Source of the DNA: a virus
DNA length: 34,676 bases
IMG/VR virus record: IMGVR_UViG_3300030101_004712
Location: 1 to 34,676 of that record
Strand: one strand, 5' to 3'
The notes beneath the pieces are model-generated. The model was not told the origin of the DNA. It made no database searches and was given only the letters and a program-made list of their open reading frames with translations. Positions within the stretch are counted from its first letter, which is position 1. Each line of letters opens with the position of its first letter. Positions 1 through 34,676 of this stretch are shown here, one piece after another. Made by a program: the position numbers and the translations under genes.

Positions 1-58
1 AAGCACATGACCGTCGTTTAGTGGGGGGGTAGGGGCTACAGGCTCGAAAACGTCGCAT
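1..58. other. Left contig end, non-coding
   Basis: Bases 1-12 (AAGCACATGACC) match the right end. A G-run (23-29) and inverted copies of right-end blocks (GGGGCTAC at 32-39, CGAAAACGT at 45-53) follow. It lies just beyond the methyltransferase stop, where a transcription end would be expected, but I see no clear hairpin terminator. Confidence 0.5.
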
Positions 59-1030
59 TCATGGGCATTCTCGACGATTGATGAAAGCGTCGACGTGGTG
101 GGCATTCTCGACGACTTGACACCCGACGACAAAGGCCAGCGCCGGTGGCACTGCGTTCCCCACCTGTCTGTATCTGCTGGTCTTCGTGCCTTGCCATGGA
201 TGGTCAACCGGAAAGCCTTGGAGCGTGGCACACTCTTCCACAGTCAACCGACGGCGTCCGATGGTCCGCTGCAAAATGTTCCGACTGTCCGCTGAACCTA
301 CCCCCTGACCGTCTGCTGTTGTAACCGTCGGAGCTGGTCGATCTATGAACTGGTTTCCTTTCCCACCGATCGTCGGACTTGGTTCGGTTGATGGCGTCGG
401 ACGTTCCTGCGTCGGATGAGCTTCAGTGTTTCTCATGTGATGAAGGACTTCGTCCGAGCGGAGATCCAGCGCGTCACCCATCGTCACCCATGGCCCAGTG
501 AACATGCCAGGCCCATGCGTCCGAGTCGGTGGCACAAGCGGAGATGGACCAGCCCAGATGAAGACGCGTCGCCGGTGTTGCGGGACTCCGAAGTCGGCCG
601 CATCAAGTATCCAGTGGCCGATGTGGCGGAACCGTTCCCCGAGCTGGGCCATGATGGTTCCGTCGAAGTAGTCCGTGGACAGAATGCCTCGGACATTCTC
701 AGCAAGGAACCACGTCGGCCGGAAGTGGTCGATGGCGTCCACCGTCCATGGCCATCCGTTGCGGTCGTCTTCAGCTCCGAGTCGCTTTCCAGCGTGACTC
801 CACGCCTGACAGGGGAACGAGCTGAACAGCAAGTCACAGTGGCGACCGGCTACCGCTTCAATCGTCGATAGGTCTCGGACATCGCCTTCGACCACTGGAC
901 CCAGTCCAGCCGCTCGAAGTGTGGCGCACGCGTCCCGGTCCCGTTCCACCAGCGCTGTGTGTGTGAATCCAGCGCGCTCGAGTCCGAGCGCGGCGCCACC
1001 AGCGCCAGCGAACAGTTCAAGGCATCGCAT
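59..1030 (-). CDS. C5-cytosine DNA methyltransferase (Dcm type)
   Basis: This 323-residue protein should transfer a methyl group from S-adenosylmethionine to carbon 5 of cytosine in phage DNA. The family motifs are present in order: FAGAGG (residues 7-12, cofactor loop), PCQ with the catalytic Cys at 74, ENV at 111-113, QHRRRVF at 151-157, RRLTVEECATLQGFP at 260-274 and QVGNAVPP ending at 296. A longer reading to 1411 is open, but motif I begins at the ATG at 1030, so that start is chosen. It lies two bases after the stop of the small Cys-rich gene and behind a G-rich stretch, which suggests translational coupling. The usual phage role is protection against host restriction; the target site cannot be read from sequence. 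The last residues are encoded by a 16-base direct repeat. Confidence 0.93.
   Translation of the reverse strand: MRCLELFAGAGGAALGLERAGFTHTALVERDRDACATLRAAGLGPVVEGDVRDLSTIEAVAGRHCDLLFSSFPCQAWSHAGKRLGAEDDRNGWPWTVDAIDHFRPTWFLAENVRGILSTDYFDGTIMAQLGERFRHIGHWILDAADFGVPQHRRRVFIWAGPSPLVPPTRTHGPGMFTGPWVTMGDALDLRSDEVLHHMRNTEAHPTQERPTPSTEPSPTIGGKGNQFIDRPAPTVTTADGQGVGSADSRNILQRTIGRRRLTVEECATLQGFPVDHPWQGTKTSRYRQVGNAVPPALAFVVGCQVVENAHHVDAFINRRECP
62..114. repeat. 16-base direct repeat at the 3' end of the C5-methyltransferase gene
   Basis: The 16-mer TGGGCATTCTCGACGA occurs at 62-77 and again at 99-114, 37 bases apart. Both copies lie inside the last codons of the methyltransferase gene, after its last conserved motif. 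It may be a small local duplication that extended the C-terminus. Confidence 0.8.
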
Positions 1031-1032
1031 CC

Positions 1033-1242
1033 CTACCCCCAAGCGTCCGGCCGTCCTGCCGCGGTGTTGATGTCCATCCCGTACCCGTCCGACTGGTCTC
1101 GCGGTCCACCTGGTGACGGTGGACGGTAGCGCCCCGAGCATTCCGTGGAGCTGTCCGGTGGTGACCCACAGACCAGACACGCCCCGCGTCCCTGCTCCTC
1201 TCGGATGTGACTGAACGTCGTCCTGCTGTTCTTCTTCGCCAT
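1033..1242 (-). CDS. Small Cys-rich protein, candidate zinc-binding
   Basis: I do not recognise this 69-residue protein. It begins MAKKNSRTTFSHIREEQGRG and carries CLVCG followed nine residues later by another Cys, a partial zinc-ribbon-like pattern with three Cys. The start at 1242 has a good ribosome site (AAGGA, nine bases upstream). Its stop codon lies two bases before the ATG of the C5-methyltransferase, so the two are probably co-translated. It could be a small DNA- or protein-binding partner of the methyltransferase, but no function is shown by the sequence. The overlapping alternative frame is much less convincing because it has no comparable start signal. Confidence 0.55.
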   Translation of the reverse strand: MAKKNSRTTFSHIREEQGRGACLVCGSPPDSSTECSGRYRPPSPGGPRDQSDGYGMDINTAAGRPDAWG

Positions 1243-1278
1243 GTCCGGTCGTCCTTCGCTTGTCGTTGTGTGTCCCGG

Positions 1279-1439
1279 TGTCCCTGCTGTCCAGCTGTTT
1301 TGCTTGGACTTCTCTTTTCTTGTTCTCTTCTAAAACTCTTGGAAAAGGTAGGGACAGTAGGGACATTAGAGAAAAGGGCCTTGACCAGCCGATCCAAGCC
1401 GACCAGACCACTGGACACAGGCAGGGACAGGTAGGGCCA
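1279..1439. repeat. Iteron-like repeats, candidate replication origin or operator
   Basis: In the 202-base gap between the VapE-like gene and the small Cys-rich gene, GTAGGGACA occurs twice in direct tandem (1348-1356 and 1357-1365). Variants follow at 1421-1429 (GCAGGGACA) and 1431-1439 (GTAGGGCCA), with an inverted copy TGTCCCTGC at 1279-1287. An AT-rich stretch lies between at about 1300-1347. Clustered short repeats beside an AT-rich tract next to replication genes fit an origin, but a transcription operator is equally possible. Confidence 0.45.
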
Positions 1440-1444
1440 CCCGT

Positions 1445-2704
1445 TCACCTGAACCACCGCCATTCGCGCTTCCCGTTGACGCGCTTCCGTCGACGCTCGA
1501 AGCCCAGACGCTGGAGAATGCCGCCGATACGCATCTCGTGGTGCTTCCCCTGTTTGTCCGCGTCCATAGACAGTGGCCCGTCGAGAATGTCACCGACTCG
1601 GATCCCACCGCCTGACTGAGTCAGGAGCCAGTCCTTGATAAAGCCTTCCCACGGGTCTTCGTGCCGGTATCGTTCCTGAGCGTCCCGCAGCTGGGTGTCT
1701 TCTTCCGGACTCAGCCACCAGCGCTCGCCAGCTTTCCACGCCGCGGCCGCTTCAGCCCACAACATTGACCGGTCCCGTTCGATCGCTTCCAGGTCGATCG
1801 TCCCGACTGTCACCGGCCAGAACCGGCGAGCTCCTGTCGGGTCCGCCAGGAAAGACGCTTCATTCGTTGTCCCCACGAAGATGACTTGGCGGTGTGACTC
1901 GACGGTATTCCGGGCGTACGGCGGACGGTAGCGGTCTGTCTCAGCTGACAGGAACGCCTTCACAGTCTCAGCGTCCCGCGGTCGCGTGGCGGCCAGCTCG
2001 GCAAGCTCGTACAGCCAGATCCCGCGGATCGCTTGGAAAGCGTCCTTGTTTCGGATGTCCAGCGCCGTATCGCTGAACCAGTCAGCTCCAGCCAGCGTCC
2101 GGAACGAAGTGGACTTCCGCGCCCCCTGTGGTCCCTGGAGAATCAGAACGGTGTCTACTTTGACCGGCTTGAGACCGCGTCCCATCGCTCGAGCGACACA
2201 CGCCACGAAGAAGCGCCGGGACATTGCACGGTGGAGCTGGGTGTCTTCCGCTCCCAAGTAGTCCACCAGGTAGCGTTCGATCCGCTCCACTCCGTCCCAC
2301 CGAATCCGGTTCAGGTATCTGGCCACTGGATGGTATGTCCGCTGCCTGGCGATCGCCGAGACCACTTCCTGGACGGTTTGGAATGCGAACTCTACCCGGT
2401 ACGCTTGAGCGATCGCGAGCCGGATCCACGTGATGTGGTCGTCTCGGAGTCGTTCCCGCTGCCATTCCACGGTCTCAGCCAGTCCATTCAGACGCACCTT
2501 CCGACAGAAGAACGGGTCATGTCGGACAATCCTGTCCAGATTAAGAACTGACTTGATGGGGTCCGTCGGATTTCCTCTTCGGTCGTGCTTCATGTCCAGT
2601 CGAGACAAAACCTTCCGGATCTGTTCCGCGCGCTTGTCCGCGTCCTTAGTGTCCGCCACTTCGACGTCCGCTGGTTGCGCTTGGATCGTCCCGTCCGAGT
2701 TCAT
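1445..2704 (-). CDS. VapE-type superfamily 3 replicative helicase
   Basis: This 419-residue protein is a P-loop ATPase of the virulence-associated E (VapE/phage helicase) family, expected to unwind DNA at the phage origin. Walker A is GPQGARKST at about residues 191-199, the acidic Walker B-like segment is LYELAEL at 231-237, a sensor segment FVGTTN lies at 276-281 and the conserved GARRFW with a probable arginine finger at 291-296. The first 100 residues are a helical domain without motifs. Its ATG at 2704 overlaps the stop of the primase gene (ATGA), so primase and helicase are made together, matching the primase-helicase pairs of P4-like and many small phage replication modules. No replicative polymerase is encoded nearby. 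Confidence 0.88.
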   Translation of the reverse strand: MNSDGTIQAQPADVEVADTKDADKRAEQIRKVLSRLDMKHDRRGNPTDPIKSVLNLDRIVRHDPFFCRKVRLNGLAETVEWQRERLRDDHITWIRLAIAQAYRVEFAFQTVQEVVSAIARQRTYHPVARYLNRIRWDGVERIERYLVDYLGAEDTQLHRAMSRRFFVACVARAMGRGLKPVKVDTVLILQGPQGARKSTSFRTLAGADWFSDTALDIRNKDAFQAIRGIWLYELAELAATRPRDAETVKAFLSAETDRYRPPYARNTVESHRQVIFVGTTNEASFLADPTGARRFWPVTVGTIDLEAIERDRSMLWAEAAAAWKAGERWWLSPEEDTQLRDAQERYRHEDPWEGFIKDWLLTQSGGGIRVGDILDGPLSMDADKQGKHHEMRIGGILQRLGFERRRKRVNGKREWRWFR

Positions 2705-3675
2705 GCCATCTCCCTGTCGACCGGGTATTCCGGGTCGTTGCGTCCGGTGGCATACCCACCAGACAGTGTGCGCTTTGTCTCTTTGACTGTGAGTCCAGCG
2801 GCGACCGCGGCCGCGTGGAGCTCAGCCAGCGCCAAGCGTGCGTCCACCGCTCCAGCTGCCTCGAGCTGGGCCACCAGTCGAGCGGCGCCGTATAGCGAGT
2901 TGTTCCGGCCGCCTTGACCAGCTCGGGACAGCTTGTTGGCCCGGTACGTCACCAGACCATGGCCGAACGCCCGACGCCGTCTTTCTTGTCTTTCGTTGCT
3001 GTCGTCCCGACGGCCCGCGGCCGCATAAGGTGGCACCATGTCGAAGTCGTCCAGCTCCGAGTCCGGCTCCGGATACTCAGTCACCAGCCACGCCCATGAC
3101 AGCCACCGGCGCTCCCGAGCTGGCCTCCGAGCGTCGCCGTCTTCATACGGACCATAGACCCAGCGGACAGCTACGGACAGCGCCCCAGGTGGCACGTACG
3201 GCCCGAAGTAGAGCCGGGACGGGTCCTTGGCTGCAGCGTCCACCGTGACTCCCTGAGCGGCCGCCCAACGGGCAGCGGCGGACCAGACAGCGTCCCACTC
3301 GCCAGCGGGACAGAACGACCCAGCGGCGAACGGGAACACCAGTCGCGCCTTCGGATGTCCGGCGCTGTGTGACCAGCTCGTGTGTCCGATCCGAACGAAG
3401 TCGTCCCCGAGCGCTTCGAGCGCTTCAAGCGATTCGCCCGCGTCGCAGTCGAGGACCAGCATGGAAACCGCTTCCACGTTCTTCTTCGCCCGACGCGCCC
3501 CGTCCGGCATGATCACCGGGGACCATGCCGGGGCGTCGACTTTCGGACCAGTCCACTCTCGGTGGATCGCCAGCGCCCGCACCAGCGTCCCCGTGTCCCA
3601 TGTCCGGAGCTTCGGCCGGTTGTCCCGAGCTCCGCGGAACAGTGCCACCGGCCACCGGTCGTTGTCCTCAGACAT
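2701..3675 (-). CDS. AEP-family primase (primase-polymerase)
   Basis: This 324-residue protein has the marks of an archaeo-eukaryotic type primase. LDCDAG (Asp 76 and Asp 78) is the metal-binding DxD. HTSWSH at 98-103 and KARLVFP at 109-115 form the second conserved block, and DPSRLYFGPY follows after about 50 residues. The C-terminal third is helical and probably links to the helicase. It would make primers, and possibly short DNA, at the replication fork. The start at 3675 overlaps the stop of the methyltransferase gene by one base (TGATG). It is coupled to the VapE-type helicase downstream, which strongly supports a replication role. Confidence 0.8.
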   Translation of the reverse strand: MSEDNDRWPVALFRGARDNRPKLRTWDTGTLVRALAIHREWTGPKVDAPAWSPVIMPDGARRAKKNVEAVSMLVLDCDAGESLEALEALGDDFVRIGHTSWSHSAGHPKARLVFPFAAGSFCPAGEWDAVWSAAARWAAAQGVTVDAAAKDPSRLYFGPYVPPGALSVAVRWVYGPYEDGDARRPARERRWLSWAWLVTEYPEPDSELDDFDMVPPYAAAGRRDDSNERQERRRRAFGHGLVTYRANKLSRAGQGGRNNSLYGAARLVAQLEAAGAVDARLALAELHAAAVAAGLTVKETKRTLSGGYATGRNDPEYPVDREMA

Positions 3676-4577
3676 CAGCCGAACATTCCCACCTGGTCAG
3701 ACATCGACTCGGACTTCAGATTACGAACTGCTTGCCGGTAGTAGGACGGCTTGAGCTCGACCCCAATGAACCGGCGGCCAGCTCGGAGCGCTCCGACGCC
3801 TTCCGAACCGACTCCACCGAACGGACTCAGGACCACGTCACCGTCATTGCTCCACAGTCGGACACAGCGCTGGATCAAGTCGAGCGACAGTGGGCACATG
3901 TGCCGTTCGTCCCGGTCGTCCCGCGCGGCCTTCACGTTCAGTACGTCCGTATGTCGGACATCCATCCACACTGGAGACGCCCATTGTTGCCACCGCTCCA
4001 GCGGGAACGTCTCGCGGGTGTGACCCACTGGCCGAACATCGTCCACTTCCCTGTCTTCGTCCGCCCACCGTCGGAATAGTAGAACGTATTCGGGCATTCC
4101 GACTCGGCTGAAGCTCGAGTCCTTCCGGAGCTGCTTGTACAACAGTCCGTGGTTCTTCGTCTTCCGCTGTTCTTCGACGGGATCTTTCCATACCGTGACC
4201 CGGCAATGGTACTGAAATCCGGCCGCTTCCATCTCCCGAGTCAGGTCGCCGGGGAGATCGTGCATTCCCGCGCGTCCATGCGCGCCCTTGTATCGGATCG
4301 TGTCCTTGCAATGGACCGCACACAGGCGACCCGGACGGAGCGTCCGGTACAGTTCCTTCGCCAAAAATCGGTAGTGCTGCATGAACTCGGCTTCCGAGTC
4401 ACAGTTCCCCATGTCCCGAGTCGAGTCCGAGTACAGGTACACGTTCGCGAACGGAGGACTGAAGACTTGAAAGTCCACGGACTTGTCCGGCAGCTGTCGG
4501 ACTACCTCCACACAGTCCCCGTTGTACATGGCCCAGTCGTCTGTGGTAGTGGCGTCGAGTGCTTGAATCTGTGTCAT
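3675..4577 (-). CDS. DNA N4-cytosine/N6-adenine methyltransferase (beta class)
   Basis: This 300-residue amino-methyltransferase has its catalytic motif SPPF at residues 40-43, just after the MYNGDCVEVVRQLPDKSVD segment typical of the family. The cofactor motif comes late, as SPFGGVGS at 251-258 followed by FIGVELKPSYY. Motif IV before motif I is the beta-class order. SPPF rather than DPPY slightly favours N4-cytosine, but N6-adenine cannot be excluded. It follows the SNF2-like helicase by 14 bases and overlaps the primase by one base, placing it in the replication operon. The middle region (about 90-230) should hold target recognition. Probable role: masking host restriction sites. Confidence 0.87.
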   Translation of the reverse strand: MTQIQALDATTTDDWAMYNGDCVEVVRQLPDKSVDFQVFSPPFANVYLYSDSTRDMGNCDSEAEFMQHYRFLAKELYRTLRPGRLCAVHCKDTIRYKGAHGRAGMHDLPGDLTREMEAAGFQYHCRVTVWKDPVEEQRKTKNHGLLYKQLRKDSSFSRVGMPEYVLLFRRWADEDREVDDVRPVGHTRETFPLERWQQWASPVWMDVRHTDVLNVKAARDDRDERHMCPLSLDLIQRCVRLWSNDGDVVLSPFGGVGSEGVGALRAGRRFIGVELKPSYYRQAVRNLKSESMSDQVGMFG

Positions 4578-4591
4578 CGTCTGTCCCGTTG

Positions 4592-6013
4592 TCAGTCTGT
4601 GTGTGTGTGGATCCAGCTCGGGAGCCGGCTTGTGTGTGTCGCGCGGTAGCCGATGGCGTACGCTCGCTTGTGCTGTGACCTCCTGGCCGCTTGGAACATC
4701 TGCACTTTCATCGCCTCATGATCTTGGCGCTTCCGCTCCAGCGTCGCCCATACGGACTGTTCAGTCGCCGCCAGGACAATGTCCGCCGTCACCGGGAGCG
4801 CTTGTCCGAAGCGCCAGAAGCGGCGAATGGCCTGATACAGCATTTCGTAGCTGTAGCTGGGACCGTTGAAGATGGTCCGTGCGCAGTGTTGCCAGTTCAT
4901 GCCGAACCCGGCAATCTTCGGTTTTGTCACCAGGACTCGGAAGTCGCCACGGGAAAAGCCGATTAGCCGTTCCCGCTTCACCTTCGAAGTCATCCGTCCG
5001 GCCACTTCGACAGCTTCGGTAATCCGAGCCATGACCGCGTCCGCGTCGTAGTTGGTCTCGCACCACACGACAATCGGACCCGTCACGTCCGCGACCAGCT
5101 CCGCAACCAAGTCGGCCCGAGCTTGACACGTGCGACGCCGTTCCCGGTGGAGACCAGTCGCTGACAGCGTGGGAGCGCGGAAGAGCTCCGTCCGGGTCTG
5201 GTCCACAATGTCCACCCGGACTGGCTGAAGTCGCACGTGGAGCGGTGGCAACACGTACCCGTCGTCGGAGTAGTCGCCGATGTCACTCGGACGACCGACA
5301 CACCTTGCCCAGCTCGTGACCCAGTCCCAGAACGGCCGGACAGCGTGGCCCTTCAACCGGTAGCTTCCGGCTTCTTTCTGGTCCGAGATAAACCAGCGCG
5401 CGATCATCTGGTGGGAAGTCATCACACCCAGGAACTGAGCGTGGTTCCCCAACTCCAAGTAGTCGTTCGGCGCTGGTGTCGCGGTACATGCGAGCCGGTA
5501 CGGGGTGTCGGCGAAGGCCTCCAACAGATAGCGCTTCATCGCTCCCATATACGACTTTAGAATGCTGGACTCGTCGAGCACCAGACCGGCGAACAGCTCC
5601 GCGGGGAACTTCCGCGCGCGGTCGTAGTTCGTGACAAGTAGCGGCTTGTCTGAGTCTCCCGGTTCCTGTACCTGTTCAATGATGTCGCCGAGTCCGATTG
5701 ACCGGGCTTCGTCGATCGTCTGAGCTCCAACAGCCAACGGCGCCAGGATGAGGACTCGGCCGCCGGTGTGCTCATGGACCTGGCGCGCCCATTCCAGCTG
5801 TTGCCTCGTCTTCCCGAGTCCGGTGTCTTCGAAGAGCGCGGCCCGTCCGAGCTTGCATGCCCACGCGACACAGTCCCGCTGCCACGGCCACAGGTGATCG
5901 CCTTCAATGACCGCGTCGAAGCCATCCGGCGCAACAGTCGGTGTCTTCAGACTCAGGAAGTCCAGATATGGACGCACTTCTCCGCCCCCGCTTCCGCGGG
6001 TGTCGTTTGTCAT
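4592..6013 (-). CDS. SNF2-like DEAD-box helicase
   Basis: This 473-residue superfamily 2 ATPase carries Walker A EDTGLGKT (62-69), LDESS as motif II (146-150) and TATPAPND (178-184). In the C-terminal lobe AIRRFWRFGQ is the motif VI region typical of phage SNF2-like helicases. It probably translocates on double-stranded DNA during replication or recombination. Its ATG has a strong ribosome site, AAGGAG six bases upstream, and it is first behind the candidate promoter at 6134-6162. Phages often pair such a helicase with an adjacent methyltransferase, as seen here. The last 30 residues are basic and not conserved. Confidence 0.87.
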   Translation of the reverse strand: MTNDTRGSGGGEVRPYLDFLSLKTPTVAPDGFDAVIEGDHLWPWQRDCVAWACKLGRAALFEDTGLGKTRQQLEWARQVHEHTGGRVLILAPLAVGAQTIDEARSIGLGDIIEQVQEPGDSDKPLLVTNYDRARKFPAELFAGLVLDESSILKSYMGAMKRYLLEAFADTPYRLACTATPAPNDYLELGNHAQFLGVMTSHQMIARWFISDQKEAGSYRLKGHAVRPFWDWVTSWARCVGRPSDIGDYSDDGYVLPPLHVRLQPVRVDIVDQTRTELFRAPTLSATGLHRERRRTCQARADLVAELVADVTGPIVVWCETNYDADAVMARITEAVEVAGRMTSKVKRERLIGFSRGDFRVLVTKPKIAGFGMNWQHCARTIFNGPSYSYEMLYQAIRRFWRFGQALPVTADIVLAATEQSVWATLERKRQDHEAMKVQMFQAARRSQHKRAYAIGYRATHTSRLPSWIHTHTD

Positions 6014-6158
6014 GTGTTTCTCCTTGTTGATGACTTCGGCCAGTTGTCCTTCCCTGACCCGTCCCCGGAGCTACCAGGGACGGGCGGTCTCTCGACCGGG
6101 ACAAGGACACACACAGACTCGGAAGTCCGCGACAGTCTACCGCGCGCGTCCCACCGGG
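6014..6158 (-). promoter_or_regulatory. Leader region with hairpin before the SNF2-like helicase
   Basis: This 145-base gap contains no convincing gene. It holds a perfect 8-bp stem, CCCGTCCC at 6058-6065 with GGGACGGG at 6077-6084 and an 11-base loop. It lies between the candidate promoter and the ribosome site, so it would fold in the mRNA leader. There is no T-run after it, so an mRNA-stabilising or attenuating role is more likely than simple termination. Confidence 0.4.
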
Positions 6159-6162
6159 TCAA
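6134..6162 (-). promoter_or_regulatory. Candidate sigma-70 promoter for the helicase/primase operon
   Basis: On the minus strand the -35 element TTGACC (6162-6157) and -10 element TAGACT (6139-6134) are separated by exactly 17 bases. The spacer ends in CGG directly before TAG. The -35 contains the TGA stop codon of the nuclease gene, the same arrangement as the capsid promoter at 29215-29243. Confidence 0.55.
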
Positions 6163-6743
6163 CGTCCCAGCGTGACAGACACCATGGCCGACTGGCCGTG
6201 GTGAACCCAGAAGCGCCAGCTGTCCGGGTCGCTTTTGTCCTGTCTCAGGAACGACGCTCCGTCTTCCGTCAGCTTCCGGTCCTCGAGCTCCCATAGCTTC
6301 GTCGGTAGCGGTCCTGTCTCGCCCGGTGGAGCGCTCACGTCCGGCCAGTGGCCGCGGTGGAGCTGTCCAGGAGTCAGGACCAGACCGCGCCACGGACGCG
6401 ATCCTGGCGCTATCGGGACGTCCTGATGTCGCCAGTCATGGCCGAACATCGCTCCGCGGATCTGACGGGCCGCTTGTCTCAAATATCGAGCGTTGTCGCC
6501 GTTCTTCAGCTCCACAATCAGGAACAGCGAAGTGTCCAACGAGTTCAGCTCTCGCGGCACAATCAAAGCGACATCCGAGCGTCGTCGAGTGATTGTGTTC
6601 CCGGTCTCCAGCGAGCTCGGCTTGTATGTCGGCTGTCGGATGACTGGACATCCGAGCGCGGTCATCCGGTCACAGAACCAGTTTTCGAAGTCGCCTTCCG
6701 TCGCGAACGGCGTCCAGCGCTTCTCGCTTTTCCCGTACGTCAT
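6159..6743 (-). CDS. PD-(D/E)XK-family nuclease, putative
   Basis: This 194-residue protein has an N-terminal EGDFENWFCDRM helix, then RRRSDVALIVP with Asp 57, then LFLIVELKNGDN with Glu 78 and Lys 80, then a Gln-containing helix (LRQAARQIRG). This D-x(n)-ExK-Q arrangement is that of restriction-endonuclease-fold nucleases. Reading can extend to 6917, but the ATG at 6743 overlaps the exonuclease stop (ATGA) like the other genes of this operon, so it is preferred. The substrate is unknown. Beside an exonuclease and helicases a recombination or end-processing role is plausible, as is degradation of host DNA. The operon then meets a new promoter, so this is probably the last gene of the first early transcript. 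Confidence 0.65.
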   Translation of the reverse strand: MTYGKSEKRWTPFATEGDFENWFCDRMTALGCPVIRQPTYKPSSLETGNTITRRRSDVALIVPRELNSLDTSLFLIVELKNGDNARYLRQAARQIRGAMFGHDWRHQDVPIAPGSRPWRGLVLTPGQLHRGHWPDVSAPPGETGPLPTKLWELEDRKLTEDGASFLRQDKSDPDSWRFWVHHGQSAMVSVTLGR

Positions 6744-7312
6744 TGTCTCCACCAGCGTCCGAGCCGGACACGAAGTCGAGTCCACCACGTGGCCCGGTGG
6801 AGCAACAGGAAGAGCTTCGTTGTGTCTTCGGCGTCCCGCGCTGCAGTGTGCGCCCCTTCGAGAGACCAGCCCAGCCAGCGACGGACAGCGTCCAGACCGA
6901 ACCGCTTTAAACCACACGTCGCCAGATGTTCAATCGCGAGCGTCATTGTGTCGACTCCGCGGAACGGGACGTATACTTTGATCTTGTGCCGTCGGTTCAC
7001 CTCGCGAATCATCCTTAGATCGAAGCTCACATTGTGCCCGACGGGCATGGTCCGGGAGAGCTTGTCTGCTACGGCAACGCCGACCACATCCCAGCTTGGG
7101 GCGTCATCCCATGCGCTCGGGTCCGCTGCGTAGCCGTTGATCTCCAGCGCTTTCGGGTCCGCCAGAACCAAGTCTTCGTCGGTCGGCTTGACTTTCGAGC
7201 TCCAGCGGTCGACCACCCATCCGTCCTCGACAGTCACAATGGCGATCTCCAGGATCGTGGAGCGGAGCGGGGCGAGTCCCGTGGTCTCGGTATCGATAAC
7301 GGTAAATCTCAT
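6740..7312 (-). CDS. DnaQ-like 3'-5' exonuclease (DEDDh)
   Basis: This 190-residue protein has all three exonuclease motifs: DTETTGL at residues 7-13 (Asp 7, Glu 9), GHNVSFDLRMI at 92-102 (Asp 98) and AHTAARDAEDT at 154-164 (His 155, Asp 160). It matches the proofreading subunit of DNA polymerase III and RNase T-like enzymes in size and motif spacing. It is a stand-alone protein, since no polymerase domain is encoded. The C-terminal 20 residues are Trp- and Arg-rich (TWWTRLRVRLGRWWRQ), which could bind DNA or a partner. ATGA overlaps join it to the helicase upstream and the nuclease downstream. Likely roles are proofreading alongside the host polymerase, or end processing. Confidence 0.9.
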   Translation of the reverse strand: MRFTVIDTETTGLAPLRSTILEIAIVTVEDGWVVDRWSSKVKPTDEDLVLADPKALEINGYAADPSAWDDAPSWDVVGVAVADKLSRTMPVGHNVSFDLRMIREVNRRHKIKVYVPFRGVDTMTLAIEHLATCGLKRFGLDAVRRWLGWSLEGAHTAARDAEDTTKLFLLLHRATWWTRLRVRLGRWWRQ

Positions 7313-8988
7313 GGCATCCTCTCAATGGGCCAGTTCAAAGAGCGGTAAAGCGAGCGGCGAGCGCTCCACTTCCGTTGTGCCCATCTTCCAGTGTCCACCA
7401 TGTCCACCACGAGCGGCGGACGTTTTCCGTCCATGGCCCGGCATGCGCGTCCGACCCGTTGACGCGTCACCGGCTTGTGTGAGCTTGGGGCGGCCAGTAC
7501 CACCGTGTCCAGTTCGGGGAGATCCAGTCCTTCGTCGGCCAGCTGGGTGGCCACAACCACAGACAGCGTTCCCGAGCGCATAGCGGCCAGCGTCTCAGCT
7601 CTCCGCTTCGACGTGACAGATCCCACTAGCGCGCGTCCCCCGAGCTCGTCCGCGGTCGCTTCCGCGTGGTCCACCAGCGAAGTCAGAACCAGAACCCTCC
7701 GTCCTTCGCTCACCAGGTCTCGGACAGTCCGACACAGTAGCGCTTGCCGCCCGCGGTCCTCGAGAAGTCCTCTCATCGTGTGCGCCGCGTGCTCTTCTTC
7801 GACGGGCTCGACTCCGGTTTCCAGTCGCCGGATTGTGGGTCGCATGGTCCGCCCCGCGCTGTCGAGCGTGGACTGTTCGATCCGGTAAACCGTCGGACCT
7901 AATGCCAGGTGCATCCAAGTGTGAAGGCCGTCCTTCCGCTCCGGTGTCGCTGTCAGTCCCATCCGCGACGCACACGGTATCGCGGACACGACTCGGATCC
8001 ACGTGACGGCTGGGACGTGGTGGCACTCGTCACAGACCAGCAGTCCGAAACCGCGCCCGAACTCGGCGAGCTGTTCCCAGCTCCACCGGGCGAGCGTCGC
8101 CAGCGATGCCACGACCATGGACTCATCACCGCTCGGGTTCTTTCCGCCCCCGAGCTGTCCGACAACGGCGCCCGGTATCCATGTCTCCAGTCGTTCTTTC
8201 CACTGTCGCACCAGGTCCAACGTGTGGACGACCACCAGCGTCCGACCTTCGACAGACGAAGCAAGGAACGTCCCTATTCCGGTCTTCCCAGCTCCACATG
8301 GCGCTTCGACGACTCCGTGTCCGCGCTTGAGGACCGCGGCCACCGCTTCCGACTGATACCAGTACGGCGCGATCCCATCGGCCAGCTCGAGGGGAGTCGT
8401 CCGCAGGACCATCGGCGACGGGTTCCACTCGACCGCCCCGCGGGGCATCCATTCCAGTTCGGTCCCGTCGACGGTCCCAGCTGGGAAGATCCATCGTTCC
8501 GGTTCCTGTCCGCGCTGGTGGAATCGCCAGGACAGCCACTTCGGATTCTCCGTCCGGTGACGAGCTCGGATGTCGTGCCAAGCGGAGTCGTTGACGTTCC
8601 CGAGCACGACTCCGAAAGAGCGAGTGATCGGCCACTTCGTCTTCGTCTTCGTCTTCGGTTCCGGCTGAACCGCCCCATCCGGCGACGCTACCACCTTCCA
8701 CCCAAGCTGGCGACACTTATCCAGCTGGGCAAGTCGACGAATACGCCAGTGGCGCCACTCGGTGCCGGTAATCTCTCCAGGGTCCGCGGACTCAGTGATG
8801 CGTCCTTCTCGCGTGGCGACGATTCGAACTCGAGCTGGGACCAGCTGGTACAGGTTCAGATCCGATGTCTGGAGCTCCCGGACCCGTCGCTGGCTGTCGA
8901 GGAGCGTCCAGATATCGCCGTCGATCTGCACAACCGGAGTCCGAGTGGAACCCCAGCTCGGGACGCCCACGAAGCCGAGCGGAGTCAT
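7309..8988 (-). CDS. XPB/UvsW-like superfamily 2 helicase
   Basis: From the ATG at 8988 this is a 559-residue helicase. Walker A is PCGAGKT (230-236), motif II is DECHH (320-324), motif III is TATPER (346-351) and motif VI is QRVGRACR near 510. The order and the YWYQSEAVAAVL Q-motif-like segment at about 209-220 resemble UvsW, XPB and other fork-remodelling helicases. The first 200 residues form an accessory domain with a Lys-Thr microrepeat (KTKTKTK at 112-118). The frame is open to 9147, but the start at 8988 makes an ATGA overlap with the upstream gene. Role: probably branch migration or origin melting with the phage recombination enzymes. Confidence 0.88.
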   Translation of the reverse strand: MTPLGFVGVPSWGSTRTPVVQIDGDIWTLLDSQRRVRELQTSDLNLYQLVPARVRIVATREGRITESADPGEITGTEWRHWRIRRLAQLDKCRQLGWKVVASPDGAVQPEPKTKTKTKWPITRSFGVVLGNVNDSAWHDIRARHRTENPKWLSWRFHQRGQEPERWIFPAGTVDGTELEWMPRGAVEWNPSPMVLRTTPLELADGIAPYWYQSEAVAAVLKRGHGVVEAPCGAGKTGIGTFLASSVEGRTLVVVHTLDLVRQWKERLETWIPGAVVGQLGGGKNPSGDESMVVASLATLARWSWEQLAEFGRGFGLLVCDECHHVPAVTWIRVVSAIPCASRMGLTATPERKDGLHTWMHLALGPTVYRIEQSTLDSAGRTMRPTIRRLETGVEPVEEEHAAHTMRGLLEDRGRQALLCRTVRDLVSEGRRVLVLTSLVDHAEATADELGGRALVGSVTSKRRAETLAAMRSGTLSVVVATQLADEGLDLPELDTVVLAAPSSHKPVTRQRVGRACRAMDGKRPPLVVDMVDTGRWAQRKWSARRSLYRSLNWPIERMP

Positions 8989-9704
8989 GAGCGGGACCGA
9001 AGTATCTTCATGTGGTGATGAACCGATCTCGCGGTGATCGGATACCCGTCCGCCGTCATCGAGTCGGCGATGTCGCGCGCCTTCATCCATGGATAATGCT
9101 CTAAGTGAGCGGCCACTTCGTCCCGGACGGGTGATCGGTCGCACCATGCCGCGCGCGTGTCATCAGCAAATCCCGACGGGCGACACTGTATTAGCCCCAG
9201 TCGTGCCCATCCCTTGTAAAGAGTGGTGATGGATACTCGGAAAGTGATCGCTGATCGGCGCACTGTCGTTTCACGATTTTCCACCTTTCGTCGCGACTCG
9301 CGGAGATCTTCATCGGTCAAAACCCGTTCCGGCCAGCTCGGGTTCCGCCACGATGGATCGACGGACTTCATCCGTTCACGCTGGTTGCCGATACCAAGCA
9401 ACAATCGGTAACTTCGAACACTCGAAGGGTGTAGTTGAACACCGACTTCGGCAAGTCGAGCCGATATTTTAGCATCGCTCAACGACGGGTCATCAGCGAT
9501 TATGACCTCCACTGCGACAAGTTTTTCGTTATTCTGCCGCGGGACCATGGGGATCTGTTCGACGACGCCGAAAAGACGCCACCGGCTGGCCAGTGTGCCA
9601 CGTGGAATGCCGACAGAAGCGGCCGCTTGCGCCGATGTCATCTCGCCAGCGACCACCGCGCGTCGCAGTCGTACCAATGTGTCCCGGCTGGTGGGATTGC
9701 TCAT
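8985..9704 (-). CDS. Multi helix-turn-helix DNA-binding protein
   Basis: I do not recognise a named family for this 239-residue protein. It begins MSNPTSRDTLVRLRRAVVAGEMTSAQAAASVGIPRGTLASRWR, a clear helix-turn-helix of the type found in transposase-like and regulator N-termini. Further candidate segments are SLSDAKISARLAEVGVQLHPSSVRSYRLLLG in the middle and a C-terminal ARDIADSMTADGYPITARSVHHHMKILRS, both winged-helix-like. It could be a transcription regulator, an origin-binding protein or a recruitment factor for the helicase it overlaps. The start at 9704 overlaps the upstream stop (ATGA) and has a GGGGAGGT ribosome site. No catalytic residues are visible. Confidence 0.6.
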   Translation of the reverse strand: MSNPTSRDTLVRLRRAVVAGEMTSAQAAASVGIPRGTLASRWRLFGVVEQIPMVPRQNNEKLVAVEVIIADDPSLSDAKISARLAEVGVQLHPSSVRSYRLLLGIGNQRERMKSVDPSWRNPSWPERVLTDEDLRESRRKVENRETTVRRSAITFRVSITTLYKGWARLGLIQCRPSGFADDTRAAWCDRSPVRDEVAAHLEHYPWMKARDIADSMTADGYPITARSVHHHMKILRSRS

Positions 9705-10137
9705 GCGACCTCCCCCGGCCACCGACCGAGGGCGACGGCGGATGCGATGCAGGCTCGACTGATGCGGCCCGGATCGCCCGTCACGACAGCATCAATCACA
9801 GCGTCAGCAGGGCATTGATCGCGTCGCAAATGCAAGGCGTCGGACAACCGGTTGGCCTCTTCGAGATTGCCCAGCAGCTTCAGCATCCAGCCCTCCCAGG
9901 CCCAGTGGTCGGGGTCCGGGATAGCGCGAGTACGACTAAACCGAGCGACTGGAGTGATGTCGTCCGTGTAGCACCACGCCCCCTCAAGCCAAACGAAGCC
10001 CGGCATGGGCGGGCATACCTCCGTGTGCGGGCATTGCCACGGCCACCGCCAGTCAGGGATGCGCTCGGCAAGCTCGCCCCATTCCTCGGCGGGAGCGTCG
10101 GGGGCTGGTGTCTTCAGGGCGCTCATGCGACCTCCCC
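9699..10137. repeat. Duplicated 17-base translation-start cassette
   Basis: The 17-mer GCTCATGCGACCTCCCC occurs at 9699-9715 and 10121-10137. On the coding strand it supplies the end of one gene (codons for Glu-Val-Ala then the TGA stop), the ribosome site GGGGAGGT and the overlapping ATG of the next. Two consecutive gene junctions therefore have the same start signal. Confidence 0.8.
9701..10126 (-). CDS. Hypothetical Trp-rich protein
   Basis: This 141-residue protein is not recognised. It is acidic and Trp/Pro-rich in its first half (PDWRWPWQCPHTEVCPPMPGFVWLEGAWCY), with four Cys in the whole protein, then a helical second half. The start at 10126 is chosen because it overlaps the stop of the small membrane protein gene (ATGA) and has GGGGAGGT upstream. 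It lies in the early operon between small proteins and the helix-turn-helix gene. A host-interaction role is possible but is not shown by the sequence. Confidence 0.6.
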   Translation of the reverse strand: MSALKTPAPDAPAEEWGELAERIPDWRWPWQCPHTEVCPPMPGFVWLEGAWCYTDDITPVARFSRTRAIPDPDHWAWEGWMLKLLGNLEEANRLSDALHLRRDQCPADAVIDAVVTGDPGRISRACIASAVALGRWPGEVA

Positions 10138-10263
10138 ATGTTCGGCCATGCACTGCCACCAGCCGTCATCATTTCCAGCCAGGTAGCCGACGCGGTAGCC
10201 GACCGCGGCCAGTCCAGCGCCGAGCAAAAGCCACCACAACCAGCTGTGTTGAATGTCCTTCAT
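10123..10263 (-). CDS. Small single-pass membrane protein
   Basis: This 46-residue protein starts MKDIQHSWLWWLLLGAGLAA. Residues about 8-30 form one hydrophobic membrane segment, followed by a short polar tail ending GEVA. Both ends fit the operon exactly: its ATG overlaps the stop of the 72-residue gene and its TGA overlaps the ATG of the next gene, both as ATGA. It lies far from the lysis cassette, in the early region. It might act on the host membrane or in exclusion of other phages, but this is a guess from context. Confidence 0.6.
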   Translation of the reverse strand: MKDIQHSWLWWLLLGAGLAAVGYRVGYLAGNDDGWWQCMAEHGEVA

Positions 10264-10478
10264 GTCTGTCCATTCCCCTGGAAAAGGTCCATCTGTAGCG
10301 GTCCCGTGTCCACCGGTACTGCCCCGTCAACTACTACTCGGGCGACATGCCCGCGTCCCCTGAGTTCTGCCGCTACAGCTTCCGCGGTCGCGACATCGAA
10401 GCGAGATCCAGCGCCGTAAAAGCGCCGTCCCCACCAGCGGCGATGTCCTCGCCAGTCGACCAGAACGCGCGCGCTCAT
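10260..10478 (-). CDS. Small basic hypothetical protein
   Basis: This 72-residue protein starts MSARVLVDWRGHRRWWGRRF and is not recognised. The N-terminus is Arg/Trp-rich and the middle (FDVATAEAVAAELRGRGHVARVVVDG) reads as helix then strand, with an acidic end LQMDLFQG that is slightly like a clamp-binding peptide (QxxLF-type). The start at 10478 overlaps the RuvC-like stop and its own stop overlaps the next ATG. If the QMDLF segment really is a beta-clamp motif, the protein could recruit the host sliding clamp, but this is weak. Confidence 0.55.
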   Translation of the reverse strand: MSARVLVDWRGHRRWWGRRFYGAGSRFDVATAEAVAAELRGRGHVARVVVDGAVPVDTGPLQMDLFQGNGQT

Positions 10479-10963
10479 CGTTGCGACTCGAGCCACGCGA
10501 GCACAGCTCCGAGCGCTTGCCAAGCGTGCGACGACACACCGAAGAGCGGACCCGGACTCGCCTTCCGTCCGACAGCTGGCGGTCCACCTGGAGTCTGATG
10601 GTCGGCAACGCATGCCCGCCGGACTCGACTGTCCGCGGCACCCGTACCGGACATAACACCGAGCTCGCGAAGTACTTGTCGACGGGTAAGCTCATGCGTC
10701 GGGATGCCAGCCAGCTGGAAGTTCGCAACCATGCGTCCGCCTTCCCAGGCCGTATCGAGCATATGACCCACCTTCCCAGTACCGAGTCCGCCCATGGCCG
10801 CGGGGCGTTCGATCACGGCACGTTCCACTTCGTGGGCTTCAGACTCGTCCATAATGGACATCCAGTCCGCGGACTTGTCCGACCACAGCACACGGCGTGC
10901 AACACTGTCATAGATGACAGCGCCATGGGTCAAAGGACCAGGATCGACTCCGACGATCACCAT
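10475..10963 (-). CDS. RuvC-like Holliday junction resolvase
   Basis: This 162-residue protein has the RNase H fold start MVIVGVDPGPLTHGAVIYD (Asp 7), then AVIERP with Glu 52 and a Gly-rich segment with conserved Thr and Gly, and ends SSHAWQALGAVLAWLES. The first two acidic residues and His 146 correspond to RuvC-type catalytic positions. In cellular RuvC the His is followed three residues later by Asp, but here that place is Gln 149, so one metal ligand may be replaced or supplied elsewhere. It would cut branched recombination and replication intermediates before packaging. It overlaps the repressor gene by seven bases. Confidence 0.78.
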   Translation of the reverse strand: MVIVGVDPGPLTHGAVIYDSVARRVLWSDKSADWMSIMDESEAHEVERAVIERPAAMGGLGTGKVGHMLDTAWEGGRMVANFQLAGIPTHELTRRQVLRELGVMSGTGAADSRVRRACVADHQTPGGPPAVGRKASPGPLFGVSSHAWQALGAVLAWLESQR

Positions 10964-11193
10964 GGAATGTTCCGCAGTTCAGCGAGCGCCCCGATTAGCG
11001 CGTCCTTCTCATCCGGCGTTTCCGCCAAGTAGTACAGGAGAGCGGAGAATGTCCCGGTGGACATGACATCGGCCCCGCCGTTTTCGTATCGGGAGACCTG
11101 GCGTTCCGATATGCCAGCGAGCTTGGCCAGTTCCGATTGAGAAAATCCACGGCGACGACGAAGAACGGCCAACTGTTCTGAAAGGGTGTTCAT
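10957..11193 (-). CDS. Cro/CI-type transcription regulator (XRE family)
   Basis: This 78-residue protein is one helix-turn-helix domain of the XRE family: RRRGFSQSELAKLAGISERQVSRYENG covers helices 1 to 4, followed by a short helical tail. It lacks the C-terminal protease or dimerisation domain of large CI repressors, so it resembles Cro. The ATG at 11193 has a strong ribosome site (AGGAGGT). It is the first gene of the leftward early operon and faces the rightward operon across a 113-base divergent control region containing a large inverted repeat, its probable binding site. Confidence 0.88.
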   Translation of the reverse strand: MNTLSEQLAVLRRRRGFSQSELAKLAGISERQVSRYENGGADVMSTGTFSALLYYLAETPDEKDALIGALAELRNIPW

Positions 11194-11213
11194 TCGCGAT
11201 ACCTCCTGGCGAA

Positions 11214-11242
11214 ATGCTACCGGCTCGGAACCAGACGCGCAA
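11214..11242 (-). promoter_or_regulatory. Candidate leftward early promoter
   Basis: On the minus strand -35 TTGCGC (11242-11237) and -10 TAGCAT (11219-11214) are 17 bases apart, 21 bases before the regulator ATG. The -35 match is poor (three of six to consensus), but the layout is mirrored exactly by the rightward promoter and shares CCGGTAG with it. Confidence 0.45.
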
Positions 11243-11282
11243 GTCAGAATGTGTCCTTGCGCGTCCGGAATAAGTCCGGTAG
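11217..11282. promoter_or_regulatory. Mirrored operator between divergent operons
   Basis: Two 27-base arms (11217-11243 and 11256-11282) form an imperfect inverted repeat around a 12-base centre. Each arm reads CTTGCGCGTC, then C or T, GG, seven variable bases and CCGGTAG. The ten inner and seven outer bases are identical in both arms. This probably binds the XRE regulator and controls both early promoters at once. Confidence 0.65.
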
Positions 11283-11285
11283 TGT
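11257..11285 (+). promoter_or_regulatory. Candidate rightward promoter
   Basis: TTGCGC at 11257-11262 and TAGTGT at 11280-11285 are separated by 17 bases, about 21 bases before the ATG at 11307. Both hexamers are weak, so activity may need an activator; the mirrored partner promoter supports it. Confidence 0.4.
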
Positions 11286-11306
11286 CTGAAAAAACCAGGA
11301 GCTGGC

Positions 11307-11975
11307 ATGGATGCAAATGACTTGATCGGACTTGCGCAAAAAAGCCGATACCTTCGAGCGGTGGACGTGGACGAGAGCTTCAAAGTGACGATCGCCAACG
11401 TCACAGTCGAGACGATGAAAGCGAAGGGCGAAGAGGAGAAGGAACGCGGCGTGGTCTGGTTCGAAGAAGACGAACGCGGCCTGGTGGTTAATGTGAGTCT
11501 CGGACAGATCCTTCGGGCCATGTTCGGCATTCATCTGGCGGACTGGCACGGTAAGCGACTCGAGCTCTACAACGACACCAGCGTCCGCGGGAAGTCCGGA
11601 AAGGCTGTCGGTGGCATACGGATCAAGTCCAGTCCGGACATCGACACTGACGTGGTGGTGCTTGCTGGTAAGTCGCCGTTTTCTCGTGGCACTGAGTACA
11701 CGGTGAAGGCTGCTTCGTCGGCGAGCTCGGGACGTCGGAACGACGAAGACACGCAATCCATCTCTAAGGGTCTCTTGGACTCCGCGCTCCGTAAGGTGGG
11801 ACTGTCCATCTCCGACTTCGACGCGTGGGCCATGTCCGTCGACAAGCCACAGTTCCACCAGCTCCACGCAGCGGGGCGCGCGGCGGCCGCGAAGTGGGTC
11901 AGCGGCAACGGTCACAAAGTGATCGGCGACTTCATCGCCTGCCAGCACGAAGACTCCGACCCGATGGCGGTCTGA
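11307..11975 (+). CDS. Probable OB-fold type early phage protein
   Basis: This 222-residue protein is the first rightward gene. Its first half (FKVTIANVTVETM, then VVWFEEDERGLVVN, then WHGKRLELYNDTSVRGKSGKAVGGIRI) has the strand pattern and the conserved W-x-GK-x-x-x-LY...GIR signature of a widespread family of phage early proteins with an OB-like fold. Members often sit near recombination genes. The second half is specific to this phage. The ribosome site is AGGAG, five bases before the ATG. A role in binding single-stranded DNA is plausible from the fold but unproven. Confidence 0.6.
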   Translation: MDANDLIGLAQKSRYLRAVDVDESFKVTIANVTVETMKAKGEEEKERGVVWFEEDERGLVVNVSLGQILRAMFGIHLADWHGKRLELYNDTSVRGKSGKAVGGIRIKSSPDIDTDVVVLAGKSPFSRGTEYTVKAASSASSGRRNDEDTQSISKGLLDSALRKVGLSISDFDAWAMSVDKPQFHQLHAAGRAAAAKWVSGNGHKVIGDFIACQHEDSDPMAV

Positions 11976-12392
11976 ATGAGCGTCCTTTGCTGGCATCCTT
12001 TCGGACGTGGATTCCAAGCCACGATCAAGCGCCCGTACCACGATCTCGAAGTACTCCCGCTGGGTGCCGACCGCTGGCAGTGGCGAGCGTCCCGCATGGA
12101 CTCAGCCAATGGGCGGTTTGAACTGGTGGAAGCGGGTGTCGAGGACAGCGTGAAGTCCGCCCGTGCGTCCGCCTTCGACGCGGTTATTCGGAACGTGGAC
12201 TGGTTCGAGCTCATCCGTCGAGCGCTCCAGACTCACTGGCTGGACACCAGCCAGCTAAACCAGGCACTGCGACGGAACCAGTCGCCACCGCTCGGCGCGA
12301 TGTCTCATCTCGACGCGTTCCACTGTCTGGACTGGCTGGAAAATCACCGCGGACTGGAATGCGTCCGAGCAATGATCAGCGAACCAGTGTGA
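11976..12392 (+). CDS. Hypothetical protein
   Basis: This 138-residue protein is unrecognised. It begins one base after the previous stop, so the two are co-translated. The N-terminal half (FQATIKRPYHDLEVLPLGADRWQWRASRM) looks like a small beta domain, and the rest is helical and ends in an acidic, Trp-containing segment. It is probably the last gene of the first rightward transcript, since a hairpin and a new promoter follow. Confidence 0.6.
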   Translation: MSVLCWHPFGRGFQATIKRPYHDLEVLPLGADRWQWRASRMDSANGRFELVEAGVEDSVKSARASAFDAVIRNVDWFELIRRALQTHWLDTSQLNQALRRNQSPPLGAMSHLDAFHCLDWLENHRGLECVRAMISEPV

Positions 12393-12400
12393 CTGATTGC

Positions 12401-12452
12401 GCGCGGGACCAGTGCTTTTCCTGTTGTTCGCCTGCTCAGTACAGGCCCGCGC
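12401..12452 (+). terminator. Candidate terminator or attenuator hairpin
   Basis: GCGCGGG at 12401-12407 pairs with CCCGCGC at 12446-12452. Inside, CCTGT (12420-12424) pairs with ACAGG (12441-12445). The structure follows directly after the 138-residue gene and lies upstream of a strong promoter. There is no U-run, so it may need a termination factor or act as a barrier. Confidence 0.35.
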
Positions 12453-12493
12453 CTTCACATGCCCACAATATTCAAAAACATTGGATACCCCCG

Positions 12494-12522
12494 TTGACGG
12501 ATATTCATTTCGGTTGTATATT
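12494..12522 (+). promoter_or_regulatory. Strong candidate sigma-70 promoter
   Basis: TTGACG (12494-12499) and TATATT (12517-12522) lie exactly 17 bases apart in a locally AT-rich tract. Each hexamer matches consensus in five of six positions, the best promoter in the window. It would start transcription about 45 bases before the ATG at 12574. The AT-rich tract around it (12460-12525) stands out from its GC-rich surroundings. Confidence 0.75.
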
Positions 12523-12573
12523 GATGGGGCGGGAAGGGAAACCGACCGCGCCACACACACACAGGACATCACA

Positions 12574-12768
12574 ATGCAGACCATCGAAGTAGCAAGCGCC
12601 CGAAGGGCATTCTTCAAAGCCGATAGCGAACATCGGGCTGCTTTGGCTCGCCACGATCGCTTCAACTGCGCAATGACTCAGGAAGCGTTGAATGTCGCGC
12701 GGGCAGCGTCGCAAGCTGCATACGTTGACTATCTCTACGCAAAAGCCACTGCCGGCGGTGCAGCATGA
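12574..12768 (+). CDS. Small helical hypothetical protein
   Basis: This 64-residue protein is Ala-rich and probably all helical (MQTIEVASARRAFFKADSEH and onward). The frame extends upstream to a TTG at 12397 and would add a signal-peptide-like stretch. The ATG at 12574 is chosen because a strong promoter lies between those starts and an AGGA ribosome site sits seven bases before the ATG. It is the first gene of the small rightward operon, and its stop overlaps the next start (ATGA). Confidence 0.6.
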   Translation: MQTIEVASARRAFFKADSEHRAALARHDRFNCAMTQEALNVARAASQAAYVDYLYAKATAGGAA

Positions 12769-13040
12769 ACGCGTGCAAACAGCTTGAAGCGGCCATTTTG
12801 AACGACGCCGGACTCTCGTGGGGCAACGTCGTGGACATCGGAGTCGGTGACTTTTGCGCTCACATTCACGACGCTGGATTCGGCATCATTGCCGGACCAG
12901 TGGGGGACAGTGACGAAGTCTCTTTCCAGGTGATCGACCCGGACGGCCAGCCCGTGAGCGATTGGTCCACCTACGACACAGCGGAGCGCGCAGTCGCGGA
13001 AGCGGAGCTGTGCCAGCTTGGGATGGGGTCGCACCAATGA
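12765..13040 (+). CDS. Hypothetical protein
   Basis: This 91-residue acidic protein is unrecognised. The sequence NVVDIGVGDFCAHIHDAGFGIIAGPVGDSDEVSFQVIDPDGQPV alternates strands and turns and suggests a compact beta domain; a helix with AERAVAEAEL ends it. It is joined to its neighbours by ATGA overlaps on both sides. Expression from a strong early promoter together with other tiny genes suggests a host-takeover or anti-host-defence gene cluster, but nothing in the residues shows this. Confidence 0.55.
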   Translation: MNACKQLEAAILNDAGLSWGNVVDIGVGDFCAHIHDAGFGIIAGPVGDSDEVSFQVIDPDGQPVSDWSTYDTAERAVAEAELCQLGMGSHQ

Positions 13041-13117
13041 CCGCTCGCGAGCACATTGAAGCGGCCGCCGGACTGGCTGTCATCGTGTCCATCTGGTTCC
13101 TGGTGATGTCGTCATGA
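13037..13117 (+). CDS. Tiny single-pass membrane peptide
   Basis: This open frame encodes 26 residues: a short polar start (MTAREHIEAA) and one hydrophobic segment (GLAVIVSIWFLVM). Its ATG overlaps the previous stop and its TGA overlaps the next ATG, so it fills the gap exactly, as expected of a real gene in this genome. It is probably an inner-membrane peptide of unknown role. Confidence 0.5.
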   Translation: MTAREHIEAAAGLAVIVSIWFLVMSS

Positions 13118-13377
13118 GCTTACAACCACAGGACCAGACACGTGGCCAGGCCATGTTTGCCGCGGCTTGTTGGCGTCTCGGACTGACTCCCGGAGCGCCC
13201 GGAACACAGAAAGCCGTCCTGGCTGAATGCTCGGACATCTGCACGCAAGCCCAGCTCAGCGAGTGGTCCACCGGCAAGCGGGAACCATCCGACCGGAAGC
13301 TGGCCGAGCTCGGCAAGCGCTTCGGCTTCGAGCTCGTGACCTACTGGGTTGCCAGCTCACGTTGGCTGAAAGACTGA
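13114..13377 (+). CDS. Helix-turn-helix protein, Cro-like
   Basis: This 87-residue protein has a central segment CTQAQLSEWSTGKREPSDRKLAELGKRFGF that fits a Cro/CI-type helix-turn-helix (recognition helix around AQLSEWSTG). It starts by overlapping the tiny membrane peptide gene and is the last rightward gene. It may be a second regulator, perhaps controlling early-to-late switching or the late genes that begin just beyond it in the opposite direction. Confidence 0.6.
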   Translation: MSLQPQDQTRGQAMFAAACWRLGLTPGAPGTQKAVLAECSDICTQAQLSEWSTGKREPSDRKLAELGKRFGFELVTYWVASSRWLKD

Positions 13378-13392
13378 CAGACGAAGTCATCG

Positions 13393-13428
13393 GCTCCTCT
13401 TTCGGGTCGGAGTGTCCGACTCGGGAGC
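13393..13428. terminator. Candidate bidirectional terminator hairpin
   Basis: Between convergent genes, GTCGGA (13406-13411) and TCCGAC (13415-13420) form a tight stem with a 3-base loop. GCTCC (13393-13397) pairs with GGAGC (13424-13428) outside it. Position between converging operons suggests termination, though no T-run is present. The rest of 13378-13495 shows nothing. Confidence 0.4.
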
Positions 13429-13495
13429 TGGTAGTGACACCCGAAGCGCAATCACCAGTAGAAGACAGTGGATCGATAGCAACTTGGCGGTTCGA

Positions 13496-13828
13496 CTATT
13501 TCTGGTGCGCGAGATCGCGAATGAGCTGTCCGAGCGTTTCGGTGAGCTGGCGAAGGTCTCGCTGCGTGTCACGCAATGCCTCCATATGGAGCTCCAGCCG
13601 CGTTATCCGCGTTTGGAAGTCCTGAAGCGTTGACGAATCGGCCGCCGTGACCGGTTCCCGTTCCCGTGACAGTAGCTTGTCCTTTACCGCCAGTGCAAGG
13701 ACAGCAGACACCAGGCCGGCCAGTCCGCCGCCTCCGACCCCCCACATGTCCGTCGCGGTTTGGACGTGCGGTACTGCCGCGGGGAGCTCCTGAGCCCACG
13801 CGACAGCCATCAGTATCGACCAGATCAC
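13496..13828 (-). CDS. Membrane protein with coiled coil, candidate holin or spanin
   Basis: This 110-residue protein has a signal-like hydrophobic start (MIWSILMAVAWAQ, with an AWA-QE cleavage-like site), a second hydrophobic segment GLAGLVSAVLALAV at about 36-49, and a long heptad-rich helix from about 68 to 105. Its place directly after the endolysin cassette points to lysis: holin (two membrane segments) or inner-membrane spanin (membrane anchor plus periplasmic coiled coil). It is the last leftward gene before the convergent junction and overlaps the 78-residue gene (ATGA). Confidence 0.55.
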   Translation of the reverse strand: MIWSILMAVAWAQELPAAVPHVQTATDMWGVGGGGLAGLVSAVLALAVKDKLLSREREPVTAADSSTLQDFQTRITRLELHMEALRDTQRDLRQLTETLGQLIRDLAHQK

Positions 13829-14061
13829 TGGCTCTTTTCCACCTGGTCAAGGACGCGAGACCCAGCGACGACACCAGCCACGAAGTCTTCACGGACTTCG
13901 TCGAGCGCTTCGACGAGAAGTGCTATCGCTTGATCGGACAAGGCCTCGACAAGCGCCGAGCGCGGTTCAATCATCCTGTCGAGCGCTCTCCGGAGCACAT
14001 TCCTGCGCCCTTGAGCGATCGCCTCTCCCGCGTCGTATGCCGGGTTACCTGGTCGGCTCAT
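13825..14061 (-). CDS. Hypothetical protein of the lysis cassette
   Basis: This 78-residue protein is unrecognised and appears soluble and helical (AGEAIAQGRRNVLRRALDRMIEP, then ALVEALSDQAIALLVEALDEVRED). It lies nine bases after the endolysin stop and overlaps the membrane protein gene downstream. It could be an antiholin or a structural accessory, but no motif decides this. Confidence 0.55.
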   Translation of the reverse strand: MSRPGNPAYDAGEAIAQGRRNVLRRALDRMIEPRSALVEALSDQAIALLVEALDEVREDFVAGVVAGSRVLDQVEKSQ

Positions 14062-14070
14062 TCCGTCCTC

Positions 14071-14478
14071 CTATCGGTCGATCTGGTAGTGTGGACCGTC
14101 CGGAAACGACTTCCATTCCGCTCCACAGACGAGATTCCCGGACACGCGCCCCGCGGCCCGGAGCTGTCTCCACTTCGCCTTGACGAAGCGGACGAGCGGC
14201 CAGTAGTCGTCCCAGTCCCATGACACAGATCCCTTGATGTATGGCGCTGCGTCGACGGCCATGGACGGAGTCGAGTTGTGCTTAGAGCGCGGCCACCGGA
14301 GCTGGCTTTTCCCAGTCCTGTACATCTCGTCCTGTCGTGCTTCCCCGCGGTGTCCCTCGAGGATTGTGATGTCAGACGGGCATTCAGGGTCCGCCAGGAC
14401 TTCCGTGAACAACAGCACCAAGTCCGGGTCGCACGTGTTCAACCGCTGCAGTGACCTGGAGCTGTATCGGTAGCTCAT
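14071..14478 (-). CDS. Endolysin, M15-family L,D- or D,D-peptidase
   Basis: From the ATG at 14478 this is a 135-residue zinc peptidase that should cleave peptidoglycan cross-links for host lysis. It begins YSSRSLQRLNTCDPDLVLLF, typical of phage M15 enzymes. The zinc and catalytic residues are visible: His 67 in SKHNSTPSMAVDAAPY, Asp 76 nine residues later, Asp 127 and His 130 in DGPHYQI. There is no signal peptide, so export would need a holin. The start overlaps the previous stop by one base (TGATG). The length fits stand-alone M15 endolysins; there is no separate wall-binding domain. Confidence 0.88.
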   Translation of the reverse strand: MSYRYSSRSLQRLNTCDPDLVLLFTEVLADPECPSDITILEGHRGEARQDEMYRTGKSQLRWPRSKHNSTPSMAVDAAPYIKGSVSWDWDDYWPLVRFVKAKWRQLRAAGRVSGNLVCGAEWKSFPDGPHYQIDR

Positions 14479-14765
14479 CAGTCCGACGCCCATGCGGCTA
14501 CCGCTGCGGTTATCCCCAGATCATCCAGGTGACTCTTCAGAACTGGGCTTGAGCTCCCAGCGTCAATCCGAGATCGGATGTCTTCGCGGATAGACTCGGC
14601 GAGCGTGAAGTCGACTCCACCTGTCGCGCAATATACAGCCAGTCCAGCAGCGTTCGAAAACTGCATCAACGGAGCGTCGAGAGCTTGCCAAGCGTCAATG
14701 TGAACCACTCGGTTACCGTCTGGTCCATATGGTATTTCGACGATTTCGATTGATGTATCAGACAT
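14478..14765 (-). CDS. Hypothetical protein
   Basis: This 95-residue acidic protein is not recognised. It begins MSDTSIEIVEIPYGPDGNRV and ends with a helical segment (LKSHLDDLGITAAVAAWASD). It lies between the distal tail genes and the endolysin, three bases after the tail-fibre-like gene and overlapping the endolysin start. It may be a tail or lysis accessory. Confidence 0.55.
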   Translation of the reverse strand: MSDTSIEIVEIPYGPDGNRVVHIDAWQALDAPLMQFSNAAGLAVYCATGGVDFTLAESIREDIRSRIDAGSSSPVLKSHLDDLGITAAVAAWASD

Positions 14766-14768
14766 GGA

Positions 14769-15566
14769 TTACCACCGTTGCACGAGTATTCGGGAGCACT
14801 TGAATGAGCCGCCAGAAACCGACGACATCAGCGCTCGTAGGCCGTTGGTGTGGTAGCTGGCGGAAGTCGCGTCGAGTCCTACCGAGTCAGATCCGACGTA
14901 AAAAACGCCATTACCATGCACTGACGGTGTTGGCGCAGTGGTTCCCGCTGTGTCCTGTCCCGACACAATCTCACCAGCGTTGACCGTCACCGAGATAACT
15001 CGGCTCAATCGGGTAGCATAACTAACTCTCGCTGCCGGACTGGTGGTGTTTCGCCTGACTCGGATGTCATCCTGGACACCGTCTGAGTTGCTGTCAATCC
15101 ACATGTAGCGCGCTATCCCGTTGTTGTGAGCTGTGTTGTTGCCGCGATTGACACCCGCGTACAGGCCACTATTTCCAGCTGACAAATACGAAATAGAGTT
15201 CATGAAAAAGTGGATCGTGTAGTTTTTTTCGCGCACGTCATCCAACGTGAATGAACTGAACAGATCCGAAATCATCGTGGACAGCGTTAGCGTTGCATTG
15301 GTGTCTGTGCCCCCGTTGAATACCAGACCTTGCCCATTTGTTGGCGTTACGTCGCCGTTGTGACCAGAAAAACGGCCGACATCTACTACCAGCTGGGTAT
15401 CGGATGACTGGAAATCCAGTGTGTGTTGACCACTTGTGATTGCTGATGCAGTAGTCAGGTCCGTTAAATCGAGATCCAGTACGTCAACCGGTCCACCGCC
15501 ACCGCCACCGCCACCGCCACCGCCACCGCTCGCGGGACTGCCTCCGATCGTGTCCAGACTTCCCAT
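14769..15566 (-). CDS. Putative tail fibre or receptor-binding protein with Gly linker
   Basis: This 265-residue protein starts with a short anchor (MGSLDTIGGSPAS), a run of 12 Gly at 14-25 and then a beta-rich body of about 240 residues with a lectin- or jelly-roll-like composition (LDLDLTDLTTASAI, NYTIHFFMNS, GNSGLYAGVNRGNNT). No catalytic motif is visible. A flexible Gly linker between a virion anchor and a binding domain fits an adhesin at the tail tip. The ribosome site AAGGGG precedes the ATG by eight bases. Its place, last among tail genes and before lysis, fits a host-range gene. Confidence 0.5.
   Translation of the reverse strand: MGSLDTIGGSPASGGGGGGGGGGGGPVDVLDLDLTDLTTASAITSGQHTLDFQSSDTQLVVDVGRFSGHNGDVTPTNGQGLVFNGGTDTNATLTLSTMISDLFSSFTLDDVREKNYTIHFFMNSISYLSAGNSGLYAGVNRGNNTAHNNGIARYMWIDSNSDGVQDDIRVRRNTTSPAARVSYATRLSRVISVTVNAGEIVSGQDTAGTTAPTPSVHGNGVFYVGSDSVGLDATSASYHTNGLRALMSSVSGGSFKCSRILVQRW
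15491..15530. repeat. Triplet/hexamer microsatellite coding poly-glycine
   Basis: A run of about six CCACCG units encodes the Gly linker of the tail-fibre-like protein. Such repeats can change length by slippage and would alter the linker without a frameshift if whole triplets are gained or lost. Confidence 0.8.
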
Positions 15567-15569
15567 GTT

Positions 15570-15872
15570 TCATTCCCCTTGTGCTGAGATGTAAACCAGG
15601 GAACCAGATGCAGCCCGAACTTCGATTGTGTAGTCTCTCCTGTCGCGGTTGCCATGACGTGTCCATACTCGGGTCCACGAGTCAGCGGACGCTGGGACAA
15701 ATCCGGCCGCGGCTGTATTGCTCACGCGCCACTCAAAGGACGCATTCACTCGGACATGTAGCTCTCGGTCCTGTGGCCCGAGCGTTATGATAGTGGTGAC
15801 AGTGCCACCGCCGGAAAGAGTCTCGGAGTCAGTCCACGGTCTGAGCTCCTGAGTCGAGATGTCAATGGCCAT
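15570..15872 (-). CDS. Small putative tail structural protein
   Basis: This 100-residue protein is beta-rich (TVTTIITLGPQDRELHVRVNASFEWRV, YTIEVRAASGSLVYIS) and unrecognised. It lies three bases before the Gly-linker protein gene and 55 bases after the 508-residue tail gene; that gap shows nothing certain. It could be a baseplate or fibre-attachment protein. Confidence 0.5.
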   Translation of the reverse strand: MAIDISTQELRPWTDSETLSGGGTVTTIITLGPQDRELHVRVNASFEWRVSNTAAAGFVPASADSWTRVWTRHGNRDRRDYTIEVRAASGSLVYISAQGE

Positions 15873-15927
15873 CGGATCACCTGGTGTCGGGGAGACGTGT
15901 CACGGGCAGATCGTATCACGCCCGGTT

Positions 15928-17454
15928 TCAGTATTCGGGGAGAATGATTACTCGGAGTGTCTGAGCTACGGGTGACAGATAGTCGCGAGCAACAAGTCCG
16001 AGCCGGTCATCTATGCCAGCTCCGCGGTATGTCACTGTGACCACGTCCCCGTCGTGGAGCTCCTCATATTCTCCGGTGATGTCCTGGAGCTCAACGTAGC
16101 GAGTCACCAGTCCGCGGACAGATCGCCAGTGCAGGACCAGAAAAGCCGTGGAGATGTCGCCGATCCACGACTCTTCCATGGTTTCCAGCGCGTCGCCGAC
16201 CAGTGTTTTCGCCCGGTGGACGACTCGTGAGCTCGTGGAAGCGCTGCCTGTTGGCTGGTCTGGTGACACGATGAGAGACACGCGGGAGTCGCCGTCAGAT
16301 AGCATTGACGTGGACAGCTGCAGTCTCGAGCGGACCTTGTCAGTCTCATGGACAATCCGCCCGGGCATGGTCACACCAGGACTTACTTCGATGTGCCGGA
16401 TCGCGTCCGAGTGTCGAGCGTCATAACGCCACGGAATGAGACGGAGCTTTCCTGCGTCGTTCTGCACTGACACAGGGAGCATGCCCATGAGACCGTCCGT
16501 AATCAGTCGCCATGGGCTGGTCGGCTCCACAATAAACCCAGAAACAGCGAACCTGTTGAGCCAGCTTTTCCACGCGAGAAGCCCGCTGTAATCCACGGGA
16601 ATATTGAACCGTGACAGTATCCACGTGAGAAGATCACCAGCTCCAGCGCGGCCATTATCCGGCACAGGGTATGACTGTCCGTCGGTCCAAGCGACGGAAA
16701 AAGAGTCAGCTCCGCGATTGATCGTTGACGCCCCGCTGATATCGACAACTGCCACGAGCTGTCCAAGTCCGTCCGACTGATGACTCACTGAGAATGTCTC
16801 TCGGAGCGATCCAGTCACGATTGTGACTTGGGACGACGTCACAGCATGCGCAGCGATCAACAGTATCTCGACGTCCGTTCCGCTCCGTTTGACCACGCGA
16901 GCTGGTGAACCGCGTTCGAAATCTACGACTCCAGGGAATGTCCGTATTGCCCATGCTGGCCGTCCCCAGACCACCGGATACCATGGCTCGCCGTCGTGAT
17001 CCCCCTGTGGCCAGGTGTCGTCCGTGACTCTCCATGTCTGAAGATGAGTCGAGCCGGAGTCCTCCCATGGAAGGCCTTCCACAGTGAACGCCACTGGCTG
17101 GTCAGGTGGACCGTACTCGGGTTCGGTGACCGATCCGGATGCGACCAGCTTCCGCTCAGCGTACGTGGTACCACTGGTCCACAGCGACACTTCCGCGGTC
17201 GCGTCCTGGAAGCGGTGACCAGCTGCGACGATGTCCGCCAGCGGATCGTCAGGCGGCCACGAGACCTCGAGGGATACCGAAGCCACTGACGGACGCTGTT
17301 TGAACGGGTCAAAGTCGCTCGGAGCTCTTAGCTCGGGCAGTCCTCCGAGATGAGGAAGCGACTTCCCTTCCGAGTCCACGGGCGCCACAGGTGTGTCCGA
17401 CCACCGGAACACACGTCCGGCGAACTCAAGCCGGACCAGCCAGTGAACGGACAT
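15928..17454 (-). CDS. Putative tail tip / baseplate hub protein
   Basis: This 508-residue protein is unnamed. The first 100 residues (WLVRLEFAGRVFRWSDTPVAP and onward) read as a beta domain, then a long mixed region with FGV-like and VTVTYRG segments near the end. In phages of this organisation the gene after the tape measure and the large distal protein often encodes a tail hub or distal tail component. Its start overlaps the stop of the 1159-residue gene (TAATG). Confidence 0.5.
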   Translation of the reverse strand: MSVHWLVRLEFAGRVFRWSDTPVAPVDSEGKSLPHLGGLPELRAPSDFDPFKQRPSVASVSLEVSWPPDDPLADIVAAGHRFQDATAEVSLWTSGTTYAERKLVASGSVTEPEYGPPDQPVAFTVEGLPWEDSGSTHLQTWRVTDDTWPQGDHDGEPWYPVVWGRPAWAIRTFPGVVDFERGSPARVVKRSGTDVEILLIAAHAVTSSQVTIVTGSLRETFSVSHQSDGLGQLVAVVDISGASTINRGADSFSVAWTDGQSYPVPDNGRAGAGDLLTWILSRFNIPVDYSGLLAWKSWLNRFAVSGFIVEPTSPWRLITDGLMGMLPVSVQNDAGKLRLIPWRYDARHSDAIRHIEVSPGVTMPGRIVHETDKVRSRLQLSTSMLSDGDSRVSLIVSPDQPTGSASTSSRVVHRAKTLVGDALETMEESWIGDISTAFLVLHWRSVRGLVTRYVELQDITGEYEELHDGDVVTVTYRGAGIDDRLGLVARDYLSPVAQTLRVIILPEY

Positions 17455-20400
17455 TAGACGATCTCCCGGATACGAAGGGACGCCACGCGAATGAACTCGT
17501 CTTCGTTTTCGTCGCCTTGGACCGTGTCCAGTTGGATGTCCGAGTCGATGACACCGACCAGGAAGTCCCGTCGACGGTTCAGCGTGGTTGCGTCCGGCGG
17601 ACCCTTTTCCAGTCGCGGTAGGTAGACCACGGGCAGCGCCGGCCCGTTGACCTGTTCAGACAATCCGCGGAGCGTCATCGGGAGATCAAAGCTGGAAGCC
17701 ACAGGCAACGCTCCGGAACTGTCCGACAGCTTGACATAGTCGGGATCCGGCGACTCCCCTGACGCGTTGCACGTTGGGACGCCATCGCTCCAGGAGATCG
17801 TGACAGACCGTCTGGACGGTGCGAGAGTCCTTGTTCGGTACGTCCGGTCTTCGGCTTCGACGACTTGCACGCCATGTTCCTGTCCGAGAGCTCGGCCGAA
17901 TGAGTAGGGCGTCCCGAACGCGTGAATGCTTCCCCACACCAGCGTCCCGACTCGGATGTCGCCGTCGATCGTCGTTTGAGCTGGGATCCGGAGTCGTAGC
18001 CCTTGAGCTGTCTCGCCCAGCATGTTCCACCAGCACACGAAGTTCGGAGCCCAGAATCGGACCGTGGACGTTGACTCGGTGTTGTCCGCGCCTTCGATAG
18101 TGACTGTGGCCTGTCTGCCGGAGAGCGTCCCCCGAGTGTTCCCCTCGGTGTTAGCAGCTATTCGCCGGAGCTTCGAAGCGCTGAACTCTACAGTGCCACC
18201 CGCGAGCTCGTTCGGTTCAAGGTAAGTCTGAGTCGCAACGGCTCCCAGTGGACCGTCCGCTCGGATGGTAGCTCCGGTTCGCGTCCAGTTGTTTGCCAGC
18301 CATGAAAGTCCGGCCGCTGCGTCGATAGTCACGAGCGTGACCCAGCTCGAAGTCCCGCGGTCGTACCGTTCGACAAAGCCAGTTCGCCAGTTCGCCCCCA
18401 TTACAGCCAGGCACATTGCATCCGACAAGGGCGCGGACTCCCACCCACCGCCAGCGGCTTTTGTGTCGAAAGCGACGGCGATCTTCGCTTCGGAGTCGTC
18501 ATCGACAGTCCGTGTCCCGCGTCGTGGACTCGGGAACACCGCGGGAAAGACTCGCGAAACCGGGAAATCGCTGGCCAATGCGATGTGGTGTTCGTCACCT
18601 TCGAACGCGGGACCAGAACGCGCGTTCACTACCACACCGTCCGTTATGTACGTCCCCGTCGGCGAATACCGGACGGCGTTCAATGACGACGGGTTGCTCA
18701 TTCCGGCGAGCGTCTCCAGGTGTTGTCCAGCGTGGTCCCCCGAAGTCACGTGGAACTCGTGCCAGCGGACGGTCGCAGTGTCGGACGACAGAACGCCCCA
18801 CGCTACTTCGTCCGTAGAAGCTCCACCCGAAGTGGCGTTTCCAGTCGGACCAGCGATGTACTCGAGGTCTTCGGAGACTCCACGCGCGCGATACCACAGC
18901 GCTGCGACTCCGTCCTGGAGAGACACCACAACGTCGACGCCCGCTGTCGTGTCAATGCTGACATCCGATCCGATCGCCGAACCAGCTACCACGTCGTAGA
19001 GCTGGATCGCGGACGTGGTGAACCGGACTTCTACTTGTCTGTGAATGACAGCCACGGCCGTACGGAGCGAGATCCCGACTCGAGTTGCGGCCATCGCCGA
19101 CGTGGAAGCGGTGGTCAGCGACGCTCGGACGATGTATCCGCTCGCGGAGTCGGTGTTGGCGTACCGCTTGAAACCGCTCGAAGCTGTCAGTCGCACCGAA
19201 CCGAGGAAAAGCAGTTCGGCCGCTCCACCGGACGCTGTCCAAGCGGTGAGTCCGCCGGGTAGTTCAATCGGAAGCCACGTGTTGATCCATCCGGCGAGCG
19301 TCGATTCGTTCCTGGCGATCTCCGTCCGCGGTAGATTGACCGTTGCGTATCCACCCAGCCACGCGACACACAGCGAGTTGTCTTCGTTTCCTGGGTCCGC
19401 GACCCACTGGTGAGCGAGTACGATCTGTCCCTTCCAGAACGTCCCAGCGTAGTGTCTGAGATAGGCGTCCGTGTCCTGTGCGCGCCATATCGTAGCGGAC
19501 CCTGGAAACTTCTCCTGTGGGCGTCCAGCTGGGTCTCTTGTTGCTGGGAACTTGTCGGATATCCCCATGGTTTCCCAGTTCAACCCACCGTCCGTCGTCC
19601 GCACTGCGACGACTTCGTTTGTGGCATTGGTAACTGTCGCGATGCCACCGAGCGGCACATAAGAACTGACGGCTGATGTGATGAGGTAGATCGTCCCATC
19701 ATCGGCATAGACAAGGCTCAGGTCGTTGTCCGAACTGTAGGTGTATTTAGAGCTCGCGACTGTTCCGGTGGCCGGCACGTGGCGAACTTCCCCAGACCCT
19801 AGATCGCCATTTGCTACCTGAAGATAGCCTACTATCTCAGCATTACCCGCGACTCCACCGGAGCCCGCTTGAGTATTGATTCCACGGTAAAGCGGCGAAG
19901 CTCCGAGCGGTGTGAACGCGTCCGGAATGATCCGCTGCTGAATGTACGGTTCGACTCTTCCTTCGTCCTGACGGATAGAAACAAAGCACATTAGAAACCC
20001 ACTCGGAGTCGCAACGACATCCGGGAAAGCTCCTTCGAGCGTTGTCGTCCCCTGTCCTGACATGACGTCGAAGAACGTCGTCCCGTTGTCGTAGCTCGCC
20101 CACTGCCGAATGTGATCGTTGGAAGTCGCTGCATCCGATGGATCTTGTCCCACCAGCTGAGCAAACAAGACCACCTGGCCGTTCCGATATGCCGGTCGGA
20201 TCCGGCGACAAACGACCTCTCCACTGAAGAGCGGATTTTTAAGACATGCCCGTGAGCCCACCAGCCAAGTCGCGCCCTCGTCGTCCGAGTAGGACATCCC
20301 GAGCTGGATGGTCTTCGTCGTCGTGTCCTCAATCCAGAAAAAGACCAGGATACGATCCCCAGTGGACCGCGGGACAACACACAGCGCCGGTTCGAAGTTC

Positions 20401-20933
20401 TGGGTCGGAGCGGGTGTCACAGTCTCCACGTTGACAGTCGACCAGGTCTTCGTCGACTCCACCCAGCGTGACACTTGGACAGTCTCTCCGACGTTGTACC
20501 GGGTGACTTGACTTGTCACAAGCACCGTCCGCTTCGACGTGGTGACAGCATGCGGTCGCTTGCTGACAGTGACTTCTCCAGTGCTGGTGGAGCTCCCGTC
20601 GATGTAGTGGATCGTGTTCCAGCCCCAGATCGAAGTTGGAGCATTCCGTCCACGGTACAGCGCGTCCCCAGTGAACTTCCACGCGAACCCGCTACCGGTG
20701 ACCGGGTCAATCGCGCCAGCGGACACACACTTCGTCTCAATGGTCTTCGTCCCAGCTCTCGCACCGTAGGCGGCCAGGACAACGTCCGAGCTCCCCTGGT
20801 CGACTGGATCTCCAGCTCGTGGGTTCTGTTCTGGCCAGGTGGTCTGAGTCAACCACAGTGAACCGCTGTCCACCAGTCGTGGATCGGGAACTCCGAGCGC
20901 TCGGACAATGGCCGTCGATCTGTCAATGCTCAC
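17454..20933 (-). CDS. Large tail protein with sialidase-like Asp-boxes
   Basis: This 1159-residue protein is the largest of the window. Its first half shows three Asp-box motifs typical of sialidase/BNR beta-propellers: SDDEGATW (216-223), SYDNGTTF (280-287) and TTDGGLNW (446-453). The second half is beta-rich with no motif I can name. It lies after the tape measure gene (ATGA overlap), the usual place for tail tip and fibre proteins. A propeller at the tail tip suggests binding, or possibly cleavage, of a surface glycan; the catalytic residues of true sialidases cannot be assigned from sequence alone. Confidence 0.6.
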   Translation of the reverse strand: MSIDRSTAIVRALGVPDPRLVDSGSLWLTQTTWPEQNPRAGDPVDQGSSDVVLAAYGARAGTKTIETKCVSAGAIDPVTGSGFAWKFTGDALYRGRNAPTSIWGWNTIHYIDGSSTSTGEVTVSKRPHAVTTSKRTVLVTSQVTRYNVGETVQVSRWVESTKTWSTVNVETVTPAPTQNFEPALCVVPRSTGDRILVFFWIEDTTTKTIQLGMSYSDDEGATWLVGSRACLKNPLFSGEVVCRRIRPAYRNGQVVLFAQLVGQDPSDAATSNDHIRQWASYDNGTTFFDVMSGQGTTTLEGAFPDVVATPSGFLMCFVSIRQDEGRVEPYIQQRIIPDAFTPLGASPLYRGINTQAGSGGVAGNAEIVGYLQVANGDLGSGEVRHVPATGTVASSKYTYSSDNDLSLVYADDGTIYLITSAVSSYVPLGGIATVTNATNEVVAVRTTDGGLNWETMGISDKFPATRDPAGRPQEKFPGSATIWRAQDTDAYLRHYAGTFWKGQIVLAHQWVADPGNEDNSLCVAWLGGYATVNLPRTEIARNESTLAGWINTWLPIELPGGLTAWTASGGAAELLFLGSVRLTASSGFKRYANTDSASGYIVRASLTTASTSAMAATRVGISLRTAVAVIHRQVEVRFTTSAIQLYDVVAGSAIGSDVSIDTTAGVDVVVSLQDGVAALWYRARGVSEDLEYIAGPTGNATSGGASTDEVAWGVLSSDTATVRWHEFHVTSGDHAGQHLETLAGMSNPSSLNAVRYSPTGTYITDGVVVNARSGPAFEGDEHHIALASDFPVSRVFPAVFPSPRRGTRTVDDDSEAKIAVAFDTKAAGGGWESAPLSDAMCLAVMGANWRTGFVERYDRGTSSWVTLVTIDAAAGLSWLANNWTRTGATIRADGPLGAVATQTYLEPNELAGGTVEFSASKLRRIAANTEGNTRGTLSGRQATVTIEGADNTESTSTVRFWAPNFVCWWNMLGETAQGLRLRIPAQTTIDGDIRVGTLVWGSIHAFGTPYSFGRALGQEHGVQVVEAEDRTYRTRTLAPSRRSVTISWSDGVPTCNASGESPDPDYVKLSDSSGALPVASSFDLPMTLRGLSEQVNGPALPVVYLPRLEKGPPDATTLNRRRDFLVGVIDSDIQLDTVQGDENEDEFIRVASLRIREIV

Positions 20934-22912
20934 AGCTGCCTCCCGATTCGTGACCCACTCCTATTCCGGTCGCCTCGAGTCAGCGATCCGGGGAGCTGGC
21001 GGTCGTCCCTGTAGAAGTCGCGGAACTGTCTGTGGTTGAACTGCGAGATAGCTACGACCATTGGGCGTCGTTCGCCACCGCCAGCGTTCAGCGCGTCAAT
21101 CTGAGACCGTCCGATAGACTGTGCCGCGCGACGGTTCAGAACTGCCTCGCCCTGGTGGAGTACAGCGGGGACCGCGTCGCCAGCTCCACCGTCCGCCCGT
21201 TGTACCATGGACGTTCCCCGGTAGAACCGGGGCGGCTTTTGCGCTTTGATGGCGGCCACTTGGACCGCTCCGCTGGCCGCGATGATTGTGGCGGCCGCTG
21301 GTCCAAGGACCGCGCCGTAACCCCCAGAAGTGACCGGCAGAAGTGCGCCCTGTGCCGCTTTGATTGTGTTCATGGTGATCAATGCGACGTTGAGAGCTTT
21401 CGCGACTTTGAACATCCGACGCGCTGCTTTTTTCTGTCCCTGGTCCGCGAGTATCGTGGAGATCGACGCCGTCGCTTGTGCTGCGCTGGAAATGGCCAAA
21501 GTAGCGAACCGGCTTCGAAGCTCCCGCTGTCCTTCTTCCTGAGCTCGGGCAGCGTCGAAGCGAGCTTGTCCCTCAGCTTCCATTATTCGGGAGCGTTCCC
21601 GTTCGTAGTGGTCGACGATCGCGGTCTGTGCTTCCTGGAACTCGGTTTCAGCCTGCAGACGTAGGGAGTTGTCATTCCGGGCGTTTTCCATGCGTTGCTG
21701 ACGAATCAGCGCCGCTTTCGCCAGCTCGGCGTCGGTCGCTTGGGCCAGCTTGCCCATCTCGGACAGCTCTACGGCCGTGGCCTTTTGAATGATCGCCGTG
21801 TTCTGCTCTCGTAAAGCCAAGTCCTTGTCGACTTGTTGACTTCTCGCTTTCCCTGCAGCGATCACCGCTTTGATCTGTTCGGCTTGCCTCTTCGTTGCGT
21901 CAGCTGCCTTTTCGCGACTCTTCGTGCTTGCGTCAGTCTCTTCTTTTGTTTCTCGTTCCGCGTCCGCGAGCTCACGCGACACACCGACCAGCTCTTCCGC
22001 TCGGGCCTGGTAGTCCTGTGTCGCGATTGAGAGTTCTTCAAATCCGAACTCGAGTACGTCAATGGGGATGTCCTCGACCGCTCCAGACACGGAACGGAAC
22101 TTCGCCGCGAGCTCGTCAAATCCTGCCGCATCGGCGATGGTCCCAGCGATGTCCGACATCTGAAGCAGAATGCCGATCGGTGGCGCCATAGTTGATACGA
22201 TCAATCTAGCCAGCATTCCGAACGCGGACCCAACAAGCGCCGCCCCACCACCCATGGCGTTCAGGACATCGCCGGAAGCGAGTCCGAGCTTTACGATCTC
22301 CACAGCTGTTGCTTCGACGCTCGGAGCGACTGAGGCAGCGAACACAACCACCAAGCGCTCCGCGGTTGACTGTACCGAGTCCAGCGCGGCGTTCGCTTGC
22401 CGTATGCTCTCGACGTCTTCTTCTGGAATGTCGAAACCTTCGACGGATGAGAGCTTTTCGAACTTCGTCAGGAGCTCATCCGACGCGCGGACAGCCGAGA
22501 CGGAAGCTGTCGCCACAGCTCCGAACGCTACCGCGACTCCACCGACAGCCAGCGCGGCCGCGGTCGCACCGATCGCCAGTTGTCCCATTGGACTACTGAG
22601 ACCCCCAAGAACAGCGCGGAACTTCTCGAACTTGTCGGCCGGGATGCCAGCCAGTTCCACCAGACCTTTCCCAGCTTCGATCGCTGAACGCTGACTCTCT
22701 TCAGCTGCTCGGGCCGCTTGTCTCCCGGCCTTCTCAGCTGCCCGGGTAGCCGCTTTCGCGGTGTTCACCGCTGCCTTCGACATGCGCTTCTCAAGCGCGC
22801 TGGCCGCTTTCGCTGCTTGCTTGTCGGTGAAGCCTGGAATCTGGGCGAACTGCTGTTGGTACTTGCTGATGTCCGCGATGACATTCAGCGAGATGTCCCG
22901 ACGCGTGGTCAT
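20930..22912 (-). CDS. Tape measure protein
   Basis: This 660-residue protein is Ala-rich and mostly helical with coiled-coil regions (residues about 35-75 and 300-370), a hydrophobic segment around 110-145 and others later, and the typical phage tape measure ending AVLHQGEAVLNRRAAQSIGRSQ. It follows the tail chaperone genes and precedes the tail tip genes. By the usual 0.15 nm per residue rule the tail would be about 100 nm long. The start at 22912 has GGGAG six bases upstream and overlaps the previous stop (ATGA). Confidence 0.82.
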   Translation of the reverse strand: MTTRRDISLNVIADISKYQQQFAQIPGFTDKQAAKAASALEKRMSKAAVNTAKAATRAAEKAGRQAARAAEESQRSAIEAGKGLVELAGIPADKFEKFRAVLGGLSSPMGQLAIGATAAALAVGGVAVAFGAVATASVSAVRASDELLTKFEKLSSVEGFDIPEEDVESIRQANAALDSVQSTAERLVVVFAASVAPSVEATAVEIVKLGLASGDVLNAMGGGAALVGSAFGMLARLIVSTMAPPIGILLQMSDIAGTIADAAGFDELAAKFRSVSGAVEDIPIDVLEFGFEELSIATQDYQARAEELVGVSRELADAERETKEETDASTKSREKAADATKRQAEQIKAVIAAGKARSQQVDKDLALREQNTAIIQKATAVELSEMGKLAQATDAELAKAALIRQQRMENARNDNSLRLQAETEFQEAQTAIVDHYERERSRIMEAEGQARFDAARAQEEGQRELRSRFATLAISSAAQATASISTILADQGQKKAARRMFKVAKALNVALITMNTIKAAQGALLPVTSGGYGAVLGPAAATIIAASGAVQVAAIKAQKPPRFYRGTSMVQRADGGAGDAVPAVLHQGEAVLNRRAAQSIGRSQIDALNAGGGERRPMVVAISQFNHRQFRDFYRDDRQLPGSLTRGDRNRSGSRIGRQL

Positions 22913-23481
22913 GCGCTTCTCCCATTCAGGTACTGGTCGATACTATCACCGACTCGGCGAGCGGTTTCAGCTACCGCGTCCGGAGCTGGATCGAAGATTA
23001 AGACTCGCCACGGCTGTTTCCCACCGAGTCCGTTCTGTCTGGACTTGATGTAGAAGGAATACCAAGCATTAGAACGGAGTTGAGCGGACAGCGTGTCAGC
23101 GCTCGGAACAGTGTACTCCAGCGACAAAAAGGCCTTCGAAAAGCCGTGATCGACTGGCCACTTACGCCAGGCAGCGAACGCCAGCGACGCCATTGTCCGG
23201 TCGATCTGCTCAGTCACAATCGGACCAGCCGTCCCGGCTATGTCCAGGATGTTTTCCCGGAAGCTGGGGTCCGTACGAATCTGGAGCGCCTTCGTCGGCG
23301 AGCTCGGGAGACGCGACAGACGACCAGCCATGGTCCTGTAGCGCTTGCTGGCCTTTTCAGGCTGGCGCGATGTCTGGACCCAGCTCCTGTACTTCCTGCG
23401 GAGATACGGATCGCTCGAGCTGGCCACACGTTGGAAAAACGAGTCCGACGCTCTCCAGAACTTCGACGACTGACTGTACAT
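22909..23481 (-). CDS. Hypothetical tail-module protein
   Basis: This 190-residue basic protein is unrecognised. It has a helical N-terminal half rich in Arg and Lys (RRKYRSWVQTSRQPEKASKRYRTMAGRL style) and a C-terminal half with strands (HGFSKAFLSLEYTVPSA, QPWRVLIFDPAPD). It sits between the tail chaperones and the tape measure, an unusual slot. It may be a tail-assembly or structural protein. Ribosome site AAGGTGAG precedes the ATG. Confidence 0.55.
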   Translation of the reverse strand: MYSQSSKFWRASDSFFQRVASSSDPYLRRKYRSWVQTSRQPEKASKRYRTMAGRLSRLPSSPTKALQIRTDPSFRENILDIAGTAGPIVTEQIDRTMASLAFAAWRKWPVDHGFSKAFLSLEYTVPSADTLSAQLRSNAWYSFYIKSRQNGLGGKQPWRVLIFDPAPDAVAETARRVGDSIDQYLNGRSA

Positions 23482-23484
23482 GGC

Positions 23485-23745
23485 TCACCTTCGGTCAGAT
23501 CGCATGGACATCAACGTGGCCCACGCGCCAGCGCTGGCGCCACTCGGAGCTTTTCTCGACTCGGTCTTCGTCGGACGGATCCGCTCGGATGCCTTGCGAG
23601 CTTCCATGTCCTCAGCCCACAGCATGCCGTAGACGGCCCGGAGCTGGTCCGGACTAAGGCTCTCCACCCAGAATGGATCCCCTGTGGACTCGATTCCGAG
23701 TCTGGTCAATCGCCGGAGCCATGCCCCGGCGCTTCCGCGAAAGGG
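23485..23745 (-). CDS. Tail assembly chaperone extension, made by -1 frameshift (T part)
   Basis: This frame has no ATG and no ribosome site at its start; the only nearby start codon is TTG at 23709. It is reached from the upstream chaperone frame by a -1 shift at CCCTTTC (23745-23739), after which the frame stays open to 23485. The fused product is 126 residues of the upstream protein plus 84 more, 210 in all. Its acidic-basic tail (SLSPDQLRAVYGMLWAEDME and onward) would be the equivalent of the T domain in lambda GT, which helps tail tube subunits meet the tape measure. Confidence 0.7.
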   Translation of the reverse strand, partial: PFRGSAGAWLRRLTRLGIESTGDPFWVESLSPDQLRAVYGMLWAEDMEARKASERIRPTKTESRKAPSGASAGAWATLMSMRSDRR

Positions 23746-24116
23746 ACAGCTGCCTCCTCCACGGTATCCGGGATCGGTAGGTTCTCAGCGATAGCGCTCC
23801 ACGCGACTTCACAGGCAGCTTGCCACTTCAGGACGTCGATACCTTGGCCACCGCGGCCGAACGCCCAGCGCTCTACAGTGTCACCGTAGGCGATCCATTC
23901 CGCGGACGTGTTGCACCGCTTTGGGACGGGAGCTTCGAGCTCGAGCGGGAGACAAGCTCCCAGCGCCGCGGAAAAGAGACAGGCGAACTCAGCCGAGTCC
24001 ACCTGGCCGTCTTCGACGATCGCTGCGAGCGCCGAGTGGAGCGCAAAACAGCGACGAAGAAGCGGAGTCCGACAGTGGACTGTCTGGTCCGAGAGTTGAA
24101 CGTGGAACGCTGGCAT
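23706..24116 (-). CDS. Tail assembly chaperone (G-like)
   Basis: This 136-residue protein sits between the tail tube genes and the tape measure, the place of the lambda G and GT chaperones. No sequence motif names it; the body is helical and Ala-rich (FACLFSAALGACLPLELEAPV, DVLKWQAACEVAWSAIAEN). The decisive evidence is the -1 frameshift signal near its 3' end, which makes a longer fusion protein from a fraction of ribosomes. The ATG at 24116 is used. Confidence 0.7.
   Translation of the reverse strand: MPAFHVQLSDQTVHCRTPLLRRCFALHSALAAIVEDGQVDSAEFACLFSAALGACLPLELEAPVPKRCNTSAEWIAYGDTVERWAFGRGGQGIDVLKWQAACEVAWSAIAENLPIPDTVEEAAVPFAEAPGHGSGD
23711..23745 (-). promoter_or_regulatory. -1 programmed ribosomal frameshift site
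   Basis: In the reading frame of the G-like chaperone the heptamer C-CCT-TTC fits the X-XXY-YYZ rule exactly (23745-23739). Seven bases later an RNA stem of eight pairs with a five-base loop spans 23731-23711 (outer strands CGCCGG and CCGGCG). Slippery site, spacer length and stem are all as expected for a programmed -1 shift. Confidence 0.75.
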
Positions 24117-24136
24117 CTTTCATTCCGGGTCTGAGT

Positions 24137-24631
24137 TCAGGCAATGACGGGGGATTCGTAGCAAGTGCCGCTGACAGTAAGACGAAGTCCTTCGTCGCCC
24201 ATGGACAGGTCGCCGGTGAGACGACACTTCGGGAGCGTGATCGTCGCCGAAGCTCCACACGAGTTGGACATGGAAATCACGACTTTCACAGCCCAGACAC
24301 CACACCCGATCGACTCAACGCTGGTAGCGCTTGCCCAGTCCCCTGTCTGCCGAATGGCGTCTAGGATCCGGTGGGAGCTCGGGTTCGTCAAGTCGTTGAC
24401 GTTGGCGACGGTAATCTCAGTACTGAACTCGTACGTCTTCGACTCGCCCTTGAGCAGTGCCAAGTGCTGTTGTCGGTTCTTGACTTCGACTACTTCGAAG
24501 TTCCCAGCGTCCAGTCCAGGAATGTCGAACTGGCCGGTACCGTTTCCGAAGCTGGCGGATTTGGGACTTGCTGCGCCGTCAAAAATCGTGAGAGTGACAT
24601 CACGAGAAACGAATGGTGGAAGGCCGGACAT
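24137..24631 (-). CDS. Probable major tail tube protein
   Basis: This 164-residue beta-rich protein has the layout of siphovirus tail tube proteins: an early GQFDIPGLDAGNFEVVEVKN strand pair, then a loop-helix segment (SHRILDAIRQTGDWASA) and a C-terminal domain ending VSGTCYESPVIA. It directly precedes the chaperone gene, where the main tail protein normally lies. Its start shares one base with the stop of the upstream gene (TGATG). Confidence 0.55.
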   Translation of the reverse strand: MSGLPPFVSRDVTLTIFDGAASPKSASFGNGTGQFDIPGLDAGNFEVVEVKNRQQHLALLKGESKTYEFSTEITVANVNDLTNPSSHRILDAIRQTGDWASATSVESIGCGVWAVKVVISMSNSCGASATITLPKCRLTGDLSMGDEGLRLTVSGTCYESPVIA

Positions 24632-25122
24632 CAGGAGCTCCGCTGCCAGGTGGTGATTGTGACGTTGACCGAAGCGGCGCCAGCGTTGGCGACGTTGATC
24701 TGTCGCGCGCTAGCGCCGAGAGCTGGTCCGCCGTCTTCAGGGTAGATGAGAATCATTCGGCCGCCGGCGTTGAGCTGGATTCCGTCGGTGTTTCCGTTCA
24801 GGACTGGAGCGCCGTTCGACGCGGACTTCTTCACGGTCACAGCTCCGGACGCCGTGACAGGGACTTCGATGATGAGCGCGGCGAGATCGGCGCCGTTGAG
24901 CGCGTCGCCGTTGGCGTCCGTCATCGCACGAAGATCGACGTCCACGTTCGCAGTCGCCCCGACGACTTGGATCACTTGCGCGCACTTGTCCGCTTGGTTG
25001 TCACCCGTCCCGGAAGTCCATTCCGCGGAGTATGTGACTTCAGATACGCCGTTCCCCGAGTAAGGGGCGTCGATCGCCGTACGGGCGCGCGCGGTGATTG
25101 ACCAGGTGGTGTTTGTGCTCAT
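24631..25122 (-). CDS. Putative virion structural protein
   Basis: From the ATG at 25122 this is a 163-residue beta-rich protein (ANVDVDLRAMTDANGDALNGADLAALIIEVPV, GRMILIYPEDGG, INVANAGAASVNVTITTWQ). I do not recognise the family. Its size and position between the tail terminator candidate and the tail tube candidate make it either a second tail tube protein or a decoration/head-completion protein. The start overlaps the upstream stop (ATGA). Confidence 0.55.
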   Translation of the reverse strand: MSTNTTWSITARARTAIDAPYSGNGVSEVTYSAEWTSGTGDNQADKCAQVIQVVGATANVDVDLRAMTDANGDALNGADLAALIIEVPVTASGAVTVKKSASNGAPVLNGNTDGIQLNAGGRMILIYPEDGGPALGASARQINVANAGAASVNVTITTWQRSS

Positions 25123-25631
25123 GGGTTGATTCCTTCCAGGTGGCGGACCCGGTATGTCTGGGTGATCAAAAGCCCGGACTCCTGGACAGTCAGAAGAGCG
25201 GGATTGAAAGACTGTTGGCAAAAGACGCGGAGCGGAGCGAAGCCGACGTCCTTGTGCCAGTCGCACGATAGCAGACGATTCCGGACTGTCTGGGCTGCCT
25301 GCATGGCAAGCCGGTACGACGTCCACTGGTCGTCATGGTACGCGCGGAAAGCAAATGCCACGTCAATCGACGCTTCAAACATGACGCCACGTATTGTGGA
25401 CTCAGCTTCACCCGTTGGAGCGTGTCCACGGATGGCAATGTTGTATTCCAGGTGACCCGTCGGAGTCGAGCTCGTAGGCGAGAGCGGGAGAGCGGAACGG
25501 GTCCACTGGTCATTGGCGAGCGCATTCCGCTGGAACGGGAGCGGATCGGTGGCCGCGATCTGCCCGTCCATGGCCTCAAGGATCCGCCACAACCAACACC
25601 CGTGCGGTCCGATGTATGCTGGAGCTGTCAT
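25119..25631 (-). CDS. Putative tail terminator / completion protein
   Basis: This 170-residue protein has a helix near the start (RILEAMDGQIA), strands with EYNIAIRG, then STIRGVMFEASIDVAFAFRAY and a helix LAMQAAQTVRNRLL, and a final strand-rich end (LLITQTYRVRHLEG). This is the alpha/beta pattern of tail terminator proteins, which cap the tail tube below the head. The position between the connector gene and the tail tube candidates agrees. Evidence is mainly positional. Confidence 0.45.
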   Translation of the reverse strand: MTAPAYIGPHGCWLWRILEAMDGQIAATDPLPFQRNALANDQWTRSALPLSPTSSTPTGHLEYNIAIRGHAPTGEAESTIRGVMFEASIDVAFAFRAYHDDQWTSYRLAMQAAQTVRNRLLSCDWHKDVGFAPLRVFCQQSFNPALLTVQESGLLITQTYRVRHLEGINP

Positions 25632-26428
25632 CGGATGAGATACCGGCGACCGCGGAGTCCGCCGTAGTAGCGCGGGGAGTAGGCTGTCGGTGTGTTGATG
25701 TTGACGACGCCGTGGCGAGACTCGAGCGCGTCCGGGTCATCCACTCGGCCGTCCTGGTCTCGGTCGTATTGGGTCGCGATCGTTTGGAACTGGCGATTGT
25801 ACTCGGCTTGATGCTTCGTCGACAGGTCCACGAAGACTTCATTCCCGTCGGACTTCCCGATGTAGCGCCACAACTTCGACAGCGTCAGCTCTCGGTGCGC
25901 TTCGAAAAACACGTACGGGCTGGCGACGGGCCACCATGCCCCGCCCTCTCGAAGCCATCGACGGACGATGTCGTCCCAGCTCGAGTCAATGAACGTCTGA
26001 GCATTGGTCCGGCCCGATCCCCAGTAGTTCGCCAAGTCCGGGTACTCAGCGAGTAGGTCTGTGTCGGTGACGCTCGGAGAGATCGGGCGCTTTGCGAGCG
26101 CGGCCGGACGGGTCCACGTGTGGACGACTCCCGAGATCGTGAGCGCCCATTCCTCGAGCCATCCGTCGCCGTAGTCGACACCAGCGACGGTCGTGTCCAG
26201 CGCGGAGCTCGGGATCGTGTAGTTCGAGCGGCCAGCGGAAAAGCTGGTGGCCGCCGCGGTGATCACCGCGGCGGACCCTTGAGCAAACAGCGTGAACGTA
26301 CCCGAGCTCGGGTGAACGGTCGCTCCGTCATGCTGGACCTCCAACGCGACTGCGTTGTCACGCCCGGACTGCAGGACATCCGGGACAGTGACACGGACGG
26401 AGTATGACTTCTCACCCGAGATCGGCAT
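25628..26428 (-). CDS. Putative head-tail connector protein
   Basis: This 266-residue protein has an N-terminal Ig-like beta domain (YSVRVTVPDVLQ, NAVALEVQHDGATVHPS) and a C-terminal helical domain (LLAEYPDLANYWGSG, WDDIVRRWLREGG, FEAHRELTLSKLWRYIG), the latter similar to head-completion adaptors. Between the decoration proteins and the tail terminator this is the expected place of an adaptor. A short Asp-rich stretch DRDQDGRVDDPD (about 224-235) looks like a calcium-binding loop. Confidence 0.5.
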   Translation of the reverse strand: MPISGEKSYSVRVTVPDVLQSGRDNAVALEVQHDGATVHPSSGTFTLFAQGSAAVITAAATSFSAGRSNYTIPSSALDTTVAGVDYGDGWLEEWALTISGVVHTWTRPAALAKRPISPSVTDTDLLAEYPDLANYWGSGRTNAQTFIDSSWDDIVRRWLREGGAWWPVASPYVFFEAHRELTLSKLWRYIGKSDGNEVFVDLSTKHQAEYNRQFQTIATQYDRDQDGRVDDPDALESRHGVVNINTPTAYSPRYYGGLRGRRYLIR

Positions 26429-26439
26429 GGTTCAGACCC

Positions 26440-26778
26440 TCAAGTGTGTCCAGGCATGATGACGATCCAGTTCGTACCATCGCATCCGAGCAGGCACATT
26501 TCGCCCTGTCCGATGGTTTCAATGGTAGCGCCAGCGTCGTTTTTGCACACCAGCGCTTCCGATGCGTCCGCCGCGTTGAAGAACTGGAAGAAGAGGCCAT
26601 CGCTGGTCTCTTCCGCCGGAAGGTTGACGTCCCGAGCGCTGCCACCCGGATCGATCCGGAGGTAGTTGGCGCTGGTGTTGTCCAGTGTCAGATCGCCCGT
26701 GAGCGTCATCGACTCGAATCCACCGGCGAGACGAAGCTGAGCGGTCAACCGCTTAGTAGCTTTTCCCGAGTAAGCCAT
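26440..26778 (-). CDS. Capsid decoration-like protein, copy B
   Basis: From the ATG at 26778 (GGGAG five bases upstream) this is a 112-residue beta protein. Its centre (LRIDPGGSARDVNLPAEETSDG then FFNAADASEALVCKNDAGATIETI) closely matches the neighbouring 123-residue protein, so the two are paralogues. Similar repeats occur in phage head decoration or fibre proteins; location after the major capsid genes agrees. The longer frame to 26994 overlaps its paralogue and is rejected. Confidence 0.6.
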   Translation of the reverse strand: MAYSGKATKRLTAQLRLAGGFESMTLTGDLTLDNTSANYLRIDPGGSARDVNLPAEETSDGLFFQFFNAADASEALVCKNDAGATIETIGQGEMCLLGCDGTNWIVIMPGHT

Positions 26779-26806
26779 AGTGGCTCCCTGTCGGTTGAAG
26801 GTGGAA

Positions 26807-27178
26807 TCAGGAAAGCTTGATGTCGACGATCGCGACAAGCGCCCAGCTGGACTCGACACCGCCAGACTTGCCAGCGTTGTAGACCAGCGCGGACTCGTTC
26901 TGGTTCGCGGTCGCGATGGTAGCTCCAGAGTCGTCCTTGATGACCAGATTCTCCGACGCGTCCGCTGCGTTGATGATCCAGTACATGCGGCCACTCGGGC
27001 TGACTTCGGCTTCAGCTGGAAGGGTGACGTCCCGAGCGCTACCGCCCGGATCGATCTTCAGAATCATAGCGTCCGAGTCGGCGATGACCTTGTTTCCGGC
27101 GAGCGTTTCGGTCGCACCGGAGAAGAAGTCGCCAGCGATGGCGTTGGCCCATCCGGGGAGGTTGAAAACGGAGGACAT
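26807..27178 (-). CDS. Capsid decoration-like protein, copy A
   Basis: This 123-residue beta protein shares LKIDPGGSARDVTLPAE and INAADASENLVIKDDSGATIAT with the next gene downstream. It differs at both ends: a hydrophobic N-terminus (MSSVFNLPGWANAIAGDFFSG) here replaces the basic one of copy B. The pair probably arose by tandem duplication and may form a mixed decoration of the head surface or its vertices. Confidence 0.6.
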   Translation of the reverse strand: MSSVFNLPGWANAIAGDFFSGATETLAGNKVIADSDAMILKIDPGGSARDVTLPAEAEVSPSGRMYWIINAADASENLVIKDDSGATIATANQNESALVYNAGKSGGVESSWALVAIVDIKLS

Positions 27179-27196
27179 GGTCGGGCTCCTGTTGGC

Positions 27197-27352
27197 CTAT
27201 CGGCCGTTCTGTTTTTCGTCGTTGCGCACCGCTCGGACGACCCGAGCGCGCGATTCTTCGTGGGTGAGCGTTTTTCCGCGTCTACGAGCGCTTTCGCGGA
27301 GCTGTCGAGCGGTCTTCTCGATGCCGTCCCGACTGTACTCGTCGCGACTCAT
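27197..27352 (-). CDS. Small basic head-module protein
   Basis: This 51-residue protein (MSRDEYSRDGIEKTARQLRE and onward, ending DEKQNGR) is highly charged and probably one or two helices. Its ATG overlaps the stop of the 241-residue gene (ATGA) and it fills the gap before the decoration genes exactly. Function unknown. Confidence 0.6.
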   Translation of the reverse strand: MSRDEYSRDGIEKTARQLRESARRRGKTLTHEESRARVVRAVRNDEKQNGR

Positions 27353-28074
27353 GCCCGCTTCCGCTTGGTTGGAGCTGGTTCCGCGTCCGGGTCAATCACG
27401 AGCGCGGAGCGGTGGAGCTCCAGTCGCGACTCGGTGACTGTGGACTGTTGCGACCGGAGCGCCGAGTCTACGATCCGGGACTGTGAAGCCGACCAGCTCT
27501 CCAGCTGGTGGATCACTTCGTCCCGAGTCATGTCGTCCGGACCGGGGATCTTCCCCTCGGCTACCATGCTGGCAAGCCAACGATTGAAGCGCTCTCGGTC
27601 GAATGTCCAGCGCGGTGGAGCGGACTCCCTGCGCGACGGGAGACGGACAGACCATGCCTCCCGGTAGAACAGTCCACCGAGTCCCGAGCGCAAGTGGTAG
27701 CAGCGTTCCTGACGCCAGTACGGCCCAGCTTCAACGCCAGGTGGAAGGTGTTCCGCGGAGATGGTAGCGGACGGATCCAGAACGACCCATCCTTCCCGGC
27801 GACGCGCTTCGAGCGCCATGGCCCAAGCGCTTGCGCGTGGCTGGCCGTCCTTGATCACTTCGACGCCTTGGACTCCCGGCTCGAGTCGGAAGATGGCGAG
27901 CTCGGGAAGCCAAGTGGGCTGGTCGAGACCAGCGACCCGGACGGACCCGGACTCAGCGCTGGCCATGTAGACGAACGGGGCATTCGGCGCCGTGTTGAGT
28001 GTCGCGGTTCCCCCGAAGGGATCCGCGAATGGAGACGCTGGAGCGCTCCCGGCGATGGATTGTGGGACTGGCAT
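27349..28074 (-). CDS. Hypothetical head protein
   Basis: From the ATG at 28074, which has GAGGT upstream, this is a 241-residue protein. The N-terminal 60 residues are Ala/Pro/Gly-rich and probably disordered. The middle (WLPELAIFRLEPGVQGVEVIKDGQ, YWRQERCYHLRSGLGGLFYRE) is a mixed domain and the C-terminus is helical (FNRWLASMVAEGKIPGPDDMTRDEVIHQLESW) with a basic tail PTKRKRA. It is the first gene after the major capsid gene and may join head completion. No protease motif is visible. Confidence 0.55.
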   Translation of the reverse strand: MPVPQSIAGSAPASPFADPFGGTATLNTAPNAPFVYMASAESGSVRVAGLDQPTWLPELAIFRLEPGVQGVEVIKDGQPRASAWAMALEARRREGWVVLDPSATISAEHLPPGVEAGPYWRQERCYHLRSGLGGLFYREAWSVRLPSRRESAPPRWTFDRERFNRWLASMVAEGKIPGPDDMTRDEVIHQLESWSASQSRIVDSALRSQQSTVTESRLELHRSALVIDPDAEPAPTKRKRA

Positions 28075-28164
28075 TGCGTACCTCGGTGGCAAGTGAGGAA
28101 GCCCGGAGAGCCGGCACGCGATGCCAGTTGCCACCAGCGCCCCGGACTCCCTCGGGGGGGAACA

Positions 28165-29136
28165 TCAAGTAGTGGACAGGACTCGGCGCTGGAAGAACAC
28201 GTCCGTGGATCCGAGAGCGAAGCCCATGAACGCCAGCGCGTTGACTTGGCTGGTCTGCTGGTTCAGGCCGTTGTTGACGTCGTAGACGACCATTCCGTAT
28301 TCGTCGACATAGACCGGGTTCGCGGCCGCGGCGAGCTGAAGTGGGCTGGTCGAAGCGACGCCGTAGCCAATGCCCCCGCGCTGGAAGGCAAAGCCCTGGT
28401 ACGCTCCACCGGACTGCTGGGTGTCACCAGTGCCAACGACAGTCATTCCGAGACCGATGAAGTTGTCGTAGATGCGACCGGCGACGCCCTGAACGCTGGT
28501 GAAGCCCGCCAAGTCGCCTTGGAATGCAGGCTCGGAACGGGCGCTGGCCTTCGCCTCTTCGATCTGCTGCGGATCCAGCATGACCACAGGACTTCCGCCG
28601 TCCTCAGCTCCGTCCGTGGTGTTGAAGGCGGTGGCCAGTGCAATGAGGTTGTCGACGGAGAGCGTAGTCGCGGCAGAACCCACCGAAGCGGTGATCGTCG
28701 CGCCGGTGACACAGACGCGCTCGCGGAAGGTCGCAAACCAAGTATTCGCGGCTTGGCTCCGGAAGGCCTCTCCGCCCATGGCCGCGCGGACGTTCGGCTG
28801 GCTGACGATCCGGTTCTGGAATGTCTCGGAGAAGCCCAGACCGAAGCGGCCGAGAGTCACGCTGGTGTAGCCCGCGGTCGGGTTCGCCATCGTGGGAGCG
28901 CTGGTCTCAGTCGGCATGGACAGCATTTTCGCGTCCCAGCCGATACCGCCCACGTGGGTGACTCGGATGGTAGTGGTCCCAGCTCCGGCGAAGTCGCCAA
29001 TGAGCGGAACGACGCCAAGCTGGTAGACGTTGAGCTTTTCCGCGAGCTCCATGCGAATCTCTTCGGCCACAATGTGGTTGAGACCGAGCTGAGCGGTGGA
29101 GCTGGAGCTGTCGAGGGGCTGAGTCAAAGCGGCCAT
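28165..29136 (-). CDS. Major capsid protein, HK97 fold
   Basis: This 323-residue protein has the pattern of HK97-type capsid proteins of small siphoviruses: an N-terminal region (HIVAEEIRMELAEKLNVYQLGVV), the E-loop-like segment with IRVTHVGGIGWDAKML, a long A-domain region (LVALATAFNTTDGAEDGGSPVVMLDPQQIEEAK) and a C-terminal end ALGSTDVFFQRRVLS. No long N-terminal delta domain is seen, consistent with the separate scaffold gene just upstream. Its ribosome site is GGAGG eight bases before ATG, and it has its own candidate promoter. Confidence 0.82.
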   Translation of the reverse strand: MAALTQPLDSSSSTAQLGLNHIVAEEIRMELAEKLNVYQLGVVPLIGDFAGAGTTTIRVTHVGGIGWDAKMLSMPTETSAPTMANPTAGYTSVTLGRFGLGFSETFQNRIVSQPNVRAAMGGEAFRSQAANTWFATFRERVCVTGATITASVGSAATTLSVDNLIALATAFNTTDGAEDGGSPVVMLDPQQIEEAKASARSEPAFQGDLAGFTSVQGVAGRIYDNFIGLGMTVVGTGDTQQSGGAYQGFAFQRGGIGYGVASTSPLQLAAAANPVYVDEYGMVVYDVNNGLNQQTSQVNALAFMGFALGSTDVFFQRRVLSTT

Positions 29137-29214
29137 AGTAGTGGCCTCCGTTGCAATGGTGATCGGTGGCCGCTACTGCCCGTGACGTGGGAGACCCGCG
29201 CGGTATGTGCTCGG

Positions 29215-29243
29215 AGTCTACCGGCTCAGTCCAGATCCGTCAA
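29215..29243 (-). promoter_or_regulatory. Candidate promoter of the capsid gene
   Basis: On the minus strand -35 TTGACG (29243-29238) and -10 TAGACT (29220-29215) are 17 bases apart, and the spacer ends GAGCCGG before TAG. The -35 includes the stop codon of the scaffold gene. It would let the capsid protein be made in excess over the genes upstream. The rest of the 103-base gap (29137-29239) shows nothing else. Confidence 0.6.
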
Positions 29244-29878
29244 TGCTGGCCAAGCTGCCGAGACCGGAGCGCGGCGAGCGCTGCCCGAGCTTCCGCGCTG
29301 TCTGTCATCCCTCGGATCCGGCCGATCTCCGCTTTTACCTGAGACTGTGTCAATGGTCCGCCGGCCTTCGGTGGAGTCTCCACGCTGGCGCGACTCACCG
29401 GTGGGAGACCCGGAGCGGCTTTCGCTGGCGCTGGCGGTGGAGCTGTCGCTGGCGCCATTCCGTTGAACAAATGACCGACGTACGGGTTCGCCCGAGCTCC
29501 GTCTTCCGACCCGACCCAGCTCCGGAACGCTCCAGCGGTGTCTTCCGGTTTCTCTTCGAGCGTTGCCACGTGCTGGTCGAACGCCATCCGCAGGAACCCA
29601 ACAGCTCCGTCATCGGTCACACCAGCGCGGGCAAGCGCCACGCGATCTTCCGCGGCTTGAATCGCTGCGTCTCGCTTCCCGAGCTCCGCGGACAGTTCGT
29701 CCACGCGGGCCAGTCGCGGTTGAGCTTCAAGAATGACGCGCTGAGCTTCGCTCAGTTTCGTCTCAAGCTCGGAGATCCGAGTCGTCTTCCCCTGAAGTCG
29801 GTCCTGGAAAACGTCCTTCGAGACGAAGCGTTCCCGGATGTCCGCTTCGGTGTACGTCTTCGGTGTTTCTTCTGGCAT
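29240..29878 (-). CDS. Scaffolding protein
   Basis: From the ATG at 29878 this is a 212-residue acidic protein with a long coiled coil (FQDRLQGKTTRISELETKLSEAQ and on to about 85), a Pro/Ala linker (PATAPPPAPAKAAPGLPP) and a C-terminal basic helix region (EIGRIRGMTDSAEARAALAALRSR). These are the features of capsid scaffolds, and it sits directly before the capsid gene. The frame also opens at a TTG at 29890; the ATG is preferred because it lies one base after the upstream stop (TGA-G-ATG). Confidence 0.75.
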   Translation of the reverse strand: MPEETPKTYTEADIRERFVSKDVFQDRLQGKTTRISELETKLSEAQRVILEAQPRLARVDELSAELGKRDAAIQAAEDRVALARAGVTDDGAVGFLRMAFDQHVATLEEKPEDTAGAFRSWVGSEDGARANPYVGHLFNGMAPATAPPPAPAKAAPGLPPVSRASVETPPKAGGPLTQSQVKAEIGRIRGMTDSAEARAALAALRSRQLGQH

Positions 29879-29879
29879 C

Positions 29880-30263
29880 TCATCGTCCAACGGCGCGAAG
29901 TAGCTTCAAGTTCCGCGGGGCGCGCTTCCACCGCTCGAACCATTCGGAGTCATTGCGTCGCAGTGTCGTAGCAGCCCAACGGGCGCCAGCGTCACCACCC
30001 CAACCGTGCCACGCTTGCCATCCCTTGCCCTTGTCGTCCCACGTGGACCCGGACTTGTCCACCAAGTGGCGGGACAGGTATCCGAGCATACGACGGAGCG
30101 TCCGGATGGAAACCGGTTCACGGTTCGCGAGCTGGGACGCGCGACGGAGTCCAACGGGAGTCATACCACGCTGACTCGGTGGCTTGTCCGCTCGAATGTC
30201 GAGCGCTTTCCGGCCAGCTCGAGCAACCGCGGCCGGCGGCCGGAATGTGTCATCGAGAGCCAC
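29880..30263 (-). CDS. Phage head-module protein of the RGGT/RRM type
   Basis: This 127-residue protein carries ARAGRKALDIRADKPPSQRGMTPVGLRRASQLANREPVSIRTLRRMLGYLSRHLVDKSG followed by WHGWGGDAGARWA. This order (RG-x-T-xVG...A..L.N...S..T..RM..Y..RH..DK...WGGD.G..WA) is a well-known conserved unit of phage genomes, often next to or fused with the prohead protease. The start is GTG at 30263, supported by AAGGA upstream, with a 14-base overlap with the preceding gene. No catalytic residue is evident. Confidence 0.65.
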   Translation of the reverse strand: MALDDTFRPPAAVARAGRKALDIRADKPPSQRGMTPVGLRRASQLANREPVSIRTLRRMLGYLSRHLVDKSGSTWDDKGKGWQAWHGWGGDAGARWAATTLRRNDSEWFERWKRAPRNLKLLRAVGR

Positions 30264-30804
30264 GGCGTTTCCTTGTCGACCGGGGATGTCCAGCGGGAAG
30301 AAGGTCGTTGTCGCCAGTGTACTTGGCGTTCCGCGGCTTCCCGGTTGCGAGGATCCGAAGGAACGCGTTCACGCGAGCGATAGCCCACTGGTCCCGAGAC
30401 TTCACCCGCGGCGAATGAGAGCTGGAGAATGCGCCAGCTCCGCGTCGGAACACTGCCTTGAGCATGCCCAAGTCCGCCCGCTTCGACTTGGCGCCGTGTT
30501 CTTCATTGTGCGCGGCCACTTTGTCCCGGAGCGTCTTCGTCGTAGCTTCGGAGATCCGGATACCACCTCGAGTCCCGCTGGCGGTCCCGGCCTTGTTGCG
30601 ACTGCTACCCCGTCGACGCTCGGACCCACGAGCTGGTGTTCCGGACTTGGGCGCTTTGGACTGCGCAGCGCGTCCTTGTAGGACTGCCCGAGCTCGAGCG
30701 CGGTCCCGCGATCGGTCGTTGCCCTTCCGGTATCGGTACTTCCGGCCACCGCGTCCCCACTGGTAGAAGGGGCCGTCCGAGTCTGTCCCGCGACGGACGG
30801 GCAT
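30250..30804 (-). CDS. Conserved phage head-module protein (DUF5824-like)
   Basis: This 184-residue, strongly basic protein has a Arg/Lys/Gly/Ser-rich N-terminal half and a conserved C-terminal half: KVAAHNEEHGAKSKRADLGMLKAVFRRGAGAFSSSH, then SRDQWAIARVNAFLRIL and NAKYTGDNDLLPAGHP. This combination of RGAGAF, QWA-ARVNAF and D-DLLP occurs in many phage proteins of unknown structure role near the portal. It starts one base before the end of the portal gene. Confidence 0.65.
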   Translation of the reverse strand: MPVRRGTDSDGPFYQWGRGGRKYRYRKGNDRSRDRARARAVLQGRAAQSKAPKSGTPARGSERRRGSSRNKAGTASGTRGGIRISEATTKTLRDKVAAHNEEHGAKSKRADLGMLKAVFRRGAGAFSSSHSPRVKSRDQWAIARVNAFLRILATGKPRNAKYTGDNDLLPAGHPRSTRKRRGSR

Positions 30805-32496
30805 CTACTCTTCTCCAGCTTGGCCGCGGGCCAGTAGATCGATCGCTTCGGAGATCGACTCCAGCGCGGTAGACATCGCTTCCTCGTTGAGCTGTCCCGC
30901 TTCCACCATTGACTGAAGAGATTCGGCAGCGTCCGACAGCTCTCCGACGGAGTCCACCAGGTCGTCCGGGTCGACTCCCACCAGCGCCACTTCGTCTGGT
31001 TCCATGGACTGGAGCTCTCGGACGATCTCACCTTGGTCCATCTGGACCCGTGCGAGATGAGCGATCGCGTCTTCTCGCGACGTCCCCGGATGCCTCGACA
31101 TGTATACGTCGACAGTCGAGCGGTAGCCGTTGGCGACGTCCCATTCGTCCTGTTCGCGTCGGGCTTTCATTTCCTGTGGCATCGGATCGGGACGCCAGTA
31201 CTGGACGGTGTAACCGGACTCCGGGACGTTGACGCCGTTCGCTCGGAGGCAAACGGAACACGCTCGGAGAAGAGCCATGTCACCAGCGCGGAACAGCTCT
31301 TCGGACTGTTCGGCCGCTTCGCGTCGCGTCGCGTGACTCAGGAGCATGGACTGAGCGGACATCGGATTCGAACTGTTCGCGACGGCGGACGCGTCACCGA
31401 TTCCAAAGCGCTCCGCGGCCTGTTGGCGCTTCGCTCGAAGGAACAGGTCCAACGGTTGAAGGTTGGCGCCCGGTCCCACGGTAGTGACTCCAACCCCTTT
31501 CGATCCTTCCCGCTCGGCAAGGAAGAGCATGGAACCAGGAGACAGATGGATCGATCGGGTCTGGTCTTCGGACCCGATCCGGCGGGCGTTCGTGGAGGGC
31601 GGTTCCAGTCCGTGGACAATGACCGTGGATCCGGACGCGTCCCGCGCTGCGTGCATGACGTACGTGGACAGGACAGCGACACCCAGCGTCGCCTTGAAAG
31701 CACCGTAGCGGACGGTCGACTGCCACAAGTTCCCGGAGTCCGCTGAGCGATACCATGCCCATGGGAGAGCGGGATCGCCGTCCTTGGTCCGCCAGCTGTA
31801 GTCGTCGCCTTGGAAGGTCTCTCCGAACAGTAGTCCAGTGATGTCTTCGCCCTCTTTGATGCCGACTGCCGCTTGGTCGTACTTCGCATCCTGAGCGGAC
31901 ACGACTCGGAAGTGGACGTCGTCCGGGCGAATGCTCCACCGATCCCATGCCCAGACCGTACCGCCAGCGGCCGCCACGTACCGGCGACGGAGCTCCCAGA
32001 TGACTACCGGTTCGCTTGGATCGTCGTCCGACGCTTCGACGTAGACGTCCTGCGGTTGAACCGGTCGCAGTACCAGCCGCTCCGAGCTGGGCGCGTGGAC
32101 ATGCACCAACATGTCACCGAGTCCCCACGCGTGGTATTCCACCGACTGGAGCTTGGACGCGTAGCGAGCTTGGTCCAACAGTCCACCGGGCTTGATCAAC
32201 CGGTTCGCGCTGTTGTTCCTGTGACGAAAGACGGGACGGTGCCCGTAGTGGCCTGGCGTCGCCAGCTGCCTGCAGATGTCAGCGAAGACGTTGTCCGATG
32301 TGTCCGGCGGTCCCCACGTGGCCAGTCGCTGTTCCGCAATGAACTCCGACATGTAGTCCGCGGCGACATCGCTCCAGTCCTCAGCGAGGACTCGAGACAT
32401 CGGGAGCAACAGTCGCGACCGCTCCGAGTCCTGAGTGGTCGGCATGTCTGGACGCGGGATGATGTCGACTTCATACACTGGGACTCCAATGCTCAC
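30805..32496 (-). CDS. Portal protein
   Basis: This 563-residue protein follows the large terminase (ATGA overlap) and precedes the head genes, the usual portal position. Its middle region with HVHAPSSERLVLRPVQPQDVYVEASDDDPSEPVVIWELRRRYV and the later LFLRAKRQQAAERFGIGDASAVANSSNPMSAQSMLLSHATR is typical of portal clip and stem regions, followed by an acidic Glu/Asp-rich C-terminus. It would form the ring through which DNA enters the head. Confidence 0.8.
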   Translation of the reverse strand: MSIGVPVYEVDIIPRPDMPTTQDSERSRLLLPMSRVLAEDWSDVAADYMSEFIAEQRLATWGPPDTSDNVFADICRQLATPGHYGHRPVFRHRNNSANRLIKPGGLLDQARYASKLQSVEYHAWGLGDMLVHVHAPSSERLVLRPVQPQDVYVEASDDDPSEPVVIWELRRRYVAAAGGTVWAWDRWSIRPDDVHFRVVSAQDAKYDQAAVGIKEGEDITGLLFGETFQGDDYSWRTKDGDPALPWAWYRSADSGNLWQSTVRYGAFKATLGVAVLSTYVMHAARDASGSTVIVHGLEPPSTNARRIGSEDQTRSIHLSPGSMLFLAEREGSKGVGVTTVGPGANLQPLDLFLRAKRQQAAERFGIGDASAVANSSNPMSAQSMLLSHATRREAAEQSEELFRAGDMALLRACSVCLRANGVNVPESGYTVQYWRPDPMPQEMKARREQDEWDVANGYRSTVDVYMSRHPGTSREDAIAHLARVQMDQGEIVRELQSMEPDEVALVGVDPDDLVDSVGELSDAAESLQSMVEAGQLNEEAMSTALESISEAIDLLARGQAGEE

Positions 32497-33986
32497 GCGT
32501 ATATCGCGGCCGTGGACAGGTTGCGCGACCAGTCGCCAAGGCGGACAGCGCGCTCGACAGCATACCGGACGCCGTCGAGTATGTCCTTTTTCGCGTCATC
32601 CTTCCGACCGCTCCATTCCTGGCAAGCTGTGGCGAAGACGGCCGCGCGCGGATGGACAACGAAGTGGCTCAGTTCTTCGTGCTTGTCATCCCGTCGCGCC
32701 ATGATGGCGTTCAAAAGACGGAAGCCGTGACGGACAGAACCAGACCACTTCCGCGGCGTATGAATCCATTTCGTCTTTCCCTTGGGGATCCGGTAGCGAG
32801 CGGCGAGGAACGTCCGGAGCTGGGCGTTGCCCTTTTTGATCTCGTAGTGGTTGGCGTTCGTGGAGCGGTCCCCTACCCACTGGTCAACGTCTTCGTACGC
32901 TAGGTCCCACCGGGTCAACATGTCCGCGATCGCGTCCGCGTCCTGCTCCGGAGTCGTGTACCCCTCGGCCACATGACAGTCGAGTACCCAGACCCGTGGA
33001 GCGAGAGTGTCCACCTGGTGGACAGCTACCAGCGCGGCCGCTTGTTTGCCAATGCCAGCTCCGTGGTCGATCCCCACGAACAGCGACGCGCCAGCTGGTG
33101 GACCGGGTACTCGTCCGAGTCGAAATCCGTGGACGCTACAGGCCTTGTCGAAGGCCGACAGCCAACGGCCGGACAGTACTGGTTCCCAGTCGCCCCGGAC
33201 TCTCATCCCGCGCTCGTGCTCGAGGAGCGCCGCGCTGAACTGTTCGATGTCCTCTTCCGTCATCCACGGCAAGTCGAGGAGACCGCCCCGCGGAGTAGTC
33301 GCCTCGACAGACAACGGGACGTGGTGCTCGAACATGCCACCCGCGCACCCGAGCTCGGGGCGGCCAGCGTCTTCCCACTTCTGGACCATCGCTCTCATGT
33401 AGTCCTGCGGTGGAGCGTCCGGCGTCGGAGTGAATGAGCATCGCAGGTGGCCACCGTAGGCATTCAGCCGCGGGAGCATTTCACCGAAGAACGACGCTGG
33501 CGGTGGTTCGTCCAAATACGCCCGGTGGAACGTCGAACCGGCGAGTCGCTGAGTCCCAGCGTCGTACGTGAACAGGTAGATCACCGACCCAGCTCCGGGT
33601 CCGTCCACGAGCGGTATCACCGGCTCTTTGTAGCCCTTGATCCCCTGACCGCTGACGAAGCGAATGTTCGGGTCCACTTCGTGGCGAGGTAGCAAGTCCC
33701 AGACCTTCGACAACAGCGGGACCATCTGCTTCCAGCTCTTCGAAGCGACGGCGATCTTCACGGGGACGCCGTGTGACTGAGTCGGATGGACTCCACGCGC
33801 AAAGTCGACCACGTCGACGGCTTGAGCGTAGCTCTTCCCGATCTGATTCCCACCGCGAAAAACAGCCAGCGGAGCTCGGACGTCCAGCCATTCCGACTGT
33901 GGTGTGGTCAGTCGCACCGATCGACGCGGATCCCGTCGGCCAGCTTGGATGGACCGGTGGAGTAGACCAGCGAGTCCCAGACTCAC
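32493..33986 (-). CDS. Terminase large subunit
   Basis: This 497-residue packaging motor has the ATPase Walker A GGNQIGKS (45-52), Walker B AYLDE (156-160) and coupling motif SFTPTPD at about 184-190. The C-terminal nuclease has FVGIDHG with Asp 307 and a further VGDRS around 371-375. It cuts the concatemer and pumps DNA into the head through the portal. It overlaps the small subunit and portal genes by ATGA, so motor and docking proteins are made together. Confidence 0.93.
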   Translation of the reverse strand: MSLGLAGLLHRSIQAGRRDPRRSVRLTTPQSEWLDVRAPLAVFRGGNQIGKSYAQAVDVVDFARGVHPTQSHGVPVKIAVASKSWKQMVPLLSKVWDLLPRHEVDPNIRFVSGQGIKGYKEPVIPLVDGPGAGSVIYLFTYDAGTQRLAGSTFHRAYLDEPPPASFFGEMLPRLNAYGGHLRCSFTPTPDAPPQDYMRAMVQKWEDAGRPELGCAGGMFEHHVPLSVEATTPRGGLLDLPWMTEEDIEQFSAALLEHERGMRVRGDWEPVLSGRWLSAFDKACSVHGFRLGRVPGPPAGASLFVGIDHGAGIGKQAAALVAVHQVDTLAPRVWVLDCHVAEGYTTPEQDADAIADMLTRWDLAYEDVDQWVGDRSTNANHYEIKKGNAQLRTFLAARYRIPKGKTKWIHTPRKWSGSVRHGFRLLNAIMARRDDKHEELSHFVVHPRAAVFATACQEWSGRKDDAKKDILDGVRYAVERAVRLGDWSRNLSTAAIYA

Positions 33987-34558
33987 GCTGAAATCCGCGC
34001 TTTCGGGTGTCGTCTCAGGTACTCACCCACGAACAGCTCGAGGACTTCGAGCGGGACCGCGTCCACTTGCGCCTTCAACATGTCGACCAGCGCTGACACG
34101 TCCAGCTCTTCGTCGGGTCGTTGCGCTCGGAGCTCCGCGAGCTCCGCGTGAGCTTTCACTAGCGTGTTCAGGTTGCTCGCATACGCCCCGCGGTCTGGTG
34201 GAGTCTGGTCCACGGCCACCGCTGCCCGATCGACAGCCCACGCGAGTAGCTGTTCCCGTCCCATCTTCGACGGTGTGACTGGATCGACTTGCGCGACTTC
34301 CACTGTCCGCGGAGCTGGTTCCGGGCGTGGCGGTGGAGCTGGTAGCGCGTGGATCGTCGCCCGCGGGACGTGAGACGCCCTCGACTCGCTGAAGTCCAGT
34401 CCCTCTTCTTCGAGCTTCTTCCGGATCCGCCGGATGCGCTGTTCCAGTCGTCGCCGTTCGCGCCGGTCGGTGATGTCCGGCCACAGGTGGTTGATGCACT
34501 CCGCGGGAGTCCCGCGGTTGGCTCTCAGCCACACTTCGACTTCTTCAGGTCTCCACAA
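33983..34558 (-). CDS. Terminase small subunit
   Basis: This 191-residue protein precedes the large subunit (ATGA). It has an N-terminal helical part (PEEVEVWLRANRGTPAECINHLWP and RRERRRLEQRIRRIRKKLEEE) fitting a DNA-binding and coiled-coil region, a Pro-rich linker, and a helical C-terminus with LSALVDMLKAQVDAVPLEVLELF type sequence. No ATG is available; the start is a TTG at 34558, as only a stop and no better start lies upstream. It would recognise the packaging site, probably near its own gene. Confidence 0.7.
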   Translation of the reverse strand: MWRPEEVEVWLRANRGTPAECINHLWPDITDRRERRRLEQRIRRIRKKLEEEGLDFSESRASHVPRATIHALPAPPPRPEPAPRTVEVAQVDPVTPSKMGREQLLAWAVDRAAVAVDQTPPDRGAYASNLNTLVKAHAELAELRAQRPDEELDVSALVDMLKAQVDAVPLEVLELFVGEYLRRHPKARISA

Positions 34559-34589
34559 GCTGGCATCCCGTGGTGTCGTGTTGATGCAC
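34490..34589. repeat. Palindrome and flanking repeats at the terminase start
   Basis: A perfect 8-bp inverted repeat around one base, CCGCGGGA-G-TCCCGCGG, lies at 34501-34517 inside the terminase small subunit gene. GTTGATGCAC occurs on both sides, at 34490-34499 and 34580-34589. Packaging sites are often within or beside this gene, so this could be part of it. Confidence 0.4.
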
Positions 34590-34676
34590 GTTTTCGCGTG
34601 CTACGCGCTCAGGTAGCCCCAGCGTAGCACATGCTACGGACGGGAGCGAGCGCGTAACGGGAGAAGCACATGACCA
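34559..34676. other. Junction region at the contig end, candidate packaging or control site
   Basis: No gene is seen in these 118 bases or in bases 1-58 at the other end. The stretch holds an inverted repeat CGTAGCA-CA-TGCTACG (34623-34638), an additional TGCTACG at 34599-34605, and ACGTTTTCG (34588-34596) with GTAGCCCC (34613-34620). Inverted copies of the last two lie at 45-53 and 32-39. The terminal AAGCACATGACC at 34664-34675 repeats bases 1-12. Confidence 0.5.

Follow-up and report, generated by a model that had tools for sequence, protein, structure and literature searches.

The 113-bp intergenic region at positions 11194-11306 of the window (i.e. the whole stretch of 34,676 nucleotides analysed from IMG/VR virus record IMGVR_UViG_3300030101_004712) has the appearance, by sequence, of a real, conserved and functional-looking divergent switch of an already known design. 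The region probably serves as an early switch in which both sides are repressed by the switch's own Cro-like regulator of 78 aa. On the sequence level, the switch consists of mirrored arms, promoter-like elements and an adjacent helix-turn-helix (HTH) gene, together with their conservation in related phages. Direct reading of the window placed the limits of the region exactly, between the start codon of the regulator gene (minus strand, CAT at 11191-11193) and the ATG at 11307.

Two 27-base arms in inverted orientation around 12 bases, as described in the initial annotation, were present in this region (Table 1). Nineteen of the 27 bases match between the arms, and the reported identity of the outer seven and inner 10 bases was borne out by direct reading. 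The block between these identical segments was found to be 10 bases long, with eight differing and two matching (i.e. CC), and not the seven varying bases counted earlier. A score of 19/27 was obtained in 0 of 2000 shuffles of the 113 bp with the same dinucleotide content (p about 0.0005), and the inner 10-base arms gave a p of 0.0025 against shuffles of the same region. Examination of the full 34.7 kb for 27-base arms with gaps of 0-40 bp detected 19 matches only at the arms and at least 18 matches at 32 places. The arm score alone is unexceptional genome-wide and exceptional within the 113-bp region, so that the case rests on location and conservation.

Both arms contain elements of a predicted outward-facing promoter with a 17-bp spacer. 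The claim that the arms hold both -35 and both -10 elements stands for the -35 hexamers; the -10 hexamers have only their first three bases (TAG) within the arms and their last three just outside. A pattern scan for TTGCGC-17-TANNNT produced two perfect matches in the window, both at the arms. A sigma-70 promoter scan of the window listed no promoter at 11194-11306, as TTGCGC and TAGTGT/TAGCAT depart from the consensus by more than the threshold of the scan allows. The -35 centres are 20 bp apart. Transcript starts are predicted at about 11207 leftwards and 11292 rightwards; as the arms lie upstream of both, an RNA hairpin was set aside as an explanation. The distance from the -10 element to the ATG is about 20-21 bp in three of the four promoters of the window and the distant relative described below, and 29 bp in the fourth, placing the predicted starts close upstream of the ribosome sites.

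Table 1. Features of the divergent region and its flanking genes (positions are those of the window).
Feature	Position	Strand	Sequence and remarks
Left arm	11217-11243	-	CTACCGGCTCGGAACCAGACGCGCAAG; -35 and spacer of leftward promoter; unchanged in close relative
12-bp centre	11244-11255	.	TCAGAATGTGTC; length kept in 3/3 phages, sequence varies
Right arm	11256-11282	+	CTTGCGCGTCCGGAATAAGTCCGGTAG; -35 and spacer of rightward promoter; 1 change in close relative
Predicted leftward promoter	11214-11242	-	TTGCGC-17-TAGCAT; -35 11242-11237, -10 11219-11214; leads to regulator
Predicted rightward promoter	11257-11285	+	TTGCGC-17-TAGTGT; -35 11257-11262, -10 11280-11285; leads to 222-aa gene
Candidate operator, type A	11218-11236	-	GTCTGGTTCCGAGCCGGTA; in leftward spacer; exact GTCYGR-N7-CCGGTA match; resembles rightward arm of distant relative
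Candidate operator, type B	11263-11281	+	GTCCGGAATAAGTCCGGTA; in rightward spacer; resembles leftward arm of distant relative
78-aa Cro/CI-type HTH regulator (HTH_31)	10957-11193	-	First gene of leftward replication operon
222-aa protein, no assigned function	11307-11975	+	First gene of short rightward operon; phrog_11517 E 6e-10

Conservation was examined in a close relative (IMGVR_UViG_3300037963_005570, i.e. L002/L005/L006/L009), most of which aligns with the window at about 90% identity, and in a distant relative (CALJGV010000039.1, a MAG contig, i.e. L011). Between the window and the close relative, the arms and -10 hexamers differ at one of 60 positions as against 5/12 in the 12-bp centre (Fisher p 0.0003 for arms versus centre), 6/41 in the leaders and 36/113 at the fourfold-degenerate sites of two neighbouring genes. 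The only arm position that is changed in the close relative is midway along the type B spacer. This check against related phages, which had been proposed in the initial annotation, indicates that selection acts on the arms and not on the gap, i.e. the arms are strongly constrained and the centre is not, as judged from these substitutions. The homologous place in the distant relative, which is syntenic with the window on both sides of the region, carries TTGCAC-17-TACGGT leftwards and TTGCGT-17-TAGGGT rightwards, again around a centre of 12 bp. Each arm of this relative has 17 of the 19 bases that are common to both window arms, while its inverted repeat taken alone is at chance level for 10-base arms (p 0.67) and marginal for 27-base arms (p 0.05). 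Outward promoter-like elements beside an HTH gene were thus observed in the window and likewise in both relatives, and the previously proposed divergent promoter pair with mirrored geometry, adjacent to a small HTH regulator, is predicted in all three phages with the gap fixed at 12 bp. A shorter inverted repeat (CTCCTGG/CCAGGAG) was noted at the ribosome-site regions of the divergent genes of the window. In the distant relative, these regions carry a perfect 11-bp inverted repeat (TTCTCACCTCT at 5881-5891 and AGAGGTGAGAA at 5991-6001), which extends the mirror outwards.

Further relatives were sought in several sequence collections. A DNA search of annotated phages with 1.1 kb around the site gave no match, and the 222-aa protein had one remote phage match (31%) and none in plasmids. 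Viral contigs were searched with the regulator, the 222-aa protein, the helicase and the terminase and by alignments, which yielded only one relative with the region, and a search with the arm-pair pattern recovered only the known relative. Two helicase relatives (L007 and L008) end before the region. Genomes from the same phylum and order as the L011 assembly contained only remote partial homologues, without arms. L019 was set aside, its CI-like pair being unrelated and having another operator.

Promoter spacer sequence is not normally read by sigma-70. As sigma-70 leaves the conserved spacer bases GTCYGR and CCGG unexplained, these bases are likely operators. The candidate operators are of two types, with patterns of GTCTGRTTCCGR-N-CCGG for type A and GTCCGG-N5-TCCGG, with a variable N5, for type B. 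Palindromic symmetry is poor in the type A spacer, whereas type B has an inner palindrome of CCGGA-N5-TCCGG at 11265-11279. A consensus of the four arms (CTTGCRYGTCYGR-N7-CCGGTA-N3-T) occurs as exactly two mirrored copies in each phage as compared to about 2e-6 copies expected by chance in the window, a figure to be read with the knowledge that the consensus was fitted after the arms of the distant relative had been seen and that the three phages represent two independent lineages. No further copies of the site were found in the window beyond the two arms and hence nothing shows the regulator acting elsewhere. The motif CCGGW-N5-WCCGG alone was found 14 times against 8.7 expected; it is not clearly enriched and is consequently unusable for finding further sites. 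A third candidate site at 11325-11339 (GACTTGCGCAA) is altered in the close relative and was dropped.

The regulator matched PF13560 with an E of 4.8e-13 and 49.6 bits (cut-off of 27) over residues 4-66, placing it in the HTH_31 family by a profile that is above cut-off across most of the protein. Its predicted structure has five helices (pLDDT 79). Homologues of the regulator lie beside the same arms in the close (95% identical) and distant (59% identical) relatives, and the helix-turn-helix residues SERQVSRYE are invariant in 3/3 phages, which fits an apparently unchanged operator. The regulator gene is followed leftwards on the same strand by genes for a RuvC-like resolvase, helicases, an exonuclease, methyltransferases and a VapE-like protein. 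The gene directly after the regulator is RuvC-like in the window (phrog_1770; 10475-10963, minus strand) and has a RusA counterpart in the distant relative (PF05866; 5080-5646, minus strand), i.e. one type of Holliday-junction resolvase is swapped for another at the same place. On the other side, the 222-aa protein has homologues in the close (90% identical) and distant (54% identical) relatives, and in MW202476 the gene of a remote homologue is flanked by those for exonuclease VIII and SSB. The rightward operon consists of the 222-aa gene and small genes to about 13.4 kb, beyond which structural genes are read leftwards from the right end. One product of the rightward operon, an 87-aa protein (13114-13377, plus strand), exhibited weak HTH matches (PF01381 E 0.06; phrog_4 E 0.007) and is possibly a second regulator.

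A 12-bp direct repeat, AAGCACATGACC, is located at both ends of the window (1-12 and 34664-34675), and the close relative begins and ends at the same sequence. This repeat suggests either natural, cos-like genome ends or a short closing overlap, and the genome is probably complete. No match to PF00589 or PF00239 (i.e. integrase/recombinase) was detected in the window. This absence is meaningful because the genome is probably complete, and a role in lambda-type lysogeny is therefore unsupported; plasmid-like or other forms of lysogeny may occur. Near the right end, at 34598-34640, a mirrored pair (GTGCTACGC and GCGTAGCAC) and a palindrome (CGTAGCA-CA-TGCTACG) lie upstream of the terminase genes, which are read leftwards. 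The close relative has retained the palindrome, and this segment is a candidate cos/packaging or late-promoter site.

In the proposed mechanism, the region would control the early transcription of a tailed-phage genome in both directions, with two back-to-back sigma-70-like promoters, one per arm, driving the replication operon leftwards and the short operon rightwards. The regulator would bind an operator in each 17-bp spacer (GTCYGR-N7-CCGG) and would probably also contact the mirrored -35 flanks. Accumulating regulator would then shut its own promoter and the opposite one, a negative feedback that ends early transcription in both directions. With its length fixed at 12 bp, the centre would determine how the two bound proteins are phased around the helix, and these could perhaps touch across it. 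Promoter activity, binding, repression and co-operation across the centre are all features that we infer. For the conserved spacer bases, a separate operator in each promoter appears to be no worse an explanation than one long site. Binding as one symmetric dimer or tetramer, as envisaged in the initial annotation, is possible but is not preferred to two dimers bound separately.

The arms could alternatively be alike through use of the same RNA polymerase (i.e. the host enzyme, which might carry a sigma factor from the phage or an alternative one), with the regulator acting elsewhere or in a different manner. The most conserved blocks do coincide with the -35 element and the start of the -10 element, but RNA polymerase needs neither the spacer bases GTCYGR/CCGG nor a fixed distance of 12 bp. 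A phage-wide class of promoters should also recur, and no other promoter of this type was present in the window, making this explanation rather unlikely. Activation, either of both promoters or of one promoter with repression of the other as for the controller (C) proteins of restriction-modification systems, would be consistent with the fold and sequence neighbours of the regulator, which include C.BclI, C.AhdI and C.Esp1396I, and with -35 elements that are poor for sigma-70. An activator is, however, expected upstream of the -35 element, and at both promoters that position is taken up only by the 12-bp centre, which is not conserved, and by the arm of the other promoter. In each promoter, the conserved blocks instead overlap the stretch from -35 to -10, and a protein bound there usually blocks polymerase. 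Activation was accordingly judged to be very improbable.

A further alternative is a bistable switch, as in TP901-1 or lambda, in which the 78-aa and 87-aa proteins compete for the type A and B sites and establish two states. The presence of two kinds of arm and the HTH matches of the 87-aa protein point in this direction. These matches are weak, however, with the Pfam match being below cut-off, and neither a tyrosine integrase nor a serine recombinase is present in the window, which appears to run from one natural genome end to the other. The weak HTH protein of the distant relative (4232-4525) belongs, moreover, to the leftward operon, on the opposite strand. A switch of two competing repressors was considered unlikely, and repression of both promoters by the 78-aa regulator is the preferred reading.

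Back-to-back divergent promoters in a small intergenic region, together with an HTH regulator, are a well-known arrangement. In the OR/Cro region of lambda, divergent early promoters are both repressed by a small Cro-like HTH protein that is made from one of the transcripts, and three 17-bp operators are arranged in a row with unequal promoters. The region described here resembles that of lambda in that its predicted early promoters diverge and a small Cro-like HTH protein is expected to repress both, but differs in having two mirrored candidate sites, one per promoter; the comparison is loose, as neither an integrase nor a clear second repressor was detected. In the tetR/tetA pair, regulator and target gene are read divergently, two operators overlap with promoter elements and the regulator represses its own gene. 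The same layout is seen here with predicted operators and autorepression, whereas TetR belongs to a separate, ligand-induced family and both protein and DNA sequences are unrelated. HipB antitoxin and restriction-modification controller proteins bind operators near their own promoters. These small Cro/CI-type HTH regulators are similar in size and fold to the 78-aa protein, but their matches to it are weak (sequence E of 0.0006-0.007; structure E above 0.004) and no toxin or restriction gene partner was seen here. Near-symmetric back-to-back divergent phage promoters have already been described for TP901-1 (PMC7250872). The CI/MOR switch of this phage (i.e. of the lactococcal P335 phages) has a central OR between the promoters, additional OL and OD sites and two regulators, and functions in lysogeny. 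In contrast, the present region has conserved blocks inside each promoter, one clear adjacent regulator and no integrase that was found. A conserved central operator of the TP901-1 type was not observed, the centre being the least conserved part (5/12 differ at an overall identity of ~90%).

The arm types themselves may have changed places between lineages. Exchanged pairing of the window arms with those of the distant relative produced 23/27 and 21/27 matches as compared to 18/27 and 18/27 for direct pairing. All six informative columns within the arm favoured exchange (p 0.0027 by within-column permutation), although neighbouring columns are perhaps not independent and one pair of lineages cannot separate inversion from convergence. 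The centres of the close and distant relatives share 7/12 bases directly and 0/12 when inverted; the centre is, on this comparison, without sign of inversion but evolves too fast to weigh heavily. It is conceivable, though doubtful, that the switch was turned round in the lineage of these phages, with types A and B exchanged between the regulator and 222-aa sides and with the genes, leaders and 12-bp spacing unmoved.

The region would represent a compact early switch with a single regulator and with a predicted operator motif common to four promoters, in a group of uncultured phages for which no integration genes were detected. The apparent exchange of types A and B seems to be the least ordinary part of the result. 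If true, strand switching between inverted repeats would permit the exchange of mirrored arms, the symmetry itself would be a substrate for rewiring which operon shuts first, and inverted-repeat promoters would let a switch change polarity without moving genes.
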